Source: Methylotenera versatilis 79
Lineage (GTDB): Bacteria > Pseudomonadota > Gammaproteobacteria > Burkholderiales > Methylophilaceae
Assembly (NCBI RefSeq): GCF_000384375.1
Contig: NZ_ARVX01000001.1
Location: forward strand, 2,480,001-2,544,000
DNA length: 64,000 bases
Direction: 5' to 3'
The notes under the pieces are model-generated. The model was not told the DNA's origin, ran no database searches, and worked only from the letters and a program-made list of their open reading frames with translations. Positions 1 through 64,000 of this stretch are shown in pieces. Both the position numbers and the translations under genes were made by a program. Numbering within the stretch: the first letter of the stretch is position 1; the number at the start of each line of letters is the position of its first letter.

Positions 1-609
1 GATGCTTCATCAGCATCTTATTTTCTTGCTGCGGGAGTAATAGGCGGTGGCCCAGTAAGTGTTATTGGAATTAGTAAAGATAGTATTCAGGGCGATGTAA
101 AATTTGCTTATGCTCTGGACCCAGATAAAACTGAGCCTTTATATACAACTATACCGTTAAGCTATATGGGCGGAAATATCAGTTGGTTTGATAACAGGAT
201 GGAATCAAGCTTAGCTCCTGATGTTAAGCTTCAAGCAATAAATTTAGACTGCAACCATATTCCAGATGCCGCGATGACTTTGGCAATACTGGCTTTATTT
301 GCAGATGGCACAACTACTTTGCGCAATATCGCCAGTTGGCGCGTAAAAGAAACAGATCGTTTAACTGCAATGGCAACTGAATTACGTAAAGTTGGCGCGA
401 TTGTAGAAGAAGGTATAGATTACTTAACCATTACACCGCCCGAAAAACTAACGCCAAATGCTGTCATCGACACTTACGATGATCACCGTATGGCGATGTG
501 TTTTTCTTTAGTCAGTTTAGGTGGCGTGCCGATTACCATTAATGACCCTAATTGCGTGGCGAAAACTTTCCCCAATTATTTTGAGGAATTTAAGAAACTA
601 GTCAGTTAA
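1..609 (+). CDS. aroA: 3-phosphoshikimate 1-carboxyvinyltransferase (EPSP synthase), 3' part only
   Basis: This enzyme joins PEP to shikimate-3-phosphate in the shikimate pathway in the cytoplasm. The reading frame is open from base 1, so the start lies outside the window; 202 residues are visible. They open with the conserved [12 protein letters not shown] motif and go on to [32 protein letters not shown] and AKTFPNYFE, all EPSP synthase signatures of the C-terminal domain. Between the QGDVKFA segment and the MGGNISW segment there are about 14 more residues than in the E. coli enzyme as I recall it, plus about three more before NHIPDAA. The frame and flanking motifs are intact, so this looks like a lineage insertion rather than a frameshift. 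cmk follows in the same direction, a usual betaproteobacterial order, but with a DUF2061 gene on the other strand between them. Confidence 0.97.
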
Positions 610-663
610 ATGGGCAAATTAAATGGGTTAAGTAAGCGATAAATCATGAATTAATCTGTTCAG

Positions 664-888
664 TTAATGCATATGTAACCAGCCCAATTTCACGGTTTTT
701 GCATATTTTTCTGGATTATTTTGCTCGAATTTTTTCCAAGCTTTCTCGTGAAAGTAGAAAACTACCGTATTGCAAGCGGGTTCGATAATTGCCAACAAAC
801 CGCCAACCATCGCGCTGCCAGTTAACAAATAACCTACCGTAAATGCAACGGCAAAGTGTAAAATTGCGAATGAAATTGTTTTAGCCAT
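664..888 (-). CDS. DUF2061 small membrane protein
   Basis: This 74-residue protein is of the DUF2061 type. It has two hydrophobic segments (about residues 5-22 and 24-45) joined by a short turn, then a charged tail with the motif FHEKAWKKFE that is common in this family. It is probably an inner-membrane protein. No biochemical function is established for the family, and nothing nearby suggests one. An AGGAGT ribosome-binding site sits just upstream of the ATG (minus strand), which supports the start. It lies on the opposite strand between aroA and cmk, so it is not in their operon. Confidence 0.8.
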   Translation of the reverse strand: MAKTISFAILHFAVAFTVGYLLTGSAMVGGLLAIIEPACNTVVFYFHEKAWKKFEQNNPEKYAKTVKLGWLHMH

Positions 889-976
889 GCTGTACTCCTA
901 AAAAGTTGAAACCATTATTATTCCATCAGAAATTTAATCCAATTGATTATTAAAATATTATCGATAAGTTTTATTT

Positions 977-1642
977 ATGAGTAACGCGCCTATTTCTGTT
1001 ATTACCATTGACGGCCCTTCTGCCAGTGGAAAAGGCACTGTTGCCGAGCGCGTAGCAGAAAAACTCGGATTTCATTACTTGGATTCTGGTGCTTTATATC
1101 GAATCGTCGCATTTGCTGCCAATAAAAATAATATTGCATGGAATCAAGCAGATGCACTGGGTGAGTTGGCAAAAAAACTTCATATACAATTTACCAAAGG
1201 TGACATTTATTTGAATGGTGAACGCATTACCGAAGCGGTTAGAAGCGAAGAAATGAGTCGCGGCGCATCAGAAGTTGCCATTCACCCGCCTGTGCGTGAT
1301 GCGCTATTAAACTTGCAGCGTAGTTTTCGCCAAGTACCTGGCTTGGTTGGAGATGGTCGCGATATGGGTTCTGTGATTTTTACCGATGCGCAATTGAAGA
1401 TCTTTTTAACTGCCGATGTAGAAATACGCGCAGAACGCCGTTACAAACAACTGATTAACAAGGGCTTAACGGCTGATTACAGTCAAATTTTAGCAGACTT
1501 ACAATTGCGTGATAGCCGTGATCGTCAGCGCAGTGCTGCGCCGCTGGTTCAAACGGCAGATGCACTACTATTAGACACGACGAATCGCAACATAGAGCAA
1601 GCGGTAGAATTCGTTTTAAATGCGCACCAAAAAACTCAGTAA
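977..1642 (+). CDS. cmk: Cytidylate kinase
   Basis: Phosphorylates CMP and dCMP with ATP in pyrimidine nucleotide recycling. The 221-residue length is normal for the bacterial CMP kinase. The P-loop GPSASGKGT is at residues 13-21. The GDGRDMGSVIF and ERRYKQL segments match the CMP-binding and LID regions. The next gene downstream is rpsA, a very widespread cmk-rpsA pairing. The 223-base gap before rpsA leaves room for a separate rpsA promoter and leader. Confidence 0.97.
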   Translation: MSNAPISVITIDGPSASGKGTVAERVAEKLGFHYLDSGALYRIVAFAANKNNIAWNQADALGELAKKLHIQFTKGDIYLNGERITEAVRSEEMSRGASEVAIHPPVRDALLNLQRSFRQVPGLVGDGRDMGSVIFTDAQLKIFLTADVEIRAERRYKQLINKGLTADYSQILADLQLRDSRDRQRSAAPLVQTADALLLDTTNRNIEQAVEFVLNAHQKTQ

Positions 1643-1865
1643 AAAACCAAAAAAAAACAGCAATTATTGGCATTAAAAAGTCATTAAGTCATTGAACAGA
1701 TGCTATTTTTTGTGTAACATGCACGATTCGTGTTAAGTTTAAAACAATATGATTGTTTGATTTAACGTTTAATAACTGCCCCACTGCTAGGTGGGAACGC
1801 TTAATGTGGTTTTTCAATCGTAATTTGAAAATGGCTTTAAGTAATTTTTTAGGTAACTCTTTTTA
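1643..1865 (+). promoter_or_regulatory. rpsA leader region with hairpin
   Basis: This is the noncoding gap between cmk and rpsA. It holds a compact hairpin, CCCAC-TGCTAG-GTGGG, at 1780-1795, about 70 bases before the rpsA start. An AGG-type ribosome-binding site lies near 1851. In E. coli the rpsA leader folds into hairpins through which S1 represses its own translation. Whether this leader works the same way is an inference; the hairpin is directly visible. Confidence 0.4.
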
Positions 1866-3380
1866 ATGGCTTCTACTTCTACTTCTCCATCATCGATGGA
1901 ATCTTTCGCCGCGCTTTTTGAAGAAAGCTTGGCACGTCAGGAAATGCGTTCCGGTGAAGTGATCACCGCAGAAGTTATCTTTATTGATAGCGATCACGTA
2001 ATTGTTAATGCTGGTTTAAAATCTGAAAGCGTCATTGATGCTGCAGAATTCAAAAATGCTCAAGGTGAGCTTGAAGTGGCCGTTGGCGACTTTGTAAAAG
2101 TATGTATCGAAAAATTAGAAGATGGCTTTGGTTCAACTCAGCTTTCTCGCGAAAAAGCGAAGAAAATGGAAGCTTGGCTTGATTTAGAAGACGCAATGAA
2201 CGAAGGCCGCGTAGTTAAAGGTTTCGTATCTAGCCGTGTTAAAGGCGGCTTACGCGTTTCAGTTAATGGCATCATGGCTTTCTTGCCAGGTTCATTGGTT
2301 GATATTCGCCCAGTAAAAGACACTACTCCTTTCGAAAATAAAGAGTGGGACTTCAAAGTAATCAAGCTTGACCGCAAACGTAACAATATCGTGGTTTCTC
2401 GCCGTGCTGTGATGGAAGTTAGCATGGGTGCAGACCGCGAAGCATTGATGGGCACATTGCAAGAAGGCGCGATCATTAAAGGTATCGTTAAAAACATTAC
2501 TGATTATGGCGCATTCGTTGACTTGGGCGGCATTGATGGCTTACTACACATTACTGATTTAGCATGGCGTCGCGTTAAGCACCCATCAGAAGTGCTAACA
2601 GTTGGTGAAGAAGTTGAAGCAAAAATCTTAAAATTCGATCAAGAGAAAAACCGCGTTTCATTAGGTATCAAACAATTAGGCGATGACCCATGGGTTGCAT
2701 TGACTCGCCGTTATCCAGTGAGCACACGCTTATTCGGTAAAGTTTCAAACATTACTGACTATGGCGCATTCGTTGAAGTAGAACCAGGCATTGAAGGTTT
2801 GGTACACGTTTCTGAAATGGATTGGACTAACAAAAACATTCACCCCGGCAAAATCGCTCAATTAGGCGACGAAGTTGAAGTGATGATTCTTGAGATCGAC
2901 GAAGATCGTCGTCGTTTATCATTAGGTATGAAACAGTGTAAAGCCAACCCTTGGGATGATTTCTCTGCGACTCACGCTAAAAATGACAAAGTTTCTGGTC
3001 AAATTAAATCAATCACTGACTTCGGCGTATTTATTGGCCTAGCTGGTGGCATTGATGGTTTAGTGCATTTGTCTGACTTATCTTGGACACAAACTGGCGA
3101 AGAAGCGATTCGTAACTTCAAAAAAGGTGACGAGTTAAGCGCAGTTATTTTAGCAATCGATGTTGAAAAAGAACGTATCTCTCTTGGTGTTAAACAACTG
3201 ACAGAAGATCCATCAGGTGCTACACCTTCATCTAGCAACGATGATAAAGCAGCAAAACCAAAAGCCAAAGCAAAAACCAAAGCTGAAGATAGCAGTACTA
3301 AAGCTGAAGATGATGCAGCAGCAGCTGGTACGACTAACCTTGGCGCTTTATTAAAAGCAAAAATGGATAGCAAGAAATAA
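1866..3380 (+). CDS. rpsA: 30S ribosomal protein S1, five-domain form
   Basis: S1 brings mRNA to the 30S subunit. The 504 residues contain five S1 (OB-fold) repeats at about residues 28-96, 114-181, 200-268, 285-355 and 373-443, recognisable by repeats of [15 protein letters not shown] and SLGxKQ. E. coli S1 has six repeats and 557 residues. Here the sixth is absent: after QLTEDPSG the chain runs straight into a Lys/Ala/Glu-rich tail (451-504) ending in [12 protein letters not shown], which resembles the C-terminal tail of betaproteobacterial S1. It appears that domain six was lost and the tail kept. The frame is clean, so this is not a truncation by mutation. ihfB follows 84 bases downstream. 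Confidence 0.96.
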
Positions 3381-3464
3381 GTTAATTAGTAAAACTAAGC
3401 TAGTTTGATGTTAATCGATATTAATTTAAAACATATTAAGCTAAATTAAAGGCAACTATAAGCC

Positions 3465-3749
3465 ATGACAAAATCAGAATTAATTAATTTATTAGCAGAG
3501 CGTTTTCCACAACTTGTTGTGAAAGACGCTGAGTTATCAGTTAAAGCAATTTTAGACGCAATGACTGATAACTTATCGACTGGTGAGCGTATCGAAATTA
3601 GAGGGTTTGGTAGTTTTAGTTTGAATTATCGCCCTCCTCGTTTAGGTCGCAATCCAAAAACTGGCAGTAAAGTACAGGTACCTGCAAAACATGTACCACA
3701 CTTTAAAGCAGGTAAAGAGTTACGCGATCGCGTTGATTCTGCGACTTAA
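3465..3749 (+). CDS. ihfB: Integration host factor beta subunit
   Basis: This is a DNA-bending nucleoid protein that pairs with IHF alpha; the partner gene is also in this window, at 62052-62342. It has 94 residues, normal length. The beta-arm sequence [20 protein letters not shown] and the N-terminal [13 protein letters not shown] identify it as IHF-beta rather than HU. It follows rpsA, its usual neighbour, and a strong hairpin terminator lies just behind it. Confidence 0.97.
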
Positions 3750-3770
3750 ATTAACATCGATATGAGTAAT

Positions 3771-3801
3771 ACAAAACGGCGCAAATTATGCGCCGTTTTG
3801 T
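3771..3801 (+). terminator. Terminator after ihfB
   Basis: A perfect 13-bp inverted repeat (arms 3771-3783 and 3789-3801, loop AATTA) with a GC core GGCGCA and an A/T-rich base. It ends the rpsA-ihfB transcript about 20 bases after the ihfB stop. Confidence 0.85.
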
Positions 3802-3914
3802 ATTTAATTCCGCTTATTTCATTCAATACTGTCGTTACTTTTAACGTAATTCGTACAATGATTAGTCATTAAGCTTAAGCTTGGGTAAAATGCCTTTATA
3901 TAATTGGTGCAAGA

Positions 3915-5150
3915 TTGATGATGATAGAATTTGAATATTGGTGGCTGTTAGTTTTACCGCTGTTTTTTACTTTAGGCTGGATTGCCGCGCGTGTCGATAT
4001 TCGGCAATTACTTTCAGAATCCACAACTCTACCCGCCGCCTACTTTAAAGGCCTGAACTTTTTAATCAGCGATCAGCACGACAAGGCCGTTGAAGCTTTT
4101 TCTGAAGCCGTTATAGCCAATAGCGATTCACTAGAATTGCATTTCGCCTTAGGTAGTTTATTTAGACGTACTGGCGAAACAGAGCGCGCGATCAATCTCC
4201 ATATCAATTTGCTTGATAAAAAAGAGTTAACTGACCCGCAAAAAAATGCAGTAAAAGCAGAGCTCGCACAAGATTACTTAAAAGCAGGTTTGTTTGACCG
4301 CGCCGAAGAGTTATTTAAAGGTTTAGAAGATCAGCGCTATCGTCAGCCTGCGCTGCGTGCATTGTTAGAGATTTACGTGCGTGAGCGCGAATGGGCGCAA
4401 GCGATTACAACGGCAACGGAACTAGAGCGTTTATCTGGCGTGCCATTCAGAAAAGAAATCGCGCAATATTACTGTGAAATCGCCATGAATCACATCATCA
4501 CGCAAAACGCGGATGCGGCACATAGCCAGTTAGCATTAGCCTTAGATGCGAATAAAAACTGTATTCGCGCCAATGTACTGTTAGGCGATATTGCCGCCAG
4601 TGCGAATCAACATCAAGTCGCAATATCCTATTGGAAACGCATCGAATTTCAACAGCCAGAATATTTAGGGTTAGTAGCCAGCAAAATGCTAAAAAGTTAT
4701 CGCGCTTTAGATAGTGAAAATACTGAGAATGCAGGCATTGGAATCCATCTAAAAGAAGGTTTGGCGCAATTAAATACCTATATTGAAACCTACAAACTCC
4801 CTTCGTTGATGTCTGTTTTATATCAAGCAACATTAGCCGAAGAAGGTGCAGACAAAGCAGCCAAACTTGCGCGTAACGAGTTAATCCGTCAGCCTAGCTT
4901 AAGCACTTTAGATCAATTGCTACAAGCGCGAGCAATGGCGGATGACGTGAATAACCAAGATGTGCAATTAATGCAACAAACGGTACGCAATGCAATTGGC
5001 AATCGCGCGGCTTATCATTGTAATCAATGCGGATTTCGTGCCAAACAATATCACTGGCAATGCCCTGCTTGTAACGCTTGGGAATCATTACCGGCAGAAC
5101 CATCTGAGATGATGCAGCGTGAAATGACCGTAAAGAAAACTAATTCGTAA
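3915..5150 (+). CDS. lapB: Lipopolysaccharide assembly protein B (TPR, rubredoxin-like zinc domain)
   Basis: LapB is an inner-membrane anchored adaptor that controls LPS synthesis, in E. coli by promoting FtsH turnover of LpxC. The 411 residues comprise an N-terminal membrane segment (about 6-24), a long run of TPR-like helices, and a C-terminal rubredoxin-type zinc ribbon with C369-x2-C372 and C383-x2-C386. E. coli LapB is 389 residues. Several ATG codons in a row make the exact start uncertain by one or two codons. In many proteobacteria lapA lies directly before lapB after ihfB; here the 165-base gap holds only a terminator, so lapA is absent at this place. pyrF follows 26 bases downstream. 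Confidence 0.93.
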
Positions 5151-5176
5151 AAATTAAATCTGTAAAGTTAAACCAA

Positions 5177-5878
5177 ATGATCGATTCTAAAATCATTGTC
5201 GCGCTGGATTATGCCGATGCAGCAGGCGCACTTAATCTTGTTAATCAACTTGATTCCAGCTTATGTAAACTTAAAGTGGGCAAAGAACTGTTTACTGCCG
5301 CTGGCCCGCAATTGGTGGAAAAGTTAATCGCTAAAAACTTCCAAGTTTTTTTAGATTTAAAATTCCATGACATCCCCAATACAGTTGCAAAAGCCTGCGA
5401 AGCAGCAAGCAATTTGGGCGTATGGATGTTAAACGTTCATGCCAGCGGCGGAACTGCAATGATGCAAGCGGCGTTAGAAGGTGTTAATAAAAGCAAGTAT
5501 TCGCCTTATTTAATCGCCGTGACGGTGCTGACGAGTATGAGCCAAGCCAATCTAAATGAAATTGGCATTGAAAATAATATTGAAAATCAAGTGCTTAAGC
5601 TAGCAAAGCTATCACAACTTGCTGGCCTACATGGAGTAGTTTGTTCAGCATTAGAAGCCGAACTATTGAAACATCATTTACCGCAAGACTTTCTGTTGAT
5701 CACACCAGGCATTCGGCCTGCAAGCGCAAATAAAGATGATCAAACGCGCATATTAACGCCAACACAAGCGTTAACCGCTGGCGCCAGTTATTTGGTAATA
5801 GGTCGCCCAATTACGCAAGCAGTCAATCCTATTGATGCGTTAATTGCCATCAATCAAGAAATTCAGGCATTTGCATAG
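5177..5878 (+). CDS. pyrF: Orotidine 5'-phosphate decarboxylase
   Basis: Last step of UMP synthesis. 233 residues, usual for the short bacterial form. The catalytic D-x-K-x-x-D is seen as D60, K62 and D65 in [12 protein letters not shown]. The phosphate-binding motifs TPGIRP and YLVIGRPIT are near the C-terminus. It probably shares a transcript with lapB (26-base gap), an arrangement seen in many proteobacteria. Confidence 0.97.
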
Positions 5879-5979
5879 CCTATAAAAATAAGTTTGTAAC
5901 TAGCACTTAGTCAACGAAAACAGTACACTAACGTTGATGAGAGTGCTCGTCAACCATACTTAACTTAGGGGTAAAACAA

Positions 5980-6588
5980 ATGAAAAAAATATTAATCGCC
6001 TTACTTGCTAGCCTTGCATTTAGTTTTAATGCACTTGCTGCTGTTAACTTAAATACCGCTACACAACAAGAATTAGAGTCTTTAAATGGAATCGGTCCAG
6101 TAAAAGCGCAAGCGATTATTGATTATCGTAAAAAGAATGGTAACTTTAAATCGGTAGATGATCTTGAAAAAGTGGATGGTGTTGGTGCAATTACATTGCA
6201 AAACGTACGTAAAGATGTGGCTGTTAGCGGCAAAACCACTGCTGTAGCGCCAGTTGCAAAAGATACTAGTTTAGTTAAAGCAGCAGAATCAAAAACCGGT
6301 GATGCAAAAGCTAAAAAAACTAAGGCTGATACAAAAGCGAAAAGTGATATAGCAAAAGATGCAAAACCAGCGAAAGATGCTAGCTTAGTAAAATCCGCTG
6401 AATCAAAAACGGGCGATGTAAAAACAACTAAAGCTAAAAAAGAACCAAAAGCTAAAGAAACTAAAGCTGATGCAGCAAAAGATACTAGTTTAGTAAAATC
6501 AGCAGAAGCGAAAACCAAAGAAGATAAACCAGCTAAAGCGAAAAAACCTGCAAAAGCGAAAAAAACAGATACTGAAAAGAAAGAATAA
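5980..6588 (+). CDS. ComEA-like helix-hairpin-helix DNA-binding protein with repeated Lys-rich tail
   Basis: An exported protein with a Sec signal peptide (1-20, cleavage after ALA) followed by a ComEA-type helix-hairpin-helix module at about 22-85 (VNLNTATQQELESLNGIGPVKA). In naturally competent bacteria ComEA binds incoming DNA in the periplasm. The rest, residues 90-202, is unusual: a Lys/Ala-rich low-complexity tail holding three copies of a KDTSLVKSAESKTGD-type repeat separated by KAKK-type spacers. Typical ComEA proteins of this kind are near 90-110 residues, so the tail roughly doubles the protein. Its high positive charge could add nonspecific DNA or envelope binding. No other competence gene is nearby. 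Confidence 0.85.
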   Translation: MKKILIALLASLAFSFNALAAVNLNTATQQELESLNGIGPVKAQAIIDYRKKNGNFKSVDDLEKVDGVGAITLQNVRKDVAVSGKTTAVAPVAKDTSLVKAAESKTGDAKAKKTKADTKAKSDIAKDAKPAKDASLVKSAESKTGDVKTTKAKKEPKAKETKADAAKDTSLVKSAEAKTKEDKPAKAKKPAKAKKTDTEKKE

Positions 6589-6646
6589 ACTGAATCACTT
6601 TAAGACTTAAAGTAGCCCTTCAATATTTAGAAGTTCTTCATCATTA

Positions 6647-6670
6647 AAAAGCCCGCTTTCGCGGGCTTTT
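6647..6670. terminator. Bidirectional terminator between comEA-like and glycine-zipper genes
   Basis: Stem AAAAGCCCGC (6647-6656), loop TTTC, stem GCGGGCTTTT (6661-6670). It sits between two convergent genes and has A and T tracts on the two sides, so it can end transcripts from both. Confidence 0.85.
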
Positions 6671-6687
6671 ATCTTACTACTATTTAA

Positions 6688-7149
6688 TTAATCATCATGG
6701 CCCTGATGCTTATGTTTATTGTGACCTTTACCGTGTTTATGTTTGTTTTTATATTTGTAGTTATGATTGTTACTTACTTTAGGGCTAGGTTCATCAATAA
6801 CTTTACCAACCACTGCGCCACCTGCGCCACCTAAGCCCGAACCCACTACCGCACCTGTTGTGCTACCACTTACTTTACGACCTACGTAAGCACCGCCTGC
6901 ACCGCCAGCTGCACCTCCAATTACTGCTCCAGCTTGGCCTTCACCCTTGGTAGTTACTGCGCCACCCAAGCCGCCGCCTACGGCACCACCGACAACTTCA
7001 CCAGTACTACCACCGACAACGCTACCAATTGCAGTACCCGCAGCAGCACCTAAACCACCGCCTATAGCTGTTTTAGCGTTGCTATCTGCCGCCATTACTT
7101 GGCTTGAAAATAACAAAGCAAACAAAAACTGAATAGAGATACCTTTCAC
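6688..7149 (-). CDS. Exported glycine-zipper protein with His/Lys-rich tail
   Basis: 153 residues. A Sec signal peptide (1-20, ending VMA) precedes a region (about 25-115) built almost wholly of Gly/Ala/Val repeats of the GGxxGAxxG type. This is a glycine-zipper membrane domain as in OmpA-like and YMGG/SlyB-like proteins. The last 30 or so residues are hydrophilic and very rich in His, Lys, Asn and Gly (for example KHKHGKGHNKHKHQGHDD), which could bind divalent metals or polyanions. There is no lipobox Cys. Function is unknown; an envelope location is inferred from the signal peptide and zipper. Confidence 0.75.
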   Translation of the reverse strand: MKGISIQFLFALLFSSQVMAADSNAKTAIGGGLGAAAGTAIGSVVGGSTGEVVGGAVGGGLGGAVTTKGEGQAGAVIGGAAGGAGGAYVGRKVSGSTTGAVVGSGLGGAGGAVVGKVIDEPSPKVSNNHNYKYKNKHKHGKGHNKHKHQGHDD

Positions 7150-7280
7150 AACATGCTCCTTTTAAGTGCTACAAAGCCAATGCTTTGTTTCGCACATATA
7201 TTACAAGATAAAAAAAATTTACAAATCAGATAACACCGACATTGAATGTCAGCGTTTTCCTACAAACAAATGATGAAAAA

Positions 7281-9332
7281 CTATTTAACACGCATACCCG
7301 CTTGCGCGCCATTATCTGGACTTAGAATATAAGGCCCACCGCGTTCATCACTAGCGGCTAACACCATGCCTTCACTCATGCCAAACTTCATTTTGCGTGG
7401 TGCTAAGTTTGCCACCATCACGGTATTTCGTCCGACTAAAGTCGCTGGATCATAAGCTGATTTAATGCCTGCAAATACTTGTCGCGGCTTTTCTTCGCCA
7501 ATATCCAAAGTTAATTTGAGTAACTTTTCAGCGCCTTCTACATGTTCTGCGTTAACAATTTTAGCGATGCGTAAATCAACCTTAGTAAAATCATCAATGC
7601 TGATATATTCGGCTTCCGGTTGTGCGGCTACCTCTACTATTGGCGCTTGCGCTACAGCAGGTATTGCAGTTAAGTTTTCTTTGTTAGCTTCCGTCATGGC
7701 TTCAATCAGCTTAGGATCAATACGCGTAATCAAATGGTCATAAGCATTAATAGTCTGTTGGTTAATCAAAGATGTACCAACACTATCCCAGTCTAATGGT
7801 GCAATATTAAGGAACTTTTCAATCTCAGCAGCCAAATCTGGCAACACTGGTTTTAGGTACAAAGTTAGCAATCTAAACATTTCCAACGCATCAGAACATA
7901 CTTGCTGCAAAGCAACATCTTGCCCTTCTTGCTTCGCCATCACCCACGGCGCTTTTTCAGCAACATAACCATTAGCAATATCTGCCAAGCGCATAATTTC
8001 ACGCAACGCTTTGCCATATTCACGCTCTTCATACGCGTTTGAAATAATATTTGCGGCTGTTTGCAATTCTGCAATAACAGCATTTTGATTGGATGGCTGC
8101 AATTTTCCTGCGAAGCGCTTGTTAATAAACCCTGCGGTACGGCTGGCAATATTGATGTATTTACCCACCAAATCACTATTCACGCGCGCCACAAAATCTT
8201 CTAAATTCAAATCGATATCTTCCATCGTGCTATTCAATTTAGCTGCGTAGTAATAGCGCAAATATTCTGGATTTTTAATATGATCTAAATAACTACGCGC
8301 AGTAATAAACGTACCGCGCGACTTACTCATTTTTTCGCCGTTAACAGTTAAAAAACCGTGCGCGAAAATCTTGGTTGGTTTGCGGTGTCCACTATATTCA
8401 AGCGTTGCAGGCCAGAATAAAGCGTGGAAATACAAAATATCTTTACCAATAAAATGGTAAAGCTCAGTCGTTGAATCCGCTTTCCAATATTCGTCAAAAT
8501 CCAAGCCTTTAGCAGCGCACAGCTTTTTGAAACTGGCCATATAGCCAATCGGTGCGTCCAGCCAAACATAGAAGTACTTACCGGGCGCATCGGGAATTTC
8601 GAAACCAAAATAAGGCGCATCGCGTGAAATATCCCAATCGTTTAGGCCATTCTCAAACCACTCGCCCATTTTATTGGCTGCTTCACCTTGCAACGTGGCT
8701 TTATTAGTACCAGCACCAGAACGCGTCCATTCTTTTAAAAACGCTTCACATTCTGAAAGCTTGAAAAAGTAATGTTCGGTTTCTTTACGCACTGGCGCGG
8801 CGCCAGAAACCGCTGAATACGCATTAATCAATTCAGTCGGATTATAAGTTGCGCCGCATACTTCACAGTTATCGCCATATTGATCTTTCGCATGGCATTT
8901 CGGACACTCACCTTTAATAAAGCGGTCTGGCAGGAACATATTTTTAACAGGGTCAAAAAACTGTTCAATTGTTTTTGTCGCGATTTTGCCGTTGTCTTTT
9001 AATTTGCGATAAATCGTTTGTGATAATTCTTTATTCTCAGGCGCATTGGTGGAGTAATAATTATCGAAATCCACCAAAAATTCCGCAAAGTCTGCACTAT
9101 GTTCTTTATGCACGTTGGCAATTAAAGCTTCAGGCGTAATGCCCTCTTTTTCTGCGCGCAGCATAATCGGCGTGCCATGCGTGTCATCTGCACAAACGTA
9201 ATGCACCGTATGACCCTGCATTTTTTGAAAGCGCACCCATATATCCGTTTGAATATATTCAACCAAATGACCAAGGTGAATACTGCCGTTGGCATAAGGT
9301 AGAGCAGAAGTAACTAGGATTTTGCGAGCCAT
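7281..9332 (-). CDS. metG: Methionyl-tRNA synthetase
   Basis: Charges tRNA-Met. 683 residues, matching the long (E. coli-like) class. A HIGH-type motif is seen as HLGH in [10 protein letters not shown], the KMSKS loop as [11 protein letters not shown], and a zinc knuckle with CPKCH and CEVCG in the connective domain. The C-terminus (about 575-683) carries the EMAPII/Trbp111-like tRNA-binding and dimerisation domain. It is divergent from mrp/apbC, an often conserved pairing in proteobacteria. Confidence 0.98.
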
Positions 9333-9491
9333 AAATTGCTTTGATTTAAGGTAAAACGCTATTTTAGCAAATTAAGCTCTGTTTTAAAAAATTAAGGTGT
9401 TTTAAGTGTTAAGTATTGTTTAACTGAAAGCTTGCATGCTTTAAATACAGCCTTGCGCTAAAATAAGCGTTTTAACGAATCGTCACACATC

Positions 9492-10580
9492 ATGGCACTC
9501 ACAGACTTAACCATTCAAAATGCCCTAAAAACATTGATTGACCCAAATACTGGCAAAGATTTTATCACCAGTAAATCGGCCAAGAATATTCAAATTAATG
9601 GGAACAATATCAGCGTGGATATTGTTTTAGGTTATCCGGCAAAAAGCGTGATGGCGGATGTGCAAAGATTAGTCACTCAACATCTTACAACGCTGGCTGA
9701 TGGCGGTGTAGTCACCGTTAACATTGGTAGCCGAATCGTTGCGCATAAAGTACAGCAAGGTGTAAATTTACTACCAAATGTGAAAAACATCATCGCTGTC
9801 GCATCTGGCAAAGGCGGCGTGGGTAAATCGACCACTTCTGTCAATTTAGCGCTGGCTTTGGCTGCAGAAGGTGCAACAGTCGGGTTACTGGATGCAGATA
9901 TTTATGGCCCTAGCCAACCGCAAATGCTGGGCATTAGCGGGCGGCCTGAAAGTATGGATGGGAAAAGCATGGAACCGATGCTGGCGCATGGTATTCAAGC
10001 GATGAGTATTGGTTTTTTAGTCGATACCGATACACCAATGGTTTGGCGCGGGCCAATGGTGACGGGCGCTCTTGAACAATTATTACGCGATACCAAATGG
10101 CGTGATTTGGATTACTTGGTGATTGATTTGCCGCCTGGCACTGGCGATATTCAACTCACTTTGGCGCAGAAAATCCCAGTGACTGGCGCGATTATCGTCA
10201 CCACACCGCAAGACATTGCCTTGCTAGATGCGCGCAAAGGTTTGAAAATGTTTGAAAAAGTGAACATTCCTATTTTGGGTATTGTAGAAAACATGAGTAC
10301 GCATATTTGTAGTAATTGCGGTCATGAGGAACATATATTCGGTACTGGTGGCGCGGCGAAGATGTGCGCGGACTACAACGTAGAATTACTTGGTTCATTA
10401 CCTTTAGATATCAGCATTCGAGAACAAACGGACAATGGCAAACCAACTGTTATTAACGCGCCTGATTCAACAATTGCGAATATTTACAAAGAAATTGCAC
10501 GTAAAGCAGCGATTAAAATCGCCAATGCCAGCTTAGACCATAGCAGTAAGTTTCCGAATATTGTGATTCAAAACACTTAA
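9492..10580 (+). CDS. apbC: Iron-sulfur cluster carrier protein, Mrp/ApbC family
   Basis: A P-loop ATPase that binds and passes on [4Fe-4S] clusters. 362 residues. The N-terminal DUF59-like domain (about 5-85) is followed by the deviant Walker A motif GKGGVGKS (106-113), then DIYGPSQP, DLPPGTGD and the cluster-binding C-x-x-C in ICSNCGHEEHIFG. It is divergent from metG. The next gene starts four bases after its stop, so the two are probably translated from one message. Confidence 0.96.
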   Translation: MALTDLTIQNALKTLIDPNTGKDFITSKSAKNIQINGNNISVDIVLGYPAKSVMADVQRLVTQHLTTLADGGVVTVNIGSRIVAHKVQQGVNLLPNVKNIIAVASGKGGVGKSTTSVNLALALAAEGATVGLLDADIYGPSQPQMLGISGRPESMDGKSMEPMLAHGIQAMSIGFLVDTDTPMVWRGPMVTGALEQLLRDTKWRDLDYLVIDLPPGTGDIQLTLAQKIPVTGAIIVTTPQDIALLDARKGLKMFEKVNIPILGIVENMSTHICSNCGHEEHIFGTGGAAKMCADYNVELLGSLPLDISIREQTDNGKPTVINAPDSTIANIYKEIARKAAIKIANASLDHSSKFPNIVIQNT

Positions 10581-10583
10581 ACT

Positions 10584-11138
10584 ATGGCAAGCTCAAGTCA
10601 TAAAGCTAATGAAAAAATCAATCGATTGACTGATGAGGCGATAGATTCCCGCGCGCGAAAAGTAATACGTTATATAACGAATCACCAGCATATTTCAAGA
10701 AATCCATCCAAAGAACTGGATGATGAATTCACTTTTGGCCAACGTGCAGCGGATGCTGTAGCCAAATTTGGTGGCTCTTGGAAATTTATTATTTTATTTG
10801 GCGTTGTGCTTATATGCTGGGTAGTGCTCAACTCAGTCATTTTGATTGCGCACAATAACGCGTTTGACCCCTACCCTTATATTTTATTGAACTTGTTTTT
10901 ATCCATGCTGGCATCGATTCAAGCGCCGATTATTTTGATGTCTCAAAACAGGCAAAGCGAAAAAGACCGCTTAAATGCAGAACATGATTACGAAGTTAAC
11001 CTAAAAGCCGAACTAGAAATTATGTTGCTGCACGAAAAGGTCGATTTATTACGCGAAGGGCAATGGTCTGAGCTGCTGGAAATTCAAAAGCAACAATTAC
11101 AGTTGCTTAGCGATTTAATTAACAAGCCAGCTGATTAA
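10584..11138 (+). CDS. DUF1003 membrane protein
   Basis: 184 residues. Two membrane segments (about 69-91 and 102-123) carry the DUF1003 hallmark FGQRAADAVAKFGGSWKFI before the first segment and MLASIQAPIILMSQNRQSEKDR at the second. The C-terminal third is a charged, probably coiled-coil region. DUF1003 proteins have no agreed function. The gene follows apbC by three bases and is likely co-transcribed with it. Confidence 0.87.
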   Translation: MASSSHKANEKINRLTDEAIDSRARKVIRYITNHQHISRNPSKELDDEFTFGQRAADAVAKFGGSWKFIILFGVVLICWVVLNSVILIAHNNAFDPYPYILLNLFLSMLASIQAPIILMSQNRQSEKDRLNAEHDYEVNLKAELEIMLLHEKVDLLREGQWSELLEIQKQQLQLLSDLINKPAD

Positions 11139-11147
11139 CAAACTAAT

Positions 11148-11840
11148 TTAAGCTAATTCAACACCAAAACAATATACATCCACACCGTTTTCAGGCGCAA
11201 TCAAAGTCGCAGGAATTTTCACACCTTTACGCCAATTATCCACGGCTTCTTGTTTACCAGCGCCAGTGACTAAAAAAAGCACTTCATGCGTGTTGTTTAA
11301 ACGATTCTGGGACATGGTCACGCGATCTGCTGGCGGTTTTGGCGCATCAAAAACGGGCACCACGTCTGCGCTGTTATCTACTGTTTGATTCGGAAAAAGA
11401 CTAGCGGTATGGCCATCTTCACCCAAACCTAAAATCACCAAATCAAACGCGCGTACACCATTTAAAGTTTTCGCGTAAGCTTTTGCGCCTTCTACATTGC
11501 CCAATTCAGTTGGAATATCGTGAATTTGGTTTTGTGGAATCGCCACTAGATTCAACCAAACATCTCGCGCCATTTTGCTATTACGCTCTGCATGATCGAC
11601 TGGCAAACAGCGGTCATCATTATGATACACATGCCAGCTCGCCCAATCTGCGTTTTGCTGACTCAATAATTGATACACACTTTTAGGGGTACTGCCGCCC
11701 GCTAATACCACTAAAAAACTACCGTAATTAATAATAGCTTCATCTGCGGCCGCTAAAATACGTTTTACAGCAGCTTGGTTAATTGCATCTTGTGAGTTGA
11801 AAGTGTGCCAGCGCGTGTTAGACAGTGAATTGTTTTGCAT
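11148..11840 (-). CDS. pgl: 6-phosphogluconolactonase
   Basis: Hydrolyses 6-phosphogluconolactone, between Zwf and Gnd in the oxidative pentose phosphate branch. In RuMP methylotrophs this is the dissimilatory cycle that burns formaldehyde carbon to CO2. 230 residues of the DevB/SOL type. Motifs are LAGGSTPKSVY, NDDRCLPVDHAERNS and LGEDGHTASLFP. It is divergent from gnd and zwf, so all three enzymes of the branch sit together. Confidence 0.95.
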   Translation of the reverse strand: MQNNSLSNTRWHTFNSQDAINQAAVKRILAAADEAIINYGSFLVVLAGGSTPKSVYQLLSQQNADWASWHVYHNDDRCLPVDHAERNSKMARDVWLNLVAIPQNQIHDIPTELGNVEGAKAYAKTLNGVRAFDLVILGLGEDGHTASLFPNQTVDNSADVVPVFDAPKPPADRVTMSQNRLNNTHEVLFLVTGAGKQEAVDNWRKGVKIPATLIAPENGVDVYCFGVELA

Positions 11841-11996
11841 CGTAAACCAACCTAATTGAAACTTTAAAAATTGAAATTGAAAACTAAATATATAAGGCTA
11901 AAAATAATCCTGAACTAAACTTTAAAAAAGAAAAAAGCAGCCTTAAATTGCTCTGCTTTTAATAAACTTTTTTATATTTAATCAGTGCTTCTGCAT

Positions 11997-12025
11997 TTGA
12001 GAAGCAACCCTAAATTTGTTATAAT
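11997..12025 (+). promoter_or_regulatory. Probable sigma-70 promoter of gnd
   Basis: A -35 box TTGAGA (11997-12002) and a perfect -10 box TATAAT (12020-12025) are separated by 17 bases. This is close to consensus and lies about 105 bases before the gnd start. Downstream, at 12075-12098, the leader can form a hairpin with arms GCACC and GGTGC extended by CATC/GATG. Confidence 0.65.
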
Positions 12026-12130
12026 TATACGCAACTCAATTAGATAATTCTTAAAAAATTATTAATATTTGATCGCACCGCATCCATAAGATGGGTGCCT
12101 TTATCATCCTCACACCATAGGAAAAATAGC

Positions 12131-13036
12131 ATGAAATTAGCAATGATAGGCTTAGGCAAAATGGGCGGCAACATGGCTGCGCGTTTATTACGTCACAAAA
12201 TTGAAGTGGTTGGTTTTGACTTCAACAAAGAATTCGTCTCAAATCTAGTAGAAAAAGAAGGCATGATTGCAGCTACGTCTGTGCAAGATGCTGTCAATAA
12301 ATTAGAAGGACAAAAAATCGTTTGGTTAATGTTGCCAGCTGGCGAAATTACCGAAAATCAAATCAAAGACTTAATCCCGCTATTAAACAAAGGCGATATC
12401 ATCGTTGATGGTGGTAACTCTAATTATAAACACAGCCAACGTCGCGGCGCATTGTTAGCAGAAAGTGGCATCGGCTTTATTGACTGCGGTACTTCTGGTG
12501 GCGTTTGGGGCCTTGATAACGGCTACTGCCTAATGTACGGCGGCGATAAACAATTTGCAGATGTATTGGCACCTTATGCACAAGCTTTAACACACGCAGA
12601 CCGCGGCTGGGCGCACGTTGGTCCAGTTGGTTCTGGCCACTTTACCAAAATGCTACATAACGGTATCGAATACGGCATGATGCAAGCATTTGCTGAAGGT
12701 TTAGATTTATTAAAAGGTAAAGAAGAGTTCAATTTAGACTTAGCGCAAATTACCGAATTATGGCGTCACGGTTCTGTTGTACGTAGCTGGTTACTTGACC
12801 TGACAGCTGAAGCCCTTAAAAATGATCAGGCATTAGAGTCAATCGCTCCGTATGTCGCGGATTCTGGTGAAGGTCGCTGGACAGTAGTTGAAGCGGTTGA
12901 ACAAGGTGTTGCGGCACCAGTGTTAACAGTGGCATTGCAAGCGCGTTTCAGAAGCCAAGATAAACATGGTTATAGCTACAAATTGTTATCTTTAATGCGT
13001 AATGCTTTTGGTGGCCACGCAGTACAGAAAAAATAA
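12131..13036 (+). CDS. gnd: 6-phosphogluconate dehydrogenase, short NAD-type (decarboxylating)
   Basis: Oxidises 6-phosphogluconate to ribulose-5-phosphate and CO2. In this methylotroph it closes the dissimilatory RuMP cycle. From the ATG at 12131 the protein has 301 residues, the short GntZ/YqeC-like form. An N-terminal GLGKMGGNMAAR dinucleotide fold, GGNSNYKHSQRRG and FTKMLHNGIEYGMMQA are seen. The frame is also open to an upstream GTG at 12095, but I chose 12131 because AGGA sits at 12119-12122 and the conserved fold begins at residue 1. zwf follows after a terminator. Confidence 0.95.
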   Translation: MKLAMIGLGKMGGNMAARLLRHKIEVVGFDFNKEFVSNLVEKEGMIAATSVQDAVNKLEGQKIVWLMLPAGEITENQIKDLIPLLNKGDIIVDGGNSNYKHSQRRGALLAESGIGFIDCGTSGGVWGLDNGYCLMYGGDKQFADVLAPYAQALTHADRGWAHVGPVGSGHFTKMLHNGIEYGMMQAFAEGLDLLKGKEEFNLDLAQITELWRHGSVVRSWLLDLTAEALKNDQALESIAPYVADSGEGRWTVVEAVEQGVAAPVLTVALQARFRSQDKHGYSYKLLSLMRNAFGGHAVQKK

Positions 13037-13060
13037 ATACTTAACACATTAAAACACCTA

Positions 13061-13104
13061 AAAAACGCCCTGTTAATGATTCAAGATTATTCGGGGCGTT
13101 TTTT
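13061..13104 (+). terminator. Terminator between gnd and zwf
   Basis: Stem AAAAACGCCC (13061-13070) pairs with GGGCGTTTTT (13094-13103) across a 23-base loop, followed by T residues. It implies that zwf also has its own promoter or depends on readthrough. Confidence 0.75.
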
Positions 13105-13197
13105 AATCAACCACTTATCATCCATTCTCAATTTGACGAGAATGACGCAGTGGCGGAATTTTACTTAAATATTAAGGTTTTAGATAAGGCTTAAGAA

Positions 13198-14697
13198 ATG
13201 ACGCAAACCCTTGCAGCTAGTAACGAAATTGACCCATGTACGCTTGTGCTATTTGGCGCGAGCGGTAATTTAGCACGTGTAAAACTTTACCCTGGATTGT
13301 TTAGATTGGATTCTATTGGCCGCCTGCCTGCAGAATTGAAAATTCTTGCGGTTGGTCGTCAAGAAGTGACTTTAGAAGCTTGGCGTGCGGATATTAAAAG
13401 CATGCTGGATGCGAAGTTTAAAAAAGGTTACGACGCGGCGGCATTTGAGCGTTTTATTGCGCGTAACTATTATCATGCTAATCCACCAACTGACCCAGAT
13501 GCATTTGCTAAGCTTAAAAATACGTTAAGTAATGACGCGATTTTCCCGCAAAACCTAGCTTATTTCTTATCTGTACGTCCTGTGGATTTTGCACCAGTTG
13601 TAGAATCATTGGCTAAAGTTGGTTTAACGCAAGAAGATAAATTCTGGCGCCGTGTAGTAGTTGAAAAGCCATTTGGTACAGATTTAGCATCAGCGAAAGA
13701 ATTGCAATCTGGCTTGACTAAAAATCTGAAAGAAAGCCAAATCTACCGTATTGACCATTACTTAGGTAAATCTGCACTGCAAAACATTTTGCTACAACGC
13801 TTTACCAACACGATTTTAGAGCCGATTTGGAACAATCAATATATTGATCATGTGCAAATCACCAATACCGAAATGCTTGGCGTGGGCGACCGCACACAGT
13901 TTTACGATAGCACTGGTGCGCTTCGTGACATGATTCAAAGTCATATTCTGCAAACCTTGGCATTAACTGCGATGGAATTGCCAAAAGATTTAACGCCAGA
14001 TGGCGTGCGCGATGCCAAAATTAAAGTGTTAGAACAAATTCGTCCGATTCCAGTGAATGAGTTAAGCAAGCATGCTTTCCGCGCGCAATATGCAGCGGGT
14101 AAAGTAAATGGCGAAAGCGTTCCAGGTTATTTGGAAGAGTTAGGCAATAAAGACAGTGTGGTCGAAACCTATGCTGCGCTTAAATTATTTATTGACAACC
14201 CACGCTGGCAAGGTGTGCCATTTTATATCCGCACCGCAAAACGTTTGCACGAAGCTGATACACGCATTTCAATTCGCTTCAAAAAGGCGCCTTTGCAAGT
14301 AAATAATCAAGATCAAAACTGGCTAATTATCGGCATCCAGCCACGCGAGTGTATCAAAATGGAAATTCAAGCCAAGGTACCAGGTTTGGATATCAATACC
14401 CGCACGATTCAGTTAGATGCGGCAAACCGTTTAGCAGAAGATGATACCGTAGATGCTTACGAAGCTTTATTGCTTAACTTAATGCAAGGTGATAATTCAA
14501 ATTACCTGCATATTAGTGAAGCCGAGGCGCAATGGCGTTTAGTTGACCCAGTGGTTAAAGCTTGGGCAGCGGACAAATCACCTGTACATCAATACCCTGC
14601 TGGCTCTAGCGACCCAGAAGCCTCGAAAGTCATTTTTGAAGCTGAAGACCAATTTTGGCGTTACAGCATTGAATTGGGTGGCGATAAACCCAACTAA
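13198..14697 (+). CDS. zwf: Glucose-6-phosphate 1-dehydrogenase
   Basis: Oxidises glucose-6-phosphate to the lactone, making NAD(P)H; entry step of the oxidative RuMP branch. 499 residues. The nucleotide-binding loop reads GASGNLARVKLYPGL, where many homologues have GDLA. The active-site signature RIDHYLGKSALQNIL is intact, with the Asp-His pair. Its place next to gnd and divergent pgl supports the role. ATG at 13198 has GGCTTAAGAA upstream, a modest ribosome-binding site. Confidence 0.97.
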   Translation: MTQTLAASNEIDPCTLVLFGASGNLARVKLYPGLFRLDSIGRLPAELKILAVGRQEVTLEAWRADIKSMLDAKFKKGYDAAAFERFIARNYYHANPPTDPDAFAKLKNTLSNDAIFPQNLAYFLSVRPVDFAPVVESLAKVGLTQEDKFWRRVVVEKPFGTDLASAKELQSGLTKNLKESQIYRIDHYLGKSALQNILLQRFTNTILEPIWNNQYIDHVQITNTEMLGVGDRTQFYDSTGALRDMIQSHILQTLALTAMELPKDLTPDGVRDAKIKVLEQIRPIPVNELSKHAFRAQYAAGKVNGESVPGYLEELGNKDSVVETYAALKLFIDNPRWQGVPFYIRTAKRLHEADTRISIRFKKAPLQVNNQDQNWLIIGIQPRECIKMEIQAKVPGLDINTRTIQLDAANRLAEDDTVDAYEALLLNLMQGDNSNYLHISEAEAQWRLVDPVVKAWAADKSPVHQYPAGSSDPEASKVIFEAEDQFWRYSIELGGDKPN

Positions 14698-14741
14698 AAT
14701 GCACGCTAATTTTTAGCAAAAACTTTTATCACACAATCTTG

Positions 14742-14802
14742 TAATGCACTTTATAATGCGCAATCTTAGTTAGATTAGCATTAGAAAAGTGCATTATTTT
14801 TT
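14742..14802 (+). terminator. Long nested hairpin terminator after zwf
   Basis: A perfect outer 11-bp repeat (TAATGCACTTT at 14742-14752, AAAGTGCATTA at 14786-14796) encloses a second stem (TAATGC/GCATTA and AATCT/AGATT), so nearly the whole 55 bases can pair. Six T residues follow. It lies only 32 bases before dcd, so it should end the zwf transcript; the dcd promoter would have to overlap it. Confidence 0.75.
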
Positions 14803-14833
14803 GCATTAAGTATAGAAAGATTAAAGTACAAAC

Positions 14834-15409
14834 ATGAGTATAAAATCTGATAAATGGATACGCCAAATGGCTGAACAACACGGCATGATTGAGCCGTTTG
14901 AGCCGAATCAAGTCAAGATGAATGCTGCTGGCGAGCGCATGGTTTCATACGGCACGTCTAGTTATGGTTATGATATTCGTTGTAGTAAAGAATTTAAGCT
15001 GTTTACTAATTTGAATAGCACGATTGTCGACCCGAAAAACTTCGATCCAAACTCATTCGTTGAAGTGAATGCCGATTACTGCATTATTCCACCCAATTCA
15101 TTTGCACTTGCCCGCACAGTTGAGTATTTCCGTATCCCTCGTAACGTATTGACTATCTGCTTGGGTAAATCGACGTATGCACGTTGTGGCATTATTGTAA
15201 ATGTCACGCCGTTTGAACCAGAATGGGAAGGTTACGTGACACTAGAATTTAGTAATACAACTCCGCTTCCAGCTAAGATATACGCCAATGAAGGTTGTGC
15301 ACAAGTATTGTTTTTTGAAGCAGATGCAGATGACGTATGCGAAACCAGCTATAAAGATCGCGGCGGTAAGTATCAAGGTCAAGTTGGTGTGACTTTGCCT
15401 AAAATTTAA
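14834..15409 (+). CDS. dcd: dCTP deaminase
   Basis: Converts dCTP to dUTP for dTTP synthesis; thyA at 23.4 kb acts further along the same route. 191 residues, normal length. Motifs are [36 protein letters not shown], with the catalytic Glu in that last segment, and the C-terminal [15 protein letters not shown] lid. It is followed by the basic amino acid decarboxylase gene. Confidence 0.97.
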
Positions 15410-15498
15410 ATACACAATTTAAAACGACAATTTAGCATTTTTACTCAATTGCCGTGTCCAAACTCCATTCCAGTCAAAGATTTATTAAAGGAATTTGA

Positions 15499-17739
15499 AT
15501 GAAATTTCGTTTCCCGGTTGTCATCATTGATGAAGATTTCCGTTCTGAAAACTCCTCAGGTTTGGGCATTCGCGTACTTGCCAAAGCCATCGAAGCCGAA
15601 GGTTTTGAGGTGTTAGGCGTCACCAGTTATGGCGACTTAACCTCATTTGCGCAACAACAAAGTCGTGCATCTGCGTTTATTTTATCCATCGATGACAATG
15701 AGTTTGTTGAAGGCAACCACGATGCGTTAGACAACTTACGTAAATTTGTCGATGAAATTCGTTATCGTAACGAAGAGATACCAATTTTCTTGCATGGCGA
15801 AACACGCACTTCACGCCATATTCCAAACGAAATCTTGCGTGAACTGAATGGCTTTATCCACATGTATGAAGATACGCCAGAGTTTGTGGCACGCTATATT
15901 CTGCGCGAAGCACGTACTTATTTAGACAGCCTTGCCCCTCCGTTTTTTAAAGCATTGACAGAATATGCAGCCGATGGCTCTTACTCTTGGCATTGTCCAG
16001 GCCACTCAGGCGGTGTAGCGTTTTTAAAATCGCCAGTTGGTCAGATGTTTCACCAGTTTTTTGGCGAAAATATGTTACGCGCTGACGTGTGTAACGCGGT
16101 AGACGAGCTTGGTCAATTATTAGATCACACTGGCCCTGTCGCGGCTTCTGAGCGTAATGCTGCGCGCATTTACAACTGCGATCACTTGTATTTCGTCACC
16201 AATGGCACATCGACCAGTAACAAAATGGTTTGGAACAGCACAGTCGCACCGGGTGATGTGGTGGTGGTAGACCGTAATTGCCATAAATCGATTCTGCATG
16301 CGATTATCATGACCGGCGCAGTACCTGTATTTTTAATGCCAACGCGCAACCATTTTGGCATTATCGGGCCAATTCCAAAAAGTGAGTTTGAATGGGAAAA
16401 CATTCAAAAGAAAATTGATCGCAATCCATTTATTTTAGATAAAACTGCGAAGCCACGCGTGTTAACTATCACGCAATCTACCTACGATGGCGTGTTATAT
16501 AACGTAGAAGAAATCAAAGATATGCTGGATGGCAAGATTGATACGCTGCATTTTGATGAAGCTTGGTTGCCGCACGCAACATTCCACGATTTTTACGGTG
16601 ATTACCACGCTATCGGCGAAGGTCGCCCACGTTGCAAAGAAAGCATGGTTTTTTCAACGCAATCTACGCATAAATTGTTGGCTGGTTTAAGCCAAGCTAG
16701 CCAAATTTTGGTACAAGATGCTGAAAATAATAAGTTGGATCGCGACATTTTCAATGAAGCATACTTGATGCACACCTCTACTAGCCCGCAATATTCGATT
16801 GTGGCCAGTATCGATGTCGCAGCCGCCATGATGGAAGCGCCAGGCGGCACAGCTTTGGTTGAAGAAAGCCTGATGGAAGCCTTAGATTTCCGTCGCGCCA
16901 TGCGCAAAGTGGATGAAGAATGGGGTGCCGACTGGTGGTTTAAAGTTTGGGGCCCAGATGATTTAAGCGAAGAAGGTTTAGAAGAGCGTGACGCCTGGAT
17001 GCTAAAAGCGAATGACGCTTGGCACGACTTCGGCAATCTGGCTGAAGGTTTTAACATGCTGGATCCAATCAAAGCGACCATCATCACGCCCGGCTTGGAT
17101 ATCAAAGGTAATTTCTCCGATAAATTTGGTATTCCTGCGGCAATTGTTACTAAATACTTAGCTGAACATGGTGTGATCGTTGAAAAAACAGGCTTGTATT
17201 CATTCTTTATTATGTTCACCATCGGCATCACTAAAGGCCGTTGGAACACAATGGTAGCGGCTTTACAGCAATTTAAAGACGATTACGACAAGAACCAACC
17301 GCTTTGGAAAGTATTGCCAGAGTTTGTGCAAAAACAGCCACGTTATGAAAAAGTTGGTCTGCGTGACTTATGTGAAAAAATTCATGCGGTTTATAAAGCC
17401 AATGATGTGGCGAAATTGACCACTGAAATGTATTTATCTGACATGGTGCCAGCGATGAAACCAACCGATGCATTCGCTAAAATGGCGCATCGTAAAATTG
17501 AGCGCGTGGCGATTGATGAGCTTGAAGGCCGCGTAACTGCTGTGTTGTTAACGCCCTACCCGCCTGGAATTCCGTTGTTGATTCCTGGTGAGCAATTCAA
17601 TAAGGTGATTGTAAATTACTTAAAATTTGCTCGTGAGTTTAACGAAAAATTCCCAGGTTTTGAGACTGACAATCATGGTTTGGTGAAAGAAATCGTCGAT
17701 GGTAAGGCAGTTTATTATGTTGATTGTGTAGAGAAATAA
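15499..17739 (+). CDS. PLP-dependent lysine/arginine/ornithine decarboxylase (fold type I, long form)
   Basis: 746 residues. An N-terminal receiver-like wing domain (about 1-125) is followed by the large aminotransferase-fold domain starting near WHCPGHSGG and a C-terminal domain (from about 600). The PLP lysine is in STHKLLAGLSQASQ, with the partner motif HFDEAWLPHATFH before it. This is the family of inducible LdcI/AdiA/SpeC enzymes. Sequence reading cannot tell whether lysine, arginine or ornithine is used. No antiporter gene lies beside it, which argues against a classical acid-resistance pair and for polyamine synthesis. AAGGA lies just before the ATG. Confidence 0.9.
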   Translation: MKFRFPVVIIDEDFRSENSSGLGIRVLAKAIEAEGFEVLGVTSYGDLTSFAQQQSRASAFILSIDDNEFVEGNHDALDNLRKFVDEIRYRNEEIPIFLHGETRTSRHIPNEILRELNGFIHMYEDTPEFVARYILREARTYLDSLAPPFFKALTEYAADGSYSWHCPGHSGGVAFLKSPVGQMFHQFFGENMLRADVCNAVDELGQLLDHTGPVAASERNAARIYNCDHLYFVTNGTSTSNKMVWNSTVAPGDVVVVDRNCHKSILHAIIMTGAVPVFLMPTRNHFGIIGPIPKSEFEWENIQKKIDRNPFILDKTAKPRVLTITQSTYDGVLYNVEEIKDMLDGKIDTLHFDEAWLPHATFHDFYGDYHAIGEGRPRCKESMVFSTQSTHKLLAGLSQASQILVQDAENNKLDRDIFNEAYLMHTSTSPQYSIVASIDVAAAMMEAPGGTALVEESLMEALDFRRAMRKVDEEWGADWWFKVWGPDDLSEEGLEERDAWMLKANDAWHDFGNLAEGFNMLDPIKATIITPGLDIKGNFSDKFGIPAAIVTKYLAEHGVIVEKTGLYSFFIMFTIGITKGRWNTMVAALQQFKDDYDKNQPLWKVLPEFVQKQPRYEKVGLRDLCEKIHAVYKANDVAKLTTEMYLSDMVPAMKPTDAFAKMAHRKIERVAIDELEGRVTAVLLTPYPPGIPLLIPGEQFNKVIVNYLKFAREFNEKFPGFETDNHGLVKEIVDGKAVYYVDCVEK

Positions 17740-17770
17740 ACAGCAGACTTAATGCGCAATTATCACCAAT

Positions 17771-18253
17771 TTATTTTTTAATATAAATTAAGTCACTGTA
17801 TTCAAGACCACTCATTGCGATGTGGTCTTTTTTTTCACTTAATTCCCAATCGTTTACATGAAAACTTGGGAAAAAAGCATCGCCTTCCACAGTGGTATTC
17901 ACTTTAGTTAAATACAACTTATTGGACAGCGTAATTCCTGCTGCATAAAGTTCTGCGCCGCCAATTAAGAATGGCTCATCATCATCTTTACACAACTCAA
18001 CTGCTGATTCCAAAGAGTTTGCAATCATTGCGCCTTCTACATGGTAGTTTTTGTTGCGCGTGACGATAACGGTTGTACGTCCGGGTAATAAACGCCCAAG
18101 AGACTCATAAGTTTTGCGGCCCATAATGATGTGATGCCCAGTAGTTAACGCTCTAAAACGCTTCAAATCTTCTGGTAAGTGCCAAGGCAAAGTATTGTTG
18201 ATACCAATAACATTGTTTTCTGCCATCGCGACGATAATGGATAAATTTTTCAT
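17771..18253 (-). CDS. folA: Dihydrofolate reductase
   Basis: Reduces dihydrofolate to tetrahydrofolate, regenerating the folate consumed by ThyA (gene at 23398-24219). 160 residues. The motifs IGINNTLPWHLPEDLKRF (with the active-site acidic residue), IIMGRKTYESLGRLLPGR and FLIGGAELY are all present. It is convergent with the decarboxylase gene. Confidence 0.97.
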   Translation of the reverse strand: MKNLSIIVAMAENNVIGINNTLPWHLPEDLKRFRALTTGHHIIMGRKTYESLGRLLPGRTTVIVTRNKNYHVEGAMIANSLESAVELCKDDDEPFLIGGAELYAAGITLSNKLYLTKVNTTVEGDAFFPSFHVNDWELSEKKDHIAMSGLEYSDLIYIKK

Positions 18254-18411
18254 GTGGGTAATTATACTGATTCAAGACCTATAATTCGAATCTACTCATG
18301 CGGAATCAATAAGATTTGATGTTAAAGACATGCTTGCTAAGTTAGTTTTTTCAAATTTAATGTTTTAAATTTAAATCTGCTCATTAACGTATAAAGATGA
18401 AGCTAAAAGCA

Positions 18412-18437
18412 AAACACCTCGCCGAAGCGAGGTGTTT
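18412..18437 (-). terminator. Terminator of xoxF
   Basis: A perfect 11-bp stem (AAACACCTCGC at 18412-18422, GCGAGGTGTTT at 18427-18437). On the minus strand the loop is the very stable C(TTCG)G tetraloop, followed by TTTTGC. It lies about 60 bases after the xoxF stop. Confidence 0.88.
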
Positions 18438-18494
18438 CTTTTGACATTAACTAACAGTTAACTGGTATTTTCTTACAACTAATCTTACGATTAA

Positions 18495-20366
18495 TTATAG
18501 TGAGAATACTGTTAAACCGCCGCCGCCAGGAGCAGCATTGTATTTAGTTAACTCTTTGTAACCACCAGCAGCACCAAGTGCGTCTGTGTCGTTAGTCATA
18601 CCAAGGTTCATCGCCACACCAGCCCAGCCACCAATACCTGAGAATACACCAACGTATTGTTTGCCTTTTTGGCCGTATGTGAATGAGTTACCAATCACGC
18701 CAGAACCCACTTGGAATTTCCAAAGTTCTTTACCCGATTGTGCATCAACCGCTTTTAACCAGCGATCTAATGTGCCGTAGAACACTAAATCAGTTGCAGT
18801 TGTTAAAGCACCACCCCAAGCAGAGAATTTCTCTTTGTTGTACCAAACTTTTTTGTTAGTCATTGGGTTGTAAGCAGCAAAACCGCCCATTACGCCATCA
18901 GGACCAGCAAACATAGTCAATGTAGCACCAACCCAAGGTTGACCTGCCACGTATTTAGACTCAACTGGCTCATATGTCATACAAACGTGGTTCAATGGTG
19001 AATACATCAAACCTGTTTTTGGTGAATACGCAGCTGGTTGTTGGTCTTTAGTACCTAATGCAGCTGGGCAGATGCCTTTTGCATTGTAGTCTTGGTGAGT
19101 AGAATACTTACCATCTTTAGCTGGAACGCCTGTTTTCAAGTCAACACCAGTTGCCCAGTTAACGAATGGATGTACTTTCTCAGCAGCAACTAAATTACCA
19201 TTGCTTGCTAACCAAGTGTAAGCGAAGCCGTTACGGTCATGATGCCAAGCATACGTTTTGCCAGCTTTATCAAATAGAATGACTTCGTTGATACCATCGT
19301 AATCCCACTCATCATGAGGAGTCATTTGCATGCCCCATTTTGCAACGCCTGTATCCAAATCGCGTGCAAATACTGACATAGACCATTTGTTATCGCCTGG
19401 ACGGACATCTGGGTTCCATACTGATGGGTTACCGATGCCGTAATACACTAGGTTAGTTTTACTATCATACGGCCACCAGCCCCATACAGAGCCACCACCA
19501 TGTTGCCAACCATCTTTAACCGCTTGTGGTTTTAACCAAGTACGTGTGCCTAATTCTTTTTCGCCGATTTTTAATTGGTCGTTAGGAATCGTTTTGAAAG
19601 AACCACCTTGTTTGTTACCGCCATTCACGTCTTGGTAAACAGACAATGCATTGTATTGTGGGTTAGCAGAGTTAAAATCCGCGCCGATCAACACTTCAGC
19701 ATCTGGGCCTGTTGAATAAGCTTTCCATGCCAATGAACCGTCTTTTAGGTTGTAAGCAGCGATAAAGCAGCGAACACCGAATTCAGCACCAGAACAACCT
19801 GTTAATACTTTGTCTTTGATTACGTGTGGTGCGTTAGTGTTTGTCGCGCCAACTTTTGGATCGTTAACCAATACTGACCAAGCTTTAGCACCTGTTTTAG
19901 CATCTAAAGCAACCAAGTTACCATCATTTTGTTGTAGATAGATTTTGCCGTCGCCGTAGCCTAAGCCACGTGAAACGTTATCGCAACATAGTACAGCTTG
20001 TACTGATGGATCTTGTTTTGGGAAATAAGACCAAACGATTTTTTGGTTATCGTTTAAATCTAATGCGTATACATTGTTCGGGAATGCAGTGTGTAGATAC
20101 ATCATGTTACCAACAACAACTGGTGAACCTTCGTGACCACGGTTTACACCGGTTGCGAATGTCCAAGCTGCTTTAAGGTTTTTTACGTTACCTTTGTTGA
20201 TTTGTGAAAGTGTGCTGTAGCCTTGGTTATTGTGTTGGCCACGTGGATGTGCCCAGTTATTTGCATCTTTCATTGCCGCTTCTTGATCTGCTGCTGCAAA
20301 TGCTACCATTGGCAATGCCAATGCTACGCTTGCTGCAACACCCATTACACGTTTTTTATTAAACAT
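18495..20366 (-). CDS. xoxF: Lanthanide-dependent PQQ methanol dehydrogenase XoxF
   Basis: Periplasmic quinoprotein that oxidises methanol. 623 residues with a Sec signal peptide (1-24, ending VAFA). The vicinal disulfide that stacks on PQQ is C127-C128. Metal ligands can be read by comparison with known structures: E195 (SGAEFGVR), N313 (YYGIGNPSVWNP), the catalytic D355 and, two residues on, D357 in PHDEWDYDGIN. D357 marks lanthanide-type XoxF; the calcium enzyme MxaF has Ala there. No xoxG cytochrome or xoxJ is adjacent, so the gene stands alone. TTTGGAGATAT precedes the ATG, the same ribosome-binding sequence as at the PepSY gene. A MocR regulator is divergent. Confidence 0.97.
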   Translation of the reverse strand: MFNKKRVMGVAASVALALPMVAFAAADQEAAMKDANNWAHPRGQHNNQGYSTLSQINKGNVKNLKAAWTFATGVNRGHEGSPVVVGNMMYLHTAFPNNVYALDLNDNQKIVWSYFPKQDPSVQAVLCCDNVSRGLGYGDGKIYLQQNDGNLVALDAKTGAKAWSVLVNDPKVGATNTNAPHVIKDKVLTGCSGAEFGVRCFIAAYNLKDGSLAWKAYSTGPDAEVLIGADFNSANPQYNALSVYQDVNGGNKQGGSFKTIPNDQLKIGEKELGTRTWLKPQAVKDGWQHGGGSVWGWWPYDSKTNLVYYGIGNPSVWNPDVRPGDNKWSMSVFARDLDTGVAKWGMQMTPHDEWDYDGINEVILFDKAGKTYAWHHDRNGFAYTWLASNGNLVAAEKVHPFVNWATGVDLKTGVPAKDGKYSTHQDYNAKGICPAALGTKDQQPAAYSPKTGLMYSPLNHVCMTYEPVESKYVAGQPWVGATLTMFAGPDGVMGGFAAYNPMTNKKVWYNKEKFSAWGGALTTATDLVFYGTLDRWLKAVDAQSGKELWKFQVGSGVIGNSFTYGQKGKQYVGVFSGIGGWAGVAMNLGMTNDTDALGAAGGYKELTKYNAAPGGGGLTVFSL

Positions 20367-20763
20367 CGTAATATCTCCAAAGATTAAATTAAATTGAGTT
20401 ACTCATCGCTTTTAAACTGCGAAGATCAACTGCATTTTAGCTTATATAAAACTGGTACTAGGATAACCAGATTCTTAAAACTCTCATTTAAACTACTCGA
20501 TCTTCCTTAAAACATGAGTTTTTAAATACAATTGTTTCAATTTGTTAAGCGAATGTTACTGTAACCAAAAAAAGACTAGTTTTAGCCCGCCTGATTGCTT
20601 ATTTTTAAGTGGTCCAGTAGAAATTTATTACCGTTAAAAATCATTTGTTGCTACCATTCATTTAGTGGACTTAGCCTAGATTTCCATTTAGACAAAAAAT
20701 TTAACTAATTTTTTTACTTAAGTTATTGATTCTACTTAAGTTAACTAAATGCTAAGGAATGTA
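20367..20763. promoter_or_regulatory. Divergent xoxF / mocR control region
   Basis: This gene-free stretch carries both promoters. On the xoxF side, an imperfect 19-bp dyad with arms CTGGT and ACCAG (20452-20470) overlaps where the -35 would lie for a minus-strand -10 box TAAAAT (20434-20439). On the mocR side there are two AGTGG-WC boxes: AAGTGGTCCA at 20607-20616 and TTTAGTGGACTTA at 20661-20673. They resemble the AAAGTGGWCTA-type operator I recall for PdxR/MocR proteins. Two direct repeats ACTTAAGTTA (20716-20725, 20734-20743) lie 18 bases apart just before the mocR start. Site assignments are inference. Confidence 0.5.
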
Positions 20764-22272
20764 ATGTTAAGACCATGGGATTTCAGTATGGAAGTTGAGC
20801 GTGATTCGCACACGCCTATTCACGTTCAAATTGCTGAAAAAATAATGGATGAAATCCAGCGCGGACGTTTTTTACCAGGCAGCGCATTACCTGGCACACG
20901 CGAGTTATCCAACAAGCTTAATATTAATCGTAAAACTGCGGTACAAGCCTATGATGAGCTAATCTCTAAAGGCTGGTTAACTACAGAGAGCAAACGCGGT
21001 ACATTTGTCTCTTCCCAAGTATTAACTGTCAATCAAAGCATCAAAGCGACAAAAGCTTCATCCATTCAAATATCAGCTAAAAAACATCGTGTACCCAATA
21101 CATTGATGGCGGCAACCAATGCCGCAGACCAAGCACAAAAAAAACAAGCCTTAGATATTATTCACTTTAGCGATGATTTGCCCGATGCGCGCTTGATTCC
21201 TTATCAGCCATTTGCGCGTGCAATGCGACACGCACTTACTTCGTTAACGCGTAATAATAAGCTCAATTATGCCGATGCAAGAGGTAGCACAATCTTGCGC
21301 GAAGCAATCCATCACATGCTGAATATGGAAAGAGAGTTGACTGCAGATATCGATAATATTTGCATTGTGCGTGGCGGCCAAATGGGCTTGTTTTTAGCCG
21401 CCAGATTACTCATAGAAGCCAACGACTGCATTGTGGTAGAGCAATTGAGTGATCCGATTGCGCGTGAAACTTTTAAAAATTGTGGGGCAACATTATTAGC
21501 CGTGAACCACAATAAAAATGGGATTGATTTGGGTGCGTTAGAAAAACTCTGCATTAACCACCCTGTACGCGCTATTTACATTACGCCGCACCATCAAATG
21601 CCAACAGGCTTGGTGATGCCAATGGAAAATAGAAAAGCGCTGCTGATGCTTGCAGAACGCTATAACTTTGTGATTATTGAAGATGATAGCGGCCATGAAT
21701 TTAATTATGACGAAAAACCATTATTGCCACTTGCTAGCTTAGATAGAAATGGCCGCGTGATTTATATCGGATCGCTTTCAAAAGTATTAGCACCTGGTTT
21801 TAGAGTCGGCTATTTGGTTGCATCAGAAGCGGTTATTCAATATTGTGCCAGCGACATCACGATGATTGATCGGCAAGGAAATGCTCCCATAGAAATTGCG
21901 GTGGCAGAGCTTTTACATACGGGAGAAATCAAGAGACACGTGACTAAATCCTTAAAAACGTATCAAGAACGCAAAATTCATATCTGCAATTTGATTAACC
22001 TTGAATTAGCCGAATTCTGCACGATTGCGCCGACGAATTCTGGCCTCGGATTATGGTTAGATTTAGCTAGTTATATTGATACTAATGTACTACTTGAAGA
22101 TGCAAAGAAGCAAAAATTGAAACTGCAAGACCCTAATAGCTATTCAGAATTTCATCAAGTGTCGGGTTTAAGACTGGGTTTTGCTCATTTAAATTGTGAG
22201 GAAATTACTATTGGCATTACACGTTTAAAAAATGCACTTTCCTATCAATCGCGCGTTGCATTAAGAGCTTAA
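20764..22272 (+). CDS. MocR/PdxR-type regulator (GntR winged helix fused to aminotransferase domain)
   Basis: About 502 residues from the ATG at 20764. An N-terminal GntR winged helix (VQIAEKIMDEIQRGRFLPGSALPG, then TRELSNKLNINRKTAVQAYDEL) is joined to a type I aminotransferase fold. The PLP-binding lysine is kept in GSLSKVLAPGFRVGYLV (K340 in this numbering), so the protein probably binds PLP or a PLP-amino acid adduct as effector. I prefer 20764 to the ATG at 20749 because AAGGA lies at 20754-20758. No vitamin B6 synthesis gene is nearby. It is divergent from xoxF, which makes xoxF or the gene itself the likely targets; neither is proven. Confidence 0.9.
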   Translation: MLRPWDFSMEVERDSHTPIHVQIAEKIMDEIQRGRFLPGSALPGTRELSNKLNINRKTAVQAYDELISKGWLTTESKRGTFVSSQVLTVNQSIKATKASSIQISAKKHRVPNTLMAATNAADQAQKKQALDIIHFSDDLPDARLIPYQPFARAMRHALTSLTRNNKLNYADARGSTILREAIHHMLNMERELTADIDNICIVRGGQMGLFLAARLLIEANDCIVVEQLSDPIARETFKNCGATLLAVNHNKNGIDLGALEKLCINHPVRAIYITPHHQMPTGLVMPMENRKALLMLAERYNFVIIEDDSGHEFNYDEKPLLPLASLDRNGRVIYIGSLSKVLAPGFRVGYLVASEAVIQYCASDITMIDRQGNAPIEIAVAELLHTGEIKRHVTKSLKTYQERKIHICNLINLELAEFCTIAPTNSGLGLWLDLASYIDTNVLLEDAKKQKLKLQDPNSYSEFHQVSGLRLGFAHLNCEEITIGITRLKNALSYQSRVALRA

Positions 22273-22298
22273 AGTAATAAAAGTCGGCGCGCAGCTGG

Positions 22299-22314
22299 TG
22301 GTTGTATTCAACCG
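22299..22314. promoter_or_regulatory. TGGTT-N6-AACC dyad, site A
   Basis: The sequence TGGTTGTATTCAACCG matches sites at 23350 and 53621 in arms and spacing. It is about 125 bases before the predicted start of the noncoding transcript, a typical distance for an enhancer-type activator site. Confidence 0.4.
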
Positions 22315-22406
22315 ACATTGGTTGTTATGGTGCTAAATATGAACCAACTTACAATTCTGAAAATAAATACAATCGTTTAATCAATGAGTTGCGATTAATT
22401 TTATAT

Positions 22407-22422
22407 TGGTACGATACTTGCG
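22407..22422 (+). promoter_or_regulatory. Sigma-54-like promoter
   Basis: TGGTACG-ATAC-TTGCG matches the sigma-54 consensus TGGCACG-N4-TTGCW at 10 of 12 positions, with the key GG and GC dinucleotides exactly 12 bases apart. Start of transcription would be near 22433. Such matches also arise by chance, so the support comes from the upstream dyad and the downstream terminator. Confidence 0.45.
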
Positions 22423-22432
22423 GCTATTAACA

Positions 22433-22590
22433 CATGGGAGAGCTATCACTAGGACCTTTGTTGTTACATGATTTTAAGGGTTATGTGTACAGTAAAGGGG
22501 TAGACTCCCTACAAATTTTTGGTTTGATTTATTACAGTTAGCTATTCCGCGACATATAGAAAAAGGCGCAATTGCGCCTTTTTCTATTAA
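22433..22590 (+). ncRNA. Candidate noncoding RNA downstream of mocR
   Basis: Predicted as a transcript of about 155 bases running from the sigma-54-like promoter to the terminator at 22561-22584. It contains short complementary runs such as GTAG/CTAC around 22500-22513. It does not resemble 6S RNA, tmRNA or any riboswitch I know. Evidence is positional only; no alignment or folding was run. Confidence 0.35.
22561..22584. terminator. Symmetric terminator between candidate RNA and PepSY gene
   Basis: A perfect 24-base palindrome with arms AAAAAGGCGC and GCGCCTTTTT around AATT. It works in both directions: it can end the plus-strand candidate RNA and the minus-strand PepSY message, whose stop is 74 bases away. 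Confidence 0.85.
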
Positions 22591-22657
22591 ACAGCTGTAA
22601 TCAAATTGTTAAATAACTAGCAAACCAAGCTACTTAACAACAAATTATGCCAAAGAA

Positions 22658-23185
22658 TTAATCTTCTTGACCAATTTGATACACTTCATAGCTATGCTCA
22701 ACGATTTTGCCTGTTGTTGCATCGACTTCAACTTTAATCTCTTCGCCGTCTGCTTCTAAAATATCAAATTCGTAAGAAGCTTTTCCGTCTGGCTCAAGCT
22801 CGTATTCTGTTTCTACAATTTTACCTGGGTAAGCTTTAAGCGCTGTTGCTTGTGCATCTGCTTCAGTTACTTTAGCTAATGCTTTAAATCTTGCATCATC
22901 GGCTTTTACTTCTTCCTCAACTTCAATAATTTTGCCTGTTTGAGCATTACACTCAATATCCCATGCTGTACCATCGGCAGATTCAATATCGAACTCATAA
23001 ACTGGAGATTTATTCTCTGATTTAAATTCCAATTTAACGATTTTACCTTCGTGTACAGATAATGCTGCTTTAACGCACTTACCTAAACTATCCGCTTTAT
23101 GAGGCTTAATTGTTTCATGATCAGCTGATGCTGTATTTGAAAAAATTGCGGCTACTGCGGCTACAACTAACATTGAACGTATCAT
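22658..23185 (-). CDS. Periplasmic two-PepSY protein, LanPepSY-like (putative lanthanide binding)
   Basis: 175 residues: a Sec signal peptide (1-21, ending ASA), then two PepSY domains at about 33-88 and 106-166, with repeated [10 protein letters not shown] and [11 protein letters not shown] endings. The mature part is strongly acidic (many Glu and Asp in pairs, for example [10 protein letters not shown] and LEADGEE). Two cysteines, C37 and C79, could form a disulfide. Size, domain pair, acidity and export match LanPepSY, a lanthanide-binding protein known from the methylotroph Methylobacillus flagellatus. The location 2.3 kb from xoxF, with an identical TTTGGAGATAT ribosome-binding region, supports a lanthanide role. 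PepSY proteins elsewhere can inhibit proteases, so metal binding remains an inference here. Confidence 0.75.
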
Positions 23186-23283
23186 TTTATATCTCCAAAA
23201 AATTAACTAACGAAATCATTTTTGCGCATTATTGTCTTGGCATTCATTTAAAAATCCAGTGCCAAATACACGTTTACCCGCAC

Positions 23284-23377
23284 AGTATATGTAAAGAGCA
23301 TATAAAAGTTCAATCAACCTTTGTATGTTTTACACTTGATTTACATTTTTGGTTATACGCAACCAGTCAGTTGGTTA
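23284..23377 (-). promoter_or_regulatory. Promoter and dyad upstream of the PepSY gene (site B)
   Basis: On the minus strand a sigma-70 promoter is readable as TTGAAC (23308-23313) and TATACT (23284-23289), 18 bases apart. Upstream of it, centred near -80, is TTGGTTATACGCAACCA (23349-23365), with a third half-site TTGGTTA at 23371-23377, 22 bases (two helical turns) from the first. The dyad has the same arms and spacing as sites at 22299 and 53621. Confidence 0.45.
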
Positions 23378-23397
23378 CTTGTAGCCAAAAACTGTTT

Positions 23398-24219
23398 TTA
23401 AACAGCAACTAAGCCTTTAATTGCGGGATGCGGATCGTAGTTTTCTAAAGTGAAATCTTCAAATTTAAAGGAGAAAATGTCGTTAACATTTGGGTTGATA
23501 CGCATCTGAGGTAATGCGCGAATTTCGCGGGAAAGTTGCTCGTTGATTTGTTCTAAATGATTATTATAAATATGCGCATCGCCCAAAGTATGCACAAAAT
23601 CACCTAATCTTAAATCGCATACTTGCGCGACCATCATCGTTAATAGCGCGTAAGAGGCAATATTAAACGGCACTCCCAAGAAAATATCAGCGCTACGCTG
23701 ATAGAGTTGGCAGCTCAATTTTGATCGTTGATCCGCATCATCGGGCGATGCAGGCGCCACGTAAAACTGAAAAAACGCATGGCACGGTGGCAATTTCATC
23801 TGGTCAACATCGGCCACATTCCAAGCAGAAACAATCAAACGACGTGAATCAGGATTGGTTTTAATTGCATTAATCACTTGTGTGATTTGATCGATATGCG
23901 TGCCATCTGGCTTAGGCCAATTACGCCATTGATAGCCATAAACTGGTCCTAAGTTGCCCTTTTCATCCGCCCACTCATCCCAAATACGCACACCATTTTC
24001 TTTAAGATAGGCAATATTAGTGCTGCCTTGCAAAAACCAAAGCAGTTCATGCACGATTGATTTTAAATGTACTTTTTTGGTGGTGAGTAATGGAAAACCT
24101 TCTGCCAAATCAAAACGCATTTGGTAGCCAAAAACAGAAATGGTGCCTGTGCCTGTGCGGTCATGCTTTTGCACACCTTGCGCTAATACATGTTTGACTA
24201 ATTCGGTATATTGTTTCAT
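23398..24219 (-). CDS. thyA: Thymidylate synthase
   Basis: Makes dTMP from dUMP using methylene-tetrahydrofolate. 273 residues, close to E. coli ThyA. The catalytic Cys is in [35 protein letters not shown], in two adjacent pieces, is the dUMP-binding region; GDAHIYNNH is near the end. It lies between thrC (upstream, 61 bases) and the PepSY gene, on the same strand as both. Confidence 0.98.
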
Positions 24220-24280
24220 AGGAATACCTTATATAAATTCTTTGGCTTTCTTAAAATACAAATTTAACTGTTTTATTGCA

Positions 24281-25702
24281 TTAAGTATTTTGGGCAATAA
24301 AATCTTTAATTGAGGCAACATCGGCATCCATCACAGTGAATTTTTGCGGCAATTGCTCAATACCTTTTAAGCTATCTGGTCGCGACGGCACTTCGCCTAA
24401 TGCTTCAACTAGTGCGTCTTCAAATTTAGCGGCTAACGCGGTTTCCAACACCACCATTGGAATATTATTTTGTCTATACTCCAATGCAACTTTCAAGCCA
24501 TCAGCAGTATGTGTATCAATGACCACATCATACTTCTCTTTGGTTTGGCGAATAGTTTGCATGCGGTTTGCATGGCTGCTACTACCAGACACGAATCCAT
24601 AATCGGCTAATTTTGGCAGCAAATGCTTGATATCAAATGCTCCGCCTTTGTCTACACTTGCCCACAGATCACGCACTTTGCTGGCATCTTTGCCCACCAA
24701 ATCAAATACAAAGCGCTCAAAGTTAGAAGCCTTGCTGATATCCATCGATGGACTAGATGTTTGATAAGTATTTGCTGAACCACGTGGGCGATAAATGCCC
24801 GTTTTAAAAAACTCATCCAGCACATCGTTTTCATTTGTAGCGACTACTAGCTTATCAATCGGCAAACCCATCATGCGCGCAATATGGCCGGCGCATACAT
24901 TACCAAAATTGCCACTCGGCACTGCAAAGCTTACTTTTTGGCTGTTACTTTGTGTCACCGCAAAATAGCCTTTAAAGTAATACACGACTTGCGCGACGAT
25001 TCTGCCCCAATTGATAGAGTTAACTGCGCCAATTTTATATTTTTGTTTAAATGCCGCATCATTTGAAACGGCTTTAACGATATCTTGGCAATCATCAAAC
25101 ACGCCATCCACAGCGATATTAAAGATGTTTTCATCTTGCAAGCTGAACATCTGTGCCGTTTGAAAACGACTCATCTTTTTGTGTGGCGATAACATAAATA
25201 CACGCACGCCTTTTTTGCCGCGCATCGCGTATTCAGCCGCAGAACCCGTATCGCCAGAAGTTGCACCTAAAATATTTGTTGTTTCACCTTTAACAGCCAA
25301 TACATATTCAAATAAATTGCCTAATAACTGCATCGCCATATCTTTAAAAGCCAATGTTGGTCCATTGGAAAGGCTTAATAAATACAAGTTATCTTCGAGC
25401 TTAATAGTTGGCGTAATATCTGCCGCGTTTTGACCGATACGCGTAAAACCATACACCTCCGCGCGATAAGTTTTATCGATAATCGCTTTTAAATCAGTTG
25501 CAGGAATGTCATCAACTAAACGACTTAAAATCGCAAAAGCTAAATCCGCATAATTCATGCCGCGCATGGCAGTTAAATCTGCATCGCTAAATTGCGGATA
25601 TGTTTCTGGCAAATATAAACCGCCATCTGGCGCCAAGCCGCCTAACAAAATTTCGCTAAAACTTAAAGCAGGCGATTGCCCGCGTGTAGAAATGTATTTC
25701 AT
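24281..25702 (-). CDS. thrC: Threonine synthase
   Basis: PLP enzyme that converts O-phosphohomoserine to threonine. 473 residues, the long form usual in betaproteobacteria. The N-terminal motif MKYISTRGQSP and the PLP lysine segment SNGPTLAFKDMAMQ are diagnostic; LGATSGDTGSAAEYA binds phosphate. It follows hom by 45 bases and belongs to the alaA-GNAT-hom-thrC transcript. No thrB (homoserine kinase) is in this window. Confidence 0.97.
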   Translation of the reverse strand: MKYISTRGQSPALSFSEILLGGLAPDGGLYLPETYPQFSDADLTAMRGMNYADLAFAILSRLVDDIPATDLKAIIDKTYRAEVYGFTRIGQNAADITPTIKLEDNLYLLSLSNGPTLAFKDMAMQLLGNLFEYVLAVKGETTNILGATSGDTGSAAEYAMRGKKGVRVFMLSPHKKMSRFQTAQMFSLQDENIFNIAVDGVFDDCQDIVKAVSNDAAFKQKYKIGAVNSINWGRIVAQVVYYFKGYFAVTQSNSQKVSFAVPSGNFGNVCAGHIARMMGLPIDKLVVATNENDVLDEFFKTGIYRPRGSANTYQTSSPSMDISKASNFERFVFDLVGKDASKVRDLWASVDKGGAFDIKHLLPKLADYGFVSGSSSHANRMQTIRQTKEKYDVVIDTHTADGLKVALEYRQNNIPMVVLETALAAKFEDALVEALGEVPSRPDSLKGIEQLPQKFTVMDADVASIKDFIAQNT

Positions 25703-25747
25703 TTAATATTAACTTTAATGATTGAACTGACTTAATTTTACTAAGAA

Positions 25748-27061
25748 TTATCTAGCTAACTCTTCCATTCTAATTTTAACTAATTTGCCGACAATCGCTG
25801 TTAACGCTTCAATTTCGGCAATTCCTGCATCCATATTTTTCTCTTTTGTGACATGCGTCAGAATCACAATATCCGCTTCCGTTTCATTATCGGCTGGCTC
25901 TTTTTGCAACATGGCATCGATAGAAATATTCCTATCGGCCAAAATTTTGGTCACGTTGGCTAACACGCCAGGTTTGTCTGAGGCACGCAGGCGCAAATAA
26001 TAGGCACTGTCGATTTCGGAAATCGGCAGGATTGGTAAGTCATTTAATTGCCCTGCTTGAAAGCCCAAATAAGGCACGCGTTGTTCTGCGGTGGCGCTAC
26101 TTAACCTTGCTACATCCATCAAATCTGCTACCACCGCACTGGCAGTTGGCTCAGCACCTGCACCTGCGCCGTAATATAAAGTCGGGCCGACTGCATCACC
26201 TTTTACAACCACTGCGTTCATCGCGCCGTTGACATTGGCGACTAGCCGTTTTTCTGGAATCAATGTTGGATGCACGCGAAGTTCAACACCGCCTTCGGAT
26301 TGCTTGGTAATACCTAGCAATTTCACACGATAGCCAAGTTCTTCAGCATATTTGATATCAGTCTGTTGAAGCTTGGTAATACCTTCGGTATACGCTTGGT
26401 CAAACTTCATTGGCATGCCAAATGCAATCGCTGCCATAATCGTTAATTTATGTGCGGCATCAATGCCTTCCACATCAAAGGTTGGGTCAGCTTCGGCGTA
26501 ACCCAAACGTTGCGCTTCACCTAACACATCAGAAAAAGCCAAGCCTTTTTCGCGCATTTCAGTCAGAATAAAATTGGTTGTACCGTTAATGATGCCAGCA
26601 ACCCATTCGATGCGATTGGCGCCTAAACCTTCGCGCAAGGCCTTAATGATTGGAATTCCGCCTGCAACAGCCGCTTCAAATGCAACAATCACACCTGCTT
26701 GTTGCGCGGCCGCGAAAATCTCGTTGCCATGCAAAGCGATTAACGCTTTATTGGCTGTTACCACGTGTTTGCCGTTAGCGATGGCTTTTAATACTAATTC
26801 TTTGCTTAAGGTATAGCCGCCAATTAACTCTACGACCACGTCAATTTCTGGATTATTCACAATCGCAAACGCATCTGTGGTTAATAGCGTGTTGCCGCCT
26901 GTTATTTGTTTTGCATGGTCAATGTTTTTATCTGCCACTTGCAGTACATTAATCGCCACGCCAGTGCGACGTGAAATTTCTGCGGCGTTACGCGTTAATA
27001 CATTGTAAGTACCGCCGCCCACTGTGCCAATCCCCAAAAGTCCTACGTTTAATGCTTTCAT
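25748..27061 (-). CDS. hom: Homoserine dehydrogenase
   Basis: Reduces aspartate semialdehyde to homoserine, the branch to threonine and methionine. 437 residues: an NAD(P)-binding domain (GLLGIGTVGGGTYNVL at the N-terminus), a catalytic domain with GIINGTTNFILTEM, and a C-terminal ACT domain (about 350-437, LRASDKPGVLANVTKIL) through which threonine may inhibit. It is monofunctional, without an aspartokinase part. Its ATG shares one base with the stop of the upstream GNAT gene, a sign of coupled translation. Confidence 0.97.
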   Translation of the reverse strand: MKALNVGLLGIGTVGGGTYNVLTRNAAEISRRTGVAINVLQVADKNIDHAKQITGGNTLLTTDAFAIVNNPEIDVVVELIGGYTLSKELVLKAIANGKHVVTANKALIALHGNEIFAAAQQAGVIVAFEAAVAGGIPIIKALREGLGANRIEWVAGIINGTTNFILTEMREKGLAFSDVLGEAQRLGYAEADPTFDVEGIDAAHKLTIMAAIAFGMPMKFDQAYTEGITKLQQTDIKYAEELGYRVKLLGITKQSEGGVELRVHPTLIPEKRLVANVNGAMNAVVVKGDAVGPTLYYGAGAGAEPTASAVVADLMDVARLSSATAEQRVPYLGFQAGQLNDLPILPISEIDSAYYLRLRASDKPGVLANVTKILADRNISIDAMLQKEPADNETEADIVILTHVTKEKNMDAGIAEIEALTAIVGKLVKIRMEELAR

Positions 27062-27498
27062 TACAAACTCTTTCTAAAACTAAACGAGAAAATATGCATT
27101 TTCTCGCGAAAATAAAATTGATGTGCAGACGCGCGTTGCACGCCTGAATCTAACGCCAAAACATTGCAACCTAAATCTTTGGCTTGGCTTTCTAAATGAC
27201 TTAACAATAATTTGCCGATACCTTTTGAACGTTGAGTTTCTTCGGTAACCAGATCGTCAACGTGTAAACGCAATCCTTCGTAAGTGTTCTCAATCAGTCG
27301 CCATAAAGCCAGCCCAACAACTTGTTTGCCATTTACAGCAATCAATAGTCTGGCGCCGTTTGCAAATACTTCGTGCATACGCGCGACATAGTCTTCTGGC
27401 AACATTGGGCGCAATTGTCGATGCACCGACTCAGATTTCATCAACCAATCTAATTCAAGAATGGCACCACTAGCATCGGTTACGTCAATCAGTTTCAT
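27061..27498 (-). CDS. GNAT-family N-acetyltransferase
   Basis: 145 residues of the GNAT fold. The acetyl-CoA loop is visible as RSKGIGKLLLSHLE, followed by LDSGVQRASAHQFYFREKM, which is typical for the C-terminal part. Substrate unknown. It overlaps alaA by four bases (ATGA) and hom by one base, so it is firmly embedded in an amino acid operon. That hints at action on an amino acid or on a pathway protein, but this is a guess. Confidence 0.88.
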   Translation of the reverse strand: MKLIDVTDASGAILELDWLMKSESVHRQLRPMLPEDYVARMHEVFANGARLLIAVNGKQVVGLALWRLIENTYEGLRLHVDDLVTEETQRSKGIGKLLLSHLESQAKDLGCNVLALDSGVQRASAHQFYFREKMHIFSFSFRKSL

Positions 27499-28733
27499 GC
27501 GAGCTGTTTTTTGCTGTGCTTGTTTCTGTAGCGTTCTAAGAAACTGGCGATGCGTTTAATTGCTTCGGTTAAATCATCTATATTCGGTAAAAATACCACT
27601 CTAAAATGATCTGGCGTTTTCCAGTTAAAACCAGTGCCTTGCACCAGCAATACTTTTTCTTCTAATAATAGGTCTAAAATAAATTGCTGATCATCCTTAA
27701 TCGGATACATTTTCGGATCAAGCTTAGGGAAAAGATACATCGCCGCTTTTGGTTTTACGCAACTCACACCGGGAATCGCGGTGATTAAGTCGTAAGCCAA
27801 GTCGCGCTGCTTACATAATCTGCCTGCGGGCGCCACTAAATCATCGATACTTTGATATCCACCGAGCGCTGTTTGTATGGCCAATTGCCCTGGTACATTG
27901 GCGCACAAACGCATAGAAGCCAGCATATTCAGGCCTTCAACATAGTCAATCGCATGTTTTTTCTCGCCCGAAATCACTAGCCAGCCAGCACGATAACCGC
28001 AAGTACGATAGTTTTTTGATAAGCCATTAAACGTGACGAATAGCACATCTTCAGCCAGTGATGCCATAGAGATATGCTCGGCTTCATCGTACAAAACCTT
28101 GTCGTAAATCTCATCGGCAAATATCACCAAACCATGATGACGCGCGATTTCGATAATGCCTTGTAGCGTTTCTTTTGGATACAATGCGCCAGTCGGATTA
28201 TTCGGGTTAATCACCACGATGCCGCGCGTATTGGCCGTAATTTTTGCTTCAATATCTTTTAAGTCTGGCAACCAGCCAGTTGCTTCATCGCATATGTAAT
28301 GGCGCGCTGTACCCCCAGCCAACGTTACCGCAGCTGTCCACAACGGATAGTCTGGCATCGGCACTAACACTTGGTCGCCATTGTTTACTAAAGCTTGCAT
28401 CGCCATCACAATTAATTCTGAAACACCATTACCAATAATAATGTCGTCTACTGTCACATTAGCAATTTGCTTACTTTGTGTGTAATGCATAATTGCTTTA
28501 CGCGGTGCGAATAAGCCTTTTGAGTCGGTATAACCGCCGGCATCGCCCATATTGCGAATCACATCCAGCTGAATTTCTTCTGGCACTTCGAAGCCAAAGG
28601 CGGCTGGATTGCCAATGTTTAGCTTGATGATGCGCTGACCTTCTTCTTCCATTTGACGCGCTCGCTGCAACACCGGGCCACGAATATCGTAGCAAACGTT
28701 AGCGAGTTTGTTGGATTTGAGTAAAGGTTGCAT
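27495..28733 (-). CDS. alaA: Alanine/glutamate-pyruvate aminotransferase AlaA
   Basis: PLP aminotransferase that makes alanine from pyruvate and glutamate. 412 residues, aligning by eye along its whole length with E. coli AlaA: KLANVCYDIRGPVL, NIGNPAAFGFEVPEE, SELIVMAMQALVNNGDQVLVP, INPNNPTGALYP and the PLP lysine in FNGLSKNYRTCGYRAGW. In betaproteobacteria alaA is commonly upstream of hom and thrC, as here. Confidence 0.95.
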   Translation of the reverse strand: MQPLLKSNKLANVCYDIRGPVLQRARQMEEEGQRIIKLNIGNPAAFGFEVPEEIQLDVIRNMGDAGGYTDSKGLFAPRKAIMHYTQSKQIANVTVDDIIIGNGVSELIVMAMQALVNNGDQVLVPMPDYPLWTAAVTLAGGTARHYICDEATGWLPDLKDIEAKITANTRGIVVINPNNPTGALYPKETLQGIIEIARHHGLVIFADEIYDKVLYDEAEHISMASLAEDVLFVTFNGLSKNYRTCGYRAGWLVISGEKKHAIDYVEGLNMLASMRLCANVPGQLAIQTALGGYQSIDDLVAPAGRLCKQRDLAYDLITAIPGVSCVKPKAAMYLFPKLDPKMYPIKDDQQFILDLLLEEKVLLVQGTGFNWKTPDHFRVVFLPNIDDLTEAIKRIASFLERYRNKHSKKQLA

Positions 28734-28853
28734 AAAAGGTGATTCTGAGTGATTGTTAATTAAAATTGAGGTTAAAAAAGACTTTAAACTTAATCCGTAA
28801 GTTTACCTTAGAAAAAGGTTTTTCTTCAATCAAAGCCACGCTAAAATACCAGC

Positions 28854-29222
28854 ATGAAATTACATTTAACGACCGCTGAAAATAACAATTTAATCACTGG
28901 ATACGGTGAAGATTTTATTGAGATTAACAAAAAACGTTATACACAAAATCTTATCGTGCTGGCGAATCAATTAATCTTGGATTGGAATGTCACCACTTTT
29001 ACCGCGTTAACTACGGCGAGTTTTGCTGAGATTGTCGAGATTAACCCTGAAGTTTTGCTGCTTGGCACTGGCTCAAAACATCAATTCTTACATCCAAAAC
29101 TAGCGCAAAATTTGACAGAAAAAGGCATTCCAATTGAATGCATGACGACAGCTGCAGCTTGTAGAACCTATAATATATTGATGAGTGAAGGCCGAAATGT
29201 TGCCGCGGCTTTATTGATTTAA
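28854..29222 (+). CDS. Mth938-like / DUF498 domain protein
   Basis: 122 residues of the DUF498 (Mth938-like) fold, recognisable from PEVLLLGTGSKHQFLHPKL and ECMTTAAACRTYNILMSEGRNVAAALL. Related proteins include the mitochondrial complex I assembly factor NDUFAF3; bacterial members are often encoded near protein export or respiratory genes, but not here. Function in this organism is unknown. It is divergent from alaA. Confidence 0.85.
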   Translation: MKLHLTTAENNNLITGYGEDFIEINKKRYTQNLIVLANQLILDWNVTTFTALTTASFAEIVEINPEVLLLGTGSKHQFLHPKLAQNLTEKGIPIECMTTAAACRTYNILMSEGRNVAAALLI

Positions 29223-29352
29223 CCAGCATGATAAATACTGGTTAGAACGGCTTTACAAGACAAACTAAAAAGCTATTAAAACTGACAGGCTAATTTGTAA
29301 TCAATCATATTTACAAAACCCTACAAATCCAGCCAATCTAAATAGCGCGCTT

Positions 29353-29943
29353 TTACTCTAAATGATCAACCCCATCCCAAACTGCCACGGCACCTGCATG
29401 TTTGATGAATTTTTTTTCGTAAACTTTAGTAATTAATGTTTTAACTTCTTTAAACTCCGACTGCAACTTATCGCAATCTGCACTGTTTGGTGCACCACAC
29501 CTAAAAGCGGTATCCACATAAACATGGTCTGCAGAACCGACATCAATCATGCGTTTAACTACGCTCGGGTGTGCGTAATGCCCACCTTCGGTAAATGCCC
29601 ATTCAATATTTGGGCCATCCTTAACGACATACCAAGGACCCGCTCTGTCTTGCCAGCCAAACGGTTTAGCATTAGGTTTTACAGCAACGTCCGTACGTTC
29701 TTTAATGGAGTTATAGGCTACGGCAATGCTAGGGTAACCAATTTCAACCACTAGTGGCGCGGCTTTTGGCACTACTTTTTTAGCCGGAACTTTGGCTTTC
29801 TTTTTAGCTTTTGGAACGGGTTTCAGTCCAAGCGCTTTGGCAGGGCCTTTATTTTGACTATTTTGAGCCGCCAATCCAATTGAAACTGAAGTAAAAGAAG
29901 TAATGGCGACTGAAATAGCGAGTAAATAAGCAATCTTTTTCAA
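29353..29943 (-). CDS. Exported protein of unknown function
   Basis: 196 residues. There is a Sec signal peptide (about 1-26), then a Lys/Pro/Ala-rich linker (about 30-62), then a compact C-terminal domain (about 66-196) with YPSIAVAYNSIKER, a WYVVKDGP segment, GGHYAHPSVVKRMI and two Cys in FRCGAPNSADC that may form a disulfide. I do not recognise the family. The linker looks like those that tether a domain away from the membrane or wall. It is on the same strand as the DUF1439 lipoprotein gene upstream, 46 bases apart, so the two may be co-transcribed. Confidence 0.7.
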   Translation of the reverse strand: MKKIAYLLAISVAITSFTSVSIGLAAQNSQNKGPAKALGLKPVPKAKKKAKVPAKKVVPKAAPLVVEIGYPSIAVAYNSIKERTDVAVKPNAKPFGWQDRAGPWYVVKDGPNIEWAFTEGGHYAHPSVVKRMIDVGSADHVYVDTAFRCGAPNSADCDKLQSEFKEVKTLITKVYEKKFIKHAGAVAVWDGVDHLE

Positions 29944-29989
29944 TTATAAAATCCCGAATTTAGTTATTAAATCTAATTAAGTTAAACAG

Positions 29990-30529
29990 TTAGTGTTGCG
30001 GCGTAAATGTTAACTGCAGGCCTTTATTGGTGATCTGTATATCTTTCGGGCTGTAGTTGGTTCCACCAAATTTCAAATCTTCTGGCTTTAGGGTGTATAG
30101 CGGAATACCGTTTAGCATTTCGCCACCCAATGTCTTGGTCAGCTTATTAATCATTTCGTTCTGTTTACTATCTGCACCGTCAACATTAAATTGATCAATT
30201 TGTGGCTCATCCAATACAATCGATTGACTTGCCGCATCGAAGCGTAATTTACCCGAAATACTTAGTTTACCAGCGACACTTTTATCAAGTAAAGGGCTAT
30301 TCAGTATGGTGTCTAGCGTCGTTTGCATACGACCAGTTGACTGGTCAAACTTGACAATAGAATTGCTTAAGTTAACGTCAAAAACTTTTAACAACTGAAT
30401 CGGTACTGCTAATTTTTCGTTAAGCTTTTGCTGGATTTGCGCTTCGGTGACATTAACAGTGCGGTCACCGAAGGTTGCACAGCCAGATAAAAAATCCAAT
30501 AAAAACAAAATATTAAGCCAATATTTCAT
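29990..30529 (-). CDS. DUF1439 lipoprotein (YceB-like)
   Basis: 179 residues. A lipoprotein signal with lipobox LSGC places the acylated Cys at about residue 17. The mature part has the DUF1439 features seen in E. coli YceB: TEAQIQQKLNEKLAVP at the N-terminus, an alternating beta pattern, and PLYTLKPEDLKFGGTNYSPKDIQIT near the end in two adjacent pieces. The family is thought to bind lipid-like ligands at the outer membrane; no activity is established. It lies 55 bases downstream of fabB on the same strand. Confidence 0.82.
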   Translation of the reverse strand: MKYWLNILFLLDFLSGCATFGDRTVNVTEAQIQQKLNEKLAVPIQLLKVFDVNLSNSIVKFDQSTGRMQTTLDTILNSPLLDKSVAGKLSISGKLRFDAASQSIVLDEPQIDQFNVDGADSKQNEMINKLTKTLGGEMLNGIPLYTLKPEDLKFGGTNYSPKDIQITNKGLQLTFTPQH

Positions 30530-30584
30530 TGCTTATTTTTTCATTACTAGTTCTGCTAAAAACCTATTAATCGCTTTTAAAAAC

Positions 30585-31826
30585 TTAAAGGTTTTTGGTC
30601 GACAAAATCAAACTGGCATTAGTGCCACCGAAGCCAAAACTATTCGATAAAGCAGTGGTAATTTTAACTTTATCAATACGCTTTGTGGCAATCGGTAAAC
30701 CAACTGCAGCAGGATCAAGCGTGTCGATATTAGCTGATGCTGCAATGAAATTATTTTCCATCATAATCAACGTGTAAATCGCTTCATTCACACCAGCGGC
30801 ACCTAGAGCATGGCCAGAAAGTGATTTAGTTGAAGCGATTGCTGGTAACTCACCGTATTCGCCACTACTAAACACCGCGTGAATCGCTTCTAACTCTTTG
30901 GTATCGCCAACAGGCGTACTCGTGCCGTGCGTATTAATATAATCCACATGGTCGATTTTATTGCCATCATGATCTGTTAACGCCAATTTCATGCAGCGCT
31001 CTGCGCCCTCGCCACTTGGCGCAACCATGTCATAACCGTCTGATGTCGCACCATAGCCAATGACTTCGGCATAGATTTTAGCGCCGCGTGCTTTGGCGTG
31101 CTCATATTCTTCTAAGACTAAAATACCGCCGCCACCAGAAATCACAAAACCGTCTCGGTCGGCGTCATAAGTACGCGATGCTTTAGTAGGCGTGTCGTTG
31201 TACTTGCTTGACATTGCCCCCATCGCATCGAACAAGTAAGACAAGCTCCAATGTTCCTCTTCACCGCCACCTGCAAATACGATATCTTGTTTTCCAAGTT
31301 GAATCTGCTCCACACCTACACCGATACAGTGCGCGCTAGTTGAACAGGCAGAACTGATGCTGTAGTTAACACCTTTAATTTTGGCACCAGTGGCAAGAGT
31401 AGCCACAATGCCACTACACATAGCCTTCGTGACCATATAAGGTCCGACACGGCGAATGCCTTTCTCAGCAAGTATTTGATTACTTTCTTCAATACTCTCG
31501 GTTGATGGGCCACCACCACCGACAATGATACCGGTACGCACATTGGAAACCAGATTCTCACCCAATGCGGCATCTGCAATTGCTTCTTGTAAGGCAATCC
31601 ATGCATAAGCATGACCTTTAGCCATAAAACGCATGAGTTTGCGGTCAATCAAATCCTGCACATCTAGCTTAACGGAACCCGCCACCTGTGAGCGCATACC
31701 GCGCTCTGCGTACTCTGGCTGAAAGCTAATGCCAGATTTTCCTGCATATAAGCTTTCTTTCACTTCTGCTTTATTATTACCGAGGCTAGATACGATGCCT
31801 AGCCCAGTGATTACGACACGGCGCAT
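30585..31826 (-). CDS. fabB: 3-oxoacyl-ACP synthase I
   Basis: Condenses acyl-ACP with malonyl-ACP and is needed for unsaturated fatty acids. 413 residues. The Cys-His-His triad is visible in [22 protein letters not shown] and [11 protein letters not shown]. The fabA gene lies just upstream on the same strand, and the fabA-fabB pairing is the hallmark of the anaerobic unsaturated fatty acid route, which separates it from fabF. Confidence 0.96.
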
Positions 31827-31932
31827 TGCGTGCTCCCTCCAAAGTTTTCTTTATTCTGCATATTAAATATTAAAAATATCCATTTAAGTATTTGTAAGTA
31901 TTTATTTAGCCAATACTGATTATTAGTACTGA

Positions 31933-32451
31933 TTAAAAATTATCTGTACGTGTAAATAAACCCACCCGCAAATCATTCGCTGCATATATTTCGCGCCCAT
32001 CTAATGACATGGTCGCATCAGCAATGCCCATCACCAATTTACGCATAATAACGCGTTTTAAATCTATGGTATAAGTCGCTACTTTAGCGGTTGGCAACAC
32101 TTGCCCGCTAAATTTCACCTCGCCCGCGCCCAATGCGCGACCACGGCCAGGACCGCCCATCCAACCTAAATAAAAACCAACTAATTGCCACATCGCATCT
32201 AAACCTAAACAACCTGGCATGACTGGGTCACCCGTAAAATGGCAATCAAAAAACCATAAATCTGGTCGAATATCCAGTTCTGCTACGATTTGACCATGAC
32301 CATATTTACCATCACCTTCGGTAATTTTAACAATGCGATCAAACATCAACATAGGTGGCAAAGGCAATTGTGCATTACCTGGGCCAAACAGCTCTCCGCG
32401 TCCGCATTTTAATAATTCTTCTTTGGTAAAGCTGTTTTGTTTAGTTGTCAT
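31933..32451 (-). CDS. fabA: 3-hydroxydecanoyl-ACP dehydratase/isomerase
   Basis: Dehydrates 3-hydroxydecanoyl-ACP and isomerises the product, the entry to unsaturated fatty acids. 172 residues. Active-site H71 and D85 lie in [22 protein letters not shown] (cited here as two adjoining motifs, FDCHFTGDP and [10 protein letters not shown]). fabB follows 106 bases downstream and completes the pair. Confidence 0.97.
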
Positions 32452-33030
32452 GAGTTGTTGATCTTTTAAGTATTTTATTTTAATGCATGAACTTAACGCA
32501 TTAAAGTTATCAATTTTTACAGCACCCTCATTTTAATTATTAAAAAATAAGTATTTTCGTTCTGTAATCGCAAGCTAAATTATCCACTATTTTTAGCGAT
32601 GCTAAAACTTTTAGAAAATATTTCTCCGTTATTATGCGCAATATTTAATTAATATGGGTCTAAAACGTTTTATTTAAAGTGGTAATTGATTTTGATTATT
32701 CAGATGCTGATTTTAAGTTAACCCCACTTTAAACAGCGCAGATTAAAGTGCATAAATTGGCGCTCGCGCTAATCGACTTGATATAAGTAATTACAAATCT
32801 AACTTCAGATATGTCTTTTGTAACAAGAAATAATTGCATCGCCATATAAACCGATTAAACTATACAAACCTGTATACACTTTGCAGAATTTCATTTATAT
32901 TGTTAACAAATTGTAAGCAATCGTTTCAAATTTATTATACTAAATGCCATAAACACCGTTTAATAATCATCTATTATTACTTAATCATTTATTACTATTA
33001 GTTAATCATTTAAATTTTAGGAAAAACTCA
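32452..33030 (+). promoter_or_regulatory. Long control region before mxaR
   Basis: 579 bases, AT-rich, with no gene. A perfect 10-bp inverted repeat TTTAAAGTGG (32673-32682) and CCACTTTAAA (32724-32733) is followed by a third half-site ATTAAAGTG near 32742. Nearer the gene there is a 16-bp palindrome TATACA-AACC-TGTATA (32871-32886). An AGGA ribosome-binding site precedes the mxaR ATG. The TTAAAGTGG half-site resembles the AAGTGG box before mocR (20607), so a shared regulator is conceivable. The fabA promoter must lie at the left end on the other strand. Confidence 0.45.
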
Positions 33031-34047
33031 ATGAGTGACCGTCTCTTAGCCGATTGGCGTCAACATGCGCTGACTTTAGAAACCGAAGTGAACAAAGTAG
33101 TGGTTGGTCAGCAAAACCCTGTTCGATTGATTACTACTGCGATTTTTGCGCGTGGCCACGTTTTGCTTGAAGGTGATGTTGGCGTGGGCAAAACCACACT
33201 ATTGCGCGCTTTTACACGCGGTATTGGCGGCGGTTATCAACGTATCGAAGGCACAATTGATTTGATGCCGAACGATTTGGTGTATCACACGTATTTGGGT
33301 GAAGATGGCAAACCGCACGTAAGCGCTGGTCCATTATTGATGTCTGGCGAAAATCTATCGGTATTTTTCTTTAACGAAATCAACCGCGCACGTCCGCAAG
33401 TGCATTCTTTGTTATTACGCGTGATGGCAGAACGTACGCTATCTGCGTTCAATAAAGAACACGTTTTCCCGCATATGATTGTGTTTGCAGATCGCAACCA
33501 AGTCGAAAAAGAGGAAACATTTGAAATCCCTTCTGCGGCGCGTGACCGTTTTATGATGGAAATCCCAATCGTGGTGCCAAATGACGATGACATTATGTCT
33601 GGCCTGATGTTTGATACGCGTTTTCATGACGTGGATGCTTTGATTGACACGGTTAAACCCGATGTATTGAAATTCGATGAGTTAAATGCGTTTTCTGGTG
33701 TGATTCAAAAAAATATCGACGCTTCAAAAACACTGGAAAAATATGCGTTAAATCTTTGGAAAGCCACACGTAAACCAACTGACTTTAGTGTAAAAGTAAC
33801 CAATGTCGATATGAATCGCTTAGTGCTTGCCGGCGCCAGCCCGCGCGGTATGAGCATGATGTTACGTGCAGCACGCGTGAACGCTTGGTTAAATGAGCGC
33901 ACTGCGATTACGCCAGAAGATATCCACGCGGTTTTCCACGAAACGGTTGCGCATAGATTGGTATTTAGTCCAGTTTATGAAATGCGCCGCACGGAGATTG
34001 CGCGCGAAATGTTAAGCAATATTATCAATGCGGTCGCTGCGCCCTAA
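33031..34047 (+). CDS. mxaR: MoxR-type AAA+ ATPase MxaR
   Basis: 338 residues. Walker A GDVGVGKT is at 48-55 and a Walker B-like FFFNE is near residue 112. MoxR ATPases work as chaperones with VWA-domain partners, inserting metals or assembling complexes. The sensor-1 region reads VFADRNQVEKEETFEIPSAA rather than the common ATQNP form, as in the Mxa-specific branch. It opens a run mxaR-S-A-C-K-L, the order known from methylotrophs, where these genes are needed for active calcium methanol dehydrogenase. Here no mxaF is present in the window. Confidence 0.9.
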   Translation: MSDRLLADWRQHALTLETEVNKVVVGQQNPVRLITTAIFARGHVLLEGDVGVGKTTLLRAFTRGIGGGYQRIEGTIDLMPNDLVYHTYLGEDGKPHVSAGPLLMSGENLSVFFFNEINRARPQVHSLLLRVMAERTLSAFNKEHVFPHMIVFADRNQVEKEETFEIPSAARDRFMMEIPIVVPNDDDIMSGLMFDTRFHDVDALIDTVKPDVLKFDELNAFSGVIQKNIDASKTLEKYALNLWKATRKPTDFSVKVTNVDMNRLVLAGASPRGMSMMLRAARVNAWLNERTAITPEDIHAVFHETVAHRLVFSPVYEMRRTEIAREMLSNIINAVAAP

Positions 34048-34089
34048 GTAAAAACAGTTAAAACATCACTCAGTAAGCGACGATTAAAC

Positions 34090-34953
34090 ATGTCCATTGA
34101 AGATATCAAAGAGTTTAGCTACCACATCGGCTGGCGTAATCGCGGTCGCCATCCTGGCCGCCACGCTAGCACACAGCGCGGCATGGGTATGGAATTTATC
34201 GGCCATACCACGCTGATCGCTTATCCTGATCCGCGCCGTATCGATTTGCGTCAAACCATTCGCGATCCGATGGAACAGGTTTATGTACGCTTATTCAATC
34301 AAAAAAGTGCAACACCAGTTTTTGTGATTTGTGATTTATCTGGCAGCATGAATTTTGGCGCTAAAGAGCGAAAAATCCGTAAAGCCGCTGAAATCGCCGA
34401 ATCCATTGCACGCTCAGCCACTAGGAATTCTGACCCGTTTGGTTTTGTGGGTTTTGATGAAGTGGTACGCGAAGATTGGATTAGTACTGCATCGTTTAAA
34501 TCGCAACGCGGTATAGAGTTGGCAGAACGCTTAAAAGAATATCACCCCGAAGCGGTTTCTGGCAGCGGTATTAATGAAGTTTGGCGCTATTTACCACGCG
34601 AACGCTCACTGGTATTTTTGATTTCAGATTTCCATATGCCGTTAAAACAGCTAGAAGAGTCGCTATCCAATCTATTGCGCCATCACATTGTGCCAGTGGT
34701 TTTGTGGGATGCAGACGAATATAAAAATCTGCCCGAATTTGGTATTACCGCCGTTACCGATCCTGAAACTGGCGCAAAACGCACGCTATTTTTGCGCAAA
34801 GAATATCGCGACAAAATCATCGCAGCGTTTGAAGCGCGCCGTGAAGCGATTTACAAACTATTTATGCAATTTGATATGCCACCGTTTTATGTGGAAGGCG
34901 ATTTTGATGCAGATGCCTTAACCGAATATTTTCATCAATTTGTCGCTGCTTAG
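34090..34953 (+). CDS. mxaS: DUF58 protein MxaS
   Basis: 287 residues of the DUF58 family with a VWA-like fold. A MIDAS-type motif DLSGSM sits near residue 82 in VFVICDLSGSMNFG. It lies 42 bases after mxaR; ATPase-DUF58 pairs are the core of MoxR systems. A cytoplasmic partner of MxaR in dehydrogenase maturation is the accepted idea for the Mxa set, but its exact job is not known. Confidence 0.88.
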   Translation: MSIEDIKEFSYHIGWRNRGRHPGRHASTQRGMGMEFIGHTTLIAYPDPRRIDLRQTIRDPMEQVYVRLFNQKSATPVFVICDLSGSMNFGAKERKIRKAAEIAESIARSATRNSDPFGFVGFDEVVREDWISTASFKSQRGIELAERLKEYHPEAVSGSGINEVWRYLPRERSLVFLISDFHMPLKQLEESLSNLLRHHIVPVVLWDADEYKNLPEFGITAVTDPETGAKRTLFLRKEYRDKIIAAFEARREAIYKLFMQFDMPPFYVEGDFDADALTEYFHQFVAA

Positions 34954-35077
34954 ATTGGTGTTGCGACTTAAATGTTGTTGTTACCTAACCCAAATTTTTC
35001 AGTAAAAAATATTATTAGTGAATATTTAGGTAGTAAACGCAATATATCAATTCAACAGAAACTGAATACTTAACCTT

Positions 35078-36091
35078 ATGAAACGATTAAATAAATACTT
35101 GTTAGCGATTATTTTAAGTCCACTTTTAGGTTTAAGTGCGCTTAATGTTTCTGCGATGGAATATGAAAATCTGCCTGATATTAAAAACGGTATCGTCAGC
35201 ATCAAAATACAAGAACCAGAGCGCGATGTCGGTTACACGGTTGGCGATATTTTGACGCGCAATATCAGCATTAATATCAAAAAACCGTATCAATTGATTG
35301 AGGAGTCTTTGCCAATTATCGGCTACGAAAGGCGCTACAAAGGTCAATTAATCGGCATCGATTTAAGCGATCTTAAACACGTCAAAAAAGAAAATAACGA
35401 TGGTGAAACGCATACACTCAGCTTAAGTTATCAAGTATTCACTAATAATGTGGTGGCAAAACACGGCTCATTGCCGTCGGAATATTTGCGCATTATCAAC
35501 ACGCAATCCAAACAAGTAGTGAAATATCGCATCCCCAGCTGGGATTTCGCGATTTCACCGATTTCGATTTATGGCGCAGTAAAAGTCGAATCTGACATGT
35601 CAGATTTTAGAGGTCCATTATTATTAGATAACAGCAAACATAAGCAACGTTTAAAGGTTTTGTTGACTATTTTAGGGTTAAGTCTGTTGGGACTTTTATA
35701 CATGCTGGGCAAACACGCGTGGTTACCGCGCATGGGCGGCCCATTTGCCAAAACGTATCGCATTATTCGCAAATCGCCCAACACGCCTGCTGGCATACAA
35801 CAATCGGTTAGTAGCATGCATAAATCGCTCAATGCAACAGCTGGTATGAGTTTATTTAGCGGCAACTTAACCCAATTTTTAGCGCAAAAACCCAATTTTG
35901 CACCGATTAAAACAGAGATTGAACAGTTCTTTGCATTATCGCGCCAAGTGTTTTTTGAGCCAAATGCCAAACATGATGTTGGTGATGAACCAATTAAATG
36001 GTTAGCGCAGTTCTGCCGTCGTTGTCGCGATTGTGAACGCGGCTTGATTCCAGACGCACTAACACCAGATCCGCTGTCTTCAAAGGTTTAA
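35078..36091 (+). CDS. mxaA: MxaA-like membrane-anchored exported protein
   Basis: 337 residues: a signal peptide (1-26, ending NVSA), a periplasmic beta-rich domain to about 185, a membrane segment at about 189-209 (TILGLSLLGLLYMLG) and a cytoplasmic C-terminal part. In known methylotrophs mxaA mutants lack metal in methanol dehydrogenase. Identification rests on this topology and on its place between mxaS and the VWA gene mxaC. The 124-base gap after mxaS is larger than the others in the run. Confidence 0.82.
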   Translation: MKRLNKYLLAIILSPLLGLSALNVSAMEYENLPDIKNGIVSIKIQEPERDVGYTVGDILTRNISINIKKPYQLIEESLPIIGYERRYKGQLIGIDLSDLKHVKKENNDGETHTLSLSYQVFTNNVVAKHGSLPSEYLRIINTQSKQVVKYRIPSWDFAISPISIYGAVKVESDMSDFRGPLLLDNSKHKQRLKVLLTILGLSLLGLLYMLGKHAWLPRMGGPFAKTYRIIRKSPNTPAGIQQSVSSMHKSLNATAGMSLFSGNLTQFLAQKPNFAPIKTEIEQFFALSRQVFFEPNAKHDVGDEPIKWLAQFCRRCRDCERGLIPDALTPDPLSSKV

Positions 36092-36094
36092 AAG

Positions 36095-37072
36095 ATGGCT
36101 TTTTCTCACCCTTGGATGTTGTGGTTATTACCGCTGGCGATATTGCCATTACTATTTCAGCGCGCGCACAGCAAAAGCTATTCTTGGTTAGATATGCTAC
36201 CAGCAGATCCACTTTCGGATTTGATTGGCCTAATTCTGAAAATATTAGCCGTGCTGATTCTCACCTTTATTATTCTGGGTTTAAGCGCGCCGCATAGCAA
36301 TCAACAATTGGTTGAACGTATCGGCGTTGGCGCACAAATCACGTTGGTATTAGATCGTAGCGCGAGTATGGATGATCCATTTTCCGGCTCAACGGCCACC
36401 ACTATTGGCGAAACAAAATCGGCCGCTGCCAGTCGATTAATCACCCAATTTGTGCAATCTCGTCAAAACGATATGCTAGGCATGATTACCTTTAGTAACT
36501 CCGCCATGTATGTGTTGCCATTAACTGAAAATAAAGAGGCGATTGTGGCTGCGGTGCGTGCCACTGCTGGTAATGCATTATTTCAAACTAATATCGGTAG
36601 TGGTTTAACATCAGCTGCTGGCTTGTTTGATAAAGTGCCCGATTCTGGCTCCCGCGCGGTGATTTTGTTATCGGATGGCGCTGGCCGTATTGATGCCAAT
36701 ACGCAACAAAAAATCAAAGACTGGTTTGACCGCATGCATTTAAGTTTATATTGGATTGTGTTGCGACAACCAGGCGGCTTGAGTATTTTTGATCAAAACT
36801 ACAAACCGCAGGAAGACCAGCCTTTGCCACCTGAAATTGAGTTACATGATTTTTTTAAAACTTTTAAAACACCATTTAATGCCTATGAGGCAGAAGACCC
36901 AAAAACCTTGCAATTGGCGATTGATGACATTAATCGTAAAGAGAAAAAACCGATTAAATATCTACATAAGATTCCTGGCAAAGATTTTTCAACGCTATGT
37001 TTTACGATTGCCGCAATCATGATTGCGTTATTGCTGGGCGTGAAATATATAGAAGTAAAAACTTGGAAATAA
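36095..37072 (+). CDS. mxaC: VWA-domain membrane protein MxaC
   Basis: 325 residues in the style of BatA. N-terminal membrane segments (about 7-20 and 48-68) are followed by a VWA domain with the MIDAS motif DRSASM near residue 89, SGLTSA, and VILLSDGAG. A last membrane helix (about 299-318) closes the protein. It starts three bases after the mxaA stop, implying coupled translation. The VWA domain faces the periplasm and probably binds a divalent metal at the MIDAS. Confidence 0.88.
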   Translation: MAFSHPWMLWLLPLAILPLLFQRAHSKSYSWLDMLPADPLSDLIGLILKILAVLILTFIILGLSAPHSNQQLVERIGVGAQITLVLDRSASMDDPFSGSTATTIGETKSAAASRLITQFVQSRQNDMLGMITFSNSAMYVLPLTENKEAIVAAVRATAGNALFQTNIGSGLTSAAGLFDKVPDSGSRAVILLSDGAGRIDANTQQKIKDWFDRMHLSLYWIVLRQPGGLSIFDQNYKPQEDQPLPPEIELHDFFKTFKTPFNAYEAEDPKTLQLAIDDINRKEKKPIKYLHKIPGKDFSTLCFTIAAIMIALLLGVKYIEVKTWK

Positions 37073-37100
37073 GCAACTAAATTAGACCTATGAGGCACGT

Positions 37101-37655
37101 ATGAAATTGGATATTCGATCTTTATTGACGGTTAAAAAACTCACTTGGTTTTTAGTGTTTTTAAGCTTAGTTTGCTTGCTTGCAAGCGTTTATACGTTCA
37201 ATCGAATTAATCAAATTGATGAGTTTAATCAAGCCGTTAGTTTAGGAAAAACGCCAAAGACAGATAAACAAAGCTTTGAAGCCAAATTTGCCACTGCGCT
37301 TTATCTGGCAAAAAAAGAACGTTATAAAGAAGCCACTTTGTTATTTAGCCAAACTTTGCCGAATGCGAATGCATCACAAAAATCAGCGGTTAATTACAAT
37401 ATCGGCAATATCTTCTTTTTACGTGGATTAGCGATTAATGGAACGAATAGTACCGTACGCGATGAGGCAGAGTATTTGATTCGCCAAGCGAAAACTGCTT
37501 ATGTATCATCGTTAAAAGCAGAAAATAGCCATTGGGATGCGCGCCACAACTTAGACCGCTTGTTGACTATGCTGCCAGGAACGCCAACGCCAGGCGTGGG
37601 TGAATCTGATACTCCAGGGCTGATTATGGGCAATATTCCAGTTGGTTTGCCTTAA
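37101..37655 (+). CDS. mxaK: MxaK-like TPR membrane protein
   Basis: 184 residues. One N-terminal membrane helix (about 14-32), then a periplasmic part with TPR-like helices (AKKERYKEATLLFSQTLP, AVNYNIGNIFFLRGLA). It sits between the two VWA genes mxaC and mxaL, as mxaK does in methylotroph clusters. It probably scaffolds the VWA proteins. Called mostly from position and topology. Confidence 0.8.
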   Translation: MKLDIRSLLTVKKLTWFLVFLSLVCLLASVYTFNRINQIDEFNQAVSLGKTPKTDKQSFEAKFATALYLAKKERYKEATLLFSQTLPNANASQKSAVNYNIGNIFFLRGLAINGTNSTVRDEAEYLIRQAKTAYVSSLKAENSHWDARHNLDRLLTMLPGTPTPGVGESDTPGLIMGNIPVGLP

Positions 37656-37709
37656 AGTGTTGTAATTAAGTCTTGAAATTTAAGTCACAGAGTTAACACT
37701 TAAAATACC

Positions 37710-38720
37710 ATGAAAAAAATATTCAATTATTTCCGCCACCGCCGTGACATTAGCTTGCTAACGATAGCTTTGATTTTGCTATTGATTGCACTATTTAAAC
37801 CAACTGTGCCGATTAAACGCGATATTTATAGCTATTTATTGGTGGCGGATATTTCACAAAGCATGAATGTGGTGGATGAAAGCATCAATGGCAAACCTGT
37901 TACGCGCATGCAATACCAGCAATATTTGATGCACCGGATTATTGGCGAAATGCCCTGCGGCACTCAAGTGGGCGTTGGTTTATTCGCTGGCGTTAGCGTG
38001 GCTGCACTGTACACGCCCATTGAAGTTTGCGAAAACTTCGCCGCCATTGAAGACACGATTGACCATTTAGATTGGCGCACAGGCTGGTCTGGCAATAGCC
38101 GTATTCGTGAAAGTTTAGCGACATTGGCACGATTAATCCGTAGTTTTCCAGAAACCGCGCAAGTGGTTTACTTTACCGATGGGGAAGAAACACCTTTTTT
38201 ACATGCGTTTAATACGCGTGACTTAACGGATTTTCAAGGTGCAAAAGACTGGCTTTTCGTTGGTGTCGGCAGCGAAAAAGGCACTGCGATTCCTAAATTA
38301 GATGAACATAATCAAGTGATTGGTTACTGGTCTAACGAAAGTTTTGCCTTGCAGCCAGGGGTTGCACAAATTTCCGAATCCAATATCGGTGTTCGTAATG
38401 ACAGCATTGCCAGTGGCACTAGCGATCGATACTTATCTAAACTGGATGAAAAATATTTGCAATCCGTGACCAAAGAAATCAATGCAAAATATATCAATGG
38501 TGACAGCGTACAACGGGTGTTATCTGCCATGAAAAATCAACCGCCAGCACGTCGCGATAAAACCCAATTTGAATTGAAATGGAGTTTTGCAGGTTTATCT
38601 GGCTTATTCTTTTTAGCGGCTTATTTGCCAAAACATCCAGTGCAAGAAACCAAAAATTTATGGAAAAAATGGCTGGCGCGTAGAAAACGTCAAACGACAG
38701 GCTTGTCTAAACTTTCTTGA
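37710..38720 (+). CDS. mxaL: VWA-domain membrane protein MxaL
   Basis: 336 residues. N-terminal membrane helix (about 16-31), a VWA domain with the MIDAS-like motif DISQSM near residue 49 and VVYFTDGEET, and a C-terminal membrane helix (about 290-306) followed by a basic tail. It is the second VWA protein of the run, as expected for MxaL. The cluster stops here: no mxaD, mxaE or mxaH follows, and the next gene is on the other strand. Confidence 0.85.
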   Translation: MKKIFNYFRHRRDISLLTIALILLLIALFKPTVPIKRDIYSYLLVADISQSMNVVDESINGKPVTRMQYQQYLMHRIIGEMPCGTQVGVGLFAGVSVAALYTPIEVCENFAAIEDTIDHLDWRTGWSGNSRIRESLATLARLIRSFPETAQVVYFTDGEETPFLHAFNTRDLTDFQGAKDWLFVGVGSEKGTAIPKLDEHNQVIGYWSNESFALQPGVAQISESNIGVRNDSIASGTSDRYLSKLDEKYLQSVTKEINAKYINGDSVQRVLSAMKNQPPARRDKTQFELKWSFAGLSGLFFLAAYLPKHPVQETKNLWKKWLARRKRQTTGLSKLS

Positions 38721-38760
38721 TTTTATCGACAGACTTGATTATGTAGCCATCATTATGTGA

Positions 38761-39234
38761 TTATTTGTCGTGCTTGAATAAGCGCACCCACACACGCAAG
38801 CGCCTTAACGCATCCTTTTCTGCCAATTCGCAATCATCTTTCTCTATAAAATTAGGCAATAATAATACTGGCGGCAACGTTTTTTTCAAGCCGTTTCTTT
38901 TAAAATTCAATATCGTTAAATGTTGATGTGTAAAACTTGTTATCGCTAATTGTGGCTTGAATTCTTGCTGCTTTTTATTGGTTAACTTTAAATTGCCCTG
39001 CACATCAATCTCAATAGTTTGCCAAGACCAAGGCAACATCAGCAGCGCATCTCGCCCTATAAAATAAGCTGTCGACGCAATAATCAATACAAAAATGGCA
39101 AACTTAATCGGCAATATTATTGGCGCGACTAAAATAATCGTCGCGCTGGCGGTTGCAACTAGCGCCAACAAACCCAATAATAGAGGTGAAGGCGAGAGTT
39201 GTAGCACAATCGATTTTTTTAAAACAGGTTTCAT
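38761..39234 (-). CDS. YgfX/CptA-like membrane protein
   Basis: 157 residues. Two hydrophobic segments (about 15-35 and 39-58) follow a short basic start, and the C-terminal half is soluble with a WSWQTIEIDVQGNLKL beta stretch. This layout is typical of YgfX (CptA-like) proteins, which in many proteobacteria are encoded beside ygfZ or sdhE; here ygfZ is the divergent neighbour. E. coli YgfX has been described as a toxin of cytoskeletal proteins, a role not shown for this branch. The family call is moderate since sequence conservation is low. Confidence 0.6.
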   Translation of the reverse strand: MKPVLKKSIVLQLSPSPLLLGLLALVATASATIILVAPIILPIKFAIFVLIIASTAYFIGRDALLMLPWSWQTIEIDVQGNLKLTNKKQQEFKPQLAITSFTHQHLTILNFKRNGLKKTLPPVLLLPNFIEKDDCELAEKDALRRLRVWVRLFKHDK

Positions 39235-39329
39235 AGCAATCGTTTTTTGTTAGATTTATAAGGTTTTTTATAAAGCACACTTCATTACAAACACACTTTT
39301 AAGTGTGATTAAACAAGGCAAATAATCGC

Positions 39330-40451
39330 ATGACGGCATCAGAATGGCAATTAGGATTAGTAGAACATGGCGCAGTTATCGCGGATGGCGCGGTGAGTCA
39401 TTTTGTTAACACGCAAAATGGTAGTAAATCGCAAGGCGAAAACCAAGTTTTAAGCGAAAGTAATATTAAGAGCGAAATAGTTGCCACAAAAAGTGTGCAT
39501 ACTTTGTGCGATTTAACGCATCTTGGCCTGTTAGAACTTGGTGGCGCTGAAGCAGTAAGCTTTTTACAAGGCCAAGTGACTAATGATGTGAAATTGCTGG
39601 TGACCAATAATATTGCTCACTACAGTGGGTATTGCACGCCAAAAGGACGATTGCTGGCATTGTTTTTGGCATTTTCACATGATGACCATCTACATTTACA
39701 ATTCAATCGCGCGCTGCTAGAACCGATTATGAAGCGACTGAAAATGTATGTGATGCGTAGCAAAGTAGAAATCAAAGATGTATCTGAAACGATTATCAAA
39801 TTTGGCATAAATGGCCCCGATTCTGCTGCATTGTTAACACCTTTTTTCAGTCAAATTCCCACACAAGATTATGAATTGGTGAGTTTGGATAATGGCGCAA
39901 TCTTAAAACTACCAACGATTGCCGGCCATACGCGCTTTCAGATTTTTACTGATGCTATCAACGCGCCCATTCTATTCAATGCGCTTAAAGTGAATTGCCA
40001 GCTAGTTGGAAAGCCATGCTGGGATTGGCTAGATATTCAAAGTGGTATTCCTGATGTATCAGCTAAAACCCAAGAACAATTTGTGCCGCAAATGCTCAAT
40101 TTAGATATTTTAAATGGTATTAACTTTAAAAAAGGTTGTTACACCGGCCAAGAAATCGTCGCGCGTATGCATTATTTGGGTAAAGTAAAACGCCGTACTT
40201 ATTTGGCGAGCATTCAATCAAGTACCGCGCCAGTTGAGGGCGACAAGGTGTTGGATGCTACGAATAATGATATAGGTCAGATTGTGCGTATTGCACCGAA
40301 TGATGAAGCTGGATTTGATGCATTAATAGAACTGAGAATTGAAGCAAAACAAGCAGGTAATCTGACTTGGCAAGACTCTGCCATTAATATTAAACCGCTG
40401 CCTTACGCTTTGAATGATGAACCTTCTTTACTGGATAATTTGCTCGAGTAA
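39330..40451 (+). CDS. ygfZ: Folate-dependent iron-sulfur repair/assembly protein YgfZ
   Basis: 373 residues with the GcvT-like fold. The family motif K-G-C-Y-x-G-Q-E is present as KKGCYTGQEIVARM near residue 268. YgfZ uses tetrahydrofolate and helps keep certain Fe-S enzymes, for example MiaB, active. It is divergent from the YgfX-like gene and convergent with ftsB, whose stop is one base away. Confidence 0.93.
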   Translation: MTASEWQLGLVEHGAVIADGAVSHFVNTQNGSKSQGENQVLSESNIKSEIVATKSVHTLCDLTHLGLLELGGAEAVSFLQGQVTNDVKLLVTNNIAHYSGYCTPKGRLLALFLAFSHDDHLHLQFNRALLEPIMKRLKMYVMRSKVEIKDVSETIIKFGINGPDSAALLTPFFSQIPTQDYELVSLDNGAILKLPTIAGHTRFQIFTDAINAPILFNALKVNCQLVGKPCWDWLDIQSGIPDVSAKTQEQFVPQMLNLDILNGINFKKGCYTGQEIVARMHYLGKVKRRTYLASIQSSTAPVEGDKVLDATNNDIGQIVRIAPNDEAGFDALIELRIEAKQAGNLTWQDSAINIKPLPYALNDEPSLLDNLLE

Positions 40452-40452
40452 G

Positions 40453-40866
40453 TTAAGGCGTAGTCTTATCTGGCGTTACCGCTTGTGTTGATGCTGAAGG
40501 TGCTATTACAGTTGTGCTTACTGTGGGATTAGTAATTGGCGTTTCTGGAATTGGTGAAACTTCTGGTAATTGATTGGGTTGAGCAATCGGAAATGGTTGA
40601 TCAATCACTTGATAAAACACTTCATCTTCTTTAATCATGCCCAACTCGCTACGCGCGCGCTCTTCAATCGCCGCATTACCTTGTTTTAAATCGCGCACTT
40701 CGGCACTTAAAGTTTCATTGCGTTGCTTGAGCGTTTTATTCTTTTCTTTTTGGCTGCTAATCTGCTGATTCACATTCCAAACACGCAACCAACTGCCTTT
40801 CCCCAGCCATAGCGGATACTGCAACAAAGCGATTAATACAACAAAAACAAGTGTTAACGCTTTCAA
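40453..40866 (-). CDS. ftsB: Cell division protein FtsB with extended tail
   Basis: 137 residues. One N-terminal membrane helix (about 3-18), then a coiled coil (NQQISSQKEKNKTLKQRNE onward) and the conserved ERARSELGMIKEDEVFYQV motif at about 70-88. FtsB works with FtsL and FtsQ in the divisome. The last 45 residues or so are a Pro/Thr/Ser-rich tail that E. coli FtsB (103 residues) lacks. Gene order eno-ftsB is the common proteobacterial one. Confidence 0.92.
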   Translation of the reverse strand: MKALTLVFVVLIALLQYPLWLGKGSWLRVWNVNQQISSQKEKNKTLKQRNETLSAEVRDLKQGNAAIEERARSELGMIKEDEVFYQVIDQPFPIAQPNQLPEVSPIPETPITNPTVSTTVIAPSASTQAVTPDKTTP

Positions 40867-40908
40867 AACAAACCTTTATTGAATGGCAGTATCCATTCAA
40901 TTTTGATT

Positions 40909-40992
40909 GCAATTGAGCCAAGACTAGGCGCATTAGCGCAGACAGTACATTTTGTACGGCAAGCTAATGCAACAACGTATTGGCTCGATTGC
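40909..40992. repeat. Nested-palindrome intergenic element between eno and ftsB
   Basis: Three nested inverted repeats lie within 84 bases. The outer arms GCAATTGAGCCAA (40909-40921) and TTGGCTCGATTGC (40980-40992) match at 12 of 13. The middle arms are GCATTAGC (40930-40937) and GCTAATGC (40963-40970). The inner arms are GTACA (40945-40949) and TGTAC (40953-40957). No T-tract follows, so it is not an ordinary terminator. It has the look of a dispersed REP-like element; a second copy was not seen in this window. Confidence 0.6.
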
Positions 40993-41000
40993 ATTTGAAA

Positions 41001-42305
<1,305 letters not shown>

Positions 42306-42328
42306 TTAATTATTCAAATACTTAACTG

Positions 42329-43168
42329 TTAAAGCGTCGATTCAATAAAGCCTGATTTTTTGACCAATCTATCCATGTCAACCAACAAATGCAGTAAGTC
42401 TTCCATTTTACCCAGCGGCCAAGCATTTGGGCCATCCGACAAGGCTTTGCTTGGGTCTGGATGGGTTTCCATAAAGATGCCGGCAATACCGCTAGCTACC
42501 GCAGCACGTGACAACACTGGTACATGCTCGCGTTGCCCGCCGCTTTTATCACCTTGACCACCTGGTTGCTGCACGGAGTGAGTCGCGTCAAACACTACTG
42601 GACAATTGGTTTCACGCATAATCGCCAGCCCGCGCATATCAGATATCAACGTATTATAACCAAAGCTCGCGCCACGCTCACACACCATAATCGTATCTTG
42701 ATTACCATTTGCCTCTTTGGCTTTATTCACCACTTGCAACATATCGTGCGGCGCTAAAAACTGGCCTTTTTTGATATTCACTGGCTTACCACAAGTCGCC
42801 ACTGCCACGATAAAATCGGTTTGGCGGCACAAGAATGCTGGTGTTTGCAATACGTCCACCACTGCTGCCACATGCGGCACTTGCTCTGTAGTATGCACAT
42901 CGGTTAATACTGGCACACCAATTTGGCTTCTTACTTCGTCTAAAATCCGCAAACCTTCATCCATACCAAACCCGCGAAAAGTCTTGGTAGAGCTGCGATT
43001 TGCTTTGTCGTAAGACGATTTATAGATGAAAGGAATACCCACTTTTTCTGCGATTTCTTTCAGCTTACCGGCTGTTTCAATCGCAAACTCGCGTGATTCA
43101 ATCACACAAGGACCAGCGATTAAAAATAATGGATGCTCAAGACCTACATCAAAATTACATAGTTTCAT
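42329..43168 (-). CDS. kdsA: 3-deoxy-D-manno-octulosonate 8-phosphate synthase
   Basis: Makes KDO-8-phosphate from arabinose-5-phosphate and PEP for LPS. 279 residues. [16 protein letters not shown] at the N-terminus, [18 protein letters not shown] and [12 protein letters not shown] are family motifs. Enolase downstream supplies its PEP substrate. It lies 12 bases after pyrG and is presumably co-transcribed with it. Confidence 0.97.
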
Positions 43169-43180
43169 CTGGTGGCCTTT

Positions 43181-44812
<1,632 letters not shown>

Positions 44813-45160
44813 TTACAAGACGCTTTACACTTAATGGCAAGCCAAGAATTAGCTTACAGACGGGAACAAATTTTACCGCAAAGGCAGTAGAATAACAATG
44901 TTGGGTTTGCAAACAAACGGGTGAAAACTATCAAAAAACACGAATTAAATGGCTGTTTTTAGGATAAAAAGTTTCCTAAGTAAAAGAATACTTAACACTA
45001 TATTTTAGTCAAAAAATCAGCGAGTTGGGTTTAGAAAAGTCGGTATTTCGATTGAAAATTCGAATATTATTTCGACTGTACTGGAGTTGTTAATACCGAG
45101 AATGAATTGCAAGAATCTCTAACTTGGGCTAACCCTACTGAAACCTAACGCTGTATTAGT
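44813..45160 (-). promoter_or_regulatory. pyrG upstream region
   Basis: 348 bases without a gene. On the minus strand a possible sigma-70 promoter reads TTGACT (45007-45012) and TATTCT (44985-44990), 16 bases apart, which would give pyrG a leader of roughly 165 bases. Farther up, CGGTATT (45041-45047) and AATACCG (45092-45098) form an inverted repeat around a run with several TTCGA-type sequences. It may end transcripts of the aldolase cluster or be a binding site. Nothing else was seen. Confidence 0.4.
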
Positions 45161-45826
45161 TTATTTAATAGACCACTTCCCATAACCCTTAAACTGCTGA
45201 AACACTTCGCGCATTTCGGCTTCATTTAATATTGGCGGATTAGAGTTAACTTGCAAAATCCGCCAATATTGCTCACATAGATTTTCTACTTCTACCGCCA
45301 CTGCTAGCGCATCATCCAAATCATGTCCTAACGCAATCATGCCGTGATTCGCTAACAGGCAGGCTTTACGGTCAATTAAGGCCGTTAGCGCACTGTCAGA
45401 CAATTGTTGAGAGCCAAATAAGACATATGGCGCGCAACGAATATTATCACTGCCGGCAACCGCTATCATGTAGTGAAATGCTGGAATACTTTTGTGCAAG
45501 CAGGCAAGCGTGGTGGCAAACATACTGTGGGTGTGAATAACCGCGTTTATATCTGGGCGGCCAGCTAAAATATCACGGTGAAAACGCCATTCTGATGACG
45601 GCTTTTTGCTTTGCTCAAAACTGCCATCAAACTGCATATGCACCATGCTTTCTGGTGTCATTTCTTCGATGTTTATACCGCTTGGTGTCACTAGAAAACC
45701 ACTTCCGCAATCTTGACCTAGTCGTACACTTACGTTGCCTGATGTGCCTTTATTTAAGCCGAGCTGACCCAACTTTTGGCTGATAATGAATAATTGTTGT
45801 CGAGATACTTGCATACTTAGAATCAT
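45161..45826 (-). CDS. Class II aldolase (MtnB- or Ald2/fuculose-phosphate aldolase-like)
   Basis: About 221 residues from the ATG at 45826; the frame is open three codons further to a TTG, and an ATG at 45814 is another option. The zinc-binding pattern of the class II aldolase/adducin fold is visible: SSEWRFHRDI, VIHTHSMFATTLA and LLANHGMIALGHDL. The pocket sequences are closer to fuculose-phosphate aldolase than to MtnB. With mtnA in the same cluster, the likely substrate is methylthioribulose-1-phosphate. It would be either dehydrated (MtnB) or split to DHAP and methylthioacetaldehyde (Ald2, the DHAP shunt). mtnC, mtnD and mtnP are not in the window, which favours the aldolase reading. Confidence 0.75.
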   Translation of the reverse strand: MILSMQVSRQQLFIISQKLGQLGLNKGTSGNVSVRLGQDCGSGFLVTPSGINIEEMTPESMVHMQFDGSFEQSKKPSSEWRFHRDILAGRPDINAVIHTHSMFATTLACLHKSIPAFHYMIAVAGSDNIRCAPYVLFGSQQLSDSALTALIDRKACLLANHGMIALGHDLDDALAVAVEVENLCEQYWRILQVNSNPPILNEAEMREVFQQFKGYGKWSIK

Positions 45827-45835
45827 TTTCAGCAA

Positions 45836-47419
45836 TCAAATCGCCATTTTTTGTCCGCGTGAAATCGCCCATTTAACACTTGCCACAAATTTTGGCGAGC
45901 TTGATGGCGCATCGTCATGATTTTGCAGTAAGCCCCAACTACCCCATTTAGACCAAGCACCAACACTGTTGAAACTACAGGTCAAATCACCACCATTTTG
46001 CGCCCACATCATCAAACTTTTGGTGTAAATATCGCCCATACGCGCATCTGCATTGGCGCTATAAAATAAATTATTCAAACGTTCGTTATTCTCGCCGCCG
46101 CCAACACCCACCAAATGCTGACCTGCTTCATAAGCCACTAATTTAAGCCCATAATCATCAGCGACTTTTTTATTGTTTTTTACCCATTGTATCGATTCGG
46201 GTAAAGAAACTTTATTGAGATGTTCAAATAATTGATCTAAATTCCATGCACTCACTAATTTATCGTCTAAACCTTTTTCATCTTTTGCAGGCACATTAAA
46301 AGAAACATATGGCGCGATTGCTAATACATCTGCATCACTAGCGGCATTCTGAAAGGCGAGAATCTCTTCCGCTACAGGCGAATAAGCCGCTTGTGCAGCT
46401 AAAACTCTGACGAATCGGTCATGTCCTTTATAAACGTCTGTCCAAATTTTAAAAATCTGTACAGAGCGAGAAGCGTAATAGCGCAACGCAGCCTCCCCAG
46501 AGTCTTGCGAAAGATTTAAACGTTGGCCAGCTATAACAGCGTCTTTATGTTGTTGAAATCCACCGTTCCAAACTTCATTAGAATTTTCTACCCAAGCGTG
46601 TAATTCCGGCTTTAAATGCTCTTTCACATATAGTGCAAATTGCTTTATATAATCATCATCAGCTTTGTGCGGCATACAAAACCAAGCATCGCAATTTTGC
46701 TGATTCGCTAAATCGACCAGCCACTCCAAAGGAACGCCATTCATCGTAAAGCTTGCATCTGAAGGTTTAGCGCGATCTTTCCAAGCCACCAATTGAGAGT
46801 TATTGGTATTCATCCAATCCATAAACCTTAAACAAGCCACACCCGACCAGCGTGCTAAAAAAGTTGGATTCCAGCGGTTCTGCTGATAAGTTTCTTCGTG
46901 CGCGATTGGTACTACGCGAATATTTTTGAGGTAATTTTGAGTGTTAAGTTTGCTGATATCGAGTCGGAAAATACCTTTTTCACCATTGACATTGACGACT
47001 ATTCGCCCTGGCTTGATGGATTTATAGTCATGATTAGGCACTTTAATCACGCCCTCTCCTTCATATAAAATCACATAATCGCCACTGGGAAAATGGCTAT
47101 TCCCCAGCACGCTAATGATAGTTGAAGCAACCGTACCAAGCGGCAATTGTGTTACCCAGCCATCTGCATCTAGGTTTAAGCGAGCCTCAGCAGGCTGTTT
47201 GCCTTCTACAAACCATGCGCGCGATTGTTTGAATAAATCCACAAATGGAAATTCGCTAGACCAATCTGCTACACCTGCTAAATTAATACCAAACTGCGCA
47301 TTTGCAACGGGGATTTTTTTATTTGTTTTTGCTAGGCGCGTTGCGCCTAAACCAAACACACCCAAAGCCGCGGTAGCTGTAGCGGCTAACATTAAACTTC
47401 TGCGATTTTTATCGATCAT
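45836..47419 (-). CDS. Exported clan GH-A-like glycosidase of unknown substrate
   Basis: 527 residues. The N-terminus MIDKNRRSLMLAATATA has a twin-arginine-like motif, suggesting Tat export. The body reads as a TIM-barrel glycosidase: WVENSNEVWNGGF carries the Asn-Glu pair typical of clan GH-A acid/base residues, and KLVAYEAGQH near residue 440 supplies a candidate nucleophile Glu. FLARWSGVACLRFMDWMNTN matches the opening strands. I cannot assign a GH family. It lies between mtnA and the class II aldolase in the same direction with gaps under 20 bases, an unexpected place for a secreted enzyme. Confidence 0.7.
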   Translation of the reverse strand: MIDKNRRSLMLAATATAALGVFGLGATRLAKTNKKIPVANAQFGINLAGVADWSSEFPFVDLFKQSRAWFVEGKQPAEARLNLDADGWVTQLPLGTVASTIISVLGNSHFPSGDYVILYEGEGVIKVPNHDYKSIKPGRIVVNVNGEKGIFRLDISKLNTQNYLKNIRVVPIAHEETYQQNRWNPTFLARWSGVACLRFMDWMNTNNSQLVAWKDRAKPSDASFTMNGVPLEWLVDLANQQNCDAWFCMPHKADDDYIKQFALYVKEHLKPELHAWVENSNEVWNGGFQQHKDAVIAGQRLNLSQDSGEAALRYYASRSVQIFKIWTDVYKGHDRFVRVLAAQAAYSPVAEEILAFQNAASDADVLAIAPYVSFNVPAKDEKGLDDKLVSAWNLDQLFEHLNKVSLPESIQWVKNNKKVADDYGLKLVAYEAGQHLVGVGGGENNERLNNLFYSANADARMGDIYTKSLMMWAQNGGDLTCSFNSVGAWSKWGSWGLLQNHDDAPSSSPKFVASVKWAISRGQKMAI

Positions 47420-47436
47420 TTATTTGTCCACCTTAA

Positions 47437-48537
47437 TTAAGCATTCGGCGAAAGTATTTGACGCAAATCATCAGGCGAAAATATGCCCTTTTCAGTAATA
47501 ATCCCTGTCACCAATCTGGCAGGCGTGATATCAAAAGCAGGATTGGCGGCTTTTGATTCAACTGGCATCAATCTTACCTTTTGTATGCTGCCATCCGTCG
47601 CCAAGCCTTGTATAAAACGCACTTCATCACTATCGCGTTCTTCGATTTCAATTTGCTTGTAATCGGTTATTGTCCAATCAATCGTTGGACTAGGCACTGC
47701 GGCGTAAAATTGAACGTGATTATCAAACGCCGCCAAAGCTTTTAAATAAGTGCCGATTTTATTGCATACATCACCATTGGCTGTCACGCGATCTGCGCCC
47801 ACAATCACCATATCGACCAAACCTTGTTGCATCAAATGTCCACCGGCATTATCGCTAATCACCGTATGCGGAACGCCGTGTTGCGCCAACTCCCAAGCGG
47901 TTAGCGCTGCACCCTGATTGCGTGGCCGCGTTTCATCTACCCACACATGCACATTCAAACCCGCATCGTGCGCCGCGTAAATGGGCGATAACGCGGTGCC
48001 GAAATCCACAGTTGCCAGCCAACCCGCATTGCAATGTGTCAAAATATTGAATGATTGTGTGTGTTTTGGATTATCTTGTCGCTTCAACTCAATTTGCGCT
48101 TTAATTAACGCTAATCCATGTTGGCCGATTGATTGGTTTTGGGTTACATCTTCTTCTGCAATATTTGCTGCCTCTCGCCAGGCAGTGATATTGCGCCTAT
48201 TTTGCGGCGTTGCTTGTAAAAGTGACACCATGCGATTCACTGCCCAAGCTAAGTTAACGGCTGTCGGGCGACTATTTTTGAGCATTTCTGCTGCGTTAAC
48301 TAAATAAGCATCCGATTCATCTTCCAGCATCGCCAACGCCATGCCATAAGCTGCCGCAGCACCAATTAACGGCGCGCCACGCACTTGCATAGTTTTAATC
48401 GCGTGAATCATTTGTTCTAGTGAGTAAATTGCTAAGATTTGAAATGCAAATGGCAATTGCGTTTGATCAACAATCTGCACAAATTTGCAGCGCGGACTTG
48501 GCCAAATTGTTCGAAACGGTTGTTGAGCAACTTTCAT
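47437..48537 (-). CDS. mtnA: Methylthioribose-1-phosphate isomerase
   Basis: Isomerises 5-methylthioribose-1-phosphate to the ribulose form in salvage of methylthioadenosine, the by-product of polyamine synthesis. About 366 residues from the ATG at 48537; a TTG three codons upstream is possible but less likely. The motif MQVRGAPLIGAAAAYG, the catalytic Cys in THCNAGWLAT and the Asp in GADRVTANGDVCNKIGT are all in place. It heads a three-gene run ending in a class II aldolase. A decarboxylase that could feed polyamines lies at 15.5 kb. Confidence 0.94.
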   Translation of the reverse strand: MKVAQQPFRTIWPSPRCKFVQIVDQTQLPFAFQILAIYSLEQMIHAIKTMQVRGAPLIGAAAAYGMALAMLEDESDAYLVNAAEMLKNSRPTAVNLAWAVNRMVSLLQATPQNRRNITAWREAANIAEEDVTQNQSIGQHGLALIKAQIELKRQDNPKHTQSFNILTHCNAGWLATVDFGTALSPIYAAHDAGLNVHVWVDETRPRNQGAALTAWELAQHGVPHTVISDNAGGHLMQQGLVDMVIVGADRVTANGDVCNKIGTYLKALAAFDNHVQFYAAVPSPTIDWTITDYKQIEIEERDSDEVRFIQGLATDGSIQKVRLMPVESKAANPAFDITPARLVTGIITEKGIFSPDDLRQILSPNA

Positions 48538-48846
48538 TGTTCTCAATCTAATTAAAATATGGCTTACGATTAAATTGCAAGATTAATATAACTTTTTATT
48601 GATATTAAATCGTTAAATAGTATAAATAATTATGAATAAATTTCTTGCAATTTTTTTTGTTTTATTTTTTACAGTTTTCCATCCACAAAATCTGTGGATA
48701 ACTTTGTGGATTGCTGTGTCTTAAAAGTGTAACCTACCAATTTATAAGGCTTTTTTAGAAAAGTTCATTTTTTAATCTATTTTTTAACTCAATAAAATCA
48801 ATGACTTACGGTATGCCGTTGGTTTTATACACTTTTTTTACATTTG
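48538..48846. promoter_or_regulatory. AT-rich gap with DnaA-box cluster
   Basis: 309 bases without a gene, upstream of mtnA and downstream of tatD. A perfect DnaA box TGTGGATAA lies at 48693-48701, with related boxes CCATCCACA (48679-48687) and TGTGGATTG (48705-48713) on either side. The first two form a hairpin ATCCACA/TGTGGAT. A T-rich tract (about 48645-48670) lies next to them, like a DNA-unwinding element. dnaA is not in the window, so calling this an origin is not justified; a DnaA-titrating or regulatory site is possible. Confidence 0.45.
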
Positions 48847-49662
48847 TTAATGTAGCACATTAAGTGGTGTGCATAACCCCGCTAATTTTGGCAAAATTTG
48901 TAATGCATTTTTGCCTGTAATTTCAATGATTTGCGACACTTCAACGCCCCTTAAATCAGCAAATACTTCTGCGATTTTCATTAGCTCTTTCGGGCTATTT
49001 CTGCCCTTTGTGCCAATCCATTCTGGCGGAATATCCGGCGAATCGGTTTCTAATACAATCGATTCTAACGGCAAGTTTTTAGCTAATTCACGAATTTTAA
49101 GCGCACGTGTATACGTCATCGCGCCACCAAAGCCCAATTTAAAACCTAACTTGATAAATGCTTCTGCCTGCTGCGGGCTGCCATTGAATGCGTGTGCGAC
49201 TCCACCAACCACAACATGACGGCGCAATTGCTTTAGTACGTCATCCACCGCACGCCGCACATGCAAAATCACAGGCAACTCATATGTTTGTGCGATTTTA
49301 AGTTGCTCGACAAAAAAATATTCCTGCGTTTCGCGATTTTGTTGCGTGACAAAAAAATCTAAACCGATTTCGCCTACAGCGACTATTTTAGGATTTTTAT
49401 GCGCTAGTTGTTCGGTAATTAACTGTTTTAATAACACCAAATCGCTAGGATGCGCTTGGTCGACATACATAGGGTGAATGCCTAAAGCCATGAAACATGA
49501 CGAACGTAGATGCGCTAAATCGATTACTGTTTGGAAATTATCACGCGTGACAGATGGCACAACTATTTTATGCACGCCTGCCTGACTGGCATCTGCAGTT
49601 ACCGCATCGCGATCTGTATTAAATTCGGCGGCATCTAAGTGGCAGTGAGTATCAATTAACAT
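48847..49662 (-). CDS. tatD: TatD-family metal-dependent hydrolase
   Basis: 271 residues. The DTHCHLDAAEFNTDRD metal-binding start, GEIGLDFF, VILHVRRA and ETDSPDIPPEWIG are typical of TatD/YcfH/YjjV DNases, 3'-5' exonucleases acting in DNA repair or RNA quality control. The exact paralogue cannot be told. It is downstream of ribD on the same strand (42-base gap). Confidence 0.9.
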   Translation of the reverse strand: MLIDTHCHLDAAEFNTDRDAVTADASQAGVHKIVVPSVTRDNFQTVIDLAHLRSSCFMALGIHPMYVDQAHPSDLVLLKQLITEQLAHKNPKIVAVGEIGLDFFVTQQNRETQEYFFVEQLKIAQTYELPVILHVRRAVDDVLKQLRRHVVVGGVAHAFNGSPQQAEAFIKLGFKLGFGGAMTYTRALKIRELAKNLPLESIVLETDSPDIPPEWIGTKGRNSPKELMKIAEVFADLRGVEVSQIIEITGKNALQILPKLAGLCTPLNVLH

Positions 49663-49704
49663 CGTCTGATTTTACACACCGTTTAGATGGTTTTCTTGAT
49701 TAAC

Positions 49705-50841
49705 TTAAAGTTTATTAACAGCTGAATAAACAGGTTTAGCGCGCAATCGAATATCAGCGCCAATTTGACGTAATTCAAGCACATCTAGCGCTATGGCTTG
49801 GTTCATTTGTGAGAAAGCTGGCATGGCGAATAAACTTTTGGCATCACTACCCATCAGTTTTGGCGCGTAATAGATCAAAAGCTCATCAATCAGGTTTTGC
49901 GCAAGCAAGGCGCCGTTTAGGTTTTCCCCACCCTCGACTAGCACTTCATTGATTTGCATGTGCGCGAGATGACTTAACAGTGATTTCAGGCACACTTTAT
50001 TCTGTTGATTAGGAAGTGATATAAGCTCTGCACGAGCGGCTAATAATTCACTGGCTTTATTTTCTGGGTCTTGGGCAAAGACAATTAAAGTATGACCACC
50101 TTGTAAAATTTTGGCTTGTGGCGAAATACGTAATTGACTATCTACAATCACGCGTAATGGTTGTCGTTCAACGCCCAAGCTGCGTACGGTCATTGCAGGG
50201 TCGTCATTTAAAACCGTGCCAATACCGGTTAATATCGCGCACGATTGCGCACGCCATTTCTGCACATCCAGCCTTGCGGCTTCACTGGTAATCCATTGAC
50301 TGTTGCCGTTGTTAAGCGCAGTTTTGCCATCTAAACTACTGGCGATTTTGCAGCGTACATACGGCAATTTTCGTGACATGCGTGAGATAAAACCGGGATT
50401 GAGTGCTAAGGCTCGATCTTGCATTAAACCACTGGCGACTTGAATATTGTGTGCCTGTAAATAAGCTAAACCACTACCTGCAACGATTGGGTTAGGGTCA
50501 ACCATTGCCGCAATCACTTTTGCTACACCTGCTTTTACTAATGCTTCTGCACAAGGCGGCGTGCGGCCAGTGTGGCTACAAGGCTCTAAAGTCACATAAG
50601 CTGTTGCACCTTTGGCAATATCGCCTGCCTGACGCAAGGCAAATACTTCTGCATGCGGCTCGCCAGCTTTTAAATGTGCGCCTTCACCAACGACGACGCC
50701 ATCTTTTACAATCACACAACCCACGCGTGGGTTCGGCATGGTCGTGTACAAACCCTGCTCTGCCAGCCTTAGCGCACGTGTCATCCAAACATGGTCGCTG
50801 GCAGTAAAGGGTACCTCTACAAATTCAATTTTCGTTGTCAC
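49705..50841 (-). CDS. ribD: Bifunctional riboflavin deaminase/reductase
   Basis: Two steps of riboflavin synthesis. 378 residues. The N-terminal deaminase has the zinc motif HAEVFAL and PCSHTGRTPPCAEAL; the C-terminal reductase starts around residue 160 (RCKIASSLDGKTAL) and ends with LVEGGENLNGALL. Its position after glyA and nrdR follows the frequent glyA-nrdR-ribD order; here two small unknown genes are inserted in the run. Confidence 0.96.
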   Translation of the reverse strand: MTTKIEFVEVPFTASDHVWMTRALRLAEQGLYTTMPNPRVGCVIVKDGVVVGEGAHLKAGEPHAEVFALRQAGDIAKGATAYVTLEPCSHTGRTPPCAEALVKAGVAKVIAAMVDPNPIVAGSGLAYLQAHNIQVASGLMQDRALALNPGFISRMSRKLPYVRCKIASSLDGKTALNNGNSQWITSEAARLDVQKWRAQSCAILTGIGTVLNDDPAMTVRSLGVERQPLRVIVDSQLRISPQAKILQGGHTLIVFAQDPENKASELLAARAELISLPNQQNKVCLKSLLSHLAHMQINEVLVEGGENLNGALLAQNLIDELLIYYAPKLMGSDAKSLFAMPAFSQMNQAIALDVLELRQIGADIRLRAKPVYSAVNKL

Positions 50842-50994
50842 ACAGCGTTACTCATAAAAAATAATTCCTTACATATCAAACATATGCGGCGTCATTATTT
50901 TTATATCGCGCCTTGTTTGACTTAGAAACTTGAATTTATAGAGGTCCCCTAAACATATTAATGCACATAAGGTACTTCATACTTAAAAGTATCA

Positions 50995-51387
50995 CTAATG
51001 CGACGAAATGCGGCTTTGCGTTAACTTATTATTGGCATCAAAAAATATCAGCAGGCCATGATAAACATGCATACATTTGCCCAAATCATATTCAATGGCA
51101 CTATTTTTTGCAGTGAACGATTCTTCTAAGCTCGGGCGACCTAACAATGCCATCACCGCTTCTTTTGGCGCGCCTTTGATTAAAATATTCTGTTGTAAAT
51201 CAAACGCCATATCCCCGCGTTTGCATTCTTGCTCAGTAGTGGTTGCGTATTGAATCCACTTGGTCTGATCAAATTTTTCAGAGCCAAAAACCACTTTGTC
51301 TTTAAATGCCCACCAAGTAAAAAAAACAATCGTCAACAACACGGTAAAAACTGCTAAAGCAATAGAAGAAATATTGATAAATTTCAT
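50995..51387 (-). CDS. Small membrane-anchored protein of unknown function
   Basis: 130 residues with one N-terminal membrane helix (about 8-28) and a periplasmic part. The stretch NILIKGAPKEAVMALLGRPSLEESF recalls the BamE/SmpA-like fold, where a helix precedes an LGxP turn and beta strands, but the match is weak and there is no lipobox. Two Cys are present (CKRGDM and GKCMHVY). It lies between nrdR and ribD on the same strand. Confidence 0.6.
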   Translation of the reverse strand: MKFINISSIALAVFTVLLTIVFFTWWAFKDKVVFGSEKFDQTKWIQYATTTEQECKRGDMAFDLQQNILIKGAPKEAVMALLGRPSLEESFTAKNSAIEYDLGKCMHVYHGLLIFFDANNKLTQSRISSH

Positions 51388-51472
51388 AGTATTAAATGAT
51401 TACTTTCAATTAGTTAACTTGCGATTGATGATTGAACTGAGATGCGTTTATTGGTAATTTATTTAGGTTAAG

Positions 51473-51916
51473 CTACAAGTCGCGAATCACATTGTTAAAG
51501 TCATCCACATCTGAAAAACTTCGATACACCGATGCAAAGCGGATATAAGCGACTTTATCCATTAGTTTTAGCTCTTGCATCACACTCTCGCCCAAATCGC
51601 GCGCGGGGACTTCTCGCTCGCCCAAGCCCAACATTTTTTGCACAATATGATCTAGCGCGCGGTCTACATATTCCGTTGGCACAGGGCGTTTATGCAAAGC
51701 ACGCGTAAACGATAAGCGCAGTTTTTCACGATTAAATTCTTCGCGCGTACCATTTTGTTTCACCACTTGCGGCATATGTAATTCAGCCGTTTCATAAGTA
51801 GTAAAGCGTTTATCGCAAGCCCCACATTTGCGGCGACGGCGAATAGAATCCCCTTCGTCATTGACTCTAGAATCAATGACTTGGGTATCATCCGTGCCAC
51901 AAAATGGACACTTCAT
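51473..51916 (-). CDS. nrdR: Transcriptional repressor NrdR
   Basis: ATP/dATP-sensing repressor of ribonucleotide reductase genes. 147 residues. A zinc ribbon is formed by CPFCG and CGACDKRF, with the intervening [16 protein letters not shown], followed by an ATP-cone ([16 protein letters not shown] onward). Its start codon shares one base with the stop of the upstream small membrane protein gene. Confidence 0.97.
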
Positions 51917-52215
51917 TAATTAACACTCCGCTTAAGTCTTAAATAGCTAAGATTAATAAAAAATCCAACAAAATATAGCAATAAAAAAGTAGGTATCCCA
52001 ATTAGAAGATATGCACCAGCCCAAGAAATCTCACGCAAAAAAACGCTTAGCCCCAACTCATGTATAGCTGCCATTTGAAAAACAATCGGTAACTGTAAAA
52101 AAACAAACACGCCTTTATTATCTTCACCAGCTGAATATGCCATGGCTAAACAAGCAAGAATAATTAACGCATAAATTATGCAAAAAATAACTCCAACTCG
52201 GTTCAGTTTAGACAT
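51916..52215 (-). CDS. Small three-helix membrane protein of unknown function
   Basis: 99 residues with three hydrophobic helices (about 8-28, 36-52 and 67-90) and a basic C-terminus. I recognise no family. It sits between glyA (12 bases) and nrdR (one-base overlap), so translation with both seems coupled. Base composition is somewhat more AT-rich than its neighbours, which may point to recent gain. The tight packing in an operon argues that it is a real gene. Confidence 0.6.
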
Positions 52216-52227
52216 TGATGTGATTAC

Positions 52228-53475
52228 TTATGCGCCATAAACGGGAAAGTTAGCAGTTAACGCATGCACTTTCGCTTTAGTCGCCGCAATCAACGCTTCA
52301 TTTGTTGGATTATCCAACACGTCCGCAATCAGGTTCGCCACGATTCTGGCTTCCTCTTCTTTAAAACCGCGCGTGGTGATGGCTGGCGCACCGATGCGAA
52401 TACCTGAAGTCACGAATGGACTTTCCGGATCGTTTGGAATCGCGTTTTTATTCACGGTGATATGCGCCAAACCTAAAGCTGCATCCGCAGCTTTACCTGT
52501 TAAACCTTTTGGACGGAGATCAACCATAAACATGTGCGATTCTGTGCGGCCAGACACTACACGCAAGCCACGCGCTATCAAGGTTTCTGCCATCGCTTGC
52601 GCATTTTTGATCACTTGCGCTTGATAGGTTTTAAATTCTGGTTGCGCGGCTTCAAGGAAAGCAGTCGCTTTTGCAGCAATCACGTGCATCAACGGGCCGC
52701 CTTGCAAGCTGGGGAATACGTTTGAATTAATCGATTTTTCAAATTCCGCTTTAGCCAAAATAATACCGCCGCGTGGGCCGCGTAAGGTTTTATGTGTGGT
52801 TGACGTTACAAAATCGGCATGTGGCACTGGGTTTGGATAAACGCCAGCCGCGATCAAGCCAGAATAATGCGCCATATCGACCATGAAATAAGCGCCGACT
52901 TTTTTGGCTATTTCAGCCATACGCGCCCAATCAAAACGTAAGGCGTAAGCTGAAGCACCGCCAATCAATAGTTTTGGTTTACATTCAATCGCGATACGCT
53001 CCATCTCGTCGTAATCGATTTCTTCTTTGTCATTCAAACCGTAGGGCACGATATTGAATAGTTTGCCGGATAGATTTGCAGGTGAGCCATGTGTTAAGTG
53101 TCCGCCGTGGCCCAAGTTCATACCCATCACGGTATCGCCTGGTTTTAGAATAGAAAAATACACCGCTTGGTTAGCTTGCGAACCAGAATGCGGTTGCACG
53201 TTGGCATATTCTGCGCCATACAACGCTTTTAAGCGGTCAATCGCTAATTGCTCCACTTGGTCCACAAACTCGCAACCGCCGTAAAAACGTTTGCCTGGAT
53301 AACCTTCTGCATATTTATTGGTTAATTGTGAGCCTTGTGCTTCCATTACTGCTGGGCTGGTGTAGTTTTCAGAGGCGATTAACTCAATGTGATCATGCTG
53401 GCGCACAACTTCTGCATCGATCATGGTGGCAAGTGCTGGATCAGCAATCGCAAGCTTGTTGGAATAACTAAACAT
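52228..53475 (-). CDS. glyA: Serine hydroxymethyltransferase
   Basis: Interconverts serine and glycine with methylene-tetrahydrofolate, supplying one-carbon units. 415 residues. The PLP lysine is in [34 protein letters not shown] and [15 protein letters not shown] are diagnostic. First gene of the glyA-unknown-nrdR-unknown-ribD-tatD run. Methylotrophs of the RuMP type use it for biosynthesis, not for a serine cycle. Confidence 0.98.
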
Positions 53476-53606
53476 GACTTTAAAACTTTCTACTAATTTA
53501 AGAAGTGAAAAGGTATTACAAAATAGTTGGCTATTTTATCACGCTGTAGCTGCATCTTAAACTATGCATAATAACCAGACCGATGATTAGTGTGTGAAAA
53601 ATACAA

Positions 53607-53668
53607 TTGGTTGTAATAATTGGTTACATACAACCACAAAATGCAGCATTACAACCTTGCAACCAATG
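53607..53668. promoter_or_regulatory. TTGGTTG half-site cluster (site C)
   Basis: TTGGTTACATACAACCA (53620-53636) has the same arms and spacing as the PepSY site at 23349. It is flanked by a perfect inverted repeat GGTTGTAAT (53609-53617) and ATTACAACC (53648-53656), with another half-site GCAACCAAT near 53660. This gives five half-sites in about 60 bases, roughly 70-130 bases before the predicted transcription start. That is where enhancer-binding activators of sigma-54 usually sit. Confidence 0.45.
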
Positions 53669-53708
53669 CTTAAAAAAATAAGTAATTGTTTTTATTAATA
53701 AAAATATT

Positions 53709-53724
53709 GGGCATAAGTATTGCA
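53709..53724 (+). promoter_or_regulatory. Weak sigma-54-like promoter
   Basis: GGGCATA-AGTA-TTGCA keeps the GG (53710-53711) and GC (53722-53723) dinucleotides 12 bases apart and the full TTGCA, but only 9 of 12 consensus positions match. Start would be near 53735. A weak sigma-70 alternative (TTGGGC, 16 bases, TATAAA) overlaps it. Confidence 0.35.
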
Positions 53725-53734
53725 TGAATATAAA

Positions 53735-53801
53735 TGTAGCTCTATCTCCAAAGCGCTTCTTAGCCCAGCCTCTTCACGTATCAGATGCTGGGCTTTTTTT
53801 A
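53735..53801 (+). ncRNA. Candidate short noncoding RNA before iscX
   Basis: About 65 bases from the predicted start to a clear terminator whose only plausible source is this unit, because the gene on the left (glyA) runs the other way. The terminator stem is AGCCCAGC (53762-53769) with GCTGGGCT (53787-53794) and seven T residues. A rho-independent end with a T-run is what Hfq-dependent small RNAs have. No protein frame fits. Confidence 0.45.
53762..53801 (+). terminator. Orphan plus-strand terminator
   Basis: An 8-bp perfect stem AGCCCAGC/GCTGGGCT with a 17-base loop and TTTTTTT. No plus-strand protein gene lies upstream within 29 kb of same-direction reading without interruption by minus-strand genes, so it marks a noncoding transcript. 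Confidence 0.8.
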
Positions 53802-53972
53802 TGCACGTATTTGTATTTAATTTCATGCTTATTTTTCAGGTTAATTTAAGTGTTAACTATGCTGGAATAGCAATTTAACCATTTCACTGTAATTAGAATT
53901 TAACAATCGACTAAACAAGCCGCGCTATAATAAGTTTTTTATGTGTGAAATTTTATATATGGAATACAGCCA

Positions 53973-54167
53973 ATGAAATGGACAGATAGCTTAAGAATAG
54001 CGGAAGAATTAGTCGATAAACACCCTGACGTTGACCCAAAAACCATTCGCTTTACCGATTTGATGCAATGGGTACTGGATTTGGACGGTTTTGATGATGA
54101 ACCAGAACGTTGCGGCGAAAAGATATTAGAAGCCATTCAATTGGCTTGGATTGACGAAGCTAGCTAG
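53973..54167 (+). CDS. iscX: Fe-S cluster assembly accessory protein IscX
   Basis: 64 residues, the usual size. [31 protein letters not shown] and [17 protein letters not shown] are the classical IscX (YfhJ) sequence. IscX binds IscS and iron and tunes cluster building. It is normally the last gene of the isc operon after fdx; here it stands alone with no other isc gene in the window. Confidence 0.93.
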
Positions 54168-54297
54168 ATTAAAATTCACGGCTGTGCACATTCAAGCTTA
54201 GTTTGAAAGTGGTAATAAACCATAGTAATTAATCTTAAGAATCAAGCAATATTAACAACGCATTTAAAAACCATCTATTTTATTACTGACCAAAATT

Positions 54298-55710
54298 ATG
54301 CAAACATCTAATCCCATCGCGATCCCAAAAGAAATCTTTAAAGCCTACGATATTCGCGGCATTGTGGGCAAAACGCTTACGCCCAGCATCGTAGAATCCA
54401 TTGGACATGCATTAGGTAGCGAAGCCAAACAGCGTGGGCAAACCGAGATCTGTATTGGTTTCGATGGCCGATTATCTGGCCCAGAATTAGCCGAAGCGTT
54501 GGCGGTCGGCATCCGAAAATCTGGTATTAATGTAGTTAATCTTGGCATGGTCGCCACGCCAATGGTGTATTTTGCAGCTTATCATCTCAACACGCATTGT
54601 GGTGTGATGGTCACTGGTAGCCATAATCCGCCTGACTACAATGGTTTGAAAATGGTGCTGGCAGATGAAACATTGTCCAACGCTTCTATTCAAAGTTTGC
54701 GTGAGCGTATCGAGCAAAAGAACTTTAGTTATGGCGAAGGCACAACACGTCATTATGATATCGCTGCTGATTACATTGCCACCATTCAAGCGGATATTAA
54801 ATTAGCGCGACCGATGCACATTGCAGTAGATTGTGGCAATGGTGTGGCAGGCGCTTTTGCAAAAACTTTATATAACACAATTGGTTGCAGTGTTGATGAG
54901 CTATTTTGCGAGGTAGATGGTCATTTCCCTAATCACCATCCCGACCCTTCTGTGCCAGAAAATCTGGCCGATTTAACCAATCTTTTAAAAACGAATCACG
55001 CCGAAATCGGTTTAGCGCTTGATGGCGATGGCGATCGATTGGGCATCGTCACCAAAGATGGCAACATCATTTATCCAGATCGACAATTATTGTTATTTGC
55101 AGAAGACGTGTTAAGCCGCAACAAAGGCGCGCATATTATTTTTGATGTGAAATCGACACGTAATTTAAGCCCATGGATCCGCAAATATGGCGGCGACCCG
55201 ATTATGTGGAAAACTGGACATTCTTTAGTTAAAGCGAAAATCAAAGAAACCAACGCGGCATTGGCTGGCGAAATGAGCGGACACGTATTTTTTAATGATG
55301 CCGATGAAAATGGTAAAAAACGTTGGTACGGCTTTGATGACGGCTTGTATTCAGGTGCACGCATGCTGGAGATTTTAAGCCGATTTGATAATCCATCTGA
55401 TATTTTAAATAGCCTGCCAGATAGCGTCAGCACGCCTGAGCAGCACATTCACATGCAAGAAGGCGAACCGCATGCGTTGATTGCACAATTACAAAAAACT
55501 GCCACTTTCGAAGGCGCGGTCGAGCTGATTACCATTGATGGCCTGCGCGTAGAATATGCAGATGGCTTTGGTTTGATGCGTCCATCCAACACAACGCCAG
55601 TGATTGTGTTGCGTTTTGAGGCGGATTCTGAAGCCGCATTATTGCGTATTCAAGGGCAATTTAGAGAAGTAATCTGGAACGCTGCACCGCACGTTGCGAT
55701 ACCTTTTTAG
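54298..55710 (+). CDS. Phosphomannomutase/phosphoglucomutase
   Basis: 470 residues of the alpha-D-phosphohexomutase family (AlgC/ManB type). The phosphoserine loop TGSHNPPDYNG, the metal loop DGDGDRLG, the sugar loop GEMSGHVFF and the phosphate loop RPSNTTPVIVLRFE are all intact. It would provide mannose-1-P or glucose-1-P for polysaccharide and LPS. A separate glucose-specific pgm lies 2.5 kb further on, so mannose-1-P is the likelier main product here. Confidence 0.92.
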   Translation: MQTSNPIAIPKEIFKAYDIRGIVGKTLTPSIVESIGHALGSEAKQRGQTEICIGFDGRLSGPELAEALAVGIRKSGINVVNLGMVATPMVYFAAYHLNTHCGVMVTGSHNPPDYNGLKMVLADETLSNASIQSLRERIEQKNFSYGEGTTRHYDIAADYIATIQADIKLARPMHIAVDCGNGVAGAFAKTLYNTIGCSVDELFCEVDGHFPNHHPDPSVPENLADLTNLLKTNHAEIGLALDGDGDRLGIVTKDGNIIYPDRQLLLFAEDVLSRNKGAHIIFDVKSTRNLSPWIRKYGGDPIMWKTGHSLVKAKIKETNAALAGEMSGHVFFNDADENGKKRWYGFDDGLYSGARMLEILSRFDNPSDILNSLPDSVSTPEQHIHMQEGEPHALIAQLQKTATFEGAVELITIDGLRVEYADGFGLMRPSNTTPVIVLRFEADSEAALLRIQGQFREVIWNAAPHVAIPF

Positions 55711-55754
55711 CGCTGTCTTTTTAACAGACTTAACACTCAAAAAAAGCTTAAAAA

Positions 55755-56234
55755 TTGTCTCGCAGCTCAATTATCTACGCCATTATTTGGCTAAGTCTGG
55801 TGTTTGGTATTTATTATTTGGTCGATAACATTCAAAACCCCAATAAAATGTGGCGTTTGGGTGACGACGCGCATCAAGTGATATTAAAACGTGGTTTAGA
55901 TGGTCATTACCGTGCAGAAGCATTGATTAACGGCCAAAAAGTGAATGTATTAGTCGATACAGGCGCAACAGGTGTTGCAATTTCGCAATCGGTTGCTGAC
56001 AGATTGCAACTGAAAAGCTTAACCGCAGTGCGTACCAGCACGGCTAATGGCGATAGCGTCGGCTATATGGTGCGGCTTGATTCTGTGACAGTTGGTGGCG
56101 TTCAGGCGCGTAATGTGTCAGCGATGATTGCACCGGGATTAGGCGGCGATGTGTTACTCGGCATGAGTTATTTGGGGCGCATGGATGTGCGTTTATTTAA
56201 AGGCGAGATGACCATCAAGCAGGTTACTGACTAA
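55755..56234 (+). CDS. Membrane-anchored retropepsin-like aspartic protease
   Basis: 159 residues of the TIGR02281-type clan AA proteases. A TTG start is used. One membrane helix (about 5-22) precedes a retropepsin half-barrel with the active-site motif LVDTGATGVAIS and the later LGGDVLLGMSYLGRMDV. It would act as a homodimer in the periplasm. Natural substrates are unknown. It lies between the phosphohexomutase and the GH17 gene, all in one direction. Confidence 0.87.
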   Translation: MSRSSIIYAIIWLSLVFGIYYLVDNIQNPNKMWRLGDDAHQVILKRGLDGHYRAEALINGQKVNVLVDTGATGVAISQSVADRLQLKSLTAVRTSTANGDSVGYMVRLDSVTVGGVQARNVSAMIAPGLGGDVLLGMSYLGRMDVRLFKGEMTIKQVTD

Positions 56235-56436
56235 TTTTTGTTAAAGCTGGCCTTCTGGCAAAACCAGCATTCCATTTAAAATACAACGCGCCATTTTGAT
56301 TTTTTAAACCAACAGCTTACTATTGTACTAATCCAAAGTACTAGGTTTACAAAGTAGTATATCTACAAAACGCTGCATTCAAAAAATGACGATTCAAAAT
56401 CTGTCATTTATTACATTTCAAAGCTATTAGGAAATC

Positions 56437-58101
56437 ATGACCAATAAAAGCCCAAACACCTTATGGCGATATGCATTATTTAATCTAGTGGTTCTGGCTT
56501 TAATCAGCGCATGGTTCTGGCAACAGAACCAACCAGTTAAACTCGCTGAACCGCAATTAGCGGTAGACGGCAAGCTGCAATGCGTGTCTTACGCGCCTTA
56601 TTATGGCGAAGGTCAAACGCCGTTCATCAAAGGCACGCATATCAGCCAAACGCAAATTGAAAGCGATTTGAAGTTATTGGCCAAACACTCTCAATGTGTA
56701 CGTATTTATTCCGTTAACCAAGGATTAGATTATGTGCCCGTCGCCGCTTCAAAAATTGGTCTAAAAGTATTGTTAGGTGCTTGGGTAGGCTGGGTAGATA
56801 GCGATAACGTACAAGAAATCAATCTTGCTACTAAATTAGCCAATCAATATCCAGGTACCGTTGTAGGGCTGATTGTGGGCAATGAAGTCTTATTGCGTGG
56901 CGAACAAACTGAGCTGGCAATGGCGGAATATATCAAGCTGGCCAAACAATCCACCAAAGTACCGGTAACTTATGCGGATGTTTGGGAGTATTGGCTAAAG
57001 CATCCAGCTTTGGAAAATTCGGTCGATTTCGTGACCGTGCATGTATTGCCTTATTGGGAAGATGATCCGCAACCAGTCAGCAATGCCATGCATCACGTCA
57101 ATGTGGTGATGGATAAAGTCACGCATACCTTTACCAAACCTGTGATGATTGGTGAAACTGGTTGGCCTTCAGTCGGTCGTCATCGCAATGCTTCCGTTCC
57201 AAGCGCGGTGAATCAAGCACGCTATATACGTGAATTTTTACTACGTGCCGAAGAAGCTAAGTGGAATTACAACATTATCGAAGCGGTAGACCAGCCATGG
57301 AAACGCTTTTTAGAAGGTGCAGTTGGCGGTTATTGGGGTTTGTACGATACTGAACTGAATCCAAAATTTTCATTTTCAGGCCCGATGGCTGAGCGTCAAG
57401 ATGGTTTAAAACCAGTATATTGGGCTGCAGCTGGCTTATTGATATGGCTAGCGGTGGCATTCGCATTTGGTGAACGTCGCAACAGTGCGTTAGTTGGCGC
57501 TGCGACCTTAGGCGCTTCCGCTGGCTTGATGGGCTTATTGCAAACTGGCTATTTGGTGGTTGCGTGCCGTGATATTGTCGAGTGGATTGGTTTAGGCAGT
57601 TTGAGCGGTTTGGGCATATTAACGATATTAGCCATGCCATTTATCATTGCTAGAAAACAGAATGTTGATTTAACAGATGCGCAGAGTAAAAAGATTATCC
57701 GCATCAGTCTGTTTATCTTCACGCTTTGCGCCGCGATTGCTGGTTTATTATTGATACCTAAAGCTTGGATATTGCTGCCAATTTCCAAATCCATGCCGAC
57801 ACTGTCAGGTTTTTTCTATAATCTTGACGGACGCTATCGCGACTTTCCGTTAACCATTTATTTGTTGCCAGTGCTGCAACTTAGTATTGGATTATGGCTG
57901 GCACAATTACGCACATTAACGCGCACAGAGTCGCGTATTTATCGCTATCTCAATGTAATCGCGCTAGTCACGATGGGCGTATTTATATTATCAGAACCGC
58001 TAAATGTGCAGGCGTATGCTTGGCTTGCGTTGGTGATATTGTTGGCTGTGATTAGCTGGCCAAAATACAATCGTTTAGCGACTAAAGATTCAGAAGATTA
58101 A
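56437..58101 (+). CDS. Membrane GH17-type beta-1,3-glucanase/glucanosyltransferase
   Basis: 554 residues. A membrane helix (about 11-26), then a periplasmic GH17 domain (about 45-310) with the acid/base Glu in LIVGNEVLLRG and the nucleophile Glu in MIGETGWPSVG. The C-terminal 230 residues hold several membrane helices (about seven). Related proteins such as NdvC-like enzymes shape cyclic or branched beta-glucans in the periplasm. The nearby phosphohexomutases could supply sugar phosphates. No glucan synthase gene is in the window. Confidence 0.88.
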   Translation: MTNKSPNTLWRYALFNLVVLALISAWFWQQNQPVKLAEPQLAVDGKLQCVSYAPYYGEGQTPFIKGTHISQTQIESDLKLLAKHSQCVRIYSVNQGLDYVPVAASKIGLKVLLGAWVGWVDSDNVQEINLATKLANQYPGTVVGLIVGNEVLLRGEQTELAMAEYIKLAKQSTKVPVTYADVWEYWLKHPALENSVDFVTVHVLPYWEDDPQPVSNAMHHVNVVMDKVTHTFTKPVMIGETGWPSVGRHRNASVPSAVNQARYIREFLLRAEEAKWNYNIIEAVDQPWKRFLEGAVGGYWGLYDTELNPKFSFSGPMAERQDGLKPVYWAAAGLLIWLAVAFAFGERRNSALVGAATLGASAGLMGLLQTGYLVVACRDIVEWIGLGSLSGLGILTILAMPFIIARKQNVDLTDAQSKKIIRISLFIFTLCAAIAGLLLIPKAWILLPISKSMPTLSGFFYNLDGRYRDFPLTIYLLPVLQLSIGLWLAQLRTLTRTESRIYRYLNVIALVTMGVFILSEPLNVQAYAWLALVILLAVISWPKYNRLATKDSED

Positions 58102-58150
58102 TTATTTGAATAGACTTAACACTAAATTATTAACAACAAATTAACCATAT

Positions 58151-58176
58151 AAAAGTCAGCATTATTGCTGGCTTTT
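58151..58176. terminator. Bidirectional terminator between GH17 and pgm genes
   Basis: Stem AAAAGTCAGCA (58151-58161) and TGCTGGCTTTT (58166-58176) with one G-T pair and a TTAT loop, between two convergent genes. Confidence 0.75.
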
Positions 58177-58201
58177 ATATTTAAAACTGCTTGATTTCAA
58201 T

Positions 58202-59890
<1,689 letters not shown>

Positions 59891-59914
59891 CTATGATTTA
59901 TAGCCATTATAGTT

Positions 59915-59944
59915 GAAAAAAAAGCGCAATAAATGCGCTTTTTT
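59915..59944 (-). terminator. Terminator of the catalase-family gene
   Basis: Arms AAAAAAGCGCA (59918-59928) and TGCGCTTTTTT (59934-59944) with a five-base loop. On the minus strand a run of eight T follows, so it ends transcripts of the peroxidase gene and insulates pgm. Confidence 0.8.
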
Positions 59945-59950
59945 CAATTC

Positions 59951-60000
59951 GTTTTATGTGTTAACTATTGACAATAATAAGCTTAGTTAACACATAAAAC
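59951..60000. repeat. Perfect 16-bp inverted repeat in the 3' region of the peroxidase gene
   Basis: GTTTTATGTGTTAACT (59951-59966) and AGTTAACACATAAAAC (59985-60000) are exact reverse complements around an 18-base loop. It is only 21 bases after the stop of the peroxidase gene. The stem is AT-rich and lacks a T-tract of its own; a normal terminator lies beside it. Confidence 0.8.
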
Positions 60001-60021
60001 ACAGCAATATTTAATGTTGGT

Positions 60022-61047
60022 TCACTTGCCTAAACGTCTACCGAAACTCACAGCATAAGCACTTGGGCGCGCCAACAAAATAGGGTCTTCAGACGCCTCA
60101 ATACCATCAACCAAATTTAACGGATTAAACATAGTCGATTTCTCATATTTTACGCCGTCTGCATCTATCGTTTTAATCACCAACGTGCCCAATTCAACTT
60201 GTTTTCTGCTCTCAGGCCACACCACAGTTGCATCATTCAACACATCGCCTTTTTTAGCTAATTGCACGCTTAATTTGTAACTTGCCGGCGCTTTAGCCAA
60301 ACGTTTTGGTAGCTCTTCAAACAAATAATTAGGCGTAACTTTTGCTGCTTCTGCTTTGCTTAAAAATTGTGCGCCTTTAATAGGCGTGATGCGGTAGCGA
60401 CCATATTGTGTCTCACCTTTTGCATTGATAAATTTAAAAGCATTCACGCCAAAAAACGATTGTGTCGCGAAGCTTACTGGTGGCAATTTTGGCATTTGCA
60501 CAAACTTAAGTGCCGCTGGATGTGAGCCTAAAAACTGCTCCACTGGCGTTGGTTTTACAGCCTCTGGGCCGCTAGTAGCAATCGCATTGAGCAACCCTAA
60601 AAAATCTTCAGGATTAGCAGCGGGAAAGCCATTGGTGGAAATGCTCACAATATCCGTGTAAGAACCATCAGGCAGATTGAAACGTATCGCAATGCCTTTA
60701 GGAAAAGCATTGCCATCCGCGTCGGGAATGTTTGGCACGCCAGTTGCATCTGAAAAGCGCACAGTCACTGGACTAGACGTTTTTTGCAAATGCTCCGCTT
60801 TAGTAATACTAGCAGCTGATTTTGCAGGCGTAAACTCACCCAAAGCAACAATACCTTTGGCGTGATTAGCGCGAAAACCTGCGTGCGGGCCACCAGATAA
60901 CTTAGTTAACGTGTTCACAATTTGCTCAACAACTGGCTTATCTGCTTCTGCTGTTGGGGGCGCTTCAGCATAAGCTTGCGCAACAATTAAGAACATTGCA
61001 GCCGATACAAATACTGTTAATGTGTGATTTTTAACGTTTTTCTGCAT
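60022..61047 (-). CDS. SrpA-like catalase-family heme peroxidase, exported
   Basis: 341 residues with a Sec signal peptide (about 1-27, ending AYA). The small catalase-fold pattern is clear: distal His in FRANHAKGIV, VTVRFSDATGVPNIPDADG in two pieces, GIAIRFNLPDG, and the proximal Tyr region RPSAYAVSFGRRL at the C-terminus. This group (catalase-related peroxidase) lacks the long C-terminal parts of true catalases and usually shows peroxidase activity. A periplasmic site next to methanol oxidation, which can leak peroxide, would make sense, but the substrate is unknown. Confidence 0.9.
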   Translation of the reverse strand: MQKNVKNHTLTVFVSAAMFLIVAQAYAEAPPTAEADKPVVEQIVNTLTKLSGGPHAGFRANHAKGIVALGEFTPAKSAASITKAEHLQKTSSPVTVRFSDATGVPNIPDADGNAFPKGIAIRFNLPDGSYTDIVSISTNGFPAANPEDFLGLLNAIATSGPEAVKPTPVEQFLGSHPAALKFVQMPKLPPVSFATQSFFGVNAFKFINAKGETQYGRYRITPIKGAQFLSKAEAAKVTPNYLFEELPKRLAKAPASYKLSVQLAKKGDVLNDATVVWPESRKQVELGTLVIKTIDADGVKYEKSTMFNPLNLVDGIEASEDPILLARPSAYAVSFGRRLGK

Positions 61048-61336
61048 GATATTTTTCCTAATTTCAAATTAGTTAAAGTTTTAATTTTATTCATTATAAC
61101 GATTTGGAGCAGTTACGTTTTAACCAATCGCGCGTGAAAAATTATTTGCTAATCTGTCGTTAATATTAAAGCAAGCAAGTGACATACCATACAGATTTTA
61201 AGCAGACGTTTGTAATACTAGCAAATAAAAAATTCTTAAATTAAGATGATGCAAGGTTATAGCTAACGCATTTTAGGATGCACGCCTCAAAAACAAAAAA
61301 GACCTATAGAGGTTAGTCTATAAGTCATGATTTTAT

Positions 61337-61413
61337 TGGTCGGGACAGCAAGATTCGAACTTGCGACCCCATGCCCCCCAGGCATGTACGCTACCAGGCT
61401 GCGCTATGCCCCG
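61337..61413 (-). tRNA. tRNA-Pro (anticodon GGG)
   Basis: 77 bases on the minus strand. The acceptor arms CGGGGCA and TGTCCCG pair with one G-U. The D-arm GCGCAGCCTGGTAGCGT, the anticodon arm CATGC-CTGGGGG-GCATG and the T-arm GCAAG-TTCGAAT-CTTGC are standard. CCA is encoded. Its place beside merR and ihfA is common in betaproteobacteria. Confidence 0.97.
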
Positions 61414-61515
61414 AACCGCACTACTATTGATTTGCAGTGAGCTAGCATTATAAATCAAATACGTATGCCACCAAAAATATTTAGCGCGATTGATCAGTAT
61501 TAACAATGGATTGTT

Positions 61516-61548
61516 AAAAAATTAAGGCCGCTTTGAAAGCGGCCTTAA
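61516..61548 (-). terminator. Terminator after merR-like gene
   Basis: A perfect stem TTAAGGCCGC/GCGGCCTTAA around TTTGAAA (61522-61548), with T6 following on the minus strand. It separates the pheT-ihfA-merR transcript from tRNA-Pro. Confidence 0.85.
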
Positions 61549-61567
61549 TAGAATGCAATTAAATGGA

Positions 61568-61966
61568 TTAAGCACGAAGTAATTGAATAACCGCGCGAAT
61601 TTCTTTTTTAAATAGCAACAGATCTATCCCTACATTCGTTTCTGATTCTTTTGCTGAAGTAGTTTGCGTATTCGCTGCTGTTGCTTCCGCTTTAACTTCT
61701 GCACCATCTAAACGATTTCGAGCGCCACTAATAGTAAAACCTTGCTCGTATAACAATTCACGAATTTTACGAATCAGTAACACTTCATGATGTTGATAAT
61801 AACGACGATTACCGCGACGTTTTACTGGTTTTAACTGGGTAAACTCTTGCTCCCAATAACGCAATACGTGTGGTTTTACGCCGCACAAGTCACTCACCTC
61901 ACCAATCGTAAAATAACGCTTGGCGGGTATTGGTGGCAACTGCATTTTAGGTGCTGAATCTATCAT
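61568..61966 (-). CDS. MerR-family transcriptional regulator
   Basis: 132 residues. A MerR winged helix at about 19-90 (YFTIGEVSDLCGVKPHVLRY and WEQEFTQLKPVKRRGNRRYY) and a short helical C-terminus without metal-binding Cys. It is the MerR protein regularly found after ihfA in proteobacteria; its targets are unknown. It lies 85 bases downstream of ihfA. Confidence 0.92.
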   Translation of the reverse strand: MIDSAPKMQLPPIPAKRYFTIGEVSDLCGVKPHVLRYWEQEFTQLKPVKRRGNRRYYQHHEVLLIRKIRELLYEQGFTISGARNRLDGAEVKAEATAANTQTTSAKESETNVGIDLLLFKKEIRAVIQLLRA

Positions 61967-62051
61967 TGATAATTTGTATGTAATCTAATAGCCCAAATTT
62001 AGAAATTTTTTAGCACTAAGACTTTTAATATTAATGCTATATTGAATCTGG

Positions 62052-62342
62052 TTAAGCGTAGTGCTCTTCAACTTTACTTTTTAATTTCTGACTCGCATGA
62101 AAAGTCACCACACGGCGCGCAGTAATCGGTATTTCTTCGCCAGTTTTTGGGTTGCGGCCAGGACGCTCAGATTTTTTACGTAATTCAAAATTACCAAACC
62201 CCGATAACTTAACGCTATCACCCGTTTCTAAAGCGGTACGCACTTCCTCAAAAAATGCCTCTACCATATCTTTTGCCTCGCGTTTATTCAAGCCCACTTG
62301 CTCAAACAACAAATCGGCTAAATCCGCTTTTGTTAAGGTCAT
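62052..62342 (-). CDS. ihfA: Integration host factor alpha subunit
   Basis: 96 residues. [22 protein letters not shown] and the arm [20 protein letters not shown] mark IHF-alpha. It forms the heterodimer with IhfB (3465-3749) that bends DNA at promoters, including sigma-54 promoters. It follows pheT as in most proteobacteria. Confidence 0.97.
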
Positions 62343-62413
62343 ACATTTCCCCTGAACGTCTTATTATTCATTAATTTCCCGCTAATTTTTGTTTGCTTGT
62401 TTTCACTACTTGG

Positions 62414-62448
62414 CTAGTTTTATTCATCATTTTTAATAATAAAACTAG
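62414..62448 (-). terminator. Weak hairpin directly after pheT
   Basis: Arms CTAGTTTTA (62414-62422) and TAAAACTAG (62440-62448) are perfect but AT-rich. It abuts the pheT stop and may only weaken readthrough into ihfA. Confidence 0.4.
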
Positions 62449-64000
62449 TTAATTTCGCAATGAGGCGCCAAATTGATTTTCTAATAATTTTAGCAACTGT
62501 GCCATTGCAGCTTCAGCTTCAATATCTACCAAAGTTTTATGAGTATCTTGCATAAGTACCGATAATGCAAGGCTTTTTTTATTTTCAGGAATACCTTTTC
62601 CTTGATATATATCAAACAGTTGCACTTGTGTCACAAGTGGAATATTGGCATTTGTCACTGCGTTCAATATTACTTGAACAGGTTCATTAATGTCGACAAT
62701 AACTGCCAAATCGCGACGTATCGCTAATGTTTTTGGTACTTCTAAATAGCTTGCAACTGATTTTTTCAGCAAAGGCAAAACTTCCAGCTCAAACAAAAAG
62801 CAATTTTTTACCAAGCTGTAATGTTGCTGCCATTTTGGATGTAATTTTCCCAACCAACCAATTGGCTGACCATCTAAATAAATACGAGCTGACTGGCCAG
62901 GATGTAATGCGCTGTGCGTTTCTGCCCGATATTCGGCATTTCCATGTGTTAACTTTTCTACTGTAGCTTTAATATCATAAAAATCGACATCTTTTGTGGC
63001 GGCACCCCACTGCTCTGGCTGAAATGCACCGTAGAATAAGCCTGCAACGCGCGCTTGCTCGTTAAAACCTTCTGGCGCAGCGTGATAGCTTGACCCGATT
63101 TCAAATAACATCGCACGCTCTTGTTTGCGATTGATATTATAAGTCAACGTATCTAATAATCCGCCCCACAAACCACTGCGCATCACACTTAAATTGCTGG
63201 CAATAGGATTTTTTAGTTTGATCGGTTGCGTATTGCCTAATAAATCGCGCTCCCAGCTTTCATCTACAAAGCTATAACTAATAATCTCTTGATAACCTTG
63301 CGCTTGCAAAGCATCATGCAACCAATTTGTATTGAATACAGATTCTGTTGCATTGAGCATATTTAAATGCGCTGTTGGGATAATTGCTGGAATTTTATCG
63401 TAGCCGTGTAAACGGGCGATTTCTTCAATCAAATCTTCTTCACGTGCAATATCAAAGCGATAAGTCGGCGCTTTGATGACAAAAAGATTATTCTCTTCTG
63501 TGAATTTAAAGCCCAATTGCGTTAATAAAGTACCAACCGTTTGTTTAGGAATGGTAATGCCCAACACAGAACATAAGCGTGAATAGCGCAATGTGACAGA
63601 AACGCGCTCTGGCAACTGATTAACTACTTCGGTTAATTCGCCAGCTTTACCACCACAAATTTGCAGCACTAAACCCGTTGCGCGTTCCAAAGCTAGTTTT
63701 GTATTTCCAAAATCTACACCGCGTTCAAAACGGTAGGATGAATCGGTACTTAATCCTAAACGACGCGCTTTACCTGCGATTGCATCAGGCGTAAAAAAAG
63801 CGCTTTCTAAAAATATTGCCGTTGTAGCATCCGTCACAGATGTAGGTTCACCGCCCATAATGCCCGCCAGCGCAATCGCACCGTTGTTGTCGGCAATCAC
63901 TAAATCATCGCTGGCTAATTTAACTTCGGTATTATTAAGCAGCTTGACTTGTTCATTTTCTGCTGCAAATCGAACGTTAACTCCACCGTTTAATGTAGCC
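62449..64000 (-). CDS. pheT: Phenylalanyl-tRNA synthetase beta subunit, C-terminal part
   Basis: The frame stays open to the window edge, giving about 516 visible residues. Reading starts with LNGGVNVRFAAENEQVKLL, which matches the B3/B4 region of PheT (E. coli has GGIVVRMAKEGE). Then come LVIADNNGAIALAGIMGGE, the B5 domain, the synthetase-like core and the C-terminal ferredoxin-fold anticodon-binding domain (RRDLAVIVDINEPVQVI to the end). The N-terminal tRNA-binding domains lie beyond base 64000. Confidence 0.96.
   Translation of the reverse strand, partial: ATLNGGVNVRFAAENEQVKLLNNTEVKLASDDLVIADNNGAIALAGIMGGEPTSVTDATTAIFLESAFFTPDAIAGKARRLGLSTDSSYRFERGVDFGNTKLALERATGLVLQICGGKAGELTEVVNQLPERVSVTLRYSRLCSVLGITIPKQTVGTLLTQLGFKFTEENNLFVIKAPTYRFDIAREEDLIEEIARLHGYDKIPAIIPTAHLNMLNATESVFNTNWLHDALQAQGYQEIISYSFVDESWERDLLGNTQPIKLKNPIASNLSVMRSGLWGGLLDTLTYNINRKQERAMLFEIGSSYHAAPEGFNEQARVAGLFYGAFQPEQWGAATKDVDFYDIKATVEKLTHGNAEYRAETHSALHPGQSARIYLDGQPIGWLGKLHPKWQQHYSLVKNCFLFELEVLPLLKKSVASYLEVPKTLAIRRDLAVIVDINEPVQVILNAVTNANIPLVTQVQLFDIYQGKGIPENKKSLALSVLMQDTHKTLVDIEAEAAMAQLLKLLENQFGASLRN

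Follow-up and report, generated by a model that had tools for sequence, protein, structure and literature searches.

A LanPepSY-family gene in a recurrent cluster with xoxF and a MocR-type regulator gene in Methylotenera versatilis 79

Introduction

A gene for a small, acidic, probably exported protein lies close to xoxF, the gene of a PQQ-dependent methanol dehydrogenase, in Methylotenera versatilis 79. Does its product handle lanthanides for the enzyme encoded nearby, and are the two genes bound together by position and control? LanPepSY (lanpepsy, LanP) of Methylobacillus flagellatus, with which an earlier note on this DNA had compared the protein, was reportedly described by Hemmann et al. 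in 2023. The analysis below concerns a window of 64,000 nucleotides (the whole stretch of DNA analysed), its genome of 2.6 Mb (G000) and related genomes.

Results

The lanP gene and its product

22658..23185, minus strand: lanP, LanPepSY-family gene, 175 aa (ORF from ATG; Pfam; PDB 9vy3 match; AlphaFold2 model)
23123..23185, minus strand: signal-peptide coding part, residues 1-21 (by eye; pLDDT 54-56 for residues 1-20)

The earlier note had described a signal peptide, two PepSY domains and a very acidic mature chain, and all three were found again. The signal peptide was called by inspection of the N-terminus, without SignalP; a Pfam scan matched PF03413 (PepSY) in two stretches (E 1.9e-27; 95.8 bits against a cut-off of 24); and the mature protein (from residue 22; 154 aa, 17.0 kDa) carries 37 D/E against 18 K/R, with a pI of 4.5. 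The AlphaFold2 model, built on a 42-row alignment (mean pLDDT 90.9), consists of a helix-plus-four-strand unit that occurs twice. At 20 positions, no fewer than 97% of the 94 distinct homologs have an acidic residue. Residues C37 and C79 occur together in 86 of these homologs and are jointly missing from 8, neither ever being found alone, a pattern that suggests a disulfide, by which the N-terminal PepSY domain is probably held. No EF-hand family appeared among the Pfam matches up to E 0.1, and the same scan showed no signalling domain in LanP, which leaves the label of "sensor" given to it by the earlier note without support.

Membership of the LanPepSY family

Searching the PDB by sequence returned a sole match up to E 1, entry 9vy3 (E 2e-51, query residues 31-174), a molecule named "Propeptide, PepSY amd peptidase M4" whose sequence is common to seven further entries (9vy3 to 9vya). 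The 145 aligned residues of 9vy3 are 100% identical to the lanP product of genome G103 (2,971,517 bp), which we take to be Methylobacillus flagellatus KT and in which lanP is present twice, 143 kb apart. A reciprocal search against LanPepSY, the check that the earlier note had proposed, showed that the window and G103 proteins are reciprocal best matches (59% identity from window to G103, 63% from G103 to window), the G103 query retrieving the window gene as the single match in its genome. Among the 34 acidic residues of the aligned G103 protein, counted whether or not they are metal ligands, 27 are acidic in the window protein too; identity amounts to 26/34 at acidic residues and 63/111 at the others (Fisher p 0.045), a weak signal.

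In a tree of 44 rows, the window protein falls within a starred, well-supported clade of 18 rows, and the founding protein of M. flagellatus lies outside that clade, in the same large group, a placement that counts against the main reading. Given this sister-clade position, we place the window gene in the LanPepSY family, as a counterpart by position, and do not claim strict orthology. With that caveat the likeness to LanPepSY holds: membership of the family is well supported by the sequence comparisons, which make lanP a further member of a family already known. Both types, a lanP from the clade of the window and another from elsewhere in the tree (L096 and L142), are present in Methylotenera mobilis 13, suggesting transfer or an old duplication.

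The window protein has matches at E 1e-5 or better in 28 of 61 genomes, its own counted, two of which (G008 and G027) hold short matches only, that of G027 with stops; the G103 protein has matches at E 1e-10 or better, some of them short, in 109 of 187 family genomes. Possible remnants of lanP, short and interrupted by in-frame stops, were seen in the small-genome relatives G027, G133 and G140 (genus g14). A named scan gave 282 encoding stretches; the best 80 of the 282, the loci analysed here, belong mostly to Methylophilaceae. Among methane oxidisers, the section of PMC12482762 concerned with LanPepSY has it as mainly gammaproteobacterial. A fold search of the PDB gave a single match below E 0.001, which was 4exr (E 4e-05, TM 0.31) and not 9vy3; entries 9vy3 to 9vya were absent from the 50 fold matches listed (library entries up to April 2026).

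Recurrence of the cluster with xoxF and a MocR-type gene

17771..18253, minus strand: folA, far end of the slot (ORF and family searches)
18495..20366, minus strand: xoxF-type PQQ methanol dehydrogenase gene, the copy without xoxJ/xoxG-like neighbours (ORF, Pfam, NCBIfam)
20749..22272, plus strand: MocR-type regulator gene (mocR), divergent from xoxF and convergent with lanP (ORF, Pfam, NCBIfam)
23398..24219, minus strand: thyA, recurrent upstream neighbour of lanP (ORF and family searches)
24281..25702, minus strand: thrC, adjoining thyA upstream (ORF and family searches)

From the start codon of xoxF (20366) to the stop of lanP (22658) there are 2.29 kb, in agreement with the 2.3 kb of the earlier note, and the mocR-type gene is contained in this gap. 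A small ORF of 42 aa lies at 22302-22430, in the lanP-mocR intergenic region. Rfam gave no match at gathering score over 18000-24500, and promoter and terminator matches in 18200-23500 were no more numerous than in shuffles. The second xoxF copy of this genome is 94% identical; after it come a gene of the solute-binding type and one for a cytochrome c, an order in keeping with the xoxFJG cluster that the relevant part of PMC4109929 describes for the family.

In 21 of the 80 named loci (the best 80 of 282), xoxF lies downstream of lanP on the same strand, 1.8-2.3 kb off. A MocR-type gene on the opposite strand directly follows lanP at all 21 and at L085, whose contig breaks off before any xoxF could be seen, which brings the regulator-linked loci to 22. 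No xoxF was seen at the other 59, 11 of which have less than 2.6 kb downstream, too short to tell; the 48 of 80 that lack xoxF given enough sequence count against the main reading, and the share with xoxF in the whole LanPepSY family may be lower still, because the 80 loci are the closest of the 282 matches. Two loci, L089 and L090, have near-identical sequences.

An 11-mer common to xoxF and lanP

20371..20381, minus strand: TTTGGAGATAT before xoxF, probable strong Shine-Dalgarno (genome pattern search and comparison in relatives)
23189..23199, minus strand: TTTGGAGATAT before lanP, probable strong Shine-Dalgarno (genome pattern search and comparison in relatives)

The earlier note had also pointed to a sequence common to both genes ahead of their start codons. 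It is indeed there: TTTGGAGATAT has two exact copies in the genome, both just 5' of the xoxF and lanP start codons (reversed-pattern control, 0). As about 2.5 copies per genome are expected by chance from the base composition of the window, the copy number is unsurprising and the positions are what is notable. Within 25 nt of the start, GGAGATA precedes 2 and GGAG precedes 3 of 39 window genes, hand-picked from ORF lists with mechanical rather than curated starts. In the 22 linked pairs (the window and 21 named), exact TTTGGAGATAT stands before 7 xoxF genes and 2 lanP genes (window and M. versatilis 7), GGAGATA before 21 and 3, respectively, and GGAG before both genes in 22/22. Because the GGAG core is kept at the lanP of relatives and its flanks rarely are, TTTGGAGATAT was rejected as main evidence for a regulatory element, and probably reads best as a strong ribosome-binding site. 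The genetic link that the earlier note had built on this sequence is thus weak as argued, given the Shine-Dalgarno overlap; what stands in favour of a link is the recurrent synteny with a MocR-type regulator and the CTAG boxes in the promoters of relatives.

CTAG boxes upstream of xoxF and lanP

20452..20462, minus strand: proximal CTAG box CCTAGTACCAG, upstream of xoxF (sole genome match to CCTAGTRCCAG; reversed control 3)
20676..20679, no strand assigned: distal CTAG box close to the start of mocR, read as TCTAGG on the xoxF strand (upstream alignment)

Upstream regions of xoxF were compared after removal of near-identical ones, which left 52 of 75 (25 with a divergent mocR, 11 without, and 16 second copies). 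CCTAGT (-45 to -125) and CTAGG (-240 to -335) were both present in 21/25 regions with a divergent mocR and 0/11 without (Fisher p 2e-6, a guide only, since the positional windows were chosen after the alignments had been viewed). The exceptions among mocR-linked genes are L036 (= L076) and L157, with the distal box only, and L044 (= L101) and L156, with neither. The 16 second copies (751-bp stretches, mocR being judged within 700 nt upstream for most) have both boxes in 3 cases, the proximal box only in 7 and none in 6; longer stretches showed that mocR adjoins xoxF in the three with both. All seven copies with only the proximal box belong to genus g20, which includes named Methylophilus, a hint of action in trans; contrary to such action, the second xoxF copies L186 and L200, also of g20 genomes, lack the proximal box.

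Before lanP, CCTAGC occurs at about -40 to -70 in 15/22 regulator-linked loci versus 1/58 others (p 4e-10, phylogeny ignored), and in 12/19 versus 1/54 once near-identical upstreams are removed (p 3e-8, phylogeny likewise ignored). The one unlinked case is L103, whose contig stops 0.2 kb past lanP; with the final C dropped, CCTAG precedes 16/22 linked and 8/58 other lanP genes. The window lanP has no CTAG box, and its nearest linked relatives, L076 and L077, lack the CCTAGC box too, so this strain gives no ground for claiming co-control through the box.

As a genome-wide regulon marker, CCTAGTRCCAG was tried and rejected: it occurs in 28/61 genomes, in many of which the reversed control is equally common or commoner. 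Of three G033 matches not near xoxF, two fall within genes that look by eye like hisI and a type II secretion gene, and the third lies 3' of two genes; further matches are found in L165 and L166 (sequence only).

The MocR-type regulator

The window regulator combines a GntR winged helix (PF00392) with an aminotransferase domain (PF00155) that retains the PLP lysine (K345), and scores 318 bits against the NCBIfam PdxR model, 2 under its cut-off of 320. Among 23 aligned copies, 10 keep this lysine and 13 have lost it (10 to G; A, R and N once each). The lysine-less set includes 11 shorter copies without internal stop, from 10 named Methylophilus genomes (G) and L105 (A); their dN/dS values of 0.06 to 0.17 (median 0.10; 21/55 pairs with usable dS) are rough because dS is high, and they look like working genes under purifying selection. 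At L078 (10833-11963) and ten similar loci, the shortened lysine-less MocR-like gene lies between lanP and xoxF. The proximal xoxF box is present at all 9 lysine-bearing copies of this alignment for which the xoxF upstream region is visible.

Our proposal for this protein is a tentative one, on which we would put somewhat less than even odds: the MocR-family protein divergent from xoxF may, in Methylotenera and Methylophilus, be what regulates lanthanide-dependent methanol oxidation, acting through CTAG boxes at xoxF, at mocR and, in many species, at lanP. PLP would be dispensable for it, because Methylophilus-type copies have lost the lysine yet appear to be under strong purifying selection, and a gene selected in that state suggests an aminotransferase fold repurposed to sense something else.

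It is possible, in our estimate at about one chance in three, that the CTAG boxes are instead core-promoter or start-site features and not MocR operators. In favour of this, they stand about 45-67 nt before the start codon at lanP and 70-115 nt at linked xoxF, and the regulator homologs of G025 (50%) and G031 (31%) adjoin xoxF genes that have no paired boxes. Against a general promoter feature, the paired pattern was met in just 10 of 1141 other upstream regions, all of which proved by their N-termini to belong to xoxF (3) or mocR (7) genes missed by the filter, and the full-length lysine-less regulators L076 and L101 adjoin xoxF genes without a proximal box.

The slot between thrC-thyA and folA

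In G103, thrC and thyA are followed by a GGDEF/EAL gene, lanP, further genes (a histidine kinase and a response regulator among them) and finally folA. The succession thrC-thyA, lanP, folA is therefore a slot common to G103 and the window. At L095, L104, L126, L129, L136 and other loci of several genera, a recurrent gene set was seen close to lanP, towards folA, in the place that xoxF and mocR take in the window; in G103 this set is represented by the response regulator and histidine kinase.

These arrangements bear on a second alternative, namely that the clustering is passive synteny: the xoxF-mocR pair would have landed in an old thyA-folA slot, with function and control separate from those of lanP. 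In its favour, folA adjoins lanP with no xoxF between them at L038/L084 (one genome, G007) and L083, other genes fill the slot in G103, and divergent mocR-xoxF pairs exist with no lanP beside them in the stretches fetched (G025, G031, G114, G117, G126, G171 and G198); the missing CTAG box at the window lanP points the same way. We consider this rather unlikely, as the xoxF-mocR-lanP cluster is kept across named Methylotenera and Methylophilus genomes and the CCTAGC box, phylogeny ignored, accompanies most linked lanP genes and almost no others.

Discussion

A proposed role for LanP

Taken together, we consider LanP a periplasmic lanthanide binder of the LanPepSY family, most likely buffering or delivering lanthanides for the nearby XoxF, with a probability of roughly 0.78. 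Clustered carboxylates in both PepSY domains would bind the lanthanide ions, and the protein would then supply, or buffer the supply of, the enzyme encoded 2.3 kb away. For the founding protein, the passages of PMC11845868 and PMC11899968 that treat it report lanthanide binding at up to four sites. Against the main reading counts that, according to the single-cell ICP-MS part of PMC11899968, La/Tb binding was not raised in E. coli expressing lanpepsy.

The weakest alternative, that LanP is a generic acidic periplasmic PepSY protein unrelated to lanthanides, for other cations such as Ca2+ or for the tuning of a sensor kinase or protease, draws on the breadth of the domain, on other PepSY proteins in the same genome (the single-domain ones having, by eye, part of the acidic pattern of LanP, which counts against the main reading) and on the kinase and response regulator in the G103 slot, and we judge it improbable because the single sequence-matched solved relative is the G103 LanP itself over 145 residues, lanP is clustered with xoxF and a regulator gene at 21 of the best 80 of 282 loci, and the scanned neighbours (thymidylate synthase, threonine synthase, dihydrofolate reductase, MocR-type regulator and XoxF) include no peptidases. 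One such pair, two adjoining single-PepSY ORFs, lies directly 5' of a response regulator and a sensor kinase at about 1224416-1227186 of G000:C1 (L066 6417-9187).

By bringing together a putative lanthanide binder, a lanthanide-dependent enzyme and a regulator, the recurrent cluster offers a small testable gene set, whose arrangement points to a common control system. A MocR protein functioning without PLP would, if true, be unusual.

Comparison with known systems

Limited literature searches gave no description of the xoxF-mocR-lanP cluster (in the portions of PMC12482762, PMC11996626, PMC11899968 and PMC11845868 covered, among others), and named no MocR- or GntR-type regulator of xoxF (parts of PMC4109929 and PMC3728764 were checked for GntR). 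The window regulator resembles MocR/PdxR-type regulators in joining a GntR winged helix to an aminotransferase domain, and differs from them in its divergent position relative to xoxF and in the lack of the PLP lysine in 13/23 aligned copies. Lanmodulin, presented in the pertinent part of PMC11845868 as a small acidic periplasmic lanthanide binder of methylotrophs, is matched by LanP in size, acidity, periplasmic location and predicted ligand; lanmodulin is an EF-hand protein, whereas LanP has no EF-hand family among its Pfam matches. The closest counterpart is LanPepSY of M. flagellatus. The window protein stands in a sister clade to it, and the stretch from lanP to folA holds xoxF and mocR in the window but a different set, with the kinase and response regulator, in G103. 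The two proteins nevertheless have in common two PepSY domains, a size of about 19 kDa, a periplasmic signal, an acidic composition, 59-63% identity and a place in the slot from thrC-thyA to folA.
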